Of a stretch of DNA of 64,000 bases, positions 1-64,000 are shown piece after piece. The stretch is from positions 3,348,001 through 3,412,000 of the forward strand of contig NZ_JAMLFW010000001.1 of the NCBI RefSeq assembly GCF_024256385.1. The letters are read 5' to 3'. The position numbers were made by a program, and so were the translations under genes. The notes beneath the pieces are model-generated. The model did no database searches and was not told where the DNA came from. It saw only the letters and a program-made list of their open reading frames with translations. Positions within the stretch are counted from its first letter, which is position 1. Each line of letters starts with the position of its first letter. This DNA comes from Anatilimnocola floriformis (GTDB lineage Bacteria > Planctomycetota > Planctomycetia > Pirellulales > Pirellulaceae).

Positions 1-2
1 AA

Positions 3-272
3 GATCAAGTGGCGCGCGAGCGCAACTTCGCACTCCGTTACCTGGGGAGCGGCGGCAAACAGATCCATTGGGACATGATTCGGGCAGCTCTGGGCTCAGT
101 GGCCGATACCGCGATTATTCCGCTGCAAGACATTTTGGGACTACCGTCGTCGGCGCGGATGAATCAACCTGGCACCGGAACGGGCAACTGGCGGTGGCGC
201 ATGAAACCCGGCGCAATTACGCCAGAAATTGAGAAACAACTGGCAGATATGACGAAGATTTACGATCGATAG
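3..272 (+). CDS. malQ: 4-alpha-glucanotransferase (amylomaltase), C-terminal end only
   Basis: This is the last 90 residues of a gene that enters from the left edge; the reading frame is open to the window start, so the GTG at 9 is not taken as a real start. The segment ARMNQPGTGTGNWRWR matches the C-terminal conserved block of GH77 amylomaltases, which transfer alpha-1,4-glucan chains between maltodextrins in the cytoplasm. It lies 181 bp upstream of a trehalose synthase/maltokinase gene on the same strand, which fits a shared role in glycogen, maltodextrin and trehalose metabolism. A hairpin repeat begins 4 bp after the stop codon. Family assignment is confident; nothing can be said about the catalytic residues, which lie outside the window. 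Confidence 0.88.
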   Translation, partial: DQVARERNFALRYLGSGGKQIHWDMIRAALGSVADTAIIPLQDILGLPSSARMNQPGTGTGNWRWRMKPGAITPEIEKQLADMTKIYDR

Positions 273-275
273 ATT

Positions 276-372
276 GTCGTCTTTCACTCCGTGAAAGTGC
301 GCGTCTGCGGGCTGTGGAATGAGAATTTCGCGGCCCGCTGCGGACGCACTCTTTCGCGGAGCGAAAGACGAC
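276..372. repeat. Intergenic double-hairpin inverted repeat, family A copy 1
   Basis: The left arm (276-310) and right arm (335-372) are imperfect inverted repeats of one another. Each arm is also a small hairpin by itself: CTTTCAC-TCC-GTGAAAG on the left and CTTTCGC-GGA-GCGAAAG on the right, each with seven base pairs and a three-base loop. It starts just after the malQ stop, so it could act as a terminator or mRNA 3' end. A related pair of arms is at 6539-6651 and a single degraded arm at 46845-46872. No transposase gene is nearby. Confidence 0.75.
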
Positions 373-453
373 TGATATGGCGGCGAAAGACTCGCGCATG
401 GCACCCGAGTTGCTCTCTCTGCACGGCAGTAGAGCAACCACCAGGAGACCATC

Positions 454-3400
454 ATGAGTGACCCGCAATGGTTCAAAGATGCCGTTATTTACGAATTGCA
501 CGTTCGTGCGTTTCACGACAGCGTGGGTGATGGGACCGGCGATTTTCGCGGCCTGACCCAGAAGCTCGACTATCTGCAGGACCTCGGCATCACGGCGATT
601 TGGCTGTTGCCGTTTTATCCTTCGCCGCTGCGCGATGATGGCTACGACATTGCCGATTACACGGCGATCCATCCGAAGTACGGCAACATGGATATGTTCC
701 GGGAATTCCTGGCCGCTGCGCATGCGCGCGGACTGAAAGTCATCACCGAACTCGTCATCAATCACACTTCCGACCAGCATGCCTGGTTTCAGCGCGCTCG
801 GCGTGCGCCGCCGGGAAGTGTCGAACGAGATTTTTATGTTTGGAGCGATTCGCCCGAAAAGTACAAAGACGCGCGCATCATCTTTCAGGATTTTGAAGTC
901 TCGAATTGGACCTATGATCGTGTCGCGAAGTCGTATTTCTGGCACCGGTTCTATTCGCATCAGCCTGATTTGAACTTCGAGAACAAAGCCGTCTGGGATG
1001 CTCTCTATCCGATCGTCGACTTCTGGATGGACATGGGCGTTGATGGCATGCGGCTCGATGCCGTGCCGTATTTGTTTGAGCGGGAAGGAACGATCTGCGA
1101 GAACTTGCCGGAGACGCATCAATATCTAAAGGCGATTCGCGCGCACATCGATCGGAAGTATCCCGATCGCATGTTGATCGCCGAGGCGAATCAATGGCCA
1201 GAGGATGCAGTGGCCTACTTTGGCGACGGCGATGAGTGCCACATGTGCTTTCATTTCCCGCTCATGCCGCGGCTGTTTATGGCCATGCATACGCAGGATC
1301 GGTTCCCAATCGTCGATATTCTCGAGCAAACACCGGCAATTCCTGACTCGTGCCAATGGGCGCTCTTCTTGCGCAACCATGATGAGCTGACTCTGGAAAT
1401 GGTGACCGATGAAGAACGTGACTCGATGTATCGTGCCTACGCGCACGATCGCGATGCGCGGATCAACCTCGGCATTCGTCGCCGACTCGCGCCGCTGCTG
1501 AGTAATAATCGTCGGCGAATTGAGCTAATGAATGGCTTGCTGTTTTCGTTGCCCGGCACTCCGGTGCTGTACTACGGCGACGAGATCGGTATGGGAGATA
1601 ACATCTATCTCGGTGATCGCAACGGTGTTCGCACGCCGATGCAGTGGAGCGGCGATCGAAATGCCGGATTCTCGAAGGCGAACCCGCAGAAATTGTATCT
1701 GCCGATCATTATCGATCCGGAGTACCACTACGAAGCCATCAACGTCGAGGCGCAACAAGCGAACTCGCATTCGCTGCTGTGGTGGACGAAGCGGTTGCTC
1801 GGTTTGCGTCGGCAGTACAAAGCATTCAGCCGCGGCAGCATTGAGTTTCTCGATCCGCAAAACCGCAAGATTCTCGCGTTCGTGCGGAAGCACGAAGATG
1901 AAACATTGCTCGTCGTCGCGAACCTCTCGCGGTTCGTGCAGTTCGTCGAGCTCGATCTCAACGCCTTCGAAGGGATCACGCCGGTTGAGCTCTTCGGCCA
2001 AACGCCGTTTCCACAGATCGGCAAGCTGCCGTATCTGCTGACGCTGGGACCACACTCGTTCTACTGGTTCAATCTTTGTCCCAAGAGCGAAACGGTCTCG
2101 CAGGAACAGACGCAGCGGTTGCCGGAAGTATTTCTCCAGCCGCATGCCTCGCGGTGGGAACAGATTTTCGAGGGCACAGGCGATCTGATGCTTGCTGGAG
2201 CACTGCGGACCTACCTGCAGCGCACCATGCCGCCCGAAACTGGCTCGCGGCGAATTCGCGCGACGCATTTGCGCGACGTAATCCCTGTCGCCGAAGGCAA
2301 ATTTTATCTGGCGATCATGGAACTCGAGTTCAACGAGGGTGACGCCGAATCGCATCTCCTGCCGCTCGCGTTCGAACCGCAGAGCAAGCTCGACAACTGG
2401 CCAGCCGGGCAGCATTTCCGCTTCATCGCTCGGCTACGCGGCAAGCAAGAATCCACGCACGGCGTGCTGTACTCGGCTGCCGAGGAGCCGGCATTCGCAC
2501 ACGCTCTGATGGAGCTGATGCAAGGTGGCAGCACGGTGCGTGGCGCGCTGGGTGGTGAGCTCAGCTCGAATCAGCGTCAGCCGTTGACGAATTCCGACCA
2601 CGTGATGTTGATTCCAGATCCGGTGGCAACGGAGCACTTCAATCACTGCTATCGCTTCGGCAGCAATTGGCTGCTGAAAGTGTATCGTCGCATCGAAGCC
2701 GGCGCGCATCCGGAAGTGGAAATCGGCGAAGTGCTGAGCGCATCCGAGGCGCCGTCCCCCACTGCTCGACTCGCTGCGACGCTTGAGTATCGTCGTCGTC
2801 GTCAAGACCCGACGACGCTCGCCGTCGTGCATCAGTTCATCAATCATGAAAACGACGCCTGGCAGTACACGCTCGACAAAGTGAGCGATTTCTATGAACG
2901 TGTAGCCACGTTGCCCGAACCAGACGAAGGAGTCCGCTCGGCGACGATGGATCCACTCGCTACGCAGTTGCGCATGCCGGAACTCGCTGAAGAATTGATC
3001 GGCAGTTATCTGGACAACGTGCGGATGATGGGGCGACGGTTGGGTGAACTCCACCTCGGTCTCGCAGCGGTGAATGACCGCCCCGGCTTCACGCCGCTGG
3101 AGTTTTCGCCGCAGTACCAGCGGTCGTTGTATCAATCGATGCGGACGACGACCCTTGATGTGATGTATGCGTTGTCGCAAACGGAGAAATCACTGCCACC
3201 CGAGATTCAGTCGATGGCCAAAGCGGTTCTCGAGCGAGAAGAAGAGATTCTCGGTTGCTACCGAAAACTGATCGACATGAAGTTGCCGATCTTGCGGACG
3301 CGCGTGCATGGTGACTGCCACTTGGGGCAAATCCTGCACACCGGCCGTGACTTCGTCTTCATCGATTTCGAGGGACCACCAACGCAGTCGCTAGGCGAGC

Positions 3401-3813
3401 GGCGGATCAAGCGTACGCCGCTACGCGATGTGGTCGACATGCTGGCCTCGTTTGCAGGCGCGGCGATTTCGACGCTGTATGGCCTGAGCACCGGGCGAGG
3501 TCGGCCGCAGGGAACGATTCGCGCCGAAGACCGACAGCGCGTCGGACTGTGGGGACGACAGTGGTTCAACTGGGTCGCGGCCAGCTTCGTGCCGGCGTAT
3601 TCGGCAACCGTCGCGGGCATGCCGTTCCTGCCGGCGAATCCGCGCGATCAGCGTTTCCTGATCACTAGCCTGCTACTCGATAAGTGGATGAACGAACTCG
3701 AAGGAGAGTTGCGTGAACGGCCCAATTGGAGCCGGATCCCGCTGCGGGGAATTCTGGCGACGCTGGAGTGGGCCGAGAGCCACGAGCGTGAGGAAGAGTT
3801 AATCGCTCGCTAA
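454..3813 (+). CDS. treS: Trehalose synthase (maltose alpha-D-glucosyltransferase) fused to maltokinase
   Basis: A 1119-residue two-domain enzyme. The N-terminal part (about 1-550) is a GH13 trehalose synthase that interconverts maltose and trehalose. The expected catalytic residues are visible: D202 in GMRLDAVPYL, E244 in LIAEANQW and D310 in FLRNHDEL. The C-terminal part (about 600-1119) is a maltokinase with HGDCHLGQILHT (D954) and FIDFEGPP, which makes maltose 1-phosphate from maltose and ATP. Such fusions feed the GlgE route from trehalose to alpha-glucan in other bacteria; no glgE is in the window. The ATG at 454 is preceded by AGGAG at 443-447. The upstream neighbour is malQ and a glgX gene is at the other end of the window. 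Confidence 0.95.
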   Translation: MSDPQWFKDAVIYELHVRAFHDSVGDGTGDFRGLTQKLDYLQDLGITAIWLLPFYPSPLRDDGYDIADYTAIHPKYGNMDMFREFLAAAHARGLKVITELVINHTSDQHAWFQRARRAPPGSVERDFYVWSDSPEKYKDARIIFQDFEVSNWTYDRVAKSYFWHRFYSHQPDLNFENKAVWDALYPIVDFWMDMGVDGMRLDAVPYLFEREGTICENLPETHQYLKAIRAHIDRKYPDRMLIAEANQWPEDAVAYFGDGDECHMCFHFPLMPRLFMAMHTQDRFPIVDILEQTPAIPDSCQWALFLRNHDELTLEMVTDEERDSMYRAYAHDRDARINLGIRRRLAPLLSNNRRRIELMNGLLFSLPGTPVLYYGDEIGMGDNIYLGDRNGVRTPMQWSGDRNAGFSKANPQKLYLPIIIDPEYHYEAINVEAQQANSHSLLWWTKRLLGLRRQYKAFSRGSIEFLDPQNRKILAFVRKHEDETLLVVANLSRFVQFVELDLNAFEGITPVELFGQTPFPQIGKLPYLLTLGPHSFYWFNLCPKSETVSQEQTQRLPEVFLQPHASRWEQIFEGTGDLMLAGALRTYLQRTMPPETGSRRIRATHLRDVIPVAEGKFYLAIMELEFNEGDAESHLLPLAFEPQSKLDNWPAGQHFRFIARLRGKQESTHGVLYSAAEEPAFAHALMELMQGGSTVRGALGGELSSNQRQPLTNSDHVMLIPDPVATEHFNHCYRFGSNWLLKVYRRIEAGAHPEVEIGEVLSASEAPSPTARLAATLEYRRRRQDPTTLAVVHQFINHENDAWQYTLDKVSDFYERVATLPEPDEGVRSATMDPLATQLRMPELAEELIGSYLDNVRMMGRRLGELHLGLAAVNDRPGFTPLEFSPQYQRSLYQSMRTTTLDVMYALSQTEKSLPPEIQSMAKAVLEREEEILGCYRKLIDMKLPILRTRVHGDCHLGQILHTGRDFVFIDFEGPPTQSLGERRIKRTPLRDVVDMLASFAGAAISTLYGLSTGRGRPQGTIRAEDRQRVGLWGRQWFNWVAASFVPAYSATVAGMPFLPANPRDQRFLITSLLLDKWMNELEGELRERPNWSRIPLRGILATLEWAESHEREEELIAR

Positions 3814-3831
3814 AGAAAGTCGGTCAACGAA

Positions 3832-3860
3832 AACGGGCCAGACTTTTGGTCTGGCCCGTT
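3832..3860. terminator. Hairpin terminator between two convergent genes
   Basis: A perfect 12 bp stem (AACGGGCCAGAC at 3832-3843, GTCTGGCCCGTT at 3849-3860) encloses a five-base TTTTG loop. It sits between the end of the trehalose synthase gene and the end of the convergent coiled-coil gene. On the minus strand the stem runs into a short T-rich stretch (GTTTTCGTTG), so it resembles an intrinsic terminator best in that direction; it could stop transcripts from both sides. Confidence 0.75.
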
Positions 3861-3891
3861 CATGATTGGAGTGAGCGGAGAGAACTAAGAA

Positions 3892-4650
3892 TTACTCTTC
3901 CTTTTTCTCTTCAACGGGCTTCGATTCCGTTTCCTTCGAAACGGTGGCCGTAGCTGGTTCCTTCACGGCAGGAGCTTCGGCCGGTTGTTCCGGAGCCGGT
4001 TCGGGCTTCTTGGTGGCCGCTTCCACGGCGGTCTTCATTTCGGCCTGCAGGGATTCGCGGGCTTTTTGCATTTCGTCGGCGACGCTCTTCTGTGCCTTGC
4101 TGAGTTCATCGCTCACGCTCTTTTGCATCGCGACTTGCGATTGCTTCAGTTCGCTGGCGACCTTGGCGCTGTCTTCTTTCGCCTGGCTCATCACCGCGGC
4201 GATTTCCTTGGCGCATTCTTCGCGAGCCTTCACGAAGTCGGCCTTAATTTGATCCTTCAGCTTTTGCATTTCGGCGGCGACATCATTCTTGGCAGCATCA
4301 CGCAAAGCCGCGACTTGGGTCTTGGTGCTTTCGGCGATCTTCTTCGCTTCGGCAGCCACCGCCTCTTGAGCTTCCTTCCGCAGGGCGGCAATTTCGAGCT
4401 TCACTTGTTCGCTCAGCTTGGCAGCTTCAGCTTCGACGAGCGAGGCCGAGTCCTTCGCCAGCTTCGACTCGACGGCGGCGATCTTGTCTTTCAGATCTTG
4501 ATCCAACTTGGCAGACAGGCTGGCATTGAGCGAGCCGTACAATTCGGCCTGACGACGGGCAGCACGGCGGCCAAAGATGGCGGCGCTGGCGTCGGTCGAC
4601 AGACTGGCGAAAATCGCGACGGCGATGAGCGCGGCGATAAACTTCTTCAT
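3892..4650 (-). CDS. Secreted alanine-rich coiled-coil protein
   Basis: A 252-residue protein starting MKKFIAALIAVAIFASLSTD, a typical Sec signal peptide with likely cleavage after ASA near residue 24. From about 45 to 210 it is an almost continuous amphipathic alpha-helix rich in Ala, Lys, Glu and Gln, resembling apolipoprotein or phasin-like helical proteins. The last 40 residues are Pro/Glu/Lys rich with an acidic KKEE end. The ATG at 4650 is chosen over the GTG at 4659 because GGAG lies eight bases before it. I do not recognise a named family; a structural role in the periplasm or at the cell surface is only a guess. It is transcribed divergently from the PQQ-repeat gene. Confidence 0.7.
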   Translation of the reverse strand: MKKFIAALIAVAIFASLSTDASAAIFGRRAARRQAELYGSLNASLSAKLDQDLKDKIAAVESKLAKDSASLVEAEAAKLSEQVKLEIAALRKEAQEAVAAEAKKIAESTKTQVAALRDAAKNDVAAEMQKLKDQIKADFVKAREECAKEIAAVMSQAKEDSAKVASELKQSQVAMQKSVSDELSKAQKSVADEMQKARESLQAEMKTAVEAATKKPEPAPEQPAEAPAVKEPATATVSKETESKPVEEKKEE

Positions 4651-4977
4651 CTCAAACACTCCGAGAGTAGGACTGGAAAGGCGGGTAGCGAGGCGACGGC
4701 GAACCGCAACGGTTCGAACCAGTCTTCCACTCGCGAAGCGCTCAGCCGTCGATGACGGCGAGGCGGGGCGTCCTGCAAAGATAACACGCGTTAGAGGTTA
4801 GCTTCGTAGGATTATTCCGTAAAGGAACATCGTACCGATTTTATAAGGTTTTTTGGCGGTTTTTCGCGGATGTCACGACTGGGAATTTTGCAGGATGTAA
4901 TTTGGCGGGGTGGCAACTAGAATAAAAGCTGCTTTCCGCCGGCCCACAAAGGCGGACTTTTCAGCAGATCTCAGGGC
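4651..4977. promoter_or_regulatory. Divergent intergenic region
   Basis: This 327 bp space separates the 5' ends of two divergent genes for exported proteins, so it must hold promoters for both. It is locally A/T rich at 4795-4865. I could not find a convincing spaced -35/-10 pair or an operator, and no gene is visible in it. Confidence 0.4.
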
Positions 4978-6534
4978 GTGAACAGGATTCCGGGCATGAC
5001 CAGCGGCGCAGCTTATCGCGGCAACACTTACGGCCTGGCAGCGGCTTTTGCCTTGCTGCTCGTTCCCGTCGCCTCGGCCCAGATCACGGCCCGCGGTTTG
5101 ATCGGCCCCGAGACGTTGGCCCCTTATGGCTTGGAAATGGCCTGGTCGACGACGATTGCCGTGGATCGCGGCAGCGATCGCGTGGTCGATGTGACCCAGC
5201 ACGTGAGCTACAACATCACGCAGACGATTTACGAATTCACCTTCGACAAACAGCAATACAATTTCTCGGAGCGCGATCTCGATCCGTTCGGCAAAGTGAT
5301 GGGGCCCGACGGCGCCAAGAAGGCCGCCGAAAAGAAGTGGGATCAGATCAAGGCTGAATATGCCTATCAAGGTTTGCCGGAGCCGACGGCGCCGGAGATC
5401 ATTGCTCGCGTGGTGCCCGAGATCACACTGCTCGCCACCACACAACGCGGCATGGTCCATTCGATCGACGGTAACAATGGCAAGACTCGCTGGTCGACTT
5501 CGGTCGGCAAGAATCGTTATCCCACCACCGCGGCCGGCGGCAGCGATAAGCTCGTTGCCGTGGTCAACGGCTCGACCTTGCATGTATTGAATGCCAACGA
5601 TGGTTCGTTCGCCTGGTCGCGGCCGCTGAGCGGTTCGCCCGGTGCCGGACCGGCCGTTTCCGACAAGCTGATTTTCGCGCCGCGAATTAACGGCGCGGTC
5701 GAGCTCTTTAAAGTCGACGATCACAAACGCCCCGCCGCCATCTACAAAGCCTTTGGTCGGACGATGGTGCAACCGGTACTGTCGTTCAACAGCGTGGCTT
5801 GGCCGTCGGACGAAGGTCACTTGTACGTCGGCTTTGCCAATCAACAGTCGGTTCGCTTCCGCATCGAAGCCAAGCAAGGGATCATTTCGCAGCCGTTCTT
5901 TAGCCCGGCTGGCAAGCTGTTCGCGACTTCGCTCGATGGTTATGTCTATTGCATCGATGAAGTGCGCGGCGAAGTGCTGTGGCGATTCACAACAGGTGAG
6001 CCGATCGATATTTCGCCGGTGGCGATTGGCGACGTTGTGTATGCGATCACGCGCGAACACAACATGTATGCGATCAACATTGCCGACGCCAGTGAAAAAT
6101 GGGTCATCTCGGGAGTCGGCGGATTTCTCTCGGGGACCGAAACTCGCCTGTATTGCACCGATGTGACGGGCAACATGCTGGTGCTGGAATCGCACTCCGG
6201 CGCGCAGCTCGGCCAGGTCGGAACGAGCACGATGACGCTCAAAATGCCGAACTTGCAAACGGACCGCATTTTCCTCGGCCAGAACACCGGGCTGCTGCAA
6301 TGCATCCGGCAATCGAATCTCAAATTCCCGCTCGTGCATTACATGGCCGAAGGCAAACGGCCCGTAGTTCCCGGCGCTGCACCACCGGGACCTGGCGGCG
6401 TTCCCGCTCCTGGCCCTGGCGGAGTTCCGGCGCCGATGGTGCCGGCAGTTGATCCGTTCGGCGATCCAGGCGCCATGCCAGCGCCTGCCCCGGGACCGAA
6501 ACCAGCAGCGCCTCCAGCTGATCCGTTTGGTTAA
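4978..6534 (+). CDS. Exported PQQ-type beta-propeller repeat protein with Pro/Gly-rich tail
   Basis: A 518-residue protein with an N-terminal signal segment (AAAFALLLVPVASAQ) and a body of PQQ/BamB-like blades: repeats such as VHSIDGNNGKTRWST, LHVLNANDGSFAWSR, VYCIDEVRGEVLWRF and MYAINIADASEKW. No dehydrogenase active-site segment is evident, so a structural or binding propeller is more likely than a quinoprotein enzyme. The last 70 residues are low-complexity Pro/Gly/Ala with a repeated GGVPAPGPG motif and a DPFG pair. The start is uncertain: GTG at 4978 or ATG at 4996; both give a signal peptide. Substrate and partners are unknown. Confidence 0.8.
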   Translation: MNRIPGMTSGAAYRGNTYGLAAAFALLLVPVASAQITARGLIGPETLAPYGLEMAWSTTIAVDRGSDRVVDVTQHVSYNITQTIYEFTFDKQQYNFSERDLDPFGKVMGPDGAKKAAEKKWDQIKAEYAYQGLPEPTAPEIIARVVPEITLLATTQRGMVHSIDGNNGKTRWSTSVGKNRYPTTAAGGSDKLVAVVNGSTLHVLNANDGSFAWSRPLSGSPGAGPAVSDKLIFAPRINGAVELFKVDDHKRPAAIYKAFGRTMVQPVLSFNSVAWPSDEGHLYVGFANQQSVRFRIEAKQGIISQPFFSPAGKLFATSLDGYVYCIDEVRGEVLWRFTTGEPIDISPVAIGDVVYAITREHNMYAINIADASEKWVISGVGGFLSGTETRLYCTDVTGNMLVLESHSGAQLGQVGTSTMTLKMPNLQTDRIFLGQNTGLLQCIRQSNLKFPLVHYMAEGKRPVVPGAAPPGPGGVPAPGPGGVPAPMVPAVDPFGDPGAMPAPAPGPKPAAPPADPFG

Positions 6535-6538
6535 AAGT

Positions 6539-6651
6539 GTCGTCTTTCGCTCCCGCGAAAGAACGCGTCTTCTTGATTTTGCTTCTTAAGATCGAAGTTC
6601 CGTGAAAGGTCGCCGTTGCAAGATGCGTCCTTTCGTGGAGCGAAAGGCGAC
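6539..6651. repeat. Intergenic double-hairpin inverted repeat, family A copy 2
   Basis: The arms at 6539-6570 and 6622-6651 are imperfect inverted repeats and match the arms of the element at 276-372. Each arm again folds alone: CTTTCGC-TCCC-GCGAAAG and CTTTCGT-GGA-GCGAAAG. It fills the gap between two convergent genes, and the right arm touches the stop codon of the radical SAM gene, so it may serve as a bidirectional transcript end. Confidence 0.72.
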
Positions 6652-7646
6652 TATGGCGAGGTCCACAGCTTGCCTTGCCAGGTATCGCGCTGTTCGAACT
6701 CCTGCGCGAGAGCATTGAGCATCCCCGGCTTGTCGAGCGTCCAGTTCGGCCCCACCAAGTAATCGGGCGGAGCGTCGCCGCTGACGCGTTCGACGATCAT
6801 CGTCGGCGGCAGCAGCTCGAGAAAATCAACCACCGTGCGAACATACTCAGCTCGCTCCATCAATTGCACTTCGCCGCGCGCAACTTGATCGGCGAGCGGC
6901 GTACCTTTCACGCAGTACAAGTTGTGGATCTTGATCGAGTCTGGATTCTGCCGCGCGAGCTCGCGGGCCGTGGCCAGCATGTCCTCATGCGTTTCGCCGG
7001 GCAGGCCGAGCATCACGTGCGCGCAGATCTCAAAGCCGCGGCCACGACTGCGAGTCATCGCGTCGGGGAAGCAGGCATAATCATGGCCGCGGTTCATCCA
7101 GGCTAGCGAACGATCGTGAATCGTCTGCACGCCGTACTCGACGGCCAGGTAGGTGCAGCCGGCGATTTCTTCGAGCAGATCGAGCACATCGTCGGGTACG
7201 CAGTCAGGCCGCGTGCCGATGGCCATGCCCACCACCTGTGGATGTTCGAGGGCCCGCTCATAGACCGCGCGCAGCCGCTCGAGTTTGCCGTAGGTATTCG
7301 TCGCGGGCTGAAAGTAGGCGATGAACGTATCGCAGTCGTAGCGAATCTGGAGACGCCGGATGCCGTCGTTCACTTGCTCGAGAATGTCGCGCCGCTTGAT
7401 CCGTCGACTCGGACTGAAGCTGCGGTTATCGCAAAAGGTGCAGCCGCCGGTGGTTACACTTCCGTCAACATTCGGACAAGTGAAACCGGCATCGAGGCTG
7501 ACTTTTTGCACGCGGCGGCCGAATTTATTGCGCAGAAAGCGGTTGTAGCTGAAGTATCGCAGGCCGGCGGCGCGCCAATCGAACGTCCCGGCGGCTGTTG
7601 CTGCTGCGTGTTCGCAGGCGGCCGGCCGGTTGTTGATTGACGTCAT
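6651..7646 (-). CDS. Radical SAM protein of the TIGR01212/YhcC family
   Basis: A 331-residue protein with cysteines C57, C69 and C72 in FTCPNVDGSVTTGGCTFCD, the C-x11-C-x2-C spacing of the YhcC/TIGR01212 group, which bind a 4Fe-4S cluster and cleave S-adenosylmethionine. Further family blocks are AYFQPATNTYG, GMAIGTRPDCV and EYGVQTIHDRSL. Length agrees with the family. The substrate of YhcC-type proteins is not settled, so no reaction is assigned. It ends inside a family A repeat, convergent with the PQQ-propeller gene. Confidence 0.88.
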   Translation of the reverse strand: MTSINNRPAACEHAAATAAGTFDWRAAGLRYFSYNRFLRNKFGRRVQKVSLDAGFTCPNVDGSVTTGGCTFCDNRSFSPSRRIKRRDILEQVNDGIRRLQIRYDCDTFIAYFQPATNTYGKLERLRAVYERALEHPQVVGMAIGTRPDCVPDDVLDLLEEIAGCTYLAVEYGVQTIHDRSLAWMNRGHDYACFPDAMTRSRGRGFEICAHVMLGLPGETHEDMLATARELARQNPDSIKIHNLYCVKGTPLADQVARGEVQLMERAEYVRTVVDFLELLPPTMIVERVSGDAPPDYLVGPNWTLDKPGMLNALAQEFEQRDTWQGKLWTSP

Positions 7647-7764
7647 ATTTCGCCTGCATTAAAGTGTTTTTTTGAGCGCTGTCAATTTGTCGGGGATCGT
7701 CTGCCCCCTTCCGACTTCAGCCAGATCACAGCACTCAAGTTAGCAGAGAACAGGAAACAGAGAA

Positions 7765-8226
7765 ATGTACGGCGAGCTCATTCCCCTGGGCGGCGGTGAT
7801 CCAATTCCCCTGCTCAAAGAAAGCCTGATCATCGGTCGGCGCGACGAAAAGTGCGACATCGTGCTGCGCTTCGGCAATGTTTCGGGCCAGCACTGCCAGC
7901 TGACACTCGAGCACGGCTACTGGTACGTGCAGGATTTGAACAGCAGCAACGGCGTGAAGGTGAACGGCACGAAGGTGACGCGCAAGCGCGTCGATCCCAA
8001 CGATGAACTGACCGTCGCCAAGCACAAGTACAAGATGACGTACAACCCGACCGAGCTCGGCGCCAGCGGCCCGCCTCCGAGCGACGAAGCCGACTACGCC
8101 AACATCATGAGCCGCAGCTTGCTCGAAGCCGCCGGTTTGCAAAAACGGAAGCTCCCCGAAACTCGCCGCTTCGACGTCAACAGCGATGATCCCGATCAGC
8201 TGAAGCGCAAGAAGGGCCTCGAATAA
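7765..8226 (+). CDS. Small FHA-domain protein
   Basis: A 153-residue cytosolic protein that is almost entirely one forkhead-associated domain (about residues 1-95). The phosphothreonine-binding signature is present: LIIGRRDEKCDIVL, VSGQHCQL and LNSSNGVKVNG. FHA domains bind proteins phosphorylated by Ser/Thr kinases, and a kinase gene is at 42565-44478. The C-terminal 55 residues are basic (QLKRKKGLE) and have no recognised domain. The gene stands alone between a divergent radical SAM gene and an inverted repeat. Confidence 0.87.
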   Translation: MYGELIPLGGGDPIPLLKESLIIGRRDEKCDIVLRFGNVSGQHCQLTLEHGYWYVQDLNSSNGVKVNGTKVTRKRVDPNDELTVAKHKYKMTYNPTELGASGPPPSDEADYANIMSRSLLEAAGLQKRKLPETRRFDVNSDDPDQLKRKKGLE

Positions 8227-8227
8227 A

Positions 8228-8337
8228 GCGGTAGGCCGGAACAAGTGTACTCACGCAGTTCCGGCAGGATTGGCAATGGGTCGTTGCGCTGCAAGTCTTG
8301 CCGGAACAGCGCGGAGTACCGCTCGTTCCGGCCTACG
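8228..8337. repeat. Long imperfect hairpin (family C) between two genes
   Basis: A 39-base left arm (8228-8266) and a right arm (8299-8337) pair along most of their length: GTAGGCCGGAAC and AGTTCCGGCA on the left answer TGCCGGAAC and GTTCCGGCCTAC on the right, with mismatches in the middle. About 32 bases lie between the arms. It begins two codons after the FHA gene ends and could act as its terminator, or be a small non-autonomous mobile or REP-type element. No second copy was found in the window. Confidence 0.65.
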
Positions 8338-8450
8338 CCTACTTTCTTCGAGGAGTTTCAGATCGCGATTAATTGCAATGGGCCCGAGTCTTCGGACTCG
8401 TAAGGGACGGTTCGCCGAGACCTGCCGAGTTCATCCGTCATGTGATCACG

Positions 8451-9473
8451 ATGAAAACTCCTCTTCCCTTTTCCGATTCCGTCGAAACGATTCCCGCTGA
8501 TGAAGCGCAGCAGATCGCGCGGATTGTCGAAATCGTGCAGCAGACGCAGAAAATCCACTTCGATAAGACGGGCGAGTTGCACCGCGATGTTCACGCCAAA
8601 GCGAATGGCTGCGCGCGGGGAGAGTTACGCATTTCGGCCGGCCTGCCTGCGGAGCTTGCACAGGGGCTGTTTGTACAACCCGCCACTTACCACGCTGCGG
8701 TTCGCTTTTCGAACTCGGCCCCTTGGTTTCAAGCCGATCTGGTTCCCGATGGTCGCGGCCTGGCCATTCAGGTCGAAGATGTTCCCGGCGAGCACGTTGA
8801 CGACGGGGTCACCACGCAAGATTTTGTAATGGTGAATCATCCTTGCTTCATCACCGCCGATGTGCGGGAGTTTTTGGAGATCGAAGAAGCTCGCCTCCGC
8901 GCAGCCGATGATCCGATCCAGCTGGCCGCAGTCCTCGCGAGCAAAGAATGGAATCCGCTGAAGTGGAACTGGCGTGAAAGTCTCGCGCTCGCGCAGTTGG
9001 TAGCGCAGCTGCCGTCGCATCCGGCTAGTTACACGTACTACAGCATGAGTCCGATTCGCTTCGGCAACTATGTTGCCAAGTATCGCCTCCAACCCGCGGT
9101 CGATTTGCCGAGTTCCACGCTGTGGTCCGCGGCACGGGTCGCCACCGAACGCGATGCCATGCGCCACATGCTCGCCGAGACACTGCAAAGCCAGGAGCTG
9201 ACGTTTGAGTTCCAGGTGCAACTGCGCACTGCCGAGGAGTCGATGCCCATCGAAGACGCTTCCGTAACTTGGCCGGAAGCCGAGTCACCGTTTCGAACGG
9301 TGGCTCAGTTGGTCCTGCCTCGCCAGGACATTTCGGCGCCAGAAGTTTCCGCCGCCGGCGAACGTCGCGCCTTTAGCGTCTGGCATGCACTCGCGGCCCA
9401 TCGACCGCTCGGCGGCATCAATCGCTTGCGACGCGCCGTGTATCCCGCGTCGGCGAAATTTCGCGGCGCGTAA
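8451..9473 (+). CDS. Catalase-like heme protein
   Basis: A 340-residue protein of the short catalase-related group. Blocks matching the catalase fold are DVHAKANGCARGEL, whose His corresponds to the distal heme His, then AAVRFSNSAPWF, PDGRGLAIQV, QDFVMVNHPCF and IRFGNYVAKYRLQP. It is much shorter than classical catalases (about 480 residues or more) and has no signal peptide, so peroxidase or fatty-acid hydroperoxide chemistry is as likely as true catalase activity. The ATG at 8451 is preferred: the longer frame from 8373 adds 26 residues with no family similarity. No good ribosome binding site is visible. Confidence 0.8.
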   Translation: MKTPLPFSDSVETIPADEAQQIARIVEIVQQTQKIHFDKTGELHRDVHAKANGCARGELRISAGLPAELAQGLFVQPATYHAAVRFSNSAPWFQADLVPDGRGLAIQVEDVPGEHVDDGVTTQDFVMVNHPCFITADVREFLEIEEARLRAADDPIQLAAVLASKEWNPLKWNWRESLALAQLVAQLPSHPASYTYYSMSPIRFGNYVAKYRLQPAVDLPSSTLWSAARVATERDAMRHMLAETLQSQELTFEFQVQLRTAEESMPIEDASVTWPEAESPFRTVAQLVLPRQDISAPEVSAAGERRAFSVWHALAAHRPLGGINRLRRAVYPASAKFRGA

Positions 9474-9568
9474 CGCCAGCGTCATCCGCTCATGGCGACT
9501 CGCTCGGCTGCAAGTTATCATACTGCGCAACATCCCGAGCGATTCTGATCTGTCTGCGGAGATCCTCC

Positions 9569-10579
9569 ATGCGTTGCCGAACAAATTCTTTCTGCCTGTG
9601 CGTTGCTTTGTTTTTTGCATCGGCATTTTCGCTGAGCGCATTCGGCCAGGACATTGCCAAGCACAATCGCTGGACGACAGCTCTCACGTTTACGAACGGC
9701 GGCAAGCAACTCATCATCGTCGGCGGCGAAAGCCTGCAGTATCGGCCTGGCGATGTACGCATCTGGGACACCGCCAATGGCGCTCAGGTCGCAGCGTTCG
9801 AAGGTCATCCGACCAATGTCTGGGGCGTGGCCGCGTCGGCCGATGGCAAGACACTAATCACCACCGGTTACGACGGCAAGGTCATCGTCTGGGATATCGA
9901 GCAAAAGAAGCCGAAAGCGACGCTCGACAAGCATAAAGGCTGGGTTCGCGCGGTGGCACTGAGCAAAGATGAAAAGCGTTTCGCCACCGGCGGCGAGGAT
10001 GGCACGGTCATCCTATGGGAAGTCGACGGCCCAAAGGAAGTGAAGTCGTTCAAAGCCCACGAGCAAGCCATTTATGCTCTCGCGTTTGCGCCCGATGGCA
10101 CGCTGGCCAGCGGCTCGACCGATAAGTTTGCCAAGCTCTGGGATGCCGCCGAAGGAAAGGAAAAAGCCAAGCTCGAAGGACACGAAGACGCCGTCTGGGC
10201 CCTCTCCTGGTCGGCCGATGGCAATTGGCTGGCCACGGCGGGCGCCGATCGCAAGATCAAGGTGCGCGATAAGGAAGGGAAAGAACAGTTCGCCCTCGAA
10301 GGCCACAAAGATTGGGTCAGCGGCGTGGCGTTCTCGCCCGACGGCAACTGGCTGGCCAGCAGCAGTCACGACAAAACGGCCAAGCTGTGGGACGTGAAAG
10401 AAAAGAAAGAAGCCCATACCTTCGGCCCCGCTAAGAGCACGAACTGGTGCGTCGGCTTCAGCCCCGACGGCGCCCTGCTCGCCGTCGGCTGTCACAATGA
10501 AATCCATCTCTACAAAACGGCAGACAAGAGCGAGCCCTTCCCGCCCGCCAAGGAAGAAAAGCCGGCCGAGAAGAAGTAA
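9569..10579 (+). CDS. Exported WD40-repeat protein
   Basis: A 336-residue protein with a signal peptide ending near ASAFSLSAFGQ, followed by about seven WD40 blades that should close into one propeller. Clear repeats include VIVWDIEQKKPKATLDKHKG, VILWEVDGPKEVKSFKAHEQ and AKLWDAAEGKEKAKLEGHED. The tail is short and charged (PPAKEEKPAEKK). Exported WD40 proteins of this type are common in planctomycetes, often near DUF1549/DUF1553 genes as here, but have no defined function. The downstream DUF1549/DUF1553 gene starts 109 bp later on the same strand. Confidence 0.85.
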   Translation: MRCRTNSFCLCVALFFASAFSLSAFGQDIAKHNRWTTALTFTNGGKQLIIVGGESLQYRPGDVRIWDTANGAQVAAFEGHPTNVWGVAASADGKTLITTGYDGKVIVWDIEQKKPKATLDKHKGWVRAVALSKDEKRFATGGEDGTVILWEVDGPKEVKSFKAHEQAIYALAFAPDGTLASGSTDKFAKLWDAAEGKEKAKLEGHEDAVWALSWSADGNWLATAGADRKIKVRDKEGKEQFALEGHKDWVSGVAFSPDGNWLASSSHDKTAKLWDVKEKKEAHTFGPAKSTNWCVGFSPDGALLAVGCHNEIHLYKTADKSEPFPPAKEEKPAEKK

Positions 10580-10687
10580 CCAGGAAATGGTTGAAAGCCG
10601 GGCGCGATGCACTCTAAACTAGGGAAGCCCACCTGACTCGTTTCCCACCATTCGCGCCCTGCGAACCTTGCAGAGGGTACACCCTGC

Positions 10688-12895
10688 ATGCTGATTCGTT
10701 TCCCACGCAAGATGCGTTCTCTTTTCGCAATCATCGCAGCGTTGCTCTGCTGCGCGCCCGCCTTCGCCGACGACGCCGCCACGAAGGATGCTGAGTTTTT
10801 CGAGCAGCAGATTCGGCCGCTGCTGATTGCACACTGCACCGATTGCCATGGCGATCGCAAGCAGGAAGCGAAGCTGCGACTCGACAGCCGCGAGGCCCTA
10901 CTCGCCGGCGGCGAATCGGGGCCGGCGCTCGTGCCGGGTGAGCCCGAAAAAAGTCTGCTGATCGCAGCCGTCCATTACAAGGCCGACGTCGCACAGATGC
11001 CGCCGAAGGGAAAAATGGATGATGAGAAAATCGCGAAGCTGACACGCTGGGTACAAAGTGGGGCAGTTTGGCCGGTCAGCGCAAAGCCGATGCGAACCGA
11101 CGCCGCGAGCGGCGACAACAAATGGAAACTTCGGGCGCAGGATCGCGACTTCTGGTCATTCCGGCCGGTCGTGAAAACGACGCCCCCCGAATCGCCGTTG
11201 TCTGCCGAAGCACACGACGCGCTCGATCTCTTCATTCAGAAAAAACTAGCCGAGCAAAATCTCTCTCCTGCACAACCCGCCGACAAACGCCAACTCATCC
11301 GCCGCGTGACTTTCGATCTCACCGGCTTGCCGCCGACGATTGCCGATGTCGACGCATTCGTCGCCGATGAATCGCCGGATGCTTACGAGCGCGTCGTCGA
11401 TCGTTTGCTCGCCTCGCCGCGATTCGGCGAACGGGCCGCGCGGTTGTGGCTCGATGTTGCTCGCTTCGGTGAAGATCAGGCCCACACGTTTGCCGCGCGG
11501 CGATATCCACAGGGATTTCGCTATCGCGATTGGCTCGTGCAGCAGATGAATGCCGACCTGCCCTACGATCAATTTATCAAGTTGCAAATCGCCGCCGATC
11601 TGCTCGCTGCTCCTGACGAGCGGCAACACTTGCCTGCTCTGGGCATGTTTGCCTGCGGCCCCGTTTATTACGGCGACAAGAACGATCTCGATCAATACGC
11701 CGATCGGGTCGATACGCTGACCCGCGGTTTTCTCGGCCTGACGGTCGCGTGTGCTCGTTGCCACGATCACAAGTTCGACCCGATTCCGACGGCCGACTAT
11801 TACGCGCTCGTCGGAGTGTTTGCGAGTTCCGACTATGTCGAGTCCCCGCTGGTTTCGCCCGCTGAGGTCGAAGAATTTCAGAAGCAGCTGACCGAAAAAG
11901 AAAAGCAGATGAAAGAAAAGGAGCGTCCGAAGAAATATCCCTTCGCTCACGCTCTGACCGATCGCAGTCAGCCGAAGACGATGAAGGTGCATATTCGCGG
12001 CAACCCAGACACACTCGCCGAAGAAGCGCCGCGGCAATTCCTCGCCATCCTTTCGCCCGACAATCGCGAAAGGTTCGCCAAAGGAAGTGGCCGGCTCGAG
12101 CTGGCCGATGCGATCGCCGATCCGCAAAATCCGCTCACCGCTCGGGTGATGGTCAATCGTCTTTGGCAGCAGCACTTCGGCCTGGGACTTGTCCGCACGG
12201 CGGGAAATTTCGGCGCGTTGGGCGAACAGCCGACGCATCCCGAACTGCTCGATTACCTGGCCGCGACGTTTGTCGAACAAGGTTGGTCGCTGAAGGAGAT
12301 GCATCGCCAGATGGTGCAATCGGCCACCTACCGGCAAGGGACAACCAATGCCGCCGCAGCCGAGGCCGATCCCGAGAACCGTAGTTGGTCGCGCTATGCC
12401 CGTCGCCGTCTCGATGTCGAATCGTGGCGAGATGCAATGCTCTCGGTCGGCGGTCAACTCGATTCGGCCATGCTCGGTCCTTCGCACGACTTGGCGAACA
12501 ACAACAACCGCCGCCGCACAATCTACGGCATGGTCAGTCGCCATGAATTGAATCCGCTGCTGCGACTATTCGATTTTCCCGATCCAAACATCACCAGCGA
12601 TCAACGGCTGACGACGACCGTGCCGTTGCAGCAACTGTTTGTGCTCAACAGCGAGTTCATGACCAACCTCGCCAAAGAAATCGCTCGCCAGGCGCAAGCC
12701 AACGGCGCTGACGACAGCGCGCGGATCAGCGAACTGTATGAACGTCTTTACAACCGCGAGCCAACATCGGGGGAACTCGAAATCGGTCGGCGGTTTGTGA
12801 CCAGCACCGAAGCCACCCCCGGCACGCAATTGAATCGCTGGGAACGGTACGCCCAGGCGTTGCTGGCGGCGAATGAGTTTTTGTATTTGGATTGA
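10688..12895 (+). CDS. Planctomycete cytochrome C-type DUF1549/DUF1553 protein
   Basis: A 735-residue exported protein with three parts. A signal peptide (about 1-28) is followed by a planctomycete cytochrome C domain with the heme-binding CTDCH. DUF1549 (about 175-385) contains [13 protein letters not shown] and the second CxxCH motif, [23 protein letters not shown]1553 (about 465-715) contains NRLWQQHFG and [20 protein letters not shown]. The family is greatly expanded in planctomycetes and is generally thought to act in the periplasm, perhaps in polysaccharide use or electron transfer; the reaction is unknown. It almost always precedes a DUF1501 gene, as it does here. Confidence 0.93.
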
Positions 12896-12899
12896 GGTC

Positions 12900-12932
12900 G
12901 GGGACTGGGGGGCTAGGGGTTAGGGACTAGGG
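12900..12932 (+). promoter_or_regulatory. Possible G-quadruplex in the spacer of the DUF1553/DUF1501 pair
   Basis: Five runs of three or more G (12900-12903, 12907-12912, 12916-12919, 12923-12925, 12930-12932) are separated by loops of three or four bases built from ACT, CTA, TTA and ACTA. This meets the usual sequence rule for an intramolecular G-quadruplex and would be on the mRNA-sense strand between the two genes. It also reads as a degenerate tandem repeat of GGGACTA. Function is not shown. Confidence 0.45.
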
Positions 12933-12988
12933 AAGAGCAATTCGGTTGCGTTCTGGCCGCTCAACTCTGTACTACAAGAAACACCATC

Positions 12989-14386
12989 ATGGATATGAAC
13001 CTTTCTCGCCGATCGCTCCTCAAAATTGGCGGCGGCTTTGGCGCGATCGGCCTCGCGGCAGCGCTCGCCGGTGAGCAATCGGCCTCGGCAGCACCGTCGC
13101 CAGCGATGGTCAATCCCCTCGCGCCGCGGCTTGGCCATTATCCCGCGAAGGTGAAACGTATTATTTTTCTGTTCATGAATGGCGGGCCGTCGCACGTTGA
13201 TTCGTTCGACCCCAAGCCGGAACTCATCCGCCGGCATGGGCAGAAGCTTCCCGATTCGTTCGTCGGCAAGAATACCCGGCGGCGCGACGGCAAGCTGCTG
13301 CAGTCGCCGTTTCCCTGGGCACAGTATGGCGAATCGGGAATCGAGGTCAGCGATCTCTTTCCGCATATCGCGAAGCGCATCGACAAGCTTTGCGTGCTCC
13401 GCAGCATGTGGAGCGACAACCCGAATCACGAGCCCGGCCTGCTGCTGATGAACACCGGCAACATGCAACCGATCCGACCGAGCATGGGTTCGTGGCTGAC
13501 ATACGCTCTTGGCAGTGAGAATCAAAACCTGCCCGGTTACATCGTGCTCTGCCCGGGCAAACCGGTCGTCGGGCCGTATCTCTGGAGCAACGGCTTCTTG
13601 CCTGGCGTGCACCAGGGAACGCAGATCAATCCGAAGAATACCGATCCCAAGGCGATGATTCGCGACGTGCAGAATCGCTGGCAGTCGACGGCGGCCCAGC
13701 GCGAGCAACTCGATCTGCTGCAGTCGCTCAATCAATTGCATCTCGAACAGCGCGAGAAAGACGCTAATCTCGAATCGCGCATTGCTTCGCTCGAAATGGC
13801 TTATCGCATGCAGGGCGAAGCGCAAGAAGCGTTCGACCTCGGCCGCGAAACGGCGGAGACGCGTAAACGCTACGGCGAGGGATCATTCGCCAATTCCTGC
13901 TTACTCGCGCGGCGACTCAGCGAGCGCGGCGTGCGAGTGGTGCAGCTCTACTACGGCGACGGCCAGCCGTGGGACGATCACGGCGACATCAGCAATCATA
14001 AGAAACATGCGCTCGCCAGCGATCAACCGATTGCAGCGTTGCTCGACGATCTGCAGGCCCGCGGCTTGTGGGAAGAAACACTGGTGATCTGGGGCGGCGA
14101 GTTCGGTCGCACGCCGATGACCGAAGGCGAGAAAGGGCGCGACCATCATGCGTCCGGTTTCAGCATGTGGCTGGCCGGCGGTGGCGTTAAGCAAGGCTAT
14201 GTTCATGGCGCGACCGACGAATTTGGTTTCTCAGCGATAGAGAAGCCGATGCATGTCTACGATCTGCATGCGACGATCCTGCACTTGCTCGGCTTGAATC
14301 ACGAGAAGCTGACGTTCCGCTTCAGCGGCCGCGACATTCGCTTGACCGATGTGCATGGGCATGTGGTGCAGGATATTTTGACGTAG
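12989..14386 (+). CDS. Tat-exported DUF1501 protein
   Basis: A 465-residue protein with a twin-arginine signal (LSRRSLLKIGGGFGAIG then an AAALA stretch, residues about 5-36), implying export in folded form. The rest is a DUF1501 domain, related in fold to the sulfatase/alkaline phosphatase superfamily: FLFMNGGPSHVDSFDPKPEL near the N-terminus, WGGEFGRTPM, and GRDHHASGFSMWLAGGG near the C-terminus supply the Asp, Glu and His residues expected to hold metal. It is 93 bp downstream of its usual partner, the DUF1549/DUF1553 gene. The substrate is unknown. Confidence 0.92.
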   Translation: MDMNLSRRSLLKIGGGFGAIGLAAALAGEQSASAAPSPAMVNPLAPRLGHYPAKVKRIIFLFMNGGPSHVDSFDPKPELIRRHGQKLPDSFVGKNTRRRDGKLLQSPFPWAQYGESGIEVSDLFPHIAKRIDKLCVLRSMWSDNPNHEPGLLLMNTGNMQPIRPSMGSWLTYALGSENQNLPGYIVLCPGKPVVGPYLWSNGFLPGVHQGTQINPKNTDPKAMIRDVQNRWQSTAAQREQLDLLQSLNQLHLEQREKDANLESRIASLEMAYRMQGEAQEAFDLGRETAETRKRYGEGSFANSCLLARRLSERGVRVVQLYYGDGQPWDDHGDISNHKKHALASDQPIAALLDDLQARGLWEETLVIWGGEFGRTPMTEGEKGRDHHASGFSMWLAGGGVKQGYVHGATDEFGFSAIEKPMHVYDLHATILHLLGLNHEKLTFRFSGRDIRLTDVHGHVVQDILT

Positions 14387-14422
14387 CGCGGTCTTTATCG
14401 CTCACGCTCGTCTACCCGGGCT

Positions 14423-15964
14423 TCACTGCCGAAACGCGAATTCATACAGCGAGCAAATCTCCGCCGCTGTTTTCGCTCCGATCGTGCTGAATCGCTGATA
14501 CAGCGCGGCCACATCGGTCACTGCATTCTCTGTCAGCCGCTCAAACTTCGCCGCGAGCAACGTGGCCAGATGCGTGCGCTCACAGCGGGCATGCCCTTGC
14601 GGATACATCACCAGGCCGCTGCTCAGCGTTCCTGCCGTGGCATGTACCAGTTCGATCGTCGTCGGAATGCCATCGGGATATTTCTGATCATATTCCGGCC
14701 CGCCGTGGACAAACTCGATCCGCTGCATCAGCTCGCGCGTGATCGGATGCAGCAGCGCCGCATCGTCGTAATCGGCAGGGAGCAGCACCAGGTCCTGCCA
14801 CAGCGTGATCTCGTCATTGGGTCGCGCCGGCGACGTGACTGTGGTCGCTCGTTCGATCGCCTTGCGCAGCAGCGTGGCAATGATATAGACCATCGAATGA
14901 TCGGCGCTCTGCCGCGTACGCGGATCTCTTTTGTGTGGATCGCCGATGATGCTGAAGGCTGGTTCGTAAATAGTGATGCGGATCTTGTTGAGCTGCTGCC
15001 AATCAGCGGCGACCTCCGGATGCTGCGCGAGCAGCGCGAGCAACCCGCCAATCGCTCCTGCCGATTGATGCTCGTACAAGCCAAGCTTGAAGTGCATGCC
15101 CATGATCGCGAAATCATGGCCACCGGTTGCCAGTTCCAAATCGAACGGGCTCTCGTCTTTTTTCGTCGGTTTCTCGAATAAACAAAACACCGCCTGCGGA
15201 TTGCGAAAAATATCGGCCGGTCCCACAAAACCGTTCATCGCCCGCCGCATTGCAGTAACAGCCATCTCCGCTGTGATAGCCGCCGACGCTCCCTTGCTAT
15301 CCGACAATTGATGCCCATGTCGGATTGCGCGGAACGGCACGTAATGCGCCACGACCATTCCGATCGCCGATTCGATCTGCTCTGCCGTCGCACCCAGGAT
15401 CGCGCCATACACGGCCGCTGAAGCAATCCCGCCGTGCAGCACGTGATCGATCTTGTAATCCTTCAAACCAAAGCACTCGGCCAGGCGGCCGCGAATTTCA
15501 TCGAGACAAAGCATTGCGAGCAGCGTTTTTCTTCCATCCCAGCCAGCAATCTGCGCCGCGGCAATCGCGACTGGATAAAAATCGTTGTGGCCGAACTCGC
15601 CGCGGGTGTAACCGGTCCGCGGGTTATAGCCGAAGTTCGTGCCGTTCGAATCGAGTTCGCGCACCGCCGAGCTATTCGCGAGCACGGCCTTCTCGGGCTG
15701 AACTGCTTGCGACGAACCGAGCACCGTCGCCCCTGGGCCGTTGACCGGATAGCTCAACGCCTCGTCGCGCAGCAGTCGCGGAGCATTGGCTCCGCAGGCC
15801 AGCGCCGCCACGCCGCAAGCGATGCTATCGGCATGAAATTGCTCGACCCGCGCGAGCACTTCCTCGCTCGGCCCTGGATAGCGATCGTTCAAAAAGTCGA
15901 TCGCATACTGGCCGATGCCGCGGGCCTGGTTGGTGTTCTTCGGCAAAACGAGAAAGGAATCCAT
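14423..15964 (-). CDS. MmgE/PrpD family protein
   Basis: A 513-residue cytosolic protein of the MmgE/PrpD family, whose characterised members include 2-methylcitrate dehydratase (PrpD) and cis-aconitate decarboxylase. Visible blocks are FHADSIACGVAALACG, NSSAVRELDSNGTN, HNDFYPVAIAAAQIAG, HGGIASAAVYGAILGATAEQ and RHGHQLSDSKGASAAITAEM. A PrpD role fits the presence of prpB and a citrate-synthase-family gene at 49.7-51.8 kb, but these are 34 kb away and the family is broad, so the symbol is left blank. It converges with the DUF1501 gene and is divergent from the ABC exporter genes. Confidence 0.87.
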   Translation of the reverse strand: MDSFLVLPKNTNQARGIGQYAIDFLNDRYPGPSEEVLARVEQFHADSIACGVAALACGANAPRLLRDEALSYPVNGPGATVLGSSQAVQPEKAVLANSSAVRELDSNGTNFGYNPRTGYTRGEFGHNDFYPVAIAAAQIAGWDGRKTLLAMLCLDEIRGRLAECFGLKDYKIDHVLHGGIASAAVYGAILGATAEQIESAIGMVVAHYVPFRAIRHGHQLSDSKGASAAITAEMAVTAMRRAMNGFVGPADIFRNPQAVFCLFEKPTKKDESPFDLELATGGHDFAIMGMHFKLGLYEHQSAGAIGGLLALLAQHPEVAADWQQLNKIRITIYEPAFSIIGDPHKRDPRTRQSADHSMVYIIATLLRKAIERATTVTSPARPNDEITLWQDLVLLPADYDDAALLHPITRELMQRIEFVHGGPEYDQKYPDGIPTTIELVHATAGTLSSGLVMYPQGHARCERTHLATLLAAKFERLTENAVTDVAALYQRFSTIGAKTAAEICSLYEFAFRQ

Positions 15965-16074
15965 GATTGACTTCGCACAACGAGTGACGCTGAGATGATC
16001 GATTCAGATGGCGTTAATCTATCGTCGCGGATGGGGAGTTGTCACCGGAGCCTCGGTTTGTGACGATCAAACGC

Positions 16075-16770
16075 ATGACAGAATTAATCGTCGATCATGT
16101 TCGCAAGGAATTTCCCACGCGGGGCGAGCCACTCGTGGTGCTCCGCGATGCTGCCCTCAACCTCGCCGTGGGCGAGAACGCGGCCATCCTTGGCCCTAGC
16201 GGCAGCGGAAAAAGTACGCTGCTGCACATCATCGGGGCTCTCGATCAGCCGACGAGCGGCAGCGTCACGCTCGCGGGCCAAAATCCCGCGAAGCTCGACG
16301 AAACGCAGCTCGCCAAATTTCGCAATCGCCACATTGGGTTCGTTTTTCAAGATCACTACTTGCTGCCGCAACTCTCGGTACTCGAGAACGCCCTGATTCC
16401 CGCCCTCGCCGACGGCACGCCCTCGGCAGAAACCGTCGCGAGGGCGAAACAATTACTCGATCGCGTCGGCTTGTCGCAACGCCTCGATCACCGGCCTGCC
16501 GAGCTCTCCGGCGGTGAACGTCAACGCGTCGGCATTGCTCGAGCGCTCCTGCTCAAGCCGGTGCTCCTGCTCGCCGATGAGCCGACGGGAAATCTCGATC
16601 GCACCAACGCCACCAGCGTCGGCAAATTGCTGTTGGAACTGCAGCAGCACGAAAAAAACATGCTGCTCGTCGTGACGCACAGCCTCGAACTGGCTTCGAT
16701 GATGAGCCGCCGTTACGAACTCGACGATGGCCGTTTGAAAACCAATTTAAAGGAGGAGTTTTCGTTATGA
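16075..16770 (+). CDS. ABC exporter ATP-binding protein (LolD/MacB type)
   Basis: A 231-residue ATPase with all expected motifs: Walker A GPSGSGKST, Q-loop FVFQDHYLLPQL, signature LSGGERQRVGIARAL, Walker B LLLADEPTGNLD and switch His in VVTHS. Sequence type and partner place it with LolD/MacB/FtsE mechanotransmission ATPases, which move lipoproteins or other substrates out of the inner membrane instead of importing. The ATG at 16075 is chosen over a start at 16039, because homology begins at TELIVDHVRKEF. Its stop overlaps the permease start by four bases (ATGA), so the two are translationally coupled. Confidence 0.93.
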   Translation: MTELIVDHVRKEFPTRGEPLVVLRDAALNLAVGENAAILGPSGSGKSTLLHIIGALDQPTSGSVTLAGQNPAKLDETQLAKFRNRHIGFVFQDHYLLPQLSVLENALIPALADGTPSAETVARAKQLLDRVGLSQRLDHRPAELSGGERQRVGIARALLLKPVLLLADEPTGNLDRTNATSVGKLLLELQQHEKNMLLVVTHSLELASMMSRRYELDDGRLKTNLKEEFSL

Positions 16771-19700
16771 ATTTCCTCCGCCTGGTTATTCGCAGTTGGC
16801 AGTTTCACGCAGCCAAACACTTCGCCGTGATTCTTGGTGTGCTCGCAGCCACAGCCGTGCTAACCGGCGCACTCGTAGTCGGCGATTCCGTTCGGCAGAG
16901 TTTGCGCGATTTGACGCTCGATCGTTTGGGGAAAATCGATCACCTGCTGCTCGCCGATCGTTTCTTCCGCACCGAACTTGCTGAGGAACTAAAGAAGACG
17001 CCGGTCTTTGAGCAAAACTACGCTGCCGCCGTTCCCGCCATCATTATTCCGACGGCCACGGCAGAGCTGCCGCGCGATAACTCGCGCTCGCTCGCTTCGG
17101 GCATCAATCTGATCGCAGCTGGCCAGGGCTTTTGGGATCTCGATAATGCAGCCAAGAAAATCACGGCGCCGAAAGACGGCGAAGTCATTCTGAACGCCGC
17201 GCTCGCCGAAGAGCTGCACGCGAAGCTCGGCGACACGCTCATCCTCCGCATGGCCAAGGCCACGCAGGTTTCCGCCGACAGCCCGCTGGGCAAAAAGACG
17301 GAACGGCTGACAAGCCTCGCAGAGTTGAAGATTCGCGAGATCATTCCCGCCGAAGGTCTCGGACGGTTCAGCTTGCATCCGATGCAAACCGCGCCGAAGA
17401 ATGCTTACGTCGCTCTCGCGCCACTGCAGGATTCGCTCGAGCTAGACAGCAAAGTCAACTCGCTGCTGATCGCCGCCAAAGACGAAGCCCTCGGCCTATC
17501 GCCGGATCTAACCAAGGAACTGCAAACCGCCCTCAAGCCGACACTCGGCGACTATGGTCTGACGATCAAGCATGTCGAGTTGAAGTACGGCACCGAAGGT
17601 GAATCTCGCGACATCATCAATTATTTCAGCCTGACGACGAATCGGATGCTTCTCGACGAGGCGACCGAGAACACCGCCAAGTTCGCCTTCGCGAAGTACC
17701 AGGCCTATCCCGTTCTGACCTATCTCGCCAATTCGATCGATCACGTCGGCGCGCCCGCCGGAACGAAGGGTGTGCCGTATTCGACGATCGCGGCCATCGA
17801 TCCCGGGCCGGATGGTCCGCTCGTCGATGCCGAGGGAAAAGAGTTGCCGCCGCTCGGCGAGCACGACATCGCCGTTACCGATTGGCTGGCCGAAGATCAG
17901 AAGCTGAAGATTGGCGATGAGCTGCGGGTGACTTATTTTGAACCGGAAACAACGCACGGCGATGAGAAGGAACTCTCTGCCGTGTTCACGATCAAGGGAA
18001 TCGTGGCACTCACCGAGCCATCGGAGCCTTACTCGCGCCGCAAAGGGCCGCAGTTCAAACAGCCGCCGACGCGGGCCAACGATCCCGATCTGACGCCCGA
18101 AGTGAAGGGCGTGACCGACCAGGCTTCGATCTCCGATTGGGATGCGCCGTTTCCGTTCGAATACAAACGGATCCGCGCGCAGGATGACAAGTATTGGAAC
18201 AACCACCGCACCACGCCCAAGGCTTACATCAGTCTCGCGGCGGGGCAAAAGCTGTGGGAGAGTCGCTTCGGAAAAATCACGTCGTATCACATTCCGGCAA
18301 AAACCGGGATGACCGAAGAAGTTCTCGCGGCGGAGTTTCTCGCGCAGCTGCGCACCGACAACGAATTGCTCGGTTTCGAAATCGCGCCGATCAAAGCCCG
18401 CGATCTGAAAGCGTCGTCCGGCACTACGCCGTTCGACGTACTGTTTTTGCTCCTCAGTATGTTCATCATCGGCGCCGCGCTGCTGCTCATTTGGCTGTTA
18501 TTCCGCCTCGGCATCGAGCAACGGGCGAGCGAAATCGGCCTCGTCCAAGCGCTTGGTTGGCGACAACGACGAACGCAGGAATGGCTATCTGCCGAGGGAT
18601 TGCTGATATCCGTTGTTGGTGCAGCGGCGGGTGTGGCTGCCGGGATCGGCTATGCGGCGCTCATGATTCACGGCCTGCGAACGTGGTGGGTCGGCGCGAT
18701 TTCGTCGCCGTTTCTGACGCTCCACATTTCCTGGCTGAGCTTGGTGCTGGGGTTCGTCATTGGCCTCGTTGTGGCACAGCTAACGATCTACTTCAGCTTG
18801 CGACAACTCCGCAAAGTCTCGCCACGACAACTCCTCGCGGGTGAAACTTCACCGCCGTTCACCGCCGCTGCCGGTAAGGTTGCAGTATGGAAACGTTGGT
18901 TGCCGTACGGCTTCCTGTTTCTCGCGGTGCTCCTCGCAGGTTTGGCGAGCGTGCTGACCGCCGACGCGCAAGCCGGGACGTTTCTCGCTTGCGGTGCAAG
19001 TGTTTTGACCGGCCTGCTGATCCTGATTTCGCAACTGCTCGGCAGCCGCGATCGTGCTGCGACTGCGGTGCGACCTTTTCGTTACGTTCTTCCCGAACTG
19101 GCCGTCAATAACATCGGCCGCGCGCGTGGCCGCAGCATCGCCACCATCGCGCTCGTCGCGAGTGCCTGCTTTCTCGTCGTCGCCATTAGTTCGTTTCGCT
19201 TGGCTCCCACCGAGCAAGGGATCGGCGGGTTCAATCTGATTGCCGAAAGCTCCGAGCCGATCTTGCCGGACCTCAACGATGCAGCCGGACGAAAGGACGC
19301 ACTCGGCAAAGATGCAGCCGTGCTCGATGGCTCCGAAGTGGTGCCGATGCGCATGCGCGGCGGCGACGATGCGAGCTGTCGGAATCTCTACCAGGCCCAG
19401 CAGCCGCGCGTGCTCGGCGTGACGCCCGCGATGATCAAGCATTTTGATCAAGCCGACGTGACGAAGTTTGCTTTCGCCTCTTCGGCTGCATCGTCGGCCA
19501 GCGAGAAGAACAATCCCTGGCAACTGTTAGCGAGCAGCAAGCCGGACGAACCGATTAGCACCGTGCTCGACATGAACACGGCGCTTTACAGCTTGAAGCT
19601 CTACGGCGGCATTGGCCAGGTTTTTGAAATCGATTACGGCGACGGCCCGCCTTTAAAATTCCGCGTGGTCGGCTTGCTGTCGAACAGCTTGCTGCAAGGA

Positions 19701-20273
19701 AGCCTGCTGATCGGTGAAGGAGATTTTAAGCGAGTCTTCCCGCGAGTCGCCGGTTATCGATCGTTTCTCATTCGTACGCCCGCCGACGAAGTCGCCGCCG
19801 TCGAAAACTCGCTTACCGACAAGTTCGGCGACGAGGGGCTCGATATCACCGAGTCGCGCAGCCGCTTGCGCGATCTGCTCGCCGTGCAGAACACCTACAT
19901 CAGCACCTTCCAAGCCCTCGGCGCGCTCGGCTTGCTCCTCGGCACGTTCGGCCTCGCTGCGGTGCAACTGCGCAACGTCCTCGAACGCCGCAAGGAACTC
20001 GCCATGATGCGGGCCATCGGCTTCCCGCCGGCCCGAGTGGCTGCGATGGTGCTACTCGAAAACGGCCTGCTCCTCTGCGGCGGCATTTTCACCGGCGTGA
20101 TCGCAGCCCTCCTTGCCGTGTTGCCGCATATGTTCCTCGGCGGCGCAACCCTGCCCTGGCGCGACCTCAGCGTGATGCTCGCGGCGATTCTCATCATCGG
20201 CACGTTGGTGGGACTCATCGCCGTAAGGGCGACATTGCGCGCGCCGATTTTGCAGGCACTGCGAGGAGAATGA
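16767..20273 (+). CDS. Large FtsX/MacB-type ABC transporter permease
   Basis: A 1168-residue membrane protein. After a first membrane helix (about 20-40) comes a large extracytoplasmic part (about 45-550) of the MacB periplasmic core type. The first FtsX domain follows, with helices near 556-582, 611-636 and 655-677, then two more near 715-757 and one near 790-810. A second extracytoplasmic part precedes the second FtsX domain (helices near 1043-1065, 1092-1118 and 1133-1155). About ten membrane helices in two FtsX units mean one chain provides both halves of the permease, as in LolE-like or YbbP/BceB-like systems. A strong ribosome binding site (AAAGGAGGAG) lies at 16749-16758. Substrate unknown. 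Confidence 0.88.
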   Translation: MNFLRLVIRSWQFHAAKHFAVILGVLAATAVLTGALVVGDSVRQSLRDLTLDRLGKIDHLLLADRFFRTELAEELKKTPVFEQNYAAAVPAIIIPTATAELPRDNSRSLASGINLIAAGQGFWDLDNAAKKITAPKDGEVILNAALAEELHAKLGDTLILRMAKATQVSADSPLGKKTERLTSLAELKIREIIPAEGLGRFSLHPMQTAPKNAYVALAPLQDSLELDSKVNSLLIAAKDEALGLSPDLTKELQTALKPTLGDYGLTIKHVELKYGTEGESRDIINYFSLTTNRMLLDEATENTAKFAFAKYQAYPVLTYLANSIDHVGAPAGTKGVPYSTIAAIDPGPDGPLVDAEGKELPPLGEHDIAVTDWLAEDQKLKIGDELRVTYFEPETTHGDEKELSAVFTIKGIVALTEPSEPYSRRKGPQFKQPPTRANDPDLTPEVKGVTDQASISDWDAPFPFEYKRIRAQDDKYWNNHRTTPKAYISLAAGQKLWESRFGKITSYHIPAKTGMTEEVLAAEFLAQLRTDNELLGFEIAPIKARDLKASSGTTPFDVLFLLLSMFIIGAALLLIWLLFRLGIEQRASEIGLVQALGWRQRRTQEWLSAEGLLISVVGAAAGVAAGIGYAALMIHGLRTWWVGAISSPFLTLHISWLSLVLGFVIGLVVAQLTIYFSLRQLRKVSPRQLLAGETSPPFTAAAGKVAVWKRWLPYGFLFLAVLLAGLASVLTADAQAGTFLACGASVLTGLLILISQLLGSRDRAATAVRPFRYVLPELAVNNIGRARGRSIATIALVASACFLVVAISSFRLAPTEQGIGGFNLIAESSEPILPDLNDAAGRKDALGKDAAVLDGSEVVPMRMRGGDDASCRNLYQAQQPRVLGVTPAMIKHFDQADVTKFAFASSAASSASEKNNPWQLLASSKPDEPISTVLDMNTALYSLKLYGGIGQVFEIDYGDGPPLKFRVVGLLSNSLLQGSLLIGEGDFKRVFPRVAGYRSFLIRTPADEVAAVENSLTDKFGDEGLDITESRSRLRDLLAVQNTYISTFQALGALGLLLGTFGLAAVQLRNVLERRKELAMMRAIGFPPARVAAMVLLENGLLLCGGIFTGVIAALLAVLPHMFLGGATLPWRDLSVMLAAILIIGTLVGLIAVRATLRAPILQALRGE

Positions 20274-20277
20274 TTCA

Positions 20278-20328
20278 GATAGTCCGAGTTGCTTCAGCAA
20301 CTTGGGCGGCGCAGCCGCAAGAGGCATC
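20278..20328 (-). repeat. Family B hairpin repeat, copy 1 (reversed)
   Basis: Read on the minus strand this 51 bp element follows the same order as the copies at 20401 and 21201: ATGCCTC, a GCGGC-TGC-GCCGC hairpin, then a TTGC-TGAA-GCAA hairpin and CTATC. It begins four bases after the permease stop, so its two hairpins may end the exporter transcript. Base changes in the stems keep pairing. Confidence 0.65.
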
Positions 20329-20400
20329 GCGATCACCGCCCGACGTTCGCGGCAGGTAACTATTGAGATGTTCGCTTCTCTCGCAGCGTGACTTCACTAA

Positions 20401-20454
20401 GGATGCCTCCGGGCCGCTGCGCGGCAACGATTGCTGGCGCAATCGCTGCTATCC
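20401..20454 (+). repeat. Family B hairpin repeat, copy 2
   Basis: This 54 bp element starts GGAT and ends ATCC, which can pair. Inside are a GCCGC-TGC-GCGGC hairpin and a GATTGC-TGGC-GCAATC hairpin, giving a three-way junction. It is about 87% identical or better to the copy at 21201-21254; the two stand in the same direction on either side of the Uma2 gene. It lies just before the Uma2 start and could also be in that gene's leader. Confidence 0.75.
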
Positions 20455-20510
20455 GTGTAGCGGCGATGATATACTTCGAATATCGAATCCGTTTCTTGGA
20501 GTGTATGAAA

Positions 20511-21161
20511 ATGAGCAGTGGTGCTATCTACACCGAGCCACCTGATCCAAGCCATGCGCCAGTCATCAATGAGCCAGCTTGGGATCTCGCGTTGCTTTAC
20601 CCAATGCAGGGTCATTGGTCGCACGAGGATTATCTGCAACTGACTGATGGAACCAATCGGCTGATTGAGTTTACTCGCGGACAGATTGAGGTGCTTCCGG
20701 TGCCGACGATCGAACATCAGCTGATTATGAAGTATCTACTCAAAATTCTGGATCAGTTTGTCGATCAACGGCAACTGGGAATCGCTTTGTGCGCAGGTAC
20801 GCGCGTCTACCTCGAACCGGACAAGTATCGTGAGCCTGATATCGTCTTCAACTTCGCCGCAAAACACGCTCGCAGCGGCAAGAGATACTACCGAAGCGCC
20901 GACCTGGTAATGGAAATCGTTAGCGACGATCCAAACTCCAAGACTCGCGACTGGGAAAAGAAGGTCGCGGATTATGCAGCCGGAGGAATTGCCGAATACC
21001 GGGTTGTCGATCCGCAAGCCCAGTTGATTGTTGTCCACACGCTTGAAGGACATTCCTACAAAGTACACGGAACATTTCGCGACGGAGAGTCTGTCACTTC
21101 AAAGCTTCTCGAAGGTTTTGCGGTCGAGGTTGGTGCAGTGTTTGCCGCGGGGCGGGTTTAA
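20511..21161 (+). CDS. Uma2 family (DUF820) restriction endonuclease-like protein
   Basis: A 216-residue protein of the Uma2/DUF820 family, which has a PD-(D/E)XK nuclease fold. Expected blocks are WSHEDYLQLTDGTNRLIEF, REPDIVF (acidic residue), LVMEIVSDDPNSKTRDW (Glu) and KKVADYAAGGIAEYRVVDP. The ATG at 20511 is preferred: GGAG lies nine bases before it, and upstream codons from the GTG at 20388 would run through repeat DNA. These genes are abundant in planctomycetes and cyanobacteria, are often spread within genomes, and have no firm biological role. It is flanked by direct copies of the family B repeat. Confidence 0.87.
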   Translation: MSSGAIYTEPPDPSHAPVINEPAWDLALLYPMQGHWSHEDYLQLTDGTNRLIEFTRGQIEVLPVPTIEHQLIMKYLLKILDQFVDQRQLGIALCAGTRVYLEPDKYREPDIVFNFAAKHARSGKRYYRSADLVMEIVSDDPNSKTRDWEKKVADYAAGGIAEYRVVDPQAQLIVVHTLEGHSYKVHGTFRDGESVTSKLLEGFAVEVGAVFAAGRV

Positions 21162-21200
21162 CTCACTCTTCCAACAGTCGTCGCAGCAAAAACTCGCACA

Positions 21201-21254
21201 GGATGCCTCCGGGCCGCTGCGCGGCAACGATTGCTGAAGCAATCGTTGCTATCC
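21201..21254 (+). repeat. Family B hairpin repeat, copy 3
   Basis: The same 54 bp element as at 20401-20454, 39 bp after the Uma2 stop. Here the second hairpin is perfect: CAACGATTGC-TGAA-GCAATCGTTG, ten base pairs with a four-base loop. It separates Uma2 from the convergent purD gene and may act as a terminator for either. Confidence 0.77.
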
Positions 21255-21271
21255 GTTCGAACGTTGTGAAA

Positions 21272-22600
21272 CTACCGGCGCGGTTTATCCCGCCGCACGT
21301 CTTCCTTCGGCGGCAGCAGCGCTTTGTCCGAAATGTCTTTGCGGCACCAGGCTCCCGGCCAGCGGATGCACTTCACTGCGGTGTAGGCCTGCAGCTTGGC
21401 AGCCGAGAGCGTGTTACCGAGAGCGGTCACGCCGAGGACGCGGCCGCCGGTGTTCACCACGTTGCCGTTGACGATGTCGGTGCCGGCGTGGAAGACCTTC
21501 ACGTCGGGAATGGCAGCCGCTTCGTTCAAGCCGCGGATGATGCGACCTTTTTCGTAGCTGCCGGGGTAGCCTTCGCTGGCCATCACCACGCACACCGCGT
21601 GCCGCGGGTCCCACTGCAGTTGGCCGAGCTCTTCTAGACGGCCGTCGATGGTGGCTTCGATCAAATCGACGATGTCCGTCTTCAGCCGCATCAGCAGCGG
21701 TTGGCATTCGGGATCGCCGAGGCGGACGTTGTATTCCAGCACCTTCGGCCCTTGATTGGTCAGCATGATGCCGGCGTAGAGCACGCCCTTGAACGGCTGA
21801 CGCGAACGCTTCATCGCGTGGACGGTCGGCACGAGGATGTGCTCTTCGATCCAACCCATCATGCGGTCGTCGACAACCGGCGCGGGGCAATAAGCACCCA
21901 TGCCGCCGGTGTTCGGACCGGTGTCGCCGTCGTGAGCGCGCTTGTGATCCTGGGCGGGCGGCAACATGACAATAGTCCGCCCGTCGGTGAAGGCGAGGAT
22001 GCTTGCTTCCTGGCCATCGAGGCGATCTTCGATGATGAACTGCTTGCCGGCGTCGCCGAACTCGCGTTTGCGGGCGATGCGATCGATGGCGTCGAGCGCA
22101 TCGCGCCGGCGATTGCAAACGATCACGCCTTTGCCCGCGGCCAAGCCGTCGGCTTTGACGACGACGGGGACGGTTTCATCCTCGGAAGGATAGCGATCGA
22201 GGATGAACCTCTGCGCCGTCTCGGGATTTTTGAAGACATGAAAATCAGCCGACGGCACATCGGCATGGCGGAGCATTTCTTTACAGAAAATCTTGCTCCC
22301 CTCCAGCTGTGCGGCGGCGCGACTGGGGCCAAAGACCCGCAGCTTGGCAGCTTGAAAGGCATCGACCACGCCGTCGACCAGCGGGCCTTCGGGGCCGACA
22401 ACGGTCAGACCGATCTGGTTGTTCTGGGCAAATTTGATCAGGCCAGCGATGTCGTTGGCCTGAATGTTGATGTTCTCGCCTTCCTCGGCAGTTCCCGCAT
22501 TGCCGGGGGCGATGAAGACCTGACTGACGCGCGAGCTCTGCCGCAGCTTCCAAGCCAGCGCGTGCTCACGTCCGCCATTGCCGATCACTAGAACTTTCAT
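21272..22600 (-). CDS. purD: Phosphoribosylamine--glycine ligase
   Basis: A 442-residue GARS enzyme that joins glycine to 5-phosphoribosylamine with ATP, the second step of purine synthesis. It begins MKVLVIGNGGREHALAW, and shows VVVKADGLAAGKGVIV (ATP-grasp lid), AQDHKRAHDGDTGPNTGGMG, and LEYNVRLGDPECQPLL (Mg/ATP site), followed by the C-terminal domain up to GNTLSAAKLQAY. The ATG at 22600 is taken as start since GGGGGA stands six bases before it; the ATG at 22606 is also possible. No other pur gene is adjacent. The last 25 residues are a basic tail (KEDVRRDKPRR) beyond the usual domain end. Confidence 0.95.
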   Translation of the reverse strand: MKVLVIGNGGREHALAWKLRQSSRVSQVFIAPGNAGTAEEGENINIQANDIAGLIKFAQNNQIGLTVVGPEGPLVDGVVDAFQAAKLRVFGPSRAAAQLEGSKIFCKEMLRHADVPSADFHVFKNPETAQRFILDRYPSEDETVPVVVKADGLAAGKGVIVCNRRRDALDAIDRIARKREFGDAGKQFIIEDRLDGQEASILAFTDGRTIVMLPPAQDHKRAHDGDTGPNTGGMGAYCPAPVVDDRMMGWIEEHILVPTVHAMKRSRQPFKGVLYAGIMLTNQGPKVLEYNVRLGDPECQPLLMRLKTDIVDLIEATIDGRLEELGQLQWDPRHAVCVVMASEGYPGSYEKGRIIRGLNEAAAIPDVKVFHAGTDIVNGNVVNTGGRVLGVTALGNTLSAAKLQAYTAVKCIRWPGAWCRKDISDKALLPPKEDVRRDKPRR

Positions 22601-22792
22601 CGCCATTCCCCCGTCGCGTGCCACACTGCCAACAAGCGTTCAATATAGAAAACCGAGGCCAAATTCGTCAGGGGATGAAATGGCCGCAGTTTACGCGAGA
22701 ATAGCGGCACGGCAGCCGCAGAATTGACCAGCCTCGGCCGTTCCCTTCTATTGATTTCTCGCGTTGCTTCTCACCTTTTTCCTCACACTCGT

Positions 22793-23593
22793 ATGACCAA
22801 TCGCCCCAGGATTCGCTGTTGGCAAGTCGACGCCTTTACCAATCGGCCCTTCAGCGGCAATCCGGCCGCCGTCTGCTGGCTCGAGAAGGAAGACGACCCG
22901 CAGTGGATGCAATCGGTCGCCGCGGAAATGAACCTGGCCGAAACCGCTTTTGTTCGTCGCGTCGGTGGTGAGTACGAGCTGCGCTGGTTTACGCCGACGA
23001 TCGAAGTCGATCTTTGCGGACATGCCACGCTCGCGTCGGCACATGCGATGTGGTTCGCTGGAATCGTGCCGGGCGATTCGGCAATCCACTTTCAAACTCG
23101 CAGCGGGGTACTGACGTGTGCGCGGAACGGGGATTTCATCGAACTCGATTTTCCCGCCACTCCGCCGACGCCAATTTCACCGCCGCTGGGCTTGGCTGCA
23201 GCCCTGGGCGCCGAGCCGCGCGAAGTGTTGCAGACCAAGTTCGACTACGTTGCGATTTTTGATTCAGCCGAAGTGGTTCGTTCGCTGCGGCCAGATTTTC
23301 GCGCGCTGGGGGCGTACCCCGTGCGCGGCATCGTGGTCAGCGCACTTGCAGATGACTCGCAATTCGATATTGTTGCTCGCTTTTTCGGGCCGGCGGCGGG
23401 TATCGACGAGGATCCGGTCACGGGTTCGGCCTACTGCGGTTTGCTCCCGTACTGGTCCTCGATCTTGAATCGCAACGAAATGACCGCCTACCAGGCATCG
23501 CGTCGCGGCGGCATGATTCGGCTGCGACAGAATGGCGACCGCGTGATTCTGGGCGGCCAAGCCGTCGTCATCTGGCAGGGCGAATTGCTCTGA
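22793..23593 (+). CDS. PhzF family isomerase/epimerase
   Basis: A 266-residue cytosolic protein of the PhzF family (diaminopimelate epimerase fold). Family markers are VDAFTNRPFSGNPAAVCWL, MNLAETAFV, RWFTPTIEVDLCGHATLA and AGIDEDPVTGSAYCGLLPYW. The Glu of LAETAF is the catalytic acid/base in PhzF. The family acts on varied small molecules, so the substrate cannot be named. The ATG at 22793 fits where homology starts; upstream codons to 22724 look like leader DNA. It is divergent from purD and lies 98 bp before a Gfo/Idh/MocA gene. Confidence 0.9.
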   Translation: MTNRPRIRCWQVDAFTNRPFSGNPAAVCWLEKEDDPQWMQSVAAEMNLAETAFVRRVGGEYELRWFTPTIEVDLCGHATLASAHAMWFAGIVPGDSAIHFQTRSGVLTCARNGDFIELDFPATPPTPISPPLGLAAALGAEPREVLQTKFDYVAIFDSAEVVRSLRPDFRALGAYPVRGIVVSALADDSQFDIVARFFGPAAGIDEDPVTGSAYCGLLPYWSSILNRNEMTAYQASRRGGMIRLRQNGDRVILGGQAVVIWQGELL

Positions 23594-23691
23594 CCACCGG
23601 TGCCCCGGCCGCACGGCAATGTACAATCTGTTCGCGGCGATTAAGATTTCAACGCCTCATTCATCTTCGAACCTCCTCACTGAAAACAGCC

Positions 23692-24780
23692 ATGGCATTT
23701 GGATTCGGCATTGTTGGTTGCGGCATGATCTCCCGCTTTCACGCCCGCGCGATTGCGGACATCAAGGGCGCCAAGGTCGTCGCCTGCTTCAGCAAAACGG
23801 CTGAATCGGCGACGAAGTTTGCCGCCGAAATCCCCGGCTGCACGGCGTACACCAACCTCGACGAAATGCTCGCCGATCCCAAGCTCGACGGCATTGCCAT
23901 CTGCACGCCGAGCGGCGCGCACATGGAAGCCTGCGTCGCTGCTGCGAAGGCAGGCAAGCATGTGGTTGTCGAAAAGCCCCTTGATGTGACCCTGGCCCGC
24001 TGCGATGCCATGATCAACGCCTGCGAAAAAGCGGGCGTCGTGCTGGCCACGATTTTTCCCTCGCGGTTTCACGAATCGGCACAGCTGCTGAAGCAAGCCA
24101 TCGATAAAGGTCGCTTCGGCCGGATGACGCTCGGCGATGCCTACGTGAAATGGTTTCGCACGCAGCAGTATTACGACAGCGGCGCCTGGCGGGGAACGTG
24201 GAAGCTCGACGGCGGCGGCGCGCTGATGAACCAGGCCATTCACAGTCTCGATCTGCTGCTGTGGTTCATGGGCCCGGTGGCCGAAGTGACTGCCGCGACA
24301 GCAACCCTGGCGCACGAACGGATCGAAGTGGAAGACGTCGTTGTCGCCACGATCAAATTCAAAAGCGGCGCGCTGGGCGTGATCGAAGCGAGCACGGCGA
24401 CTTTTCCGGGTGAACTCAAGCGGATCGAAATCCACGGCAACGAAGGCTCGGCCTGCATGCGCGAGGAAGACATCATTCGCTGGGAGTTCGCCAAAAAGAC
24501 GAAGGCCGATGAAGACCTGCTCGCCAAGATGGCCGGCAAGACACACACCGGCGGCGGCGCTGCCGATCCGAAAGCCATTGGCCACCACGGCCACACGAAG
24601 CTCTTTCAGGATTTTTTGAACGCCGTGAAAAAGGGGAAGCAGCCCCTCATCAACGGCCACGAAGGCCGCAAGAGCGTCGAGGTGATCCTCGCCATCTACA
24701 AGGCAGCCGAAACCGGCAAGGCCGTTCAGCTGCCGCTGGCAAAAGATCCGACCTGGACCAAGCGGACGCTGAAGAAGTAA
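23692..24780 (+). CDS. Gfo/Idh/MocA family oxidoreductase (cytosolic)
   Basis: A 362-residue NAD(P)-dependent dehydrogenase. The Rossmann motif is GIVGCGMISRFHARAI at residues 6-21, and the family catalytic segment is HVVVEKPLDVTLARCD (EKP at about 100-102). The C-terminal alpha/beta domain includes GGGALMNQAIHSLDLLLWFMG. Without a signal peptide it should act in the cytoplasm on a sugar, inositol or related polyol; the substrate is not predictable. Its stop abuts the stop of the convergent propeller-SUKH gene with no space between them. Confidence 0.92.
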   Translation: MAFGFGIVGCGMISRFHARAIADIKGAKVVACFSKTAESATKFAAEIPGCTAYTNLDEMLADPKLDGIAICTPSGAHMEACVAAAKAGKHVVVEKPLDVTLARCDAMINACEKAGVVLATIFPSRFHESAQLLKQAIDKGRFGRMTLGDAYVKWFRTQQYYDSGAWRGTWKLDGGGALMNQAIHSLDLLLWFMGPVAEVTAATATLAHERIEVEDVVVATIKFKSGALGVIEASTATFPGELKRIEIHGNEGSACMREEDIIRWEFAKKTKADEDLLAKMAGKTHTGGGAADPKAIGHHGHTKLFQDFLNAVKKGKQPLINGHEGRKSVEVILAIYKAAETGKAVQLPLAKDPTWTKRTLKK

Positions 24781-26976
24781 CTATCCCTTCTCCGTCATAC
24801 GCTGGATGGCTGCCGCAAAGTTATCAGCAAACGGCTCGAACGATTCCGTCTCGTGATCGAAGTGGAACACGGGGTAGTCTTGCTCCGCGCCGCGCAGATC
24901 AAAACAGAACGCATCGCCGTTAATCGCCACGGCGAACAGCAGCCCGTCGGGCTGCGCTTCTTCGCCCTCTTCAGGCGGATCACGCCGATACTCGCGCGCG
25001 TCGAGGCTCTTGGGGCCGACTACACGCACGCTGTAGCCCTCTCGGCCAAATACATCGCCGAAAGAATGTCGGCCGGCAGTGGTGACGAAGTCGGCGTACG
25101 ATTGCGGCAGCTGGATGCTGTTTTTCTTTTCCCAAGCAGCAATTCCGTCCGCAGTTGCGAGTGGCTTTTTCGAGGCCTTGGATGCGAGATAGTCCTGGAA
25201 CCACTGCGTGGCATTGGCTGGCTTCTTCGGAGTCTGTTCAGCGGCCGGCGCCGCGCGCATCAGTTGCAGTTTCTCGGCAATCCAGGCTATATCGGCTGGA
25301 GTTGGTTTCTGATTTCCCAGAAAGTCGTTGTACGAGATGCCTTTGAATTTCAACTCGCGCGCGAGAAACAACAGTCGCATCGAGAACCAATACTCACGAG
25401 CCAGAAACAAGCGAATCCATTGATGCGACGGAATCTTGCCGCCTTGCGCTTTGTAATACTTCTTGGCCAAGCGGTCGTCGCTTTTGATCACGCCGTTATT
25501 TCGCCACTCTTGCGACTTGAAGACATCTGCCGTCGTCGCGATTTCGGCGAGCGGAGTCAGCTTGCTCACCTCTTTCAGTTCACCACACTTGGGACAGCGC
25601 GCGGAGCTCGACGTAACGGTGTACGCCGAAACGACCGTTTGCGGCACGGCCAATTGCCAATGGGTGGGCTCCTTCGTTTTCGCGTCGACGGTTGGATAAA
25701 ACTTGACCTCGCCCGGAACCGCGGCTTCGAACATTTGCCTGGCTCGCGCACTGACGAGCAGGTTGCCAAAAGCGGCTCCCGTAAAGTCGCCGGCCGCTTC
25801 GTGTCCACGCACGAGCACATAAGGCTGAGGAACGGCATCGAGGTCAGGGAAGGAGCAGTGCTCGCACTTCGTGGGAAACTGATTCGCCGTCAATTGGCCG
25901 TGCTCGAGGACATCGAGTGCGGAGGTGCGGGTGTAAACCCGCACAGGTGGACGCGGCGCAACTGCCGCTGTCGCGATGGCTGCTTTCTCCTCATCGCTCG
26001 CCATCAATTCCCACGCGCCGTTGTGTTGTCGATACAAGACCAGACCGCCGGCCGGTGGCTTGCCGCGCGCGGCAAAGGCCAGGTAGTTGCCATCGGCCGA
26101 CCAGGCCAAGCTGCCGCCGCAGGTGTCTTCGGTCGCATGCTCGATTGTCTGCACTGTCTTCCGCGTCGCGTAATCAAAAATGCGAATCACATGGTCGTTG
26201 CTGGTGATGGCGTATTGAGCTCCCGTCGGCGAAATCGCCAGACCAGACACGCCGCGCGAAATCCTCTGCTCGCCGACGAGTTCCAATTTCTGCAAATCCC
26301 AAAACAACAGGCACGAACGGCTTTTAAGCTCGGTGCCAAAGCAGGCCCATGTTCCGCGCGGCTCAACGCTCACCGTCCGCGGCTGGTGGTCGATGTTTGT
26401 CGACTTCACTACTTCTCGTTTAGTCCAATCAACAAGTTGCAACTTGCCTGAGGTCTGACCTTTGTCATTGATCACCCTCAGCCCCACGACGATGTGTTTG
26501 CCGTCCGGCAAAAAAGCGGCCGCTTCGGCGCTCGTGTAGTCGTGCGTCGTCAGCTCGATCTCGATGGCTACGTTCCCAGTGTCAGCGTCGTAGAGCTTGA
26601 GCGTTTTTCCGCTCGGCGAAACAAAGAACTTGCCGTCGGGAGAATAAACGAGTTCTCCGCTAAGGAAGTCGGTTTTGGATTGCCGCAGGAACTGACCACT
26701 CGACGAAAACACCAGCACGTCGCGCATCGCATGGGCGGCCACTTCGTTGCCGCCGGGTCGAACGACAACCGTGCCGATCAGATCATTGCCTTTCTCATGC
26801 ACACTCCACAGCAGTTTGCCGTCGGGCAGACTCCAGGCCGCCAACTCGCGAAACTTTTCGTCGATCGGCCTTTTCGGATGTGGCATGCTCGCTCCGCCGC
26901 CAGCAATCAGCGTTTGCGACTTTTCGTCAAAGGCAACACAAGCGAAGCTGCCCGTCGTCGTTGCAGGGAGTTGCAC
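24781..26976 (-). CDS. WD40-like propeller protein with zinc-ribbon middle and SMI1/KNR4 (SUKH) C-terminus
   Basis: A 731-residue multidomain protein without signal peptide. Residues about 1-330 are WD40-like blades (LVYSPDGKFFVSPSGKTLKL, LAISPTGAQYAITSNDHVIR). The middle has two Cys pairs, CEHC (371-374) and CPKC (461-464), bracketing a segment (YVLVRGHEAAGDFTG then LLVSARARQMFEA) that recalls Imm11 or double-CXXCG immunity proteins. Residues about 612-725 resemble a SUKH domain: WEKKNSIQLPQSYADFVTTA and FDHETESFEPFADNFAAAI. SUKH proteins commonly neutralise polymorphic toxins. The GTG start has AGGA nine bases upstream. The domain calls past residue 340 are by eye and moderately sure. Confidence 0.7.
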   Translation of the reverse strand: MQLPATTTGSFACVAFDEKSQTLIAGGGASMPHPKRPIDEKFRELAAWSLPDGKLLWSVHEKGNDLIGTVVVRPGGNEVAAHAMRDVLVFSSSGQFLRQSKTDFLSGELVYSPDGKFFVSPSGKTLKLYDADTGNVAIEIELTTHDYTSAEAAAFLPDGKHIVVGLRVINDKGQTSGKLQLVDWTKREVVKSTNIDHQPRTVSVEPRGTWACFGTELKSRSCLLFWDLQKLELVGEQRISRGVSGLAISPTGAQYAITSNDHVIRIFDYATRKTVQTIEHATEDTCGGSLAWSADGNYLAFAARGKPPAGGLVLYRQHNGAWELMASDEEKAAIATAAVAPRPPVRVYTRTSALDVLEHGQLTANQFPTKCEHCSFPDLDAVPQPYVLVRGHEAAGDFTGAAFGNLLVSARARQMFEAAVPGEVKFYPTVDAKTKEPTHWQLAVPQTVVSAYTVTSSSARCPKCGELKEVSKLTPLAEIATTADVFKSQEWRNNGVIKSDDRLAKKYYKAQGGKIPSHQWIRLFLAREYWFSMRLLFLARELKFKGISYNDFLGNQKPTPADIAWIAEKLQLMRAAPAAEQTPKKPANATQWFQDYLASKASKKPLATADGIAAWEKKNSIQLPQSYADFVTTAGRHSFGDVFGREGYSVRVVGPKSLDAREYRRDPPEEGEEAQPDGLLFAVAINGDAFCFDLRGAEQDYPVFHFDHETESFEPFADNFAAAIQRMTEKG

Positions 26977-27095
26977 GGAGCGAGTTCCTGGAGAATAGAT
27001 TGAGACGTGCCTGTTGTTGCAGGAATGGTAACGATCACCGATTGGGGAATAAAGCTAGTAGGCCAAAAATTGACGGCTCCACTGACCTTCAGCAA

Positions 27096-27146
27096 CAAAA
27101 AAACGACGCGTGCAAGCGGGAATCAACTTCCCACCTTCACGCGTCG
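27096..27146 (-). terminator. Intrinsic terminator for the HEAT-repeat gene
   Basis: On the minus strand, CGACGCGTG and CACGCGTCG (27104-27112 and 27138-27146) form a nine-base-pair stem with extra pairing inside, followed by a run of seven T (27097-27103). It lies about 30 bases after the stop of the HEAT-repeat gene. Confidence 0.85.
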
Positions 27147-27174
27147 CGATTGACGACAAGATTGTTGTCAGAAA

Positions 27175-29298
27175 CTACTTGGTCGCGGGCAACAGAATGA
27201 GGGCGCCTTCGACGAAGGTGGCTTCGCCGGGTTTGCCGTTCAGTTTGTATTGCACCTTGAGTTTCTTATCGCTGCCGGGGGCGGGATCGCCGCCGAAGCT
27301 CTTGTTGTAGGTCGTTTCGGGCAAGGTGATCAGCGGCAGGTCGGTGGCCCGCTTTTGCAGGATGGCGGTCACGTCCTTCTTGCCGGAATCGCTGCCGTAT
27401 TCGGCCTTCACGATTTCGACCTTCGTCTTTTCGATGCCGGCCTTCGACAGCTGATCCTTCACGTCGACGCCCTTGGCTTGCAAGCTTTGGGCGACCGAGA
27501 GGACCGTGGCGAGAGCGTCGTCCTTGATCTCCGGAACCTTCAGCGCGTTGAGCGCCATTTGGAACGTCGTGTTGTTGGGATAACGTTGCAGCACGACAAG
27601 GACGAGCTTCTTATCGGCTGAAGCTTTCGCCGTGTCCATCGCCTTCTGGGCCATGTCGTTTCGCACATCATCGGGCAGGATGAACTGGCGAGCGATGCGG
27701 ATATAACCCTTGATCGCGCGGCCGTGATACTTATGGCCAGGAATCTTGGCCAGATCGAGCAGCACCGGCGCGGCGTCGTCGGTCGTCCATTCACCAAGGA
27801 GCTTGGTGCTGGCGTCTTGCAGTTCTGGGGTCGTGCTCTTGCCGGCAGCACCGACAGCGGCGAGGGCCTTCTTGCCGCCGACCGCGCCGACGACTTCGAG
27901 CAGCTTGATCTTGGTCTCGAGCGACTTGGCGCTGTCCATGGCAGTCACCAGTTCCGTGGCGCAAGCTTCACGATCGGGCATGCGAATGCTCGCAGCGAGG
28001 AGAGCCTTTTCGGCGGGGACCACATCTTCGGCCCGCTTGGGAGCCGTGACTTGCGTGATGAGAACGTTCAAGCCCTTCTCATCGACGGTCTCGCCGAGCG
28101 CGGCGAGGGCAGCCGTGCGCACGGCTACGTCGTTGCTATCGAGAGCCTTGAGCAAGGCGGGCGTGGCGCTGATTCGGCGTTGACCGACGAGGGCGAGGAG
28201 CAGCGACAGCTTCTTGCCGGTCGCGCCAGGAAGAGCGGCGGCGATTTGCGAGTTGACTTTTTCTCCTTGCAGATCGGCCAGCGTCGCTTTGGCGGCGTCG
28301 GCGAGTTCCGTGTCTTTATCGAGCGCGGTTTCGAGCAACGCAGTTACCGACGAATCGTCGCCGACGCGGCTCAGCGCGGTGATGGCGGCGATGCGGACTT
28401 CCTTGGGACCTTCGGCTGCCGCTTTAACGATGGCGGCAACTACGACCGTCTTCGGCCGATCGGCCATGGCGGTGATGACGAGCGCGCCGCGCTCGGCGTT
28501 CAACTTGCCAACTTCTTCGGCGAGCGCCTTATCGACTGCGCCACCCGAGATCTCGCGGGCGGTGGTCAAGGCGAGTTGGAACAGCGGCTTTTCGGGCGAA
28601 CGGAGTTGCTCGAGGAGCAGCGGAATCCCTTCGTCCTTACGGGCGAGGATGGCGCCGCGAGTCGCTTCGAGGAAGCGCGTCTTCGGCACTTCGGCGCGGC
28701 GAACTTGATCGTAGATTTCGATCGCTTCGGCCGTCTTGTCATTCAGGCGTTGTTCGGCGCACAGGATCAAACCTTCGGCGATGGCCGAGTTCACCGGCTT
28801 CGGGCTGTCGGCGAGAGCGTCGCGCAGGGTCTTCGTGGCAACGTCGTTGCCGATCAGGCCGAGGGCGACGGCGGCGGCCGAAGCGACATCGGCGTCTTTG
28901 GCGGCGAGGTGCTTGGCTAGTTGTTCAACGGCTTTGGCATCGCGGCGATTGCCGAGCGAATTGACGACACCGATCAGGAGTTTGCCTTCGAGCGAGCCGG
29001 CAGCCGTGCGGAGCGCGGCGCTAGCCTCGTCGCCGGGAATGGCTTCGAGAGCGATACGAGCCCACGAGTGAAGTTGCGGATTGGTCAGGAGCTTGGCCAG
29101 TTCGGGCACGGCAGCGGCCGAGCCGTCGATGGTCAGCTTTTTGCAAGCGAGCGCCTTGTCAGCAGCCGGCGCGTCGGATTGCAAAACGGCGAGGGCTTCT
29201 TTTTCTTTTTCGGCCGAGACCTTGACCGGATCGGCAGCGAACAGCGCGGATGCGCAGAACAAAAACAGTGCAGAGTAAAGGAAATGTTGAATTCGCAT
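27175..29298 (-). CDS. Exported HEAT-repeat protein
   Basis: A 707-residue protein with a signal peptide (MRIQHFLYSALFLFCASALF then AAD) and HEAT/PBS-lyase type helical repeats over nearly its whole length, for example KAVEQLAKHLAAKDADVASA, ATPALLKALDSNDVAVRTAA and KTLRDALADSPKPVNSAIA. The ATG at 29298 is chosen because the signal peptide begins there; a frame extending to 29367 adds 23 unrelated residues. The C-terminal 60 residues form a separate small beta-rich part (KKLKVQYKLNGKPGEATFVE). It lies directly downstream of a Tat-exported oxidoreductase gene (57 bp gap), a pairing that suggests co-transcription; the binding partner is unknown. Confidence 0.85.
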   Translation of the reverse strand: MRIQHFLYSALFLFCASALFAADPVKVSAEKEKEALAVLQSDAPAADKALACKKLTIDGSAAAVPELAKLLTNPQLHSWARIALEAIPGDEASAALRTAAGSLEGKLLIGVVNSLGNRRDAKAVEQLAKHLAAKDADVASAAAVALGLIGNDVATKTLRDALADSPKPVNSAIAEGLILCAEQRLNDKTAEAIEIYDQVRRAEVPKTRFLEATRGAILARKDEGIPLLLEQLRSPEKPLFQLALTTAREISGGAVDKALAEEVGKLNAERGALVITAMADRPKTVVVAAIVKAAAEGPKEVRIAAITALSRVGDDSSVTALLETALDKDTELADAAKATLADLQGEKVNSQIAAALPGATGKKLSLLLALVGQRRISATPALLKALDSNDVAVRTAALAALGETVDEKGLNVLITQVTAPKRAEDVVPAEKALLAASIRMPDREACATELVTAMDSAKSLETKIKLLEVVGAVGGKKALAAVGAAGKSTTPELQDASTKLLGEWTTDDAAPVLLDLAKIPGHKYHGRAIKGYIRIARQFILPDDVRNDMAQKAMDTAKASADKKLVLVVLQRYPNNTTFQMALNALKVPEIKDDALATVLSVAQSLQAKGVDVKDQLSKAGIEKTKVEIVKAEYGSDSGKKDVTAILQKRATDLPLITLPETTYNKSFGGDPAPGSDKKLKVQYKLNGKPGEATFVEGALILLPATK

Positions 29299-29354
29299 GG
29301 AGAAACCTAAAGGTGTATGAGTGAGTTTTGGCAAACGGAACCAGACGGCGGCGC

Positions 29355-30647
29355 TTAGAGACGCCACGGTTCGCGGAGGGCTTCGGAGCGCATCCGGTTG
29401 GCTGGTTCGTCGTCAACGAACATGGTGGTCTTCAGGTCGTATTTCACCTGGCGACCGAGCGCGAGGGCGACGTTCGCGGCGTGGCAAGCGATGTGTGCAT
29501 TGCAGGCCGCTTCGGCGTTCCCCTTCGGCTTGCCGCGGGTCTTCACGCAATCGAGGAAGTCGCGGACGTGGAAGGTGGCGGGATAACCGCCGATCTCTTC
29601 GACATTGCGACCAGCGAGGAGCGTCGGCGAGCTGAGGACCATCTTGCCGCTGTCGCCGGCCTCGACCCAACCGGTTTCGCCTTCGAAACGGACCGGGCAC
29701 GAGCCGAGCGGAATCCAGCCGGTCTCGCGGAAGATCAGTTCGCAACCGTTCTCATACTTGCATACGAGCTCACCATTCTTCGGCGGATTGTATTCCACCG
29801 GCGGCGGACAATCGTTGACGGCCCATTGGCACAGATCGACGCAGTGCGAACCCCATTCGAGCACGCCGCCGCCGCCGAACGCGCCGACCAGGCCGCCACC
29901 TTTTTCAAAGTTGAAACCGTTGAGGAGCGCCTGGTTGTAAGGACGATAGGCGGCTGGTCCGAGGTAGATGTCCCAATCGACCACTTCTTTTTCCGGCACC
30001 GGTTGTTCTGGCAGCCAGGCGCTCATGATGGCCTTCATGCCGGCCGGGTGAGCGTAGACTTTTTGAACCTTGCCGAGCTTGCCAGTGCGAGCCAGTTCAC
30101 ACGCGAACGCAAAGTGCGGCAGGTTGCGGCGTTGCGTGCCCGCTTGAAAGACGCGGCCGGTGCGAGCCATCGTGTCGCGCAGAATCAGGCTCTCGACGAT
30201 GTTCTTGGTGCACGGCTTTTCGCAGTAGATATCCTTGCCGGCTTTGGCGGCGTGCATGGCCATCAAACCGTGCCAATTGGGGCCGGTGGCGATCAGCACG
30301 GCGTCGATATCGGTGCGGTCGAGCACTTCGCGGAAGTCGCGATACATGTCGCAGCTGGCGTTGCCGTACTTCCCATCGACTTTTTTCTTCACTTCCTGGC
30401 GACGCGATTCCTTGATATCGCACACCGCAGTGAACTGCACATCCTTCTGCTCGAGAAAGCAACCGAGGTCGTAGTTGCCGCGATTGCCGATGCCGATGCC
30501 GCCGACCACGACGCGCTCGCTCGGAGGAGTCGCGCCGTCGCGACCCAGCGCGGAGCTCGGAATGATGGTGGGTGTCATCGAAGCCACGCCGGCCGCGATC
30601 GCGGTCTTTACAAAGCCACGGCGTGAGAGAGGAACTTTCTGAGACAT
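29355..30647 (-). CDS. Tat-exported Gfo/Idh/MocA family oxidoreductase
   Basis: A 430-residue dehydrogenase with a twin-arginine signal, LSRRGFVKTAIAAGVASM, so it is exported folded with its cofactor. The Rossmann segment is VVGGIGIGNRGNYDLG and the catalytic block is AGKDIYCEKPCTKNIVES. The middle part includes WDIYLGPAAYRPYN and GGGVLEWGSHCVDLCQWA, both typical of the planctomycete secreted group. AGGAG stands eight bases before the ATG. Periplasmic members of this family are numerous in planctomycetes and are thought to work on sugars from complex polysaccharides; the substrate is unknown. Confidence 0.93.
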   Translation of the reverse strand: MSQKVPLSRRGFVKTAIAAGVASMTPTIIPSSALGRDGATPPSERVVVGGIGIGNRGNYDLGCFLEQKDVQFTAVCDIKESRRQEVKKKVDGKYGNASCDMYRDFREVLDRTDIDAVLIATGPNWHGLMAMHAAKAGKDIYCEKPCTKNIVESLILRDTMARTGRVFQAGTQRRNLPHFAFACELARTGKLGKVQKVYAHPAGMKAIMSAWLPEQPVPEKEVVDWDIYLGPAAYRPYNQALLNGFNFEKGGGLVGAFGGGGVLEWGSHCVDLCQWAVNDCPPPVEYNPPKNGELVCKYENGCELIFRETGWIPLGSCPVRFEGETGWVEAGDSGKMVLSSPTLLAGRNVEEIGGYPATFHVRDFLDCVKTRGKPKGNAEAACNAHIACHAANVALALGRQVKYDLKTTMFVDDEPANRMRSEALREPWRL

Positions 30648-30840
30648 CTTTCAACTCCTGGTTTCAATCTACGGTTCTGCAATCGATTGCGGTTGACTAG
30701 CCCGACCGTCAGCCGCCGCTCGCCTCAGCGGCAGGGACATGCGGGAAGCCGACAGCATACTCTTTCCAAAAGGGAGTTGCTGCTAGATAGGAGCGAATAT
30801 GCATGCATCGTGAGCGCTCGGCAGGCAGCATCCTGTCCTG

Positions 30841-31012
30841 CTCCCCTCGCCCCGCTTCGGGGAGAGGGGCTGGGGGTGAGGGGTGAGCCGAAGCGAGAGT
30901 CTGCTAATGAGCACGCACTATGGATTGCCGACCAGTTCGCCAGAAAATTGAGTCAAACTCACGCATTATCCCCTCACCCCCGACCCCTCTCCCCGAAACG
31001 GGGCGAGGGGAG
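30841..31012. repeat. Inverted pair of C/G-rich hairpin repeats (family D)
   Basis: The left unit (30841-30887) and right unit (30970-31012) are near-perfect reverse complements over about 42 bases. Each unit is also a hairpin: CCCCG-CTT-CGGGG flanked by CCCCTC and GAGGGG on the left, CCCCG-AAA-CGGGG on the right. The central 82 bases are unique. The arrangement resembles paired REP/BIME elements. Confidence 0.75.
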
Positions 31013-31217
31013 AGAGATAAGGCCGCGACGGCGTCGCTGGCGTGAATCGCTACCTGGCGGGTCTACGCCGGGCCGGAGTTGTCAGCTCTGCCGTGTCTTT
31101 GTGGAGCCGGATGGTCGGTCAGTGTGATCGACCGAGATGACGCAGAAGAGGGATGAGCGAGGGATCTCGTGTTCCCACAAGCCCATTTGAAGCCACCCGG
31201 ATTAGCGAGAATAAAGT

Positions 31218-31241
31218 GTGATATTTGCGAGGCAATATCAC
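31218..31241 (-). terminator. Possible terminator hairpin after the methyltransferase gene
   Basis: GTGATATT (31218-31225) and AATATCAC (31234-31241) form an eight-base-pair stem with an eight-base loop. On the minus strand it is followed by ACTTTATTC. It is about 100 bases past the methyltransferase stop; the T-tract is weak. Confidence 0.4.
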
Positions 31242-31340
31242 TTGCGTTAATTGCCTTTAAGTCTTTCTTCGCAAGCACTTGCGCAAGAAACGACTACTCG
31301 CATTGCCTGTTATATTCTGGGGTATGAAAGGGGGGCTGCG

Positions 31341-32222
31341 TTATTTCTTCGGCTTGCCGGCGATCACGTAGCCGAGGTTGCCCCAGATCGAATGGATCTT
31401 CCAGTCGACGAGGGCGTCGGCGACGAGCGGCTCGATTTTGAGATCGGTGTTTTCCAGAATCACGTCCGACATCGGGCCGAGGAAAAACATCTTGGCCAGG
31501 ATCCAGCGCTGCAATTTTCGCAGGCCCAGTTTGTGCGCGATCTGGCGGTTGGGCAGATCGGGAATTTCGTCGGCGACGACGACCATGCCGCCGGGCTTCA
31601 CGACCCGGGCCATTTCCTTGAGAGCACGGCCCGGGTCGTTGACGTGGTTGAGCGCGCCGAGGCTGAACATGTTGTCGAAGGTCGCATCCGGAAACGGCAG
31701 TTGTTCGGCTTCGCCCACGACGAGCGTGGTGTCGTGCTGAGGGAAGTCGCGCTTGGTTTTTTCGAGCAGCACGCGCGAGATATCGACGCCCCACACCTGG
31801 CAGTCGAGCGGAATCTGCGGCATGTTGCGGCCGTCGCCCATGGCGACGTCGAGCAGCTTGGTGCCCGAGAGGCTGGGCAGGTGTCGCAACACTTCATTGC
31901 GGGCTTTGCGCTCGCCGCCGCGGGGCATGTGAGCAATCCATTCCCAAAAGCGGAACTTCGGCCAGAGCGAGCCGTTGTAGTAATCGGCGGCGATGGCGTT
32001 GTTGCCTTCAAACTTTTCGGTGACGTGCAGCACCTGATTTTTGATGGCGTAGGTGTGCGAGCAAGAGGTGCAGCCGAGCGCCTCAGCCGACTTGTATTGC
32101 AGGGGAGCGTGGCATTCGACGCACCGCAGCATCGACACTTGCGTGTCCCACTTCGTAACGTGGGCCGGCGCGGTTGAACTTGCTGACTTCGATCCGGTCC
32201 CGGGAATAGAAACGGTAATCAT
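31341..32222 (-). CDS. Class I SAM-dependent methyltransferase with N-terminal zinc-binding segment
   Basis: A 293-residue protein. An N-terminal Trm112-like zinc segment has two Cys pairs (CVECHAPLQ and CTSCSHTYAI, residues about 34-57). A type 11 methyltransferase fold follows: LLDVAMGDGRNM is motif I, LPFPDATFDNMFSLGALNHV is motifs II-IV, and MARVVKPGGMVVVADE is the post-motif strand. The same layout occurs in RlmA-like and other small-molecule methyltransferases, so the substrate is open. The ATG at 32222 is chosen; 42 extra upstream codons look like leader sequence. It stands alone. Confidence 0.85.
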   Translation of the reverse strand: MITVSIPGTGSKSASSTAPAHVTKWDTQVSMLRCVECHAPLQYKSAEALGCTSCSHTYAIKNQVLHVTEKFEGNNAIAADYYNGSLWPKFRFWEWIAHMPRGGERKARNEVLRHLPSLSGTKLLDVAMGDGRNMPQIPLDCQVWGVDISRVLLEKTKRDFPQHDTTLVVGEAEQLPFPDATFDNMFSLGALNHVNDPGRALKEMARVVKPGGMVVVADEIPDLPNRQIAHKLGLRKLQRWILAKMFFLGPMSDVILENTDLKIEPLVADALVDWKIHSIWGNLGYVIAGKPKK

Positions 32223-32403
32223 TGCATCTGCTCGGCAATAGAAAGTCGAGGTAAACCGCTCAAATATGCGGTAAAATCTATAGTGCCACACTAATCTCAA
32301 TCGGCAGCGATGCAAGAAACCGCCTGAGCGAGGCACGGTGGGCGGCACAATCGCTACGTTCGGAGCGATCAGAAGAGTTTGGGTGCGCCGAGCGTTGAAT
32401 TTT

Positions 32404-33369
32404 TCAGCGCAAGTCGACCGTAACGGGCCGATGATCCGACCCGAGCTTGGGTCCCACGCTCCGCCGGACCACTTCGATCTCGGGCGAGACGAGGCAGTGG
32501 TCGATCGGAACGCTGAAAAGAAGCGGGATTCGCGGCGACCAGCTGGCCTGCACGCCGATGCCCTGCCGGCTGTCGCGCAGATTGCCGCGTCGCAGCAGAT
32601 CGTGGAAAAACGGGGAATAGCTGGTGATATTCAGATCGCCGGCGACGATGAGCGGGCCTTGGATGCGCTGGCAGTCCTGAGCGATCCGCTGCAATTGCTC
32701 ATTGCGTAACTCTGCCGCCCGCCGGTTGACCGGCGGCAGCGGATGGGTCGCGATGATCGTGCAGGGCCGCGGCTGCGCGCCAAAGCGGGCGATGATCGAG
32801 GGGGCATTAGCGGTGCCGTAGTCGATTTGCTCGATCGATTCCCAGGGGACGCGACTGAGTAACGCAATGCCGCGACTGTTGCGCTGCGGCAGCACCAGCT
32901 GATGTGGGTAGGCGTCGCGCAACTGCGGCAACTGCTCGCCCCAGCCGTGGCTGACTTCATAGAGCAGTACGACATCGGCTTTCTTTTCCCGCAGCATGGC
33001 GAGGACATCGGCATATCGCTGGTTGCCGGCCCAGACGTTGAAGGAAACGATCCGCCAGGTCGGTTGCGTCGATTTCACAATCGGCGCCGGCCAGTAGATC
33101 GGCGCGACGAAGGCGAAGTTGATCACTGCGCCGATGATGGCGACAACGGCAAGGCTTCTCGTGCGAGTCAGCCAGAGAGCAACGGCCGCGAGCACCAGCA
33201 GCCAACCGTACTGCAACCGAAAATGGCAGAACTGCTCGGCCCGCCACCACTGCCGTGCGAAAAAACAGCCGAAGGTGAGGAGCAGTACGAACAGCATCGG
33301 CGTGGCGATGAGCAGAACCAATGCGCGGCGAGAAGAGAAAGTCGCGGCAGAGTTCATGGTTTCGGCCAT
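32404..33369 (-). CDS. Membrane-anchored endonuclease/exonuclease/phosphatase family protein
   Basis: A 321-residue protein with two or three N-terminal membrane helices (about 12-35, 48-66 and 69-90) followed by an EEP catalytic domain (about 105-321) outside the membrane. Catalytic motifs are IVSFNVWAGN, VVLLYEVSHGW (Glu), IVAGDLNITSYSP (D-x-N) and LGSDHRPVTVDL (DH). This layout resembles YafD-type proteins; DNA, lipid or phosphoester substrates are all possible. It lies 12 bp downstream of the HAD gene, in a run of minus-strand genes from deoC to here. Confidence 0.87.
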   Translation of the reverse strand: MAETMNSAATFSSRRALVLLIATPMLFVLLLTFGCFFARQWWRAEQFCHFRLQYGWLLVLAAVALWLTRTRSLAVVAIIGAVINFAFVAPIYWPAPIVKSTQPTWRIVSFNVWAGNQRYADVLAMLREKKADVVLLYEVSHGWGEQLPQLRDAYPHQLVLPQRNSRGIALLSRVPWESIEQIDYGTANAPSIIARFGAQPRPCTIIATHPLPPVNRRAAELRNEQLQRIAQDCQRIQGPLIVAGDLNITSYSPFFHDLLRRGNLRDSRQGIGVQASWSPRIPLLFSVPIDHCLVSPEIEVVRRSVGPKLGSDHRPVTVDLR

Positions 33370-33381
33370 CGCACGCTTGCT

Positions 33382-34041
33382 CTAGTGGATCCCTAGCAAC
33401 TGATAGATCCGCCGATCGGCGAGCGTATCGGCGATGAGCTGCGCACCGGTGAAGTCATGACGGCGGCTGTGATCGCCGGGAACAGCCACGGCGTGTGCGC
33501 CGGAATCGATCGCGGCGCGGCAGCCATTGTGGCTGTCTTCGAGCACGAGCATCGCAGCCGGCTCGATGCCGTGCTGGGCGGCAGCTTTCAAGTAGATCTC
33601 AGGATTCGGTTTGCCGTGGAGGACATCGGCCGAGGTGAGAATGAATTTAAACCGCGGCCGCCAGCCGAAGTGGTCGAGCATGCGATAAACGACCGGCGCT
33701 CGGCTGCTGGTGGCGATGGCTTTGGGAATGTGGTTGGCTTCGAGCGCGTCTAGCAGTTCTACCAGTCCCGGCATGGGGGCGAGTTCGCGGTCGAGCAGGT
33801 CGAGAAAGATCGAATCGGAATCGGCGTAGATGTCTTCGACGGTTTCTTCCAAGCCGTGCCACTCGCGGAGAATGCCGAGGGCAATGATTCCGGGGCGCCC
33901 CATCATTTTATCGAGCAACTCTTGCTGAAACGGCTTGCACCGTTTTTCCAGCAGTTGGCGCATCACGCGCTCGTAGAGCATCTCGGTATTGAACATCAGG
34001 CCGTCGAGGTCAAACGTGACGGCGGAAATAGCTGATGGCAT
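33382..34041 (-). CDS. HAD-family phosphatase (beta-phosphoglucomutase-like)
   Basis: A 219-residue HAD subfamily IA hydrolase with a helical cap. Motif I is VTFDLDGLMFNTE (nucleophile and acid/base Asp), motif II is AIATSSRAP, motif III Lys is in DVLHGKPNPEIYL, and motif IV is VLEDSHNGCRAAIDSG. These match phosphatases or phosphomutases acting on small sugar phosphates. The ATG at 34041 is taken since homology begins there. It follows the DinB gene by 26 bp and precedes the EEP gene by 12 bp, so the three are probably one transcript. Confidence 0.9.
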   Translation of the reverse strand: MPSAISAVTFDLDGLMFNTEMLYERVMRQLLEKRCKPFQQELLDKMMGRPGIIALGILREWHGLEETVEDIYADSDSIFLDLLDRELAPMPGLVELLDALEANHIPKAIATSSRAPVVYRMLDHFGWRPRFKFILTSADVLHGKPNPEIYLKAAAQHGIEPAAMLVLEDSHNGCRAAIDSGAHAVAVPGDHSRRHDFTGAQLIADTLADRRIYQLLGIH

Positions 34042-34067
34042 CGCGCGATCGATTTCGTGGAGGGAGA

Positions 34068-34550
34068 TTAGAACAGCGGCGGTTTGCCTAATTGCCGGCG
34101 GACCACGGCCCATTGGCCACAATGCATCAGCCAGTGAGTTCCCTGCATGGCGAGTTGTTCACCTTGGGTCGGGCAGTAGGGAATGCCGGTTTGATTGTCG
34201 AGATCGGCGTCGCTGATGGCTTCGAGCGTCGCGAGAGTGACGGCCCGTTGCTCGGCGGCGACGCGGAGGAGTTCTTCCTTGGTGCAAAAGGCGGCGGGGT
34301 CGTCGTTGGCAGCCGCATCTTTGCCATATTTTTCGGCGAACCCAGCAGGGAGCGGCGGCATCTTTCCACCGGAGACCATGTTGCCGTAGTGATGCTCAGC
34401 AGCGATCAAATGGCCCAGTTGCCAGTTGATGTGATTCACCCCGGGAGCGGCCCGCAACATGAGGTCAGCATCGCTCAGATCGGCGAGGTAGCCGTTGCAA
34501 ATGAAGTGACCCATGTTGATGGTGGCGCGGATGATGTCTTTGGCGTTCAT
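34068..34550 (-). CDS. DinB family protein
   Basis: A 160-residue four-helix-bundle protein of the DinB/DUF664 type. Likely metal-binding histidines are in HINWQLGHLIAAEHHYG and GTHWLMHCGQWAVVRRQLGK, the conserved signature of the family. Some members are thiol-dependent S-transferases; many are of unknown function. It belongs to the minus-strand run with the HAD and EEP genes downstream and deoC upstream (79 bp). Confidence 0.88.
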   Translation of the reverse strand: MNAKDIIRATINMGHFICNGYLADLSDADLMLRAAPGVNHINWQLGHLIAAEHHYGNMVSGGKMPPLPAGFAEKYGKDAAANDDPAAFCTKEELLRVAAEQRAVTLATLEAISDADLDNQTGIPYCPTQGEQLAMQGTHWLMHCGQWAVVRRQLGKPPLF

Positions 34551-34629
34551 GGTCCTGGCTTGTTGCTGGGAATGTAGATCGAAGAATTGCGATGGTACCC
34601 GCTTCGTCCTCGCTTACGCGTCGGGCTAC

Positions 34630-35355
34630 CTAGTAACCGCTCACCGCGCCGGCTTGGATACCGGTGATGGGGGCAAGATTCAGGCGGCGGCGGACATCGT
34701 CGAGCATTTCCTTGGTACGACTAGCGCCGCAGCGAGTTGCGCCGGTCTCGCGCACTTTCAGCAGGGTATCGACATCACGCACGGCGCCGGCGGCTTTCAC
34801 TTGCACATGCGCGGGGGAGTGCTTGCGCATCAGCATCAGATCTTCGATCGTCGCGCCCCCCGTGCCGTAGCCGGTCGAAGTCTTTACCCAATCGGCAGCG
34901 ACTTCGCCGCAGATTTCGCAGAGCTTGATTTTGTGCTCATCCTTGAGGTAGCAGTTCTCGAAGATGACCTTCACCTTGGCGCCGGCTGCGTGGGCACAGT
35001 CGACAACACCCTTGATGTCGGCCTTCACATAATCCCACGCACCGCTCAGCACCTGGCTGATGTTGACGACCATATCGAGCTCGCGACCGCCGTCGGCGAG
35101 GGCTTGCTTGGCTTCGGCGATTTTCATCGCGGTGGTGTGGCCGCCGTGAGGAAAGCCGATGGTGGTGCTCGGCACGACCGTCGAACCGGCGAGGAGTTCG
35201 GCGCACCGCTTGAGGTAGTACGGCATGATGCAAACGCTGGCGCAGTCGTATGCCACGGCCAGTTTGCAGCCGGCTTCCAGATCGGCGACGGTCATCGTCG
35301 GCTGGAGGAGGCTGTGATCGATCATTTTGGCGAGATCGGCGTAGGTGTAGGTCAT
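34630..35355 (-). CDS. deoC: Deoxyribose-phosphate aldolase
   Basis: A 241-residue TIM-barrel aldolase that splits 2-deoxyribose 5-phosphate into glyceraldehyde 3-phosphate and acetaldehyde. The Schiff-base lysine is K158 in DWVKTSTGYGTGGAT; K187 in HVQVKAAGAV and D94 in RELDMVVNIS match the other catalytic residues, and MIDHSLLQP is the usual N-terminal block. It heads the run of minus-strand genes. Just upstream of the ATG is a short repetitive stretch (35358-35394). Confidence 0.94.
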   Translation of the reverse strand: MTYTYADLAKMIDHSLLQPTMTVADLEAGCKLAVAYDCASVCIMPYYLKRCAELLAGSTVVPSTTIGFPHGGHTTAMKIAEAKQALADGGRELDMVVNISQVLSGAWDYVKADIKGVVDCAHAAGAKVKVIFENCYLKDEHKIKLCEICGEVAADWVKTSTGYGTGGATIEDLMLMRKHSPAHVQVKAAGAVRDVDTLLKVRETGATRCGASRTKEMLDDVRRRLNLAPITGIQAGAVSGY

Positions 35356-35357
35356 GG

Positions 35358-35394
35358 GATTGCAGATTTGAGATGTCAGATTGCAGATTGGGGA
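35358..35394. repeat. Degenerate short repeat in the deoC leader
   Basis: Imperfect direct repeats of GATTGCAGATT (35360-35370 and 35382-35392) with AGATGTCAGATT between them. The stretch directly precedes the deoC start on the minus strand. A comparable but exact tandem repeat precedes prpB at 51839-51880. Confidence 0.5.
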
Positions 35395-35462
35395 AGACGT
35401 ACGCTAGGTTTCCTTTGTTGTCATGCAGTTCTGTGTTGTTGGCAAGTGGATGCAGGCGATTC

Positions 35463-35978
35463 ATGCCCGATGAACTTTTGCTGAAGACCGAGCGCTTTTC
35501 CGTGGTCCGCGATTCGTTTGTGACCAGCAGCGGAAAAACGAAGAGTCGAGAGATTGTCCGTCATCCCGGCGCGGTGGTGATCGTGCCGCGATTGGCCGAT
35601 GGAAGCGTTTGTCTGATTCGTAATTTTCGGCTTTCAGTGCGCCAAACACTGATCGAGCTGCCGGCAGGAACCCTCGAGGCGGGCATTTCGCCGCTGGAGC
35701 AAGCCCGGCGAGAACTGATCGAAGAAACCGGCTATCGTGCCGGCGCGATCAAGGAATTGCACTCGTTTTATCTCTCGCCCGGAATTCTCGACGAGCGAAT
35801 GCATCTGTTCCTCGCGACGGATCTCGTGGCTGGTGATACCGCGCTCGAACTTGGCGAAGAAATCAGCAACCTCGTCGTGCCCTGGGAAGAGGCCATCGCG
35901 ATGATCTTCCGTGGCGACATTCAGGATGCGAAGACCATCGCCTCGCTGCTGTATGTGCAGCATGCGGCGAAGGAGTAG
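35463..35978 (+). CDS. NUDIX hydrolase (ADP-ribose pyrophosphatase-like)
   Basis: A 171-residue protein with a complete NUDIX box: GTLEAGISPLEQARRELIEE then TGYRAG (about residues 75-100), preceded by VRQTLIELPAG. These features match ADP-ribose/ADP-sugar pyrophosphatases of the NudF type, which hydrolyse the pyrophosphate bond with Mg2+. The ATG at 35463 begins the homologous part; upstream codons in frame run through the deoC leader. It is divergent from deoC and converges with the HtrA gene, 18 bp apart. Confidence 0.9.
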   Translation: MPDELLLKTERFSVVRDSFVTSSGKTKSREIVRHPGAVVIVPRLADGSVCLIRNFRLSVRQTLIELPAGTLEAGISPLEQARRELIEETGYRAGAIKELHSFYLSPGILDERMHLFLATDLVAGDTALELGEEISNLVVPWEEAIAMIFRGDIQDAKTIASLLYVQHAAKE

Positions 35979-35996
35979 CCCAGCTAAGCAACGCGA

Positions 35997-37175
35997 TTAC
36001 TCATGCCGTGAGGTTTCGGCAATCGGTTTGAGTTCGCTGCGGTTGCCGACGCGAACGCGGATCCGCATCGTTTGCATATCTCGGATCAGCGTGAGCTCTA
36101 CTTCTTTGTTGACCGGCGTGAGACTGACGAGATTGATCAGGTGATCGTCGTCGTCCACGTGTAGATCGTTGTATTGCAGAATGACGTCGCCGAGCTGCAG
36201 CTTGGCTTTTTCGGCTGGCGAGCGCGGAGTAACGCCGGTGACACGAGCGCCTTCGGGTCGCGATAGTCCGGCCGCGGCGGCCTCTTCGCGAGTGAACGTC
36301 GCATCGAGTTGCACGCCGAGATAGGCTCGCACGACTTGACCGTGCTCGATCAGCTGATCGGCGACGACCATCACCATGTTCACGGGAATCGTAAAGCCGA
36401 TCCCTTCGTTGCCGCCGCTGCTGCTGGCGATGGCAGTGTTAATGCCGATCACCTCGCCGCGGAGGTTCATGAGTGGGCCACCGCTGTTACCGGGATTGAT
36501 GGCGGCATCGGTTTGCAGAAAGTCTTGATTCGTCACGCCGTCGTCGCCCAGCTGCAAATCGCGACGCCCCTTAGCCGAAATGATGCCGTAAGTCACCGAG
36601 TGACTCAAGCCAAACGGGCTGCCGACGGCGAGGACGAAGTCGCCGATCTCGAGCTTGTCGCTGTTGCCGATGATCGCGGGAACCAGGCTCTTGCCGTTGA
36701 TCGCGAGAATCGCAATGTCGGTTTCGCGATCGGCCCACACCTGCGTGGGCGTGAGTTGCCGGCCGTCGGAGAGCTTGATTTTCACATTGCTAATCGACGA
36801 GTACTTGATGACGTGGCGGTTCGTCACGACATAAAACTTGCCGCCATGCTCGATGACAATTCCCGAGCCAGCTTCCTCGACCGATTTTTGCGAGATCCGC
36901 GAGTCATCGTCGCGTTTTGCTTCGATATGTACAACCGAGGGCGTGGCGAGCTTCACGGCTCGCTTCAGCAAATTATGTTGCTGCTCGAAGACATCGACAT
37001 CGCGTGCCAACTCAGCGTGCAGTTGCGCGCGAGCATCGAGCGAAACCGGCTGTGGCTGCTGGTACGTAGGTTCTTCGGCGAAGGCGTGAGAAAACGTGCC
37101 GCATCCCAAGAGAGCCAGACCGGCTGTGTGAGTGCGGAAGATTCGCCAGAACGAAGCGCGACCGGATGCAGACAT
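35997..37175 (-). CDS. HtrA/DegP-like exported serine protease with one PDZ domain
   Basis: A 392-residue protein with a signal peptide (cleavage near AFA, residue 33), a trypsin-like domain and one PDZ domain (about 300-390). The triad is complete: H121 in VVTNRHVIKY, D153 in DRETDIAIL and S231 in NPGNSGGPL. This fits periplasmic quality-control proteases of the DegS/HhoA kind. The PDZ ligand loop area is YLGVQLDATF. AAGGA lies about ten bases before the ATG at 37175; a frame extending to 37292 reads through the terminator of the upstream gene and is rejected. Confidence 0.92.
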   Translation of the reverse strand: MSASGRASFWRIFRTHTAGLALLGCGTFSHAFAEEPTYQQPQPVSLDARAQLHAELARDVDVFEQQHNLLKRAVKLATPSVVHIEAKRDDDSRISQKSVEEAGSGIVIEHGGKFYVVTNRHVIKYSSISNVKIKLSDGRQLTPTQVWADRETDIAILAINGKSLVPAIIGNSDKLEIGDFVLAVGSPFGLSHSVTYGIISAKGRRDLQLGDDGVTNQDFLQTDAAINPGNSGGPLMNLRGEVIGINTAIASSSGGNEGIGFTIPVNMVMVVADQLIEHGQVVRAYLGVQLDATFTREEAAAAGLSRPEGARVTGVTPRSPAEKAKLQLGDVILQYNDLHVDDDDHLINLVSLTPVNKEVELTLIRDMQTMRIRVRVGNRSELKPIAETSRHE

Positions 37176-37270
37176 GGCCGGGATCCTTCCTTGGATTGAC
37201 CAGTGTAGCGACCACACTCCGTGTGGATGATGCGCCGCGCAGCACGCGGCGACTACACTAATTTCGCAGC

Positions 37271-37300
37271 AAAAAAAGCCGGTGAAGAACATTCACCGGC
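37271..37300 (-). terminator. Intrinsic terminator for the DksA/TraR-type gene
   Basis: GCCGGTGAA (37278-37286) and TTCACCGGC (37292-37300) form a nine-base-pair stem around a five-base loop. On the minus strand it is followed by seven T (37271-37277). It lies about 50 bases after the stop of the zinc-finger gene. Confidence 0.88.
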
Positions 37301-37350
37301 TCCATTAATCTCGGCTCAGCCGCGCAGTGGCTGCGGGCTATTTTCGGTCA

Positions 37351-37791
37351 TTACGAAATATCGATCTCGACGTCGCCGGTCGAGGCATCGCTATCAATAC
37401 CGAAGTCGAACATTTGCTTTGAACCTGGGTTGATCACATCGCCGTTCTTTTCGGCTTCGCGTTGGCAGGTGATGCACATGGTGGCGTAGGGCAGAGCTTG
37501 GAGGCGGGCCAGCGGAATGCCGCAGCCGCAACCTTCGCACGTGCCGTAATCGCCATGACGCATCCGCTCGAGAGCGACGTCGATGTGAGCCAATTCGCGG
37601 CTTTCGACTTCGGCCAGCTGCGAGCTGATTTCGTCTTGGGCGCTGTCCATCGCGGCGTCCATCATGTCGCCGGAGGTTTGTTGGCGGAGTTCCTTGAGCG
37701 AGCTCAAGTCACCGGCCAGGGCCTTTCGCAGGGCATCGCGCCGGCGAATGAGGATTTGCTTGAGTTGGGTTACCGCTTCTTTGCGTGCCAT
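37351..37791 (-). CDS. DksA/TraR-type zinc-finger regulator
   Basis: A 146-residue protein with an N-terminal coiled coil (about 1-75) and a C4 zinc finger, CEGCGCGIPLARLQALPYAT followed by CITC (about 85-110). This is the layout of DksA/TraR proteins, which enter the RNA polymerase secondary channel; the coiled-coil tip here, MDSAQDEISS, lacks the exact DxxDxA of E. coli DksA, having DAAMDSA instead. AGGAG nine bases before the ATG at 37791 fixes the start. The C-terminal tail is acidic (DSDASTGDVEIDIS). Confidence 0.88.
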   Translation of the reverse strand: MARKEAVTQLKQILIRRRDALRKALAGDLSSLKELRQQTSGDMMDAAMDSAQDEISSQLAEVESRELAHIDVALERMRHGDYGTCEGCGCGIPLARLQALPYATMCITCQREAEKNGDVINPGSKQMFDFGIDSDASTGDVEIDIS

Positions 37792-38492
37792 GTTCTTCGT
37801 CTCCTGCCGTTTGACTTGTCCGCCTTGACGTTGCTCGCTTTTGTCCGCTTTTCGCATGGTCGGCCGCCTCAAACGTTGTGAATCGTCGTTGCCTCAGTGG
37901 ATTCCTGGTAATGCTGTCCAGCTTGCAAGCAGTGTGCGTAAGTGCAGGCATCCGCCCTGCGTAACCCCGCAACAAAGACTCGTGCTGTTGCCCAATCCCG
38001 CAGCAATAACCGAAATATAGTACGCGTGCCGGCTACTGCTTTTAACAAAATCACGGACTTAGGAATCCTGGGCCGGAGCTGTGTAGTGGACGCAAGTCCT
38101 TGAGCCGGTTGCTTTTCAGGCGAGGTAACGCGTGTGTCACGCGGTGCCAGGTGTCCTGACGCAGACATTCGGTCAATTCAACAGCTGCCGCCGAGGTGGA
38201 GATTTGCCGGGCCGCGTGGCTGACGAACCGAAAGGCCCGCCGCTCACTCGTCCCGTCCATCACTATTCCCCGCCGCACTCCGATAATCGGCACAATTGGC
38301 CGCGCTTGCCGAATGAATCTCGTCAGAATCGGCAAAACGTGCCGAATCGTCCGACCTTTCCGATTAGGCGAGCGCCGAGGCTGTGTGGGCTTTTGACGAC
38401 AGGTGGTTTGCAAGCTACATGCCCGTAGCGATTCATAGCGGGCAGCTTAGATCGGCAATCCCCGAATGTCCTTCCGCTGAAAGCACACAAGC
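37792..38492. promoter_or_regulatory. 701 bp divergent intergenic region with repeated half-sites
   Basis: This region lies between divergent genes for a DksA-type regulator and the large FHA protein. No convincing gene is present; the Arg-rich open frames on both strands have no recognisable similarity. From 38281 to 38366 there is a cluster of AATCGGC/GCCGAAT-like half-sites in alternating orientation (near 38285, 38308, 38327, 38341 and 38359), which could be binding sites for a regulator of the FHA gene. Confidence 0.4.
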
Positions 38493-41400
38493 ATGCAGGC
38501 CACGATGAACCCCACCTTATCCGCCCCCACCGGATTGCTCGGCGCTCCGACCGGCGAGCTCGTGCTGAAAATCTGCGGCGGCGAACACGACGGCCGCGTT
38601 CTGCGACTCACGGCCGCCAAGTGCCTGATCGGTTCGGCCCCCGGCTGCACGCTCCGCTTGCGAGCCCGCGGCATTCGACCGGTTCATGCCCTCATCATGC
38701 GCGGCACGGCGGGAACTATCATCCGCTCGTGGTCGAACGACACCCAGCTCAACGAGCGGGCCTTTGCCGAAGCGCTGCTCGAAGCAGGCGACAAAATCCA
38801 AATCGGACCAATCACGCTGTCTGTCGACGAGCTCGCGCAGGGAACACCGTCGCCGCGCGTGCTGCCACCGAGTTCACCTGAACCGATTGAAGCTCCGCCC
38901 CGCCGCAGCACCCGCAACCGTCGCAAGCAACTCTTCGGCGCTCTCCGCCAGGAACGTCAACAGCACGTTGATCTGAAGACCACGATCAACAACCAGCGCG
39001 AGCAGCTCGCCTCGTTCGAACAGCAGATCGAGAAACTCCAATCGGCAGTCCAGAACGCCACGACCAACAGCGGCGAGTGGGCCGTTGCGCAGGCGATCGA
39101 AATTCCGGACGATGCCGATCGTTTGAACCAGCAGTTGGCCAAGACCATCGCTCAGCTCCGCAAGGAACTCGATGCTGCCGCCAAACGCCGCACGATGGAA
39201 CAACAAACGGCCGCTCGCCAACGGGCGACAGCCGAAGAACAACTGCAACAGCGCCACCAGGCCGAACTGGCTGAGGTCCGCGAACAGCTGAAGTCTCAAC
39301 AGCAGCTCGAACTGCAGGCCGCCACTGCGAACGCCAGCGAAAAACTTCAGCAGCAGCTGATCGCCGCCGAACAGCAACGCGCCAGCCTGGCTCGCGATCT
39401 GGAATCGCTGAAGGCCGCCCTTGATGCCAAAACAAAGAGCGAAGAACTAGGCCGGCAGGCGATTGCTTCACAACTGGAACAGCTGTCGCAAGCCTATGAC
39501 CTCGTCAGCCAGGAGCGCGACGAACTCTTCGAGCGATTGCACGCCGAGCAGCAAACATTCGATGGCCAGTCGTTCGATCTGCAGTCGCAGCTCGCCGAAG
39601 TCCGCCGCGACGCGAGCGCCGAAATCGCCGAGGTGCAAACCGCGGCTCAAGTGCAGATTTCGCAACTGCGGTCGGAATTCGCCCGCCGCGAACAGCAGTT
39701 CGACGAAGAGCTGATTGCCCGCACCAGCAGCGAAGGGATGCGCAGCGCCGCCGATGCCGAGCGAATTCAAGCACTGACCGCCGAGCTTGAAACCATTCGT
39801 AGCGAAGCCAAAACCAACGCCAGCTCGCAATCGCAGCAGCAAGAAGGCTTCACTCAAGCCCGCAAACGGCTCGAAGCCGAAATCGCCGCGCTCAATCAGC
39901 GTCTGAAGCAGAGCGAAGAAGCCGTTCACGAAGCTCGCGCTAATTCCGGCCAGTTGCAATCGGCCGTTCTCGCCGAAGCGGAACAAGCCCGCGCTCAACG
40001 CGACGGCGTCCGCGAGCAGATGCTCCGCCAGCAGCAAGACTGGACCGAGTTCCGCAGCCGGCTCGAACTGGCCGCCAATGAAGAACGAGATCTGGCTCGC
40101 ACCCGTTACGCTTCGCTCGAAAAAGAGTTCGAAGCCGCTCAGGAACAATGCCTCACGGCCAAGGCCGAGAGCGAATCGCTTCAAACTCGCCTCGGTCAGT
40201 TGCAGATCGAACTCGAGCAGAGCCAGGAGGCGCTCTTCGCCGCCGAGCATGGCGTGAATCAACGCCTGCAGCAGATGACGGTCAGCATGGAAAGCCTCCA
40301 GCTCGATCGAACCAGCGAACAATCGCAGCTCGATCAGGAGCGGGCCGAATTCGATCGTGAACGCAATGAGCTCGCCCAGTGCGTGACCGACTTGCAGCAC
40401 GAAGTGACTCGCCTCACTGCCGAACTGCAGACCGTCGCTCAAGCTCAGGCCTCGCAAGCCGATGATCAGCTGCAAGTCGCGCAGGCTCAACTGGCCGAAT
40501 GGCAAACGACGGCTGAACAAGCTCGTGAACAAGCGGCCGAGCTGTCGCAGGCCGTTACAAAGTTCCGCCAGCAGGAACAGATCTGGCAGCTCGAGCGCGA
40601 ACAGCTCGACTTCCAGCAACAGTCGTCCAACGAACGTCTGCAACAGCTCGAAGCTTCGATCACGGAGTTGCAACAGCAGCTCGACGAAGCCCAGCGGGCC
40701 GTCGCCGTGACTTGTCCGCCACCTGCTATGGTTGCGCGTCAACCGCAGCCGCAGGATTTCGGCGGCACGATCAATATCAACAATCAAGACCTGGCCGCCC
40801 TTTGCGAGCAAGCCAACGAAGCCGCGCCCGCTCTCCTCGCGCCGCGACTGAGCGAGTCCCTCGATACGAACAAGTCGGCTGCGCTCCAGGCCCGCGAGGA
40901 AGCCCTGCACGCGCAAGCCCAAGAGCTCGCCGAACAGCAGACCAATCTTGAAGAAGAGCAAGCCATCGTCGCCCGCCAGCGGATCGAATTGGAATCGTTC
41001 CACGCGTCGCTGCTCGAACTCGAACGCTCGCTCACCGAACGGGCCGAACAGCTGTTGCATCCCGCTCCGCTGCCAGATCCGAACGCGAGCTACGTCAGCG
41101 CTGATTTCCACGATCACAGCTACGGCGCTGGTCCGGATCGGGAATCGAATCCCCTTTCCGAGAGCGAAGCCTTTGCCGCCATGGCCGATCAGGTCGCGGC
41201 GCTCTACAAGCCAGAAGTCGAAGCAGCTCCGGCGCTCCTGCATGGGCCCGAAGACGTCGTCGAAGAACACGCCGAAGAAGAGTTCTACGGAAACATCATT
41301 CCGTCGAGCCCGGTTGCCGAAGACTTTGCCGCCGAATCGCTGATCATCTCTTCGCCCACTGCAGAACAAGACGAAGCCTGCCAGCCGATTGCAGAACTGC

Positions 41401-42461
41401 CGACGGAAGCTCCGGCCATGTTTGAATCGGTGCAGCCAGAATCGGCTGCAGTCATCGCTCCGAGCGATGCCGATTTCGATCAGCAGCTCGAAGCTCGCAT
41501 CGCCCGCGTGATGCGCCGCGAACGGACCGACTGGAGCACTCCCACCGCGGAAGCCACGCCCGAAATCAACGCCCCTGAATCGGCCGAAGAAACGCCGCCG
41601 CCAACCCAATCGCAAGCGGTCAACAGCGTGCTCGATCGGCTCAAGGAAGCCGGTCTGTGGAAGGGTGAAGGTACGGCCAAGGCTGATCAGCTTCCCAGTT
41701 CCAGCCCGCCGATCGATGAGGGTGGTCCAGGTCTCTGCCGCTTGAGCCAAGTGGGACCGATCGGCGCCGAATTGGCCGATCAGGTTCACAACGAAGCTGC
41801 CGATGAGGAAGAAGTACAAGAAGAGGAAGAGGCCGACAATCTTTCGCTGCTGTCGCGTCCGAGCCCGACTCGCGCGACGTTGGCCGAACCGCCAGCGAAG
41901 GAAGACGAATCCGACGACTCGATCGAGTCGTACATGTCGCGTTTGATGCAGCGTTTGAAGACGACCTCTGGCGAGGAAGAACCCGCACCGAAAAAGCAGA
42001 GCGGCGGCAACGCTTCGCGTCAGCCAGCCGCAGCCAAGCCGGCCGCAGCACCAACTCCGGCACCCAAGCCAACCGATTCGAAGCCCCTCACCAGCCTGTC
42101 GGAAATTGCTCCGCGCAGCCAGGCTCCAGAGCTGAATGCCAATCTCGCTGCGATGCGTGAACTGGCCAACTCTGCCGCTCGCGGCGCGATCGAAACGCAC
42201 CGCACGAAGAACAAGCAACAGCGCGTGAACATGCGGACCATCAACACCCTAATGGCGTTGCTGGTCGCGGCTGGCTTCACGTTTATGTGGACACGCACCG
42301 GCTCCTTCCTGGCTTTGGGCGGCATTACTTTGAGCATGGTCTGGGCCGTCGGCAGCAGTGCGATGGCAGGCATGTCGACGCTGATGCTCCGCCAGGAAAA
42401 GCGCGATGCCGCCGCCGCCGAATCGGCCGACGAAGACAAAGCCGAAGAGCAAACTGCCTAG
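38493..42461 (+). CDS. FHA-domain protein with very long coiled coil and C-terminal membrane hairpin
   Basis: A 1322-residue protein. Residues about 20-115 are an FHA domain, though its phospho-binding loop is unusual (CLIGSAPGCTLRL, then IRPVHALIMRG in place of the usual SxxH, then WSNDTQLNER). Residues about 150-880 are a Gln/Glu/Ala-rich coiled coil. An acidic, Pro-rich stretch (about 890-1150) follows, then two membrane helices near 1250-1268 and 1273-1292 and a charged tail. There is no signal peptide, so the coil probably faces the cytoplasm, anchored at its C-terminus. The next gene, 103 bp later, is a Ser/Thr kinase. A scaffold role is plausible; no named family is recognised. Confidence 0.78.
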   Translation: MQATMNPTLSAPTGLLGAPTGELVLKICGGEHDGRVLRLTAAKCLIGSAPGCTLRLRARGIRPVHALIMRGTAGTIIRSWSNDTQLNERAFAEALLEAGDKIQIGPITLSVDELAQGTPSPRVLPPSSPEPIEAPPRRSTRNRRKQLFGALRQERQQHVDLKTTINNQREQLASFEQQIEKLQSAVQNATTNSGEWAVAQAIEIPDDADRLNQQLAKTIAQLRKELDAAAKRRTMEQQTAARQRATAEEQLQQRHQAELAEVREQLKSQQQLELQAATANASEKLQQQLIAAEQQRASLARDLESLKAALDAKTKSEELGRQAIASQLEQLSQAYDLVSQERDELFERLHAEQQTFDGQSFDLQSQLAEVRRDASAEIAEVQTAAQVQISQLRSEFARREQQFDEELIARTSSEGMRSAADAERIQALTAELETIRSEAKTNASSQSQQQEGFTQARKRLEAEIAALNQRLKQSEEAVHEARANSGQLQSAVLAEAEQARAQRDGVREQMLRQQQDWTEFRSRLELAANEERDLARTRYASLEKEFEAAQEQCLTAKAESESLQTRLGQLQIELEQSQEALFAAEHGVNQRLQQMTVSMESLQLDRTSEQSQLDQERAEFDRERNELAQCVTDLQHEVTRLTAELQTVAQAQASQADDQLQVAQAQLAEWQTTAEQAREQAAELSQAVTKFRQQEQIWQLEREQLDFQQQSSNERLQQLEASITELQQQLDEAQRAVAVTCPPPAMVARQPQPQDFGGTININNQDLAALCEQANEAAPALLAPRLSESLDTNKSAALQAREEALHAQAQELAEQQTNLEEEQAIVARQRIELESFHASLLELERSLTERAEQLLHPAPLPDPNASYVSADFHDHSYGAGPDRESNPLSESEAFAAMADQVAALYKPEVEAAPALLHGPEDVVEEHAEEEFYGNIIPSSPVAEDFAAESLIISSPTAEQDEACQPIAELPTEAPAMFESVQPESAAVIAPSDADFDQQLEARIARVMRRERTDWSTPTAEATPEINAPESAEETPPPTQSQAVNSVLDRLKEAGLWKGEGTAKADQLPSSSPPIDEGGPGLCRLSQVGPIGAELADQVHNEAADEEEVQEEEEADNLSLLSRPSPTRATLAEPPAKEDESDDSIESYMSRLMQRLKTTSGEEEPAPKKQSGGNASRQPAAAKPAAAPTPAPKPTDSKPLTSLSEIAPRSQAPELNANLAAMRELANSAARGAIETHRTKNKQQRVNMRTINTLMALLVAAGFTFMWTRTGSFLALGGITLSMVWAVGSSAMAGMSTLMLRQEKRDAAAAESADEDKAEEQTA

Positions 42462-42564
42462 TATCTGCTACGGCGCGCAGTAGCCCGCGCCGGCCGTTTG
42501 AGCGACAATGGTTGCACTCGCATCTTCGCGGTGCAGCCTCATCTCTCGCTCTGGATCGGCACGT

Positions 42565-44478
42565 ATGGCCTTGGAACGTTTGGGTCCCTATCGCCTCGAA
42601 AAAACACTCGGCCGAGGCGGCATGGGGGCAGTTTTTCTCGGCATTCATCAAGAGACCCTCGAGAAGGCCGCCGTCAAAGTTCTCGCCACGCACCTGGCCG
42701 ACGATCAGGTTTTTCGCGAGCGTTTCAAGTCGGAAGTGCAAACGCTCAAGCAGCTGCTCCATCCCAACATCGTCAAGCTTCACGGCTATGGCGAAGAAGA
42801 TGGCCATCTCTATTATGTGATGGAATACGTCCCCGGCCGCAACCTGCAGGATGAAATGGCTGCGGGCAGGCGTTTCACTTGGCGCGAAGTCACTCGCATC
42901 GGTGTGCAAGTCGCGCAGGCGCTGAAGCACGCCCACGACCGCGGCATTGTGCATCGCGACCTGAAGCCGGCGAACCTACTTCTCACTGACGACGAGCAAA
43001 TCAAGCTCACCGACTTCGGCATCGCCAAGCTCTACGGCGGCACACACGTCACTGCCGATGGCAGCGTGATGGGGACGGCAGACTACATGAGCCCCGAACA
43101 GGCCCGCGGCAAACAGGTCACCAGCCGCTGCGATTTGTACAGCCTCGGCAGCGTGCTCTATGCGTTGCTCACCGGCAAGCCGCCGTTTGCTGGGAAGTCG
43201 CTGACTGAAGTCATTCACAACCTGATGCAGGAAAAGCCCATCGCGTTGCGACGGTTGGCTCCCGATACTCCGGCCGAACTCGAATCGATCGTGCTGCAGT
43301 TGCTGGAAAAAGAGCCGCAGAACCGCATTCCCACAGCGATCGCCGTGGCCAATCGTTTGAAGGCGATGGAGCATGCGCTGTCGCTCGAAACTCGGATTGA
43401 GGTGCCCGGCAAGGAAGGTACTTCGTCGCTCGACAACGACGACTTCGAACTTCAGCCACTCGATGATTCTCGTCCCGCGTCGCGGCTAACAGCTCGCAAC
43501 TCGAAGGCGAATGCCACGGTCGATATTCTCGGCAGTGACGGGCTGAGCGCCCTCGAGAATCCATCACCACTCCACTCTGGCGAAATGCCGACGATCATTA
43601 CCGGCCCGGCGCCGAGTCCGCTCGCCGGCAAACCAACGCAGGCCACCGGACTGAACGGCGTTAGTCCGTCGGCCGTCACCAATGTGGCGGATCCCGATGA
43701 ATATATAGTCGCTCCGACGCCGCCGAAGTCGACGCATTTCACCACCATCAGCGATGCCGATCTGCGTGGCACGCGGGCCGGGCATGATCACAGCGAATCA
43801 TCGCTGGCAGAATGGGCCAAGATCGGCGGCGTGATCGTTGCCGCCCTGGCCCTGATCGGCGCGATGGCGTTTTTTCTGACGCGTGCACCATCTGCGAACT
43901 CACTGGCAGCAACAATCCAAAAAGCAGTCGACACCAACGGTAACGACGGCCTGGTCGAAGTCGATAGCGAGTTGCAGCAGTTCCTCACTCGCTTTGCCGA
44001 TGACCCGCGGGCGGAGCAGATGCGCGGCTACGCCCAAGAAGTCGAGCTGTATCGATTGCAGAAAACCTTCGAACGCCGAGCCCGCCGCGCCAGCGAGGAA
44101 AAAGGGCTGCTCCCCGTCGAACGACTCTATCTGCAGGCGCAGAAAAACATCACGGCCGATCCGGCGACGGCACTCGCACAGTTCAAAGCGATCGTGCAAA
44201 TGCTCGCCGGAGACCGCGACCCAGCGGCTTCACCCACCGATCAACGGGCCGCTGAGCAATGCCTGCAACTCGCCGAGAAACAGATCTCGCAACTGGAAAA
44301 AGTGGTCGAAGTCACCGAGCGTCAACAGCGACTGCTCATTCGGCGGCAACTCGAGCGGGCCGCGAAACTGGCGACCGACAAACCGGATGAGGCCGAAGCC
44401 CTGAAGCAAAGTATCATCACACTTTTCGGCGACAAACCCTGGGCCGCCGATTTGGTGGAAGAAGCACGCAAGCCGTAG
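42565..44478 (+). CDS. Ser/Thr protein kinase with one membrane helix
   Basis: A 637-residue Hanks-type kinase. The kinase domain spans about 9-275: glycine loop LGRGGMGAVFLG, ATP lysine K38 in AAVKVL, catalytic D132 in IVHRDLKPANLLL, D150 of the DFG motif, and YMSPEQARG. After a linker rich in Ser, Thr and Pro, one membrane helix (about 415-437, VIVAALALIGAMAFFL) precedes a roughly 200-residue extracytoplasmic helical part. The ATG at 42565 is chosen over an upstream start at 42508 because MALERLGPYRLEK opens the domain. It follows the FHA/coiled-coil gene and likely acts with it. Confidence 0.93.
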   Translation: MALERLGPYRLEKTLGRGGMGAVFLGIHQETLEKAAVKVLATHLADDQVFRERFKSEVQTLKQLLHPNIVKLHGYGEEDGHLYYVMEYVPGRNLQDEMAAGRRFTWREVTRIGVQVAQALKHAHDRGIVHRDLKPANLLLTDDEQIKLTDFGIAKLYGGTHVTADGSVMGTADYMSPEQARGKQVTSRCDLYSLGSVLYALLTGKPPFAGKSLTEVIHNLMQEKPIALRRLAPDTPAELESIVLQLLEKEPQNRIPTAIAVANRLKAMEHALSLETRIEVPGKEGTSSLDNDDFELQPLDDSRPASRLTARNSKANATVDILGSDGLSALENPSPLHSGEMPTIITGPAPSPLAGKPTQATGLNGVSPSAVTNVADPDEYIVAPTPPKSTHFTTISDADLRGTRAGHDHSESSLAEWAKIGGVIVAALALIGAMAFFLTRAPSANSLAATIQKAVDTNGNDGLVEVDSELQQFLTRFADDPRAEQMRGYAQEVELYRLQKTFERRARRASEEKGLLPVERLYLQAQKNITADPATALAQFKAIVQMLAGDRDPAASPTDQRAAEQCLQLAEKQISQLEKVVEVTERQQRLLIRRQLERAAKLATDKPDEAEALKQSIITLFGDKPWAADLVEEARKP

Positions 44479-44491
44479 CTGCCATCTGCCG

Positions 44492-45223
44492 TTAGTCGCC
44501 CAATCGCAGCGGCGTGGGAAACTCGAGCGTGAACTGCGTGCCGCGGCCGGCTTCGCTGTGGACGTCGATGCGGCCGCCGTGAGCTTCGATGATCTTGCGA
44601 GCCGTCGGCAATCCCAAGCCGGAGCCGCCGTTCTTGGTCGTGTAGAAGGCATCGAACATTTTCATCGCGGTTTTGCCATCCATCCCGCAGCCGGTGTCGA
44701 TCAGGTCGAGCGCGACGCCGCTGCGCGTGAGGCGTGTGCGAGCGACGAGTTGCCCGCCGTGCGGCATGGCTTCGAGGGCGTTCTTCACCAGGTTGACGAG
44801 CGCGGCTTGCACCGTTTCCGGTTCGATTTTCACGCTCGGCAGATCGGGATCGAGCAGGCGCAAAATTTCCACGCCCGTTTCCGCGGCCTGGGGCGCGAAC
44901 AAGTCCAGCACGCGCTCGATCTGCTCGTTCAAACTGCCGAGTCGCAGTTCCAGATTCCGCAGCCGCGAGAAGCGAAGAAAGTCATTGAGCAAGTTCTCGA
45001 GCCGCGTGCATTGCCGCGTGACCATCTCGATTTTGGCCAGGGCCCGCCGTTCTTTGGGAGTTTGCGGATCGGCAAAATCCTCGGCGAGCAACTCCATGTT
45101 CATGCGAATCACGGAGAGCGGATTTTTGATCTCGTGCGCGAGCGACCCAAAGAGCTCCGCCAGTTCGGCGTACTGCGTCCGCAACTCATCAATGTCAGCC
45201 GTCAGCGGAATTTCGTCGGCCAT
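44492..45223 (-). CDS. Soluble sensor-less histidine kinase
   Basis: A 243-residue kinase made of only the dimerisation and ATPase domains. The phosphorylated residue is H30 in LFGSLAHEIKNPLSVIRMNM; the N box is NLVKNALEAMPHGG, G1 is DTGCGMDG and G2 is NGGSGLGLPTARKI. This resembles NtrB/ZraS-type kinase cores. No sensor domain or membrane segment exists, and no response regulator is adjacent. The ATG at 45223 follows homology; the 163 upstream in-frame codons have no domain-like sequence. It converges with the Ser/Thr kinase gene, 13 bp apart. Confidence 0.9.
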   Translation of the reverse strand: MADEIPLTADIDELRTQYAELAELFGSLAHEIKNPLSVIRMNMELLAEDFADPQTPKERRALAKIEMVTRQCTRLENLLNDFLRFSRLRNLELRLGSLNEQIERVLDLFAPQAAETGVEILRLLDPDLPSVKIEPETVQAALVNLVKNALEAMPHGGQLVARTRLTRSGVALDLIDTGCGMDGKTAMKMFDAFYTTKNGGSGLGLPTARKIIEAHGGRIDVHSEAGRGTQFTLEFPTPLRLGD

Positions 45224-45360
45224 CGCCGGCCCTTTTTTGCGTGTCACTGGCTCTGCCAGCTGACCGGCAAGTGACGCAGCACCTTGCAAACACGGCCGAA
45301 AGGCAGAGACTATTTTGACACAAGGAACCCAACCAGCAAAGAGCCACGCACCCGGTAAGC

Positions 45361-45951
45361 TTACTTCAACTTCGCCGGCGCGTTTTTCGACTTGGCTTTC
45401 TTGGCGACCGGCGCCGTGTGTTTCGGCCTGATGAAAAGCAGCCGCAAGAAAGCTTTGGTCTCGCTGCCAATCCCGGGCGAAGTGCTTTCGCGCGGGCCGG
45501 CAATGTTCAAAATCAGAATCTGCTGTTTGCACAGCCAGCTGCGAATATTTCTGAGCTGCGCCGTGCTGCCCGGTTTCAACTGCACGCAGCGATAAGTCTT
45601 GCGCAGCCGCTGCGCATACTTGCGCGTCAGCGATGAGCCTCGCGTGAGTTTTCCTCGATAGAGAATGAGCGTGCCGTCGGCATAGTCGACATTCTTCTCC
45701 GTGCGCACCCAATAATCAGCAGACGCCGTTTCTTGCAAACGAAAATGAGTCGCGATCGGACCATCTTCGGCGAGTCTTCCCTTCGGGCAAAAGCCGCCGT
45801 GGGGAATACCCAGTTCGATTGCAACTTCCAGCGCTGCGCGATCGACACCGGTTTGGCCGCCGGAGACAATCATTTTGACGTAATGCGGCAGCAGCGGCGC
45901 AGCTTCTGTTTCGATAGCGGCGGACGGCTTACTCTTCGCTGCCTTGGCCAT
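45361..45951 (-). CDS. Putative molybdenum-carrier-like protein (PF12694 type)
   Basis: A 196-residue protein whose central part (about 22-165) matches the putative molybdenum carrier family, a Rossmann-like fold related to the LOG/YpsA group: VKMIVSGGQTGVDRAALEVA, GIPHGGFCPKGRLAEDG, NVDYADGTLILYRGKLTRGS and LNIAGPRESTSPGI. The N-terminus and C-terminus are Lys/Ala-rich. The ATG at 45951 lies four bases after the rsmH stop, so it is translated from the same message. Cofactor carriage is known for one algal homolog only; the role here is uncertain. Confidence 0.78.
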   Translation of the reverse strand: MAKAAKSKPSAAIETEAAPLLPHYVKMIVSGGQTGVDRAALEVAIELGIPHGGFCPKGRLAEDGPIATHFRLQETASADYWVRTEKNVDYADGTLILYRGKLTRGSSLTRKYAQRLRKTYRCVQLKPGSTAQLRNIRSWLCKQQILILNIAGPRESTSPGIGSETKAFLRLLFIRPKHTAPVAKKAKSKNAPAKLK

Positions 45952-45955
45952 CGCC

Positions 45956-46831
45956 TCATTTCCTTTCGGCAACGCGCAGCTTCGCACTGCGGCTGCGCGG
46001 ATTGGCGGCAAGTTCTTCGGGCGTGGCGGTAAGCGGTTTTTTGGTCAGCACATTGAGGCGATCGTCGTTACGAAAAGCCTCCTTCACGCGGCGGTCTTCC
46101 AGCGAATGAAAGCTGATCACCGCAATTCGCCCACCCGGCGCGAGGAGCGCCGGCAACTTCTGTAGCGCCTTCTCGATTCCCTGCAATTCCTGATTCACGG
46201 CAATCCGCAGCGCTTGAAAGGTGCGCGTGGCCGGATCAATGCCGTCGCCCGAACGGGGCACGCACTTGCGAACCAGCGTAGCCAATTGCTCCGCCGTTTC
46301 GATCGGCTGGATCGTCCGCGCGGCCACAATTTGCTTGGCAATTCGTCGGCTGAGTCGTTCTTCGCCGAATTGATAAATGAGATCGGCGATTTCGTTCTCG
46401 CGCAACCGCATTAGCATTCGCGAAGCCGGTTCCCCTTCGGTCGGATTGAACCGCAAATCGAGCGCGCCGCTGCTGTTAAAACTAAAGCCGCGGTTTTCAT
46501 CGGCCAATTGATCGCTCGATAGGCCCAGATCGAGCACGATGCCATGAACGGCGGTGACGCCCAATTCTTGCAACAAATCGGGCAACTCGAGATAGCTCGC
46601 CGTCGCCACTTTCACCGGCAGCCCGCGGAGGTTCTGTTCCGCCGCCGCTACGGCAGCCGGATCGCGATCGACGGCCAGTACATAGCCGGAGCCGTGCAAT
46701 TTCTCGGCCAACAAGCGGGTGTGGCCGCCACCGCCGAGTGTGCCATCGAGAATGATCTGGCCGGGCTGCGGCCGCAGCCACTCGACGATTTCGGCCGGTA
46801 AAACGGGGATGTGCAGGGGCAATGATTCCAT
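45956..46831 (-). CDS. rsmH: 16S rRNA (cytosine-1402-N4) methyltransferase
   Basis: A 291-residue RsmH/MraW enzyme, which methylates the N4 of C1402 in 16S rRNA. Family blocks are HIPVLPAEIVEWL, GTLGGGGHTRLLAEKL, GIVLDLGLSSDQLADENRGF, PATRTFQALRIAVNQEL and ISFHSLEDRRVKEAF. In most bacteria it opens the division gene cluster (mraZ-rsmH-ftsL-ftsI); here no such gene follows and the downstream partner is a MoCo-carrier-like gene, consistent with the loss of the dcw cluster in planctomycetes. Confidence 0.95.
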   Translation of the reverse strand: MESLPLHIPVLPAEIVEWLRPQPGQIILDGTLGGGGHTRLLAEKLHGSGYVLAVDRDPAAVAAAEQNLRGLPVKVATASYLELPDLLQELGVTAVHGIVLDLGLSSDQLADENRGFSFNSSGALDLRFNPTEGEPASRMLMRLRENEIADLIYQFGEERLSRRIAKQIVAARTIQPIETAEQLATLVRKCVPRSGDGIDPATRTFQALRIAVNQELQGIEKALQKLPALLAPGGRIAVISFHSLEDRRVKEAFRNDDRLNVLTKKPLTATPEELAANPRSRSAKLRVAERK

Positions 46832-47352
46832 GCCGCAAGATACTGTCGTCGCCCGCTCCGCGAAAGGACGCGTGTGCAGCGGCAGTTCGGGGGTATTCGA
46901 CCAAAGGAGATGCTTCCATGCACCTCCAACTGGGTCGAACCCGATCCGCTCTCGCGGACCGCTGCGGCAGAGGACTTCTTGCCCTCCTTGACTGGCGGCC
47001 GAGTTACGGGAATCTCGACGGCGAGTGCAATCGGTGGCCGCTCATTGCACTCCCTTTGCCAGTGCCGTTCACGAACAAACTACGCAAAAATTTCGTGACA
47101 AATCAACGAAAAATAATTCAATAGTAAGAAGCAAAACCTGACGAACAATTCGAATGTTTCTGTGATCTGTTTGAGATAAGCGGTCACCAACCGTCTTGTG
47201 CTCAACATACGAATTCAGTCGAACCCGTCAACTGAACGAATGGAGAGTTTGCCGGTCGTGCGGGCAGTTTGGCCGCCTCAGTCACGCCGCAAATCCAGGC
47301 CTGAAAAGGACAAGGGACTTCAGAATGCCCCAAAGAGAAATTTTGGGAAATC
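46832..47352. other. 521 bp intergenic region
   Basis: Both flanking genes are on the minus strand, so the rsmH promoter lies near the left end and the glycosyltransferase gene ends at the right. A degraded family A arm is at 46845-46872. The stretch 47085-47180 is clearly A/T richer than its surroundings. No gene or terminator is convincing. Confidence 0.5.
46845..46872. repeat. Single degraded arm of repeat family A
   Basis: GTCGTC, then GCTCCGCGAAAGGACGCG, aligns with the left arms at 276 and 6539, but the inner hairpin is broken (GCCCGC in place of TTTCGC) and no opposite arm is found downstream. It lies 14 bases upstream of the rsmH start. Confidence 0.5.
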
Positions 47353-48477
47353 TTAAGAATGAATTATTTGGCTGTAAATCGTTTCATAAGCACTCGCTAG
47401 CAATGCTAGCGAGAATTGCTCGCGAACGCGCTGCTGATTGAGCTCGCCGAGGCGACTGGCAGCCGTCGGCTCGGAGGCCAGTGCTAGCGTCGCATTTTGA
47501 AAGGCAGCGGCGTCGTTTTGCTGCGTTAGTTGTTTCTCAGCGAGCGGGCCTAAGATCTCAGCTGCTCCTTCGACATTGGTGCTCACAACAGGCAGCCCCG
47601 CAGCCATGGCTTCCAGCAGCACGTTGGGCATACCCTCCCAGCGCGACGGGAGCAGCAGAACATCGGCGAGCTTCAGCAGACCGGCCACTTGCGGCTGCCA
47701 ACCCAAAAAGTGAACGCGGTTGGCAATCCCGAGTTCGCCCGCCTGCTGCTGCAACGAAGTTCGCTCAGGACCATCGCCGACAATCAGCAAATCGTGACTT
47801 GGCCGCTCCGCGAAAATCCGCGGCAGGAGCGGCAGCAGCCAATCGAACCCCTTTTGCTTATCGAGCCGGCCGATGCAGATGAAAAATCGTTGCTGAGATG
47901 GCAGCCCGAGCGCCGCGGCATCGGCGGGTGCAGCATCGGCGAATTTTGCCACATCGACGCCGTTGGGAACCACACATAACTTTGCACGCGGCAGCCTTGC
48001 GGTGTTCGCCGAGAAATCGGCCACGCTCTGGCTGACGCAAACAAACTTTTGCACCAGCGGCTCGATCCACCAGCGTTCGGCCCGTTGCCGCGCACGACTG
48101 GGATCGGCCACGCGGATGCCAGCAACCACTTTTACCCCGGCCAGTTTCCCGGCGAGCGCAGTCACCACATTGGCATGAAACAAAAAGCTCTGCGCGATGG
48201 CTGGCCGAAGCGTTCGCAGCCGGCGCGAGAGTTTCCAAACTGCCGAAGCAAATTGCCATTTGCTACGGGCATTCAAAAATTCGACCGGCACATCGGCTGC
48301 CGCGAGTTGGTTCACCAAATCGCATTTTTCTTCGCGAGGCCGAGGCTGCAGCGAGAAGACGTGCGGCAGAAATTTCGCTCGATCAATCCGCAGGGCCAGT
48401 TGCGTGAACGCGCGTTCGGCGCCGCCGGGCTCCAACTCGGTGATCACAAGTGCCAGTGGTTGCGGGCCAGATTGCAT
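47353..48477 (-). CDS. Glycosyltransferase family 4 protein
   Basis: A 374-residue GT-B glycosyltransferase. The N-terminal domain starts LALVITELEPGGAERAFTQL; the nucleotide-sugar site in the C-terminal domain includes CIGRLDKQKGFDWLLPLL, LIVGDGPERTSLQQQA, and LLPSRWEGMPNVLLEAMAAG with the E-x7-E pattern. The family retains the anomeric configuration and builds cell-surface or lipid-linked glycans. Acceptor and donor cannot be named. The gene stands alone and is divergent from queA. Confidence 0.92.
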   Translation of the reverse strand: MQSGPQPLALVITELEPGGAERAFTQLALRIDRAKFLPHVFSLQPRPREEKCDLVNQLAAADVPVEFLNARSKWQFASAVWKLSRRLRTLRPAIAQSFLFHANVVTALAGKLAGVKVVAGIRVADPSRARQRAERWWIEPLVQKFVCVSQSVADFSANTARLPRAKLCVVPNGVDVAKFADAAPADAAALGLPSQQRFFICIGRLDKQKGFDWLLPLLPRIFAERPSHDLLIVGDGPERTSLQQQAGELGIANRVHFLGWQPQVAGLLKLADVLLLPSRWEGMPNVLLEAMAAGLPVVSTNVEGAAEILGPLAEKQLTQQNDAAAFQNATLALASEPTAASRLGELNQQRVREQFSLALLASAYETIYSQIIHS

Positions 48478-48639
48478 GCGGTGGGGCGGGTGACGAGTGG
48501 CGATCGGCAGCGACCTCCTATGTCGCGGGCCGCAATTCCCCTATACTCGCCCGCGAGGCCAGCGTGGGCAAGTCGAACTGCCGCGGCTGTGCCGATTTCG
48601 CGACTCATTTTTGCCGGCCTGCTCGCATTTTCCGCACGC

Positions 48640-49686
48640 ATGACGCAACTCTCCGATTACGACTATGAACTGCCGCGCGATTTGATCGCGCAGCAACCGC
48701 TGGCGGTTCGTAGCGACGCGCGCCTGATGATTGTCGATCGGGCCCGCAACACGATCGATCATTCCTACATCCGCGATCTTCCCGACTTGCTGCACGCGAC
48801 CGATTTGCTCGTCGTGAACGACACTCGCGTGATTCCCGCGCGGCTGGTCGGACGTCGCGAGCGAACCGGCGCTCGCTGGAGCGGCTTGTACCTGCAGAGC
48901 GATGAACACGGGGCGTGGCAGATTCTGAGCAAGACTCGCGGCAAACTGGAACCCGGCGAAGCGATTCAGGTTCTCTCGTGGGACCTCCGCGAGCAGATCC
49001 GCCTGCGCCTTCTCTCTCAGCTCGAAGGTGGAGCCTGGGCCGTTCGTCCCGAACCAATGGGTGAACCGCTCGAGATTTTGAAACGCGTCGGCCGCGTGCC
49101 GTTGCCGCCGTACATTCGCGATGGCGAAATGACCGACGAGGACGAAGCCGCCTATCAGACTGTCTTCGCCAAATCAGCGGGCGCTGTTGCGGCGCCGACG
49201 GCTGGGCTGCACTTCACGCCCGAACTGCTCGCGAAGCTCGAACAGCGCGGCATCCAAAAAACGGCCGTCACGCTGCACGTCGGCATCGGCACCTTTCGCC
49301 CCGTGAGTGTCGAGAAGCTCGAAGATCACTTGATGCACTCCGAATGGGCAACCGTCAACCAAGCCACCGTCGATCAGATTGCCAAGACACGGGCTGCGGG
49401 AAATCGCGTCGTCGCCGTGGGAACGACGGTCGTCCGCACGCTGGAGTCAGCCGCCCAGAGTGGTACGCTGCAACCGTTCGCCGGCCAGACGAATCTGTTT
49501 ATTCGCCCACCGTATCAGTTCCACACGATCGACGCGCTGCTGACGAATTTTCACTTGCCCAAGAGCACGCTGCTGGTGCTCGTGCGGACATTCGGTGGCG
49601 ACGCGCTCATCAAGCGCGCCTATAAGCTTGCAATCGAGCAGCAGTATCGCTTCTTTAGCTACGGCGATGCGATGCTGATTGTCTAA
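48640..49686 (+). CDS. queA: S-adenosylmethionine:tRNA ribosyltransferase-isomerase
   Basis: A 348-residue QueA enzyme, which transfers and rearranges the ribosyl part of SAM onto preQ1 in tRNA to give epoxyqueuosine. Family blocks are YDYELPRDLIAQQPL, LLVVNDTRVIPARLVG, VGRVPLPPYIRD, GAVAAPTAGLHFTPELL and LHVGIGTFRPVSVE. The ATG at 48640 is used; a longer frame back to 48049 lies inside the divergent glycosyltransferase gene. Its stop overlaps the stop of the convergent citrate synthase gene by four bases. A queE gene is 2.2 kb away. Confidence 0.95.
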   Translation: MTQLSDYDYELPRDLIAQQPLAVRSDARLMIVDRARNTIDHSYIRDLPDLLHATDLLVVNDTRVIPARLVGRRERTGARWSGLYLQSDEHGAWQILSKTRGKLEPGEAIQVLSWDLREQIRLRLLSQLEGGAWAVRPEPMGEPLEILKRVGRVPLPPYIRDGEMTDEDEAAYQTVFAKSAGAVAAPTAGLHFTPELLAKLEQRGIQKTAVTLHVGIGTFRPVSVEKLEDHLMHSEWATVNQATVDQIAKTRAAGNRVVAVGTTVVRTLESAAQSGTLQPFAGQTNLFIRPPYQFHTIDALLTNFHLPKSTLLVLVRTFGGDALIKRAYKLAIEQQYRFFSYGDAMLIV

Positions 49687-50798
49687 CGTTCACCGACCGG
49701 CTTCCACTTGCGCTCGGCCACGCCGTTGTAAATGGCGCGGGGGCGGATCAGGCGGTTGTTGTCGAGTTGCTCGATGGCATGAGCGCTCCAACCGACGACG
49801 CGGGCCACGACGAACAGCGGCGTGTAGAGATCAATCGGCAGGCCCAAGTAGTGATAGAGGCGGGCGCAGGGCCAGTCGACGTTCGGCGGCAGCTTCTTTT
49901 CGTTCCGAACGATCGTTTCGATAATCTCAGCCGTTTGCTCCATATCGTCGTGGCCGGTTTCTTTCGCCACTTCTTGCGTCAGTGTCTTGAGAAACACGGC
50001 CCGCGGATCACCGTCCTTATAAACGCGATGGCCGAAGCCCATGATGCGGCGTTTGTTGGCGAGAGCGTTGCGAATCCAGCCTTCGGCTTCGGCGGGCGAA
50101 CTGACTTCCTGCAGCACTTCCATAGCCCGTTCGTTAGCCCCGCCGTGGAGCGGACCTTTCAACGCGCCGATGCCGGCGGTGATGGCAGAGTGCAAATCGG
50201 AAAGGGTCGAGACGACGCAACGAGCCGCGAAGGCCGAGGCGTTGAATTCATGTTCGGCATACAGGATGAGCGAAACATCGAGAGCTTTCACCTGGCGAGC
50301 GCTCGGTTTTTCGCCGCGAAGCATCCACAGAAAATTCGCCGGCAGGGGCAACTGCGGATCGGCGGCGACGGGTTCTTTGCCATCCTTCAAGCGTTGCCGG
50401 GCCGCAACGATGATCGGCATCTTGGCGATCAGTCGTTCGGTCTTGCGAACGTTGGCTGCGTGGCTGTTGTCGTTGACTTCCGGTTCCCAGTGCGCGAGCA
50501 AACTGGCCGCCGAACGCAGGACGTCCATCGTCGACGCGGAATGCGGAATCGAACGAAGTGTCGCGATGATTTCCGCAGGGACAGTCGCGGCAGCGCCGAG
50601 ACGCTCACGAAATGCTTTCGCTTCGGCAGCCGTCGGCAGTTCGCCGTGCAGCACGAGGTAGGCAACTTCCTCGTAATTGGAGTTCGCGGCGAGATCTTCG
50701 ATGGTGTAGCCGCGATAAGTGAGGCCCGTTTCGACGGTGCTGACAGCGGTTTCGCCGGCGACGACGCCTTCGAGGCCGGGAGAGTAGGTTTCGCTCAT
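49683..50798 (-). CDS. Citrate synthase family protein, possibly 2-methylcitrate synthase
   Basis: A 371-residue single-domain-type citrate synthase. Catalytic blocks are present: GALKGPLHGGANERAMEVL and IMGFGHRVYKDGDPRA supply the two histidines, and YTPLFVVARVVGWSAHAIEQ is the C-terminal block. Length and type match both short citrate synthases and PrpC. The prpB gene ends 92 bp upstream on the same strand, which favours condensation of propionyl-CoA with oxaloacetate, but citrate synthase activity is not excluded. The ATG at 50798 is preferred to the GTG at 50810. Confidence 0.9.
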   Translation of the reverse strand: MSETYSPGLEGVVAGETAVSTVETGLTYRGYTIEDLAANSNYEEVAYLVLHGELPTAAEAKAFRERLGAAATVPAEIIATLRSIPHSASTMDVLRSAASLLAHWEPEVNDNSHAANVRKTERLIAKMPIIVAARQRLKDGKEPVAADPQLPLPANFLWMLRGEKPSARQVKALDVSLILYAEHEFNASAFAARCVVSTLSDLHSAITAGIGALKGPLHGGANERAMEVLQEVSSPAEAEGWIRNALANKRRIMGFGHRVYKDGDPRAVFLKTLTQEVAKETGHDDMEQTAEIIETIVRNEKKLPPNVDWPCARLYHYLGLPIDLYTPLFVVARVVGWSAHAIEQLDNNRLIRPRAIYNGVAERKWKPVGER

Positions 50799-50843
50799 GT
50801 TACTAGTCACAGTTGAATGGAGAGGTTTGTTGCAGCTCGGCCC

Positions 50844-50887
50844 CTCACTCCAGCTCTCCCCGAAGTACCGAGGAGAAGGAGTGTGAG
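50844..50887 (-). terminator. Imperfect hairpin between prpB and the citrate synthase gene
   Basis: CTCACTCC (50844-50851) can pair with GGAGTGTGAG (50878-50887), with an inner TCTCC/GGAGA stem. It begins a few bases after the prpB stop. No T-tract follows, so it may be a weak attenuator, or a degraded family D repeat, which it resembles. Confidence 0.4.
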
Positions 50888-50890
50888 AGA

Positions 50891-51835
50891 TTACTGACCG
50901 CCGAAGTGAGCGCGGTCGCGTTCTTCGAAGTCTTGATAGTCGAGCAGGTCGTACAGTTCTTCGCGCGTTTGCATGATGTCGAGCAGCGAGGCCTGCGAGC
51001 CTTCGTCGGCGATCACAGCGAGGGCGGCTTCGGCGGCTTTCATGGCCACGCGCAAGAGCGTGACGGGGTACACCACGGCAGAGTAACCCATCCCCGCGAG
51101 GTCGTCGAGCGTGAGGATCGGACTCTTACCAAACTCCGTCATATTGGCCATCAGTGGCACTTCGATCTCGCGCGCAAAGAGGTCGAATTCCTCCGCCGTG
51201 GCGAGTGCTTCCGGGAAAATCCAATCAGCGCCGGCAGCGATGTAGGCTCGCGCGCGGGCAATCGCATCTTCGATATTTGTCACGCCGCGGGCATCGGTTC
51301 GAGCGATGATCACGGTTTCTGGATCACTCCGGGCGCCGACGGCAGCGCGAATCTTCGCGCACATCGTTTCGGTATCGACGAGCGTCTTGCCCGAGAGATG
51401 ACCACAGCGCTTCGGCAGGACCTGATCTTCGAGCTGAATCGCAGCAGCGCCGGCGGCTTCGAGCTCGACAATCGTCCGTTCGACGTTCAGCGCCCCACCG
51501 AAGCCGGTATCGGCATCGACAATCACAGGCAGCGTCATCGTACGAGTGAGCAACGTCGTCTGCTGCGCGAGTTCGGTAAGCGTAAACAGCCCGACGTCAG
51601 GCAAGCCGAAGACGCTCGCGGAAAAGGCAGCCCCCGACAGATAAACGGCGTCGTAGTGCATCCGTTCAATCAAACGGGCGAACAGCGCGTTCGGCGCGCC
51701 GGGAATTTGAATCGTCGATTCCTCGACGAGCAGCCGCAGTTGCTTGCCGGGCGAAGCATAGTCGAGCGGGCCAGACGAATCTTCGTGGTCATGGTCGTGG
51801 CCGTCGTGATCGTGGTCGCAGTTTTCGTGAGCCAT
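50891..51835 (-). CDS. prpB: Methylisocitrate lyase (isocitrate lyase/PEP mutase family)
   Basis: A 314-residue TIM-barrel lyase; PrpB splits 2-methylisocitrate into pyruvate and succinate. Typical blocks are PGAPNALFARLIER, VYLSGAAFSASVFGLPDVG, VIVDADTGFGGALNVERTI, LEDQVLPKRCGHLSGKTLV (active-site Cys in KRCGH) and FPEALATAEEFDLFAREI. The first 20 residues are an unusual His/Asp run (MAHENCDHDHDGHDHDHED) not found in standard PrpB, possibly a metal-binding tag. The ATG at 51835 is the likely start; three 14-base tandem repeats lie directly upstream. Confidence 0.9.
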   Translation of the reverse strand: MAHENCDHDHDGHDHDHEDSSGPLDYASPGKQLRLLVEESTIQIPGAPNALFARLIERMHYDAVYLSGAAFSASVFGLPDVGLFTLTELAQQTTLLTRTMTLPVIVDADTGFGGALNVERTIVELEAAGAAAIQLEDQVLPKRCGHLSGKTLVDTETMCAKIRAAVGARSDPETVIIARTDARGVTNIEDAIARARAYIAAGADWIFPEALATAEEFDLFAREIEVPLMANMTEFGKSPILTLDDLAGMGYSAVVYPVTLLRVAMKAAEAALAVIADEGSQASLLDIMQTREELYDLLDYQDFEERDRAHFGGQ

Positions 51836-51838
51836 GGG

Positions 51839-51880
51839 GAATGCAGAAGTGAGAATGCAGAAGTGAGAATGCAGAAGTGA
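51839..51880. repeat. Three exact 14-base tandem repeats upstream of prpB
   Basis: GAATGCAGAAGTGA is present three times without change (51839-51852, 51853-51866, 51867-51880). The array lies between the prpB start and the queE stop, so it would be in the prpB leader on the minus strand. The unit is not a multiple of three and is probably non-coding; copy-number slippage is possible. Confidence 0.85.
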
Positions 51881-51897
51881 AGAGGACAGTTTAACGA

Positions 51898-52629
51898 TTA
51901 AGTTCCCCGCCCGGGGCCAAACCATTCAATATGTTTGCGCGGGCAGAAGTGAAAGCCCTGGCGCTCGCAGTACGGTATCAGCCAGGCCGAACGCTGGGCT
52001 AGTTCGCCGGGTTCGACACCTTGCGGCATGAGCCAGACGCGGTCGGGCGGGATAGGCGCGAACTCGCGCAGCCAGTTTTCCACGTCGGTGCAGTCGGTTT
52101 CGCTGTCGATGACGAATTTTAGTTGGTAGTCGTATTCTTCGAGCAGGCGGCGAATGACGGCGGGTTCGTTGCGGTCGCGTTCGTGGCGCGTGGTCCACGC
52201 ACCGGCATTGATGGGTGTGGAGCTGGCGAGTTTTGGGCTGATCGACATCAAGTCGCAGATCACAGGCAGATATAAAGTGCCGGAGGTTTCGATCGTGATG
52301 TGCCAACCCCGCTGCCGGAATTGCTCGGTGAGCGGGATCAGCTCGGCGTGCAGCATCGGCTCGCCACCCGTGAGAATGACGTGCTGCAGCGTCGCACTTT
52401 CTCCGGCGGGCATCTTCGCCAGCCAAGGGCCGGGGGTGGTCTTCAGATTTTCCACGACCGACAGGATCTCAGAGACGTCTTGATCCTCTCCTTCCGGCCG
52501 CCAACTGGTGAAGGGGGTGTCGCAAAACCAGCAGCGCAGGTTGCAGCCGCTGGTGCGCACGAGTGCGCTCGGCACGCCGGTCAGGCGTCCCTCTCCCTGC
52601 AAAGAGGAGTAAATCTCAGCGATGCGCAC
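51898..52629 (-). CDS. queE: 7-carboxy-7-deazaguanine synthase
   Basis: A 243-residue radical SAM enzyme that contracts the ring of carboxy-tetrahydropterin to 7-carboxy-7-deazaguanine, an early step to preQ0 and queuosine. It shows IAEIYSSLQGEGRLTGVPS, the cluster-binding C29, C33 and C36 in SGCNLRCWFCDTPF, and HVILTGGEPMLHAEL. The family usually has CxxxCxxC, as here. It is upstream of prpB on the same strand, 62 bp apart, with the tandem repeat between. The genes queC, queD and queF are not in the window. Confidence 0.94.
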   Translation of the reverse strand: MRIAEIYSSLQGEGRLTGVPSALVRTSGCNLRCWFCDTPFTSWRPEGEDQDVSEILSVVENLKTTPGPWLAKMPAGESATLQHVILTGGEPMLHAELIPLTEQFRQRGWHITIETSGTLYLPVICDLMSISPKLASSTPINAGAWTTRHERDRNEPAVIRRLLEEYDYQLKFVIDSETDCTDVENWLREFAPIPPDRVWLMPQGVEPGELAQRSAWLIPYCERQGFHFCPRKHIEWFGPGRGT

Positions 52630-52914
52630 GTGACTGCGGTTCGGGTCGTAGGAGGAATGCGAATTGTGTGAAACGTTGTCGCAAAATGCATTCTATCGAG
52701 ACCAGCGTCTGTGCGGGGCTGGCGTAGCGAAGTCTATGACATTGTCCGGCCGAGCGCCGGTTGTAACGGTTCTCGCACTGCGGCAAGGCGCAAGGATTAA
52801 ATTTCAACGCATCATCCCTGGCGGTTGTGACCTACTTTTTGGAAAGAACCAGGAAGACTGCGCCCGTACCCCGGGTGCGGCTACCATTTCCGTCCCCTCT
52901 CCGCCGATCAAGCC

Positions 52915-54402
52915 GTGAATCAATTGCCCCGCAACATTCCGACCATGCCCGTGCTGTTTCTCGCAGCCACGCTGACGGCGATCGGCTTGTATTGGTGCGT
53001 CGACATGTGGCTGGGATCGCCAGCGCCGATCCTGCGTGTTGCATTGCTCACCGGCGGTGCGGCTCTCGCGGTGTTGGTGAGCGGATTGAGCGCCGAACGC
53101 CACTTGGCCGCCAGCCAAACCGCACGGCGGTATATCGACATGCTCTGTCAGCTCGATGCCAGCGCCTGGTTGTCAGGCAGCGGCGGCAATATGCCCGATC
53201 TGCCGACCTCGAATGCCTTTCGACCGGTGCTCAGCAGCGTGCGCAAGTGTTTGCAGCAACTAGCCGAGCGCGTGGAAGAAGCCGAACATCAAAAGTCCGC
53301 CGCCGAAGCCCGTGTGCATCGCGTGGCGATTGAACGCGACCAACTGAAAGAGATTCTCAGCGGCCTGACCGATCCGGTCGTCGCTGTCGACTCTTACGGC
53401 AGCGTGATCCTGGCCAACTCGCCTGCCACCAAGTTGCTGCATTTGCCGGCGACCGCCGAACATCCGGCGCTCGAACAACTGGCCCGCTGCGAAGAATTGG
53501 TAAGCCTACTCACGGAAACTCGCAAACGGCGTTGCAACAACAGCCGCACGACCGAAGTGAAGCTCGATGACGATGCGGGCCGCCAACACTGGTTCCGCAT
53601 CAGCTGCCGAACGTTTGCCGATGAAGCGGGTGCAAACTCAGCCTTGCCCGCCAGCCAAGGGGCCGTCGCCGTTCTCACCGATATTACGCACGAAAAGGCG
53701 ATCCAAAAGCGGAACGCTGAATTCGTCTCAAGCGTCAGTCACGAAATGAAAACGCCGCTCGCCAGCGTGCGGGCTTATGTCGAACTGCTCGCCGATGGTG
53801 ATGCAGAAGACGAAGCCACCCGCGAAGAATTTCTCGGCGTGATCCACAGCCAGACCGAACGCCTGCAACGGCTGATCGATAACCTGCTGAATTTGTCGCG
53901 GATCGAAGCCGGCGTGGTCGACGTCAACAAGGCGCCACGCTCGCTCAACGAACTGCTCGAAGAAACCGTCAACCTGTTGCAGCCCGCAGCCGCTCACAAG
54001 CGGATGGAACTGGTCACTGACCTCAGCCCGCTGTACCTCGGCGTCTTGGCCGATCGCGACACGTTGCTGCAAGCGGCAATCAACCTCGTTTCGAATGCCC
54101 TCAAATACACCCCCGAAGGTGGCCGCGTGACAGTTCGCAGCCGTCTGGCTGACGAGAGCGTGGTCTTTGAAGTGCAAGACACGGGCGTCGGTCTGAATGC
54201 CGAAGACAAGCAAAAGGTGTTCGAAAAGTTTTATCGCGTCAAGAAAGACCAGCAGATGGCCGCCGGCACGGGCCTCGGCCTGCCGTTGGTCAAACACATT
54301 GTTGAAGACGTGCACTCCGGCCGGATCGAAGTCGACAGCGAACCGGGCCAGGGGAGCATTTTCCGGATTGTTTTGCCGAGCATGAACGCTCGGGATGTTT
54401 GA
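52915..54402 (+). CDS. Membrane-bound sensor histidine kinase (PhoR-like)
   Basis: A 495-residue kinase with two N-terminal membrane helices (about 11-28 and 40-60), a coiled linker, a PAS-like domain (about 145-265, starting LSGLTDPVVAVDSYGSVILA) and a full kinase core. The phosphorylated residue is H276 in FVSSVSHEMKTPLASVRAYV; N box NLVSNALKYTPEGG; G1 DTGVGLNAED; F box FEKFYRV; G2 GTGLGLPLVKHI. The GTG at 52915 is the assumed start, with an ATG at 52945 as the alternative. It opens a same-strand run: receiver, STAS, gspE, gspF. Confidence 0.92.
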   Translation: MNQLPRNIPTMPVLFLAATLTAIGLYWCVDMWLGSPAPILRVALLTGGAALAVLVSGLSAERHLAASQTARRYIDMLCQLDASAWLSGSGGNMPDLPTSNAFRPVLSSVRKCLQQLAERVEEAEHQKSAAEARVHRVAIERDQLKEILSGLTDPVVAVDSYGSVILANSPATKLLHLPATAEHPALEQLARCEELVSLLTETRKRRCNNSRTTEVKLDDDAGRQHWFRISCRTFADEAGANSALPASQGAVAVLTDITHEKAIQKRNAEFVSSVSHEMKTPLASVRAYVELLADGDAEDEATREEFLGVIHSQTERLQRLIDNLLNLSRIEAGVVDVNKAPRSLNELLEETVNLLQPAAAHKRMELVTDLSPLYLGVLADRDTLLQAAINLVSNALKYTPEGGRVTVRSRLADESVVFEVQDTGVGLNAEDKQKVFEKFYRVKKDQQMAAGTGLGLPLVKHIVEDVHSGRIEVDSEPGQGSIFRIVLPSMNARDV

Positions 54403-54458
54403 GCGAGCAATCGCAACTCGCAGCGATTGAATCGCAGCGAAGACATTGAGGGAACAAC

Positions 54459-54899
54459 ATGACCAAGAAGATTTTGCTCTGCGATGACGAGCTGCACATC
54501 CTCAAAGCCGCTGAATTCAAGTTTTCTCGCGCTGGTTACCAGGTAACTTGCGCGAACAACGGCGAAGAAGGTTGGTCCAGCATCGAACGCGAATGCCCCG
54601 ATGTCCTCGTTACCGATTGCCAGATGCCGCGGCTGAACGGCCTGGAATTGGCAAAGCGAGTGAAGGACCATCCCGCCACAAATCACCTGCCGGTCATCAT
54701 GCTCAGTGCAAAGGGCTTTGAGCTGTCGCCCGAACAGCTGCGCGAAGAGTACGGCATTATCCGCCTGCTCTGCAAACCCTTCAGCCCGCGTGAATTGTTC
54801 GCCTTGGTCGAATCGCTGCTCGACGGCGGTGCTGAACCTTGCGCTGTCGGCATTTCGACCATCACTGCCGTCCCCTCCGCCGTGAGCCGCTGGTTGTAA
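54459..54899 (+). CDS. Single-domain response regulator
   Basis: A 146-residue CheY-like receiver without an output domain. Acidic residues D9 and D10, phospho-acceptor D53 in VLVTDCQMPRLNG, S83 in IMLSAKG, and K106 in LLCKPFSPRE complete the active site. A 25-residue tail follows (GGAEPCAVGI then TAVPSAVSRWL). GAGGGA lies about eight bases before the ATG. It sits 56 bp after the histidine kinase gene and 66 bp before the STAS gene, so it is the likely partner of that kinase, relaying to a protein, not to DNA. Confidence 0.92.
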   Translation: MTKKILLCDDELHILKAAEFKFSRAGYQVTCANNGEEGWSSIERECPDVLVTDCQMPRLNGLELAKRVKDHPATNHLPVIMLSAKGFELSPEQLREEYGIIRLLCKPFSPRELFALVESLLDGGAEPCAVGISTITAVPSAVSRWL

Positions 54900-54965
54900 C
54901 GACCGCGCGCACGCCGACCGCTCCCTCCCACCCTGCGCACCCGCAGCAAAATCTCGCTCCCGCCC

Positions 54966-55295
54966 ATGAAACTACCCACCGAAATCTTTGGCAACGTGAT
55001 CGTGGTTCACACGCCCGAAGAACTGAGCGCGGAAACCGCCGGTCAGTTCGAGAATTTTTTGACCAGCCTCGATCGCTCGCAAGTCGTCATCGATCTCAAC
55101 GGCAGCGAAACCATTGAAAGCGGCGGTCTCGAATCGGTGCTCGACGCTCAAGAAGCGCTGCGTGCCATTGGCGGCGACGTGAAGATCTCGACCAGCAATC
55201 ACGTGAACCGCAAGATTCTCGAAATGACCCGCCTCGACGAACAGCTCGAAGTCTTCGAAACCGTGATCGACGCCGTCAAAAGCTTCGCCTCCTAA
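54966..55295 (+). CDS. STAS-domain protein (anti-sigma factor antagonist-like)
   Basis: A 109-residue protein with the size and fold of a lone STAS domain. Around the usual phosphorylation site (DSSG in SpoIIAA) it has ETIESGGLESVLDAQEAL, so one serine remains but the motif is ESGG. Such proteins normally bind switch kinases or anti-sigma factors; none is adjacent. It lies between a receiver gene and gspE (20 bp upstream), which suggests a role in the same signalling path or in secretion control. Confidence 0.83.
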   Translation: MKLPTEIFGNVIVVHTPEELSAETAGQFENFLTSLDRSQVVIDLNGSETIESGGLESVLDAQEALRAIGGDVKISTSNHVNRKILEMTRLDEQLEVFETVIDAVKSFAS

Positions 55296-55315
55296 CCCCG
55301 CCTAAAGCACGCATC

Positions 55316-57067
55316 ATGTTCAATGGCAATCAACCGCCGCGGCTGGGAAATATTCTCGTCGAGAAGGGCGTGCTCACGCTCGAGCGATTGCAGGAAGCTC
55401 TCGATCTGCAGAAGCGTTCGAATGGGACGAAACTGCTCGGCGAAATCCTGATCGAGCGCGAATTCGCCACCGAAGACCAGGTGACGGAATGTCTCGCGCA
55501 GGTCTATGTCCTGCCCTATGCCAAGCTCGAACCGCGGCTGGCCGATCCGAAGATCGTCGAGGTATTGCCGCGCGAATACATCGAGAAAAATCTGGTTTTT
55601 CCGCTGTTTAAGATTCGCGGTGTGCTAACGGTTGCGCTCAGCGAACCGACCAACTTGTTCTTGCTCGATGAAATGAGCCGGGCCACGAACCTGCAAGTGC
55701 AGGTGGTCGTCGCTTCGCCTAAAGACATCCGGCGGATGATCACGACGCTGCCGGACAGCAAGACGTTTGTCATCGACGACATCATCGAAGATCACGATCA
55801 GAGCGAAGTGACGCTCATCGAAACGGCGATCGACGACATCGGCGATGCCACCGAAATCGCCGGCCAATCGCCGATCATTCGGCTGGTGAACTACGTCATC
55901 TACAACGCGGTGAAAGAAGGCGCCAGCGATATTCACATCGAGCCCGCCGAACGTTGCATGCGGGTCCGTTATCGCATCGACGGCCGACTTTATAAGTCGC
56001 TCGAAGTGCCGCTGAACCTGCTCAATGCAGTGACCAGCCGTATCAAGATCATGGCGTCGCTCGACATCAGCGAACGTCGCTTGCCGCAAGATGGTCGCGT
56101 GCACGTGATGCTTGATGGCCGCAAGGTCGATCTGCGTATCAGCACATTTCCAGGCAATCGCGGCGAAAAGACGGTAATTCGCGTGCTCGACACGCGCAGC
56201 GTTTCGCTGAATCTGCGCGACCTCGGTTTCGCCGAAGATGTGCTCGAACCACTGCAAGCCGGTATTCGTGCGCCGAACGGCATCATTCTCGTGACGGGCC
56301 CGACCGGTAGCGGTAAGAGCACCACGCTCTATGCCGCGCTGAACGAAATCGCCTGCATGGAGAACAACATCTGCACGGTCGAAGATCCGATCGAGTACCA
56401 CTTACCGCTGATCAACCAGTTTCAAGTGCAAGAGCGCGTCGGCCTGACGTTCTCGAAGGCCCTGCGTACGCTGCTACGGCAAGATCCCGACGTGATCATG
56501 GTCGGCGAAGTTCGCGATGAAGAAACGGCCCGCACTGCCATCCAAGCCGCTCTCACCGGCCACCTGGTGCTCAGCACACTCCACACCAATGATTCGCCGT
56601 CGGCGATCACGCGACTCGTCAACATCGGCGTGGAACCATTTTTGATTTCCGCCGCGTTGAATCAAATTCTCGCGCAGCGACTGGTTCGCCGCGTTTGTCC
56701 GAAGTGCCGCACTGCGTATGAGCCGCCGAGGCCGCTGCGAAAATCGCTCGAGCGGATGGGCTACGGCATGGACACATTTTATAAGGGCGCCGGTTGCAAG
56801 CGCTGCCGCAACACCGGTTACAGCGGCCGTGTCGGTGTGCATGAATTGCTGATCATCGACGATCGCATTCGCGATGCCGTTGTCGCCGAAGCCTCGGTGA
56901 CGGAGTTGAAGCGGATCGGCCTCGACAATGGCATGGTCACGTTGCGGAAAGATGGCTTTCGCAAAGTGCGCGAAGGTCTGACGACGGTGGAAGAAGTGAT
57001 TCAGATCACTGGCGAATCGATGGGCAGCGATACCGAAATTCGGGAGGTCGCCGCTGCACTTGTGTAA
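55316..57067 (+). CDS. gspE: GspE/PilB-type secretion or pilus assembly ATPase
   Basis: A 583-residue hexameric ATPase of type II secretion and type IV pilus systems. An N-terminal MshEN-type domain (about 1-150, GEILIEREFATEDQVTECLA) is followed by the ATPase: PAERCMRVRYRIDGRLY, Walker A GPTGSGKSTTLY (K334), EDPIEYHLPLINQFQVQE, Walker B DPDVIMVGEVRDEETA, and a C4 zinc site, CPKC and CKRC (about 462-505). All catalytic elements are present. Only gspF follows; no secretin or prepilin peptidase genes are in the window. Whether it drives secretion or pili cannot be told. Confidence 0.94.
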   Translation: MFNGNQPPRLGNILVEKGVLTLERLQEALDLQKRSNGTKLLGEILIEREFATEDQVTECLAQVYVLPYAKLEPRLADPKIVEVLPREYIEKNLVFPLFKIRGVLTVALSEPTNLFLLDEMSRATNLQVQVVVASPKDIRRMITTLPDSKTFVIDDIIEDHDQSEVTLIETAIDDIGDATEIAGQSPIIRLVNYVIYNAVKEGASDIHIEPAERCMRVRYRIDGRLYKSLEVPLNLLNAVTSRIKIMASLDISERRLPQDGRVHVMLDGRKVDLRISTFPGNRGEKTVIRVLDTRSVSLNLRDLGFAEDVLEPLQAGIRAPNGIILVTGPTGSGKSTTLYAALNEIACMENNICTVEDPIEYHLPLINQFQVQERVGLTFSKALRTLLRQDPDVIMVGEVRDEETARTAIQAALTGHLVLSTLHTNDSPSAITRLVNIGVEPFLISAALNQILAQRLVRRVCPKCRTAYEPPRPLRKSLERMGYGMDTFYKGAGCKRCRNTGYSGRVGVHELLIIDDRIRDAVVAEASVTELKRIGLDNGMVTLRKDGFRKVREGLTTVEEVIQITGESMGSDTEIREVAAALV

Positions 57068-57074
57068 GCGGTGA

Positions 57075-58289
57075 ATGAACATGACGGCCACTCTCACTTT
57101 CGAATACACGGCTCGCGATCCACTCGGCGCAACGCAAGATGGCACCGTGGAAGCCGCGTCGCGCGAAGAAGCCATTCAAAAGCTGCGCCGCGACGGCTTG
57201 CAGATTGTCGAACTCGAAGAAGAGAGCGACGCCGGGCCGTTGCTGGCTCCGCGTGTCCGGAAGAACGACATTGTTTACATCACGGGTCAGCTCGCGGTAA
57301 TGGCCGATACCGGCATTACGCTGTCGGTCGCGCTCGAAAGTATCGCCAAGCAAGAAACCAATCCCACGCTCAAAAAAGTCCTGCTCGACCTGAAAGCCAA
57401 TGTGGAAGGGGGCGAGGATTTTTCGACAGCCCTTGCGCGGCATCCCAAATATTTTGATCGAACCTATCTCGCACTCATCCGCGCGAGCGAAAAGACCGGT
57501 ACGCTCGCTGAGATGCTCGAGAACATTTCGCAGTACATGCGAAATCAACTCGAGACGATGCAGAAGGTCCGCGGCGCGCTGGCCTATCCCACGGTGATGC
57601 TTGTCCTCGCGACGGGTGTGACGATCTTCTTGCTCACCTACGTGCTGCCGAAGTTTCAGCCGTTATTCACCCGTAAGGGAATCAAGCTGCCGCCGATGAC
57701 GGTAGTGCTGATGACCGTTTCGAGCGCGCTGCTCGATTACTGGTGGGCCTGGCTGATCGGCGTGGTCGTTTGCCTGGTGATTTTTCTCGTCGGCCGCAAA
57801 ACTCCGACGGGCCGGTCGATTCTCGATTGGCTCGCCATTCACACGCCGATTATTGGACCGCTGTGCCGCAAGGTGATTTTGAGCCGCAGCGTGCGAACGC
57901 TCGGCACGATGGTCGAAAGCGGCGTGTCGATGCTCGACGCGCTGAAGCTGGCTGCCGATGTTTCGTCGAACGTCCATTACGAAAAAATCTGGCTGCACGC
58001 GCTCGACCTGGTTACCGAAGGCAAAAGCATCAGTGAATCCCTCTTCGGCAACCCGCTCTTTCCCGGCCCGCTCGTGCAAATGATCGCCGCCGGCGAAGAC
58101 ACCGGCAAACTCGATCACGTGCTCCGCAAAGTCAGCGGACATTACGACAAGGAAGTCGACATCGCCATCAAATCGGCGACGACAATGCTCGAGCCCCTCA
58201 TGATTACCGTTATGGGTGTGGTCGTCGGCGGCATCGCGATGGGCCTGCTCTTACCAATTTTCTCGCTCAGTCGGGCTCCGGCAGGCTAA
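57075..58289 (+). CDS. gspF: GspF/PilC-type inner-membrane platform protein
   Basis: A 404-residue platform protein with two GspF domains (about 70-195 and 275-395) and three membrane helices (near 170-195, 218-240 and 375-397). It begins with a small domain, FEYTARDPLGATQDGTVEA, typical of the family; GQLAVMADTGITLSVALESI and RSVRTLGTMVESGVSMLDAL are the two repeated blocks. It starts seven bases after the gspE stop, so both are made together. Its stop is four bases from the stop of a convergent lipoprotein gene. Confidence 0.93.
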   Translation: MNMTATLTFEYTARDPLGATQDGTVEAASREEAIQKLRRDGLQIVELEEESDAGPLLAPRVRKNDIVYITGQLAVMADTGITLSVALESIAKQETNPTLKKVLLDLKANVEGGEDFSTALARHPKYFDRTYLALIRASEKTGTLAEMLENISQYMRNQLETMQKVRGALAYPTVMLVLATGVTIFLLTYVLPKFQPLFTRKGIKLPPMTVVLMTVSSALLDYWWAWLIGVVVCLVIFLVGRKTPTGRSILDWLAIHTPIIGPLCRKVILSRSVRTLGTMVESGVSMLDALKLAADVSSNVHYEKIWLHALDLVTEGKSISESLFGNPLFPGPLVQMIAAGEDTGKLDHVLRKVSGHYDKEVDIAIKSATTMLEPLMITVMGVVVGGIAMGLLLPIFSLSRAPAG

Positions 58290-58293
58290 CCGC

Positions 58294-58692
58294 CTAGCGG
58301 CGCGATGTGACTTCAAATTTCAGATCCTTCAACCCCGCGGCAGGCACATCCTGCTTGAAGGGCGAGTTGGGACCTGAGAACTTGGGATCGACGATGTTGA
58401 CCTTCACCCGCTCGGTGGGATCCATCGGGTGAGGCGGGCCATCGACAGTGCTCAAAACGTCGATGCGATTGGCGCCGACAAAGACCTTGCCAGTGAAAGC
58501 GCCTCCGCTGACAGGCAACGTGATTGGGGGCTCGTTGCCGACATAGCAGCGAAGTTCGCCGGTCATCGGCATCCCATCCAGCGTCACCGTGCCGGCAATC
58601 TCGGCTTGTGAGGGAAGCTTATTTGACCCCGCGCCACAGCCGACAATCGCCACGATGGCCATTCCAATAACCAACGAGACAAACGACTTCAT
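58294..58692 (-). CDS. Small putative lipoprotein
   Basis: A 132-residue protein with a lipoprotein signal peptide, MKSFVSLVIGMAIVAIVGCG, where the Cys at 19 would be lipidated. The rest resembles the beta-sandwich, transthyretin- or carboxypeptidase-regulatory-like lipoproteins common in planctomycetes (IAGTVTLDGMPMTGELRCYV). Such genes often lie next to DUF1559 genes, as here (111 bp downstream of one on the same strand). The function is unknown. The ATG at 58692 is chosen over a frame extending to 58737 because of the signal peptide. Confidence 0.75.
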   Translation of the reverse strand: MKSFVSLVIGMAIVAIVGCGAGSNKLPSQAEIAGTVTLDGMPMTGELRCYVGNEPPITLPVSGGAFTGKVFVGANRIDVLSTVDGPPHPMDPTERVKVNIVDPKFSGPNSPFKQDVPAAGLKDLKFEVTSRR

Positions 58693-58803
58693 GAATGCGA
58701 CTTTCGATCCTGAAAGAGAAATGCCGACTCTCGGCAAGAGATCGGGCGCTGCACTTCTCAGCGCCCGGTCAGAAACGTCCGTGCGATGCGGACAACAAAG
58801 CTA

Positions 58804-59850
58804 CTAAGGATTGGTTTCGCCACCGTCGCGCGTGCAGAAGGCGTGGATGACGGTGGTGTCGGTCGAATCGGTGAAGACGCGGTTGCTTCCGTCAGCGAGC
58901 AGCACCACGGCGCCGCCCGGGTGGTAAGAGCTGATCGGGAAGTTGGCACCCACATCATCCGAAGTTCCGCTGGCGGCGTCGCCAGCGAACCCAACCTGGT
59001 TGATCCGATAACGGACTGCCGTGCAGTTGAAGTGTCGCTTGTCACTCCAAGTAGCTTGAGTCTCAGTTGCACCGACTGCCGAACCCATCGTCCAGCCATA
59101 TCGGCCACCGCTGTTGCCAGTCTTCTGCCAGCTGTTAAACGGAGCAGTGACAGGTTTTTGGCTGGCGTCGAGCAGGTGGCGGCTCTGCTCACCAATCATC
59201 CACGTATTGCTCGAGCCATCGGTGATCGACGAAAAGCCGGTTTTGCTATTGGCATAGAAGACGCCGTTGTCCGACGCGAGCGATCCCGAGGCTGTCGCGG
59301 TGCAGCAGCCTTGCGGATAGACGCCAGTGCCTGATGTGTTAATCGCCGAGCCCGAGATGCCGGTATATGAAACGATCATCTTGCGGGCCGCCGCACCACC
59401 GGAGGTGAAAAACTCGGGCACCGCGCTCGATGGACAGCGGTAGACTTTGATCTTGAGATCATTGACTGCCGCAGCGTTATTGGCGTTCGTGTAGCCGCTG
59501 GACGACACGAACTGCCACTTGTTGTAGACATTCGCTTGCTCGACGTAAGGGAGCATGTACACCATCCACGAAGATCCCCAGCCAGTCGTAGCTGAGGTGC
59601 CGAACTCGTTCATGTCGTTGGCTGAACCAGGCATAAACCGGTTGCCATAGGTATCGTGGAAATTGTGAGCTGCCAAGCCGAGCTGCTTCATGTTGTTGCT
59701 GCAGCTGCTGCGGCGAGCCGCTTCGCGAGCAGCCTGCACAGCTGGTAATAGCAACGCGACCAGCACCCCGATGATGGCAATTACCACGAGTAGCTCGACC
59801 AGGGTAAATCCTTGGTTACTCCGTCTGCCCATCTTTAACCTTGCGACCAT
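58804..59850 (-). CDS. DUF1559 prepilin-like protein
   Basis: A 348-residue protein with a type IV prepilin N-terminus: after MGRRSNQ comes GFTLVELLVVIAIIGVLVA with the Glu at position +5 of the mature form, and then LLPAVQAAREAARRSSCSNN, the signature shared by planctomycete DUF1559 proteins. The C-terminal part is beta-rich and ends HPGGAVVLLADGSNRVFTDS. A prepilin peptidase would cleave before GFTLVE. It probably uses a GspE/GspF motor such as the one encoded beside it. Start: ATG at 59850 (GAGGGA upstream) or 59832. Confidence 0.92.
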   Translation of the reverse strand: MVARLKMGRRSNQGFTLVELLVVIAIIGVLVALLLPAVQAAREAARRSSCSNNMKQLGLAAHNFHDTYGNRFMPGSANDMNEFGTSATTGWGSSWMVYMLPYVEQANVYNKWQFVSSSGYTNANNAAAVNDLKIKVYRCPSSAVPEFFTSGGAAARKMIVSYTGISGSAINTSGTGVYPQGCCTATASGSLASDNGVFYANSKTGFSSITDGSSNTWMIGEQSRHLLDASQKPVTAPFNSWQKTGNSGGRYGWTMGSAVGATETQATWSDKRHFNCTAVRYRINQVGFAGDAASGTSDDVGANFPISSYHPGGAVVLLADGSNRVFTDSTDTTVIHAFCTRDGGETNP

Positions 59851-60521
59851 TGCGTTCCCTCGGCTCGGCTAGAAAATAAAAAAATCGAAATGGAGGTGCT
59901 GCATGCATAAGGGGCGTTGAACGTCCGCTATCCGGCTTTAAAGGTCGTCGCCGGCGCACACTCAGTCAAGACAAATGCAGCAAAATTATGCGGATTGTCG
60001 CATTATTAGTTTTCACTGCGTCAAAAGGGCGCAGTTGGCACGCGACTGTACGGGTGCGAACCATCTCAGATGGCCGTGGTGCGGGGTCGAAGCGGGGTCA
60101 GAAACGCGGCCTTAAAAGCTGGGGAATATGAGGATCATACCAGCAAGTTCTGCCTATCGTTTAGGCACGCGCCGCTAAATGCCGCGTCAGTCAGGAATAT
60201 GCGCAAACCGCAGAGAAAAATATTGCGAGCAGTGAACCTGCTGCAACACTTTATTCAGAAATGACTTGTGCTTTGCGTCCAATTCTCGGCGTCGATTGCA
60301 CTTCTCGATTGGCACAGCGCGTGCAATATGCTGGAAACGTCAGCGACGAAGACGAAAGAATGAAGAAGTCAAACCTTCACACTTTCTTCCGATGTGCTGA
60401 ATACACATGAGACAAGATTTGCCCGTCAGCACAATTTCAGTGGAGTTGGAACTGCAGCCTGCCGGTTGAGATTCTCAGCCAGTGCTCCTGTGGTTGCCAC
60501 ACACCAACTGAAACGCACCGA
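59851..60521. other. 671 bp region upstream of the DUF1559 gene, before the repeat array
   Basis: The left end must hold the DUF1559 promoter. No gene is convincing: the open frame at 60070-60264 and others have no recognisable similarity. The stretch 60130-60420 is less G/C rich than its surroundings. It leads directly into the five-copy hairpin array, so a promoter for that array, if transcribed on the plus strand, could be here. Confidence 0.45.
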
Positions 60522-61137
60522 ATCGCCCGTTGCTGCCCGGCATCTGAATTTGGGGGAGGGAGAGGCCTTCAAGTTCAGATGCCTGGGCGCACACGGCCGC
60601 TGAATCAGCGAGTGCCACGAGCAATTCAACCATATCGCCCGTTGCTGTCCGGCATCTGAGTTCGAGGGAGGGAGAGGCCCGCGAATTCAGATGTCGGACG
60701 CACAGGCTATCAGCCGCGAACACGCTGGCTCCTACCGCACATCACCGAAATTTTGATATCGCCCGTTGCTGTCCGGCACCTGAATTTGAGGGAGGGAGAG
60801 GCCCGCAAATTCAGGTGCCCGGACGCACAGGCTCCTGCGAAACGCAGGACAACCGCACAAGCTTTGAGTTAGCTACCCGACATCGCCCGTTGCTGCCCGG
60901 CATCTGAATTTATGGGAGGGAGAGGCCCGTAAATTCAGGTGCCCGGGCGCACCGGCCCAAGACAAAGATTGAACATAGGCTCGAACGATTCGAGTCTACG
61001 GACTGATGAAATTGACAAGAAGTCGCCAGCTAATCGCTGGAAAGCAGCAGTCCTTTTTGTATCGCCCGTTGCTGCCCGGCATCTGAATTTGGGGGAGGGA
61101 GAGGCCTTCAAGTTCAGGTGCCCGGGCGCACACGGGG
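60522..61137. repeat. Array of five structured hairpin repeats with a constant G-rich loop
   Basis: Five direct copies of a roughly 75-base element start at 60522, 60634, 60758, 60882 and 61061, separated by unrelated spacers of about 36, 50, 49 and 105 bases. Each begins ATCGCCCGTTGCTG, forms a stem of about 18 base pairs, carries a loop with GGGAGGGAGAGGCC, and ends near GCGCAC. Stem changes are paired on both arms: GCCC/GGGC in copies 1, 4 and 5 becomes GTCC/GGAC in 2 and 3; TTTG/CAAA becomes TTCG/CGAA in 2 and TTTA/TAAA in 4. The loop is unchanged except at its ends. Some spacers hold small hairpins too, such as CCTGCG-AAA-CGCAGG and CTCGAA-CGA-TTCGAG. Either strand could be transcribed. 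Confidence 0.9.
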
Positions 61138-61211
61138 CGCTTTCTTAAAAAGTCGTCGAACTCTTCGCGACTCATGCTCCTTACAACACAGCATCGAACA
61201 ATCGGCACTTA

Positions 61212-63281
61212 CTACCCTGCAGGCGTTTTGAGTCCGAAAAGCATGACTACGGAACGGCCGACAACTCGGTAGCTCTTTCCTGCGTGCGCGGGAGCATCTT
61301 CCCAGCGACAAATATCGAGCGGTGAATCGAGCGACGTGTCGATCCAACGCCGCCAAGGTGTGCCTTTCAAATCGGGAAGTTCGAAGTCCAGCGACTCCCA
61401 GTATGAATTCAGCATGATATGGAAAACCAACCCGTCGGCTTTGAGCTCACCGCTCAGCGCCAAACTGCGGGAGTCATCACCCCAATCGGGTTGAGCGAGT
61501 TTCACTCCATGCCACGACTCGTTGGCCTCACGCAGCATGGCATTGATGCTGACCCGCTGCTGTTCATGATCGACCTGGCGCAGCGCTCGCCGACTGCAAA
61601 GGAGGCTGACAAATCGATGCACATCGGCGTGCTTCTCCAAGAGCGACCAATCGAGCCAACTCAGTTCGTTATCCTGGCAATAGGCGTTGTTGTTGCCGTG
61701 CTGCGTTTGGCGTAGCTCGTCACCCATGAGCAGCATAGGCACGCCTAACGCAAGTAAGTTAATCGTGAAAAAATTCTTCACCTGCCGATTGCGAACGCGT
61801 TCGATCGCCAAATCGTCAGCGGGCCCCTCCACGCCGCAGTTCCAGCTGCGATTGTCGTTTGCACCGTCCCGATTTTCTTCGCCGTTGGCCTCGTTGTGCT
61901 TCTCGTTGAAAGAGACCAGATCGTTCAACGTGAAGCCGTCGTGACAGGTCACAAAATTGACGCTCTGCTCGGCTTCACGCTCTTTGTGACCGTACATTTC
62001 CGGGCTGCCAACAAGTCGATCGGCCAGTTTACGAACCGCTCCCGGTTCGCCTCGCACAAAGTCGCGGATATCGTCGCGGAACCGACCGTTCCATTCTCGC
62101 CAAGCATCACCGACGAAGTTCCCCACCTGATACAGTCCCGCTGCATCCCAGGCCTCGGCCAGAAGCTTGGTACCTGCCAGCACCGGGTCGGATTCGATGT
62201 CCCACAGCACGGGTGGATTTGGGAGCGGAATACCAGCGGCATCGCGCGTGAGAATCGAGGCGAGATCGAAGCGAAAGCCGTCGACGTGCATCTCTTGCAC
62301 CCAGTAGCGCAGGCTATCGATGATCATCCGCCGGACGATCGGATGATTGGCATTGAGGGTGTTGCCTCAACCGGTGTAGTTGGCGTAGCGCTCGCCGCCT
62401 TGCTCGAGCGTGTAGTAAGTCGTGTTATCGATGCCTTTGAAACTGAGCGTTGGCCCGCGCTCGTCTCCTTCCGCGGTGTGATTGAACACCACATCGAGAA
62501 TCACTTCGATTCCCGCGCGATGCAGCGCTTTCACCATGTCACGAAACTCATTGATGGCCGCCAGCGGATCGGCCTTCGAGCTGTAGGCGGGATGCGGCGC
62601 GAAGAACGAAATCGGCGCGTATCCCCAGTAGTTCACCTTGCCGGGTGGGCAATCCTGCGAATCGAAATGAAACACCGGCAGCAGTTCAACAGCGGTGATC
62701 CCCAGCTTCTGCAGATACGGAATCTTCTGAATAAGCCCTGCATACGTGCCGCGTAAATCTTCGGCGACACCGGAATTCGGATTGCGAGTGAACCCGCGGA
62801 CGTGCATTTCATAAATGATCGTTCGCGCGGCAGGACGTTGCAGCGGCTGATCACCTTCCCAGTCATACTGACTTGGATCGACGACCACATTCTTCATCGC
62901 TGGTGTTGCACACTCACCTGGCTGGCAGGCGTCCAGCCGCGAATAACCGCTCGGCACGACAACTCCGCGACCATACGGATCGAGCAACACTTTCGCCGCG
63001 TCGAACCGCAAGCCGCGCTGCGGCGTGATGGGACCGGTGACACGATAGGCATAGAGCTGCCCCGCTTTGAGCCCTGGCACGAACAGATGCCAGTAGTAGT
63101 ACGATCGCTGTCGTACCGGATCAAACGCAATGACCTTGCTCGGCGAGACGTCATCCATGGCGTCGAATAGCAGCAGTTCAACCCCGGTCGCATGACGAGA
63201 AAACAGACTGAAATTCACTCCCTCGTCGTACACCGTAGCGCCCAAGGGAGAGCTGAAGCCCGAAGTGGAGTCGTTTGCCAT
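61212..63281 (-). pseudogene. glgX: Glycogen debranching enzyme interrupted by an in-frame TGA
   Basis: Apart from one stop codon this is a full-length GlgX (690 codons). The first part (63281-62370) has the CBM48 domain and PVFHFDSQDCPPGKVNYWGY, VILDVVFNHTAEGD and ends GERYANYTG. TGA follows at 62369-62367. The frame resumes with GNTLNANHPIVRRMIIDSL, then VDGFRFDLASIL (nucleophile Asp), LLAEAWDAAG (acid/base Glu), FVTCHDGFTLNDLVSF (stabiliser Asp), VPMLLMGDEL, to 61212. The TGA replaces the Cys of the conserved TGCGNTL. It may be a nonsense mutation, a sequence error, or a recoded codon; I see no convincing bacterial SECIS hairpin after it. The ATG at 63281 is the likely start. The enzyme removes alpha-1,6 branches from glycogen. 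Confidence 0.85.
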
Positions 63282-63351
63282 TGGATGCCGAATCGCCTCG
63301 TTGCGCCGAAAGTAAAACGAGCAATATAAGAGCTGTCGCATGCTGCGGCGA

Positions 63352-64000
63352 TTATTGTTCGCCCACTTTGCAAAAGGGGCACTCCTTGGCTGCATCGACG
63401 GCGGCTGAGTTCAGCCGTAGACCTTCGCCTGGAATCCAGTCCAACCGCTGCCAAAAACTGGTGCGGAGTGTGCCCGCCAGTAAATCGAGCCAACTACCGA
63501 TGCCCGCCGATACTGTTGCGGCATTGATGGTGATCAGGCTGCCAGCTCGCTGCTCGGACCAGGCCGGCATGGTTCCTCGCTGCAGTGTGTTCGGGGGCGC
63601 AGCCAGACGATACAGAATGCTTTCACGTTCCTCCGGCGTCAGAGGAGGCGTGCAGGCACAGCAGCCATGACGCGGCAGAAACAATCGCGAGTCGCCGATG
63701 ATCGCATGTGGTAATGTCGGACGATTGGAAACGCTCGTGGCAATGTCCAAATGTGCGACATTCATTTTCTTCGCAAGCAACCCCGCCGCAACCCGAGCGG
63801 CATCGTCGTCTACGCAGGTCACCACGAGATCACACGATTCGCCGAACAACGCTGCGGCTTCTGGACTGAGTACCGAGTAATTTCCGCACGTCACAGCGAG
63901 ATCGTCGCGAGCACGCAGGATGGTATCGGCAACAGCTTCCGCCTTGGGACGACCGATCGATCCCCGGCTCACGCCTGGCATGCCATCGAGGTTCTCGGGC
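63352..64000 (-). CDS. ThiF/MoeB-type E1-like adenylyltransferase, C-terminal part
   Basis: The gene enters from the right edge; about 216 residues are visible and the frame is open to 64000. VSRGSIGRPKAEAVADTIL, DLVVTCVDDDAARVAAGLLA and the zinc-type pairs GCCAC and ECPFC near the end match E1-like enzymes that adenylate ubiquitin-like sulfur carriers or similar C-termini. The nucleotide-binding GxGxxG and adenylation Arg would be outside the window. Which protein it activates is unknown. It lies upstream of glgX on the same strand, 70 bp apart. Confidence 0.75.
   Translation of the reverse strand, partial: PENLDGMPGVSRGSIGRPKAEAVADTILRARDDLAVTCGNYSVLSPEAAALFGESCDLVVTCVDDDAARVAAGLLAKKMNVAHLDIATSVSNRPTLPHAIIGDSRLFLPRHGCCACTPPLTPEERESILYRLAAPPNTLQRGTMPAWSEQRAGSLITINAATVSAGIGSWLDLLAGTLRTSFWQRLDWIPGEGLRLNSAAVDAAKECPFCKVGEQ

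Follow-up and report, generated by a model that had tools for sequence, protein, structure and literature searches.

What does an array of five long hairpins encode, if it encodes anything, when it lies between two genes of the opposite strand and presents the same G-rich loop in every copy? The array occurs in the window, as we call the whole 64,000-nucleotide stretch of Anatilimnocola floriformis DNA that was analysed. A sequence-only reading had considered a folded RNA that titrates a protein such as CsrA, an RNA of the other strand that pairs with Shine-Dalgarno sequences, a DNA cruciform and a REP-like mobile element. The comparison reported here extends to four genomes: that of A. floriformis itself (G000), its congener G001, and representatives of two other genera, G099 and G229. 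It rests on a promoter-like site near the same place in all four, on plus-strand folding and on the conserved loop. Based on these observations, the array appears to be one gene for a stand-alone non-coding RNA that belongs to a conserved family of narrow distribution, undescribed as far as searched. A sigma-54-driven RNA gene on the plus strand is predicted from the sequence with high confidence. We read the element as novel, namely as a predicted sigma-54-type small RNA whose long hairpins vary in copy number and carry one fixed G-rich loop.

The hairpin unit and its conservation

The repeat search of the window recovered the five direct copies that had been described as a roughly 75-base element. 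The unit measures 70-71 nt, the distances from start to start are 112, 124, 124 and 179 nt, the spacers between the hairpins comprise 41-108 nt, and the array spans positions 60522-61131 (Table 1). Folded alone, each copy forms one hairpin with an RNA minimum free energy of -39.2 to -40.6 kcal/mol and a z-score of -3.75 to -5.67 relative to dinucleotide shuffles; out of 200 shuffles per copy, none folded as stably as four of the copies and one did so for the remaining copy. The stem had been put at about 18 base pairs, whereas the single-copy folds predict 24-25. Similarly, the G-rich loop core is invariant as claimed but extends beyond the loop: the ends of its 14 nt can pair with each other, so that the true loop consists of 9 nt, AGGGAGAGG. 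The apical pair G35-C45 is replaced by A-U in G099 and G229. Alignment of the five window copies contains the reported exchanges (GCCC/GGGC to GTCC/GGAC, TTTG/CAAA to TTCG/CGAA or TTTA/TAAA, and T-A to C-G) and shows ATCGCCCGTTGCTG and GGGAGGGAGAGGCC to be constant. GCGCAC, which had also been listed as unchanging, begins with A in copies 2 and 3, and its invariant part is CGCAC only. A two-tier G-quadruplex pattern fits 2 of the 5 window copies and a three-tier pattern none of them.

Table 1. Coordinates of the array and its predicted flanking elements in the window
Feature	Position	Strand	Basis or remark
Predicted sigma-54 (-24/-12) promoter, TGGCACAGCGCGTGCA	60310..60325	+	GG-N10-GC; sole site scoring at least 8 in the 300 nt upstream of the array
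Predicted 5' leader	60336..60521	+	Start near 60336 suggested by promoter geometry
Hairpin copy 1	60522..60592	+	Repeat search, single-copy fold
Hairpin copy 2	60634..60703	+	Repeat search, single-copy fold
Hairpin copy 3	60758..60828	+	Repeat search, single-copy fold
Hairpin copy 4	60882..60952	+	Repeat search, single-copy fold
Hairpin copy 5	61061..61131	+	Repeat search, single-copy fold
Possible 3' end	61061..61146	+	Whole-transcript fold; CGCCCG can pair with CGGGGCG downstream and lengthen the base of copy 5, TTTCTT follows; weak

The exchanges had been taken to indicate selection on a folded nucleic acid with a loop that is read in sequence. Support for this proposal was obtained from an alignment of 11 copies from the four genomes; nine of these copies had also supplied the model to which the alignment was fitted. 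In this alignment 99.6% of the stem cells are paired, compared with 18-47% in slid controls, 10 of 24 stem pairs have changed on both sides, and two-sided change is found in 19 cells. None of 500 shuffles reached any of these values or that of the covariation score; a fifth measure, the number of further pair types, was unexceptional, as 183 of the 500 shuffles reached the observed value. All 11 copies carry exactly the same loop, AGGGAGAGG, and 10 of them the same 5' box, ATCGCCCGTTGC.

Hairpin identity is about 90% within G000, within G001 and between the two congeners (0.894, 0.903 and 0.899, respectively), and since it is the same within and between them there is no sign that the copies of one genome have been homogenised. 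The identity of the spacers between the congeners, calculated from ungapped columns only and meaningful only against its shuffled control, is 0.767 as compared with 0.757, no better than shuffled. Two of the G001 spacers (L019:8560-8735) have GTGAGGTCGAATGACCTCCTG in common, followed by second hairpins that differ in sequence, which suggests that the spacers have structure of their own.

Distribution and neighbouring genes

In the 8.93-Mb genome of A. floriformis every strong match falls in the window array. The 14-nt core, with at most one mismatch allowed, was found at eight places, the five copies and three one-mismatch sites elsewhere, and its reversed control at one. A covariance-model search of the same genome with E values up to 10 yielded 12 matches, consisting of the five copies, five reverse-strand shadows and two matches above E 1. 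BLASTN over 60 genomes detected the element in two, G000 and the congener.

The sequence-only reading had suggested a covariance-model search of planctomycete genomes and a comparison of copy number in relatives, both of which were carried out. Model R1, built from the nine copies of G000 and G001, matched 4 of 241 family genomes and thereby added G099 and G229; the copy numbers are five in G000, four in G001 and one each in G099 and G229. The R1 match in G099 has an E value of 3.4e-16. That in G229 scores 1.8e-5 (37.5 bits), and the reverse-strand shadows of the array in the same search are barely worse (9.5e-5, 35.4 bits); G229 was counted as a member because its loop is identical and a predicted promoter lies at the same place. 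Model R2, built from all 11 copies, again matched 4 of 241 family genomes, G099 and G229 being in the model by construction. The order-level search returned 3 of 396 genomes (G000, G001 and G229) and no new genus, G099 perhaps not being among the genomes drawn. The family and order scans used stricter filters, with the loss of weak matches. With laxer settings, applied to 35 chosen family genomes, G099 and G229 were recovered along with a reverse-strand shadow of the former and four further matches that were weak, in G008, G010, G012 and G062 (E 0.044-0.93). These four were left out, as they contain neither AGGGAGAGG nor the promoter motif TGGCAC-N6-TGCA on either strand; what their alignments have in common with the element is mainly the 5' box or the stem. 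In G012 a lone exact ATCGCCCGTTGCTG without the AGGGAGAGG loop or the promoter occurs at L102:1501-1525, probably by chance.

Beyond the order, the exact pattern had a sole match in a genome contig collection, in a Bacteroidetes MAG, which on inspection by eye contained neither the 5' box nor the 5' stem arm and was rejected as chance. The exact pattern was not found in a viral contig collection, and searches of phage and plasmid collections and a distant BLASTN gave no match. In an RpoB tree of 28 of the 30 genomes searched (G229, which is thus unplaced, and G111 gave no match), G099 stands beside G000 and G001 with a local support of 0.999, a position that fits vertical descent. The earlier failure to recognise the element as a described RNA family agrees with Rfam 15, in which no family reached its gathering threshold in the whole window or in the loci L021, L022 and L030. 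At a permissive threshold only microRNA models appeared, all below gathering. One of them, the microRNA precursor model mir-8489 (RF04007), scored 24-27 bits where gathering requires 99, did so alike on both strands, and was taken as a chance resemblance of long stems. Literature on small and non-coding RNAs of Planctomycetes and Pirellulaceae, covered by titles and the beginnings of abstracts and for the most part from outside the subscription journals, contained no such RNA.

In the window the array is flanked by a DUF1559 gene (58804-59850, minus strand), which carries an N-methylation motif, and by an isoamylase/GlgX-like gene (61212-63395, minus strand). Upstream genes, including gspE and gspF, are syntenic between G000 and G001, and the DUF1559 gene has no match within the G001 stretch compared. 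In G099 a beta-lactamase-like gene lies upstream of the hairpin, and in G229 a gene for a large repeat-containing protein lies downstream (both named by inspection). The immediate neighbours thus differ among G000, G099 and G229, and the lack of a constant neighbour makes action in trans the simpler reading.

The isoamylase/GlgX-like gene contains one in-frame TGA at 62367-62369, inside a conserved motif, at a position where the orthologues viewed carry Cys or Thr; G001 is an example of a genome with an uninterrupted orthologue. The TGA may reflect a mutation, a sequence error or selenocysteine. The relative in G029 also has one in-frame TGA, at a different position.

Predicted promoter, strand and transcript

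The -24/-12 element of sigma-54 promoters has the consensus GG-N10-GC. Within 300 nt upstream of the first hairpin, each of the four genomes contains a single site of this type that scores at least 8: TGGCACAGCGCGTGCA in G000, TGGCACGGGTCGTGCA in G001, TGGCACGGCCTGTGCA in G099 and TGGCACTCTGTTTGCA in G229. They start at -212, -203, -190 and -182 relative to hairpin 1, each has a score of 10/11, and all share the motif TGGCAC-N6-TGCA. This promoter-like site was absent from the sequence-only reading and is the finding that changes the picture most. Alignment of the congeners revealed a conserved upstream stretch with TTGGCAC and GTGCAATA, in which the G000 and G001 sites align. Across 791,302 bases nine sites reach that score, a background of about 0.003 per 250 nt; the count includes both strands, the true sites and overlapping loci. 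A pattern that combines promoter and loop at set spacing was found in 3 of 240 family genomes (G001, G099 and G229) and its reversed control in none; it missed the array of the window because the gap there, 232 nt, lies outside the range given, and as it was written after the four sites had been seen it tests rarity rather than discovery. The scanned stretches of the window, G099 and G229 contained no sigma-70-type site, and in G001 a weak sigma-70-like site (8129-8158) immediately precedes the sigma-54 site. The window contains one more good sigma-54-like site, TGGCACCCGAGTTGCT, at positions 399-414, far from the array.

The strand is indicated by the stems themselves. On the plus strand the stems of the 11 copies contain 24 G.U cells and one C.A cell; on the minus strand the 24 would be A.C mismatches. 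Stems that tolerate G.U but hardly A.C point to an RNA or to one named strand. The plus strand is also predicted to be the more stable in 11 of 11 copies, by only 0.8 kcal/mol in window copy 3 and 2.2 kcal/mol in G229. Three features favour the plus strand, namely the predicted promoter, the G.U wobbles and the terminator-like sites found in two relatives, and for this reason the proposal that the minus strand offers CUCUCCCUCCC for pairing with Shine-Dalgarno sequences is not supported.

Within the predicted leader, the block at 60370-60389, CAAACCTTCACACTTTCTTC, is identical to that of G001. The RNA may end at copy 5, the extended base of which is followed by TTTCTT. Terminator-like sites past the last hairpin were found on the plus strand in two of the four genomes, G001 (8825-8843) and G099 (1634-1670); scanning of the window revealed none, nor was there one on the strand of the hairpin in G229. 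Since shuffles of the G001 and G099 stretches also yield such sites (1.6 and 0.9 on average), the evidence lies in their position and, in G099, in a stem of 16 pairs. From these features we infer transcription, the ends of the transcript and control by an enhancer-binding protein.

Candidate functions and related systems

In the best overall explanation, to which we give slightly less than even credence, the array specifies a stand-alone sigma-54-dependent RNA that serves in trans as a CsrA-type decoy. Sigma-54 polymerase would start near 60336 and end near 61150, producing a plus-strand non-coding RNA of about 0.8 kb; across the family such RNAs would display one to five long hairpins, each with the invariant loop AGGGAGAGG. 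The loops would act as a decoy for an RNA-binding protein, the best candidate being a protein of the CsrA family. When the sigma-54 activator senses its condition, the RNA would sequester the protein and thereby release its mRNA targets, each additional hairpin copy adding a binding site. The hairpin numbers of five, four, one and one in the four genomes are counted in favour of this decoy reading. Whether the predicted RNA acts by binding a protein or by pairing is evenly balanced in our judgement, and CsrA as the bound protein is a tentative assignment.

CsrA is placed first among the candidates because ANGGA is present in each loop and each genome has seven or eight csrA matches. AGGGA, found in 11 of 11 loops, conforms to the ANGGA motif of RsmE sites as given in the accessible part of one study (PMC7652899). 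The csrA matches number 8, 8, 7 and 8 in G000, G001, G099 and G229, and all 31 exceed the Pfam cut-off; the eight products that were read are full-length CsrA-like proteins of 69-77 amino acids. To this extent the plus-strand titration of CsrA put forward by the sequence-only reading survives as a possibility. In the available text of a computational regulon study, the predicted sigma-54 targets of Planctomycetia show an enrichment of the CsrA group (COG1551), and csrA with sigma-54 promoters is listed for Pirellula sp. strain 1 (PMC12316311). Among the 31 csrA loci eight were examined, none of which has a sigma-54 site scoring at least 9 within 300 nt upstream; one has a sigma-54-like site scoring 8 at -261.

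The fit to CsrA is imperfect in loop size and stem length, and the nine invariant loop bases together with the 5' box exceed what ANGGA requires. Selected CsrA ligands have mostly six-nucleotide loops and at most four contiguous pairs, and extra loop nucleotides can lower the affinity of RsmE, according to the portion of the source at hand (PMC7652899); the array presents instead a 9-nt loop on 24 pairs. There is one GGA/ANGGA site per hairpin, with one to five hairpins per predicted RNA, and none of the four predicted transcripts shows an enrichment of GGA in the sequence beyond its hairpins. Two of the four genomes have a single copy, which is poor for titration.

A serious rival, which we regard as quite possible without thinking it probable, retains the same sigma-54-driven RNA and assigns to its loops the role of antisense seeds, in which AGGGAGAGG would pair with the C/U-rich CCUCUCCCU of mRNAs; an RNase may separate the hairpins, in the manner in which NrsZ is processed in Pseudomonas. 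A pairing seed would be expected to show just this combination of a variable stem with a 9-nt loop that never varies, and NrsZ offers the precedent of an RpoN-dependent, processed sRNA in the parts of the sources available (PMC8395346, PMC9308961). Within 30 nt before ATG, CCTCTCCCT occurs more often than its reversed control in G001 (26 and 16), G099 (25 and 13) and G229 (43 and 34), but less often in G000 itself (29 and 42). These places include the array read backwards (four in G000, three in G001, one in G229), and since the control is merely the reversed pattern the test is weak either way. Among the 30 of 123 places that were compared, no first-ATG frame of at least 60 amino acids is common to the genomes. 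Unlikely, in our estimate, is a decoy for a protein other than CsrA that reads the G-rich loop or a Shine-Dalgarno-like sequence, or a structural scaffold RNA. The long stable stems, the invariant loop and the presence of ATCGCCCGTTGC in 10 of 11 copies speak for it, as they suggest that recognition involves a composite site and more than ANGGA; arguing against it is that no protein is linked to the element, its immediate neighbours varying as described above.

Far less probability attaches to an element that acts as DNA, be it a cruciform or a protein-binding array, or to a REP-like or mobile repeat. In favour of these readings, long palindromes can extrude and REP elements are short hairpins. 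However, A. floriformis has no other strong copy in its genome and the copies of the relatives lie behind the same promoter type, which removes the support for a mobile element, while a cruciform leaves unexplained both the promoter linkage in 4 of 4 genomes and the preference of the stems for G.U over A.C. We give virtually no weight to a chance or low-complexity artefact or to an integron attC array. Hairpins with uneven spacers superficially resemble cassette arrays, the attC core motifs of which are RYYYAAC and GTTRRRY, but GTTRRRY occurs in none of the five copies and RYYYAAC once, in the flank of copy 2. The spacers of 41-108 nt also speak against this explanation, and conservation of the element across three genera contradicts it.

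The decoy reading, if extended, describes a new circuit in which sigma-54 and its activator drive the RNA and the number of hairpins determines how much of a global RNA-binding regulator stays free, the regulator being either one of the approximately eight proteins of the CsrA family or a so far unrecognised protein; we offer this whole reading with reserve, as less probable than its negation. A covarying RNA for which a promoter is predicted, the repeat unit is defined and copy-number variants occur naturally would provide a ready handle on RNA regulation in Planctomycetota, and on the reasons for which seven or eight csrA genes are retained in these genomes.

Nearest in logic among known RNAs are NrsZ and CrcZ/CrcY of Pseudomonas. 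NrsZ has several similar stem-loops. As far as the sources could be consulted, it is an RpoN-dependent, processed sRNA of which the first 60 nt with one stem-loop are functional, and it differs from the array RNA in its length of about 226 nt, its action on rhlA and its motif ACAGGCAG; CrcZ is an RpoN-dependent decoy for Hfq, which shares the decoy logic but, when compared by description, shows A-rich motifs to Hfq, whereas the array RNA shows AGGGAGAGG on long hairpins (PMC8395346, PMC9308961). CsrB, CsrC and RsmZ resemble the array RNA in their repeated hairpins with GGA (ANGGA) in the loop. The array RNA differs from them in its fixed 9-nt loop, its 24-pair stems, the lack of GGA enrichment elsewhere, its predicted sigma-54 promoter and its single copy in two genomes. 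Homologous tandem sRNAs with a fixed loop motif are also known from Alphaproteobacteria, where the CUCCUCCC loop is of the anti-Shine-Dalgarno type; the strand of the array that is probably transcribed is the opposite, G-rich sense.
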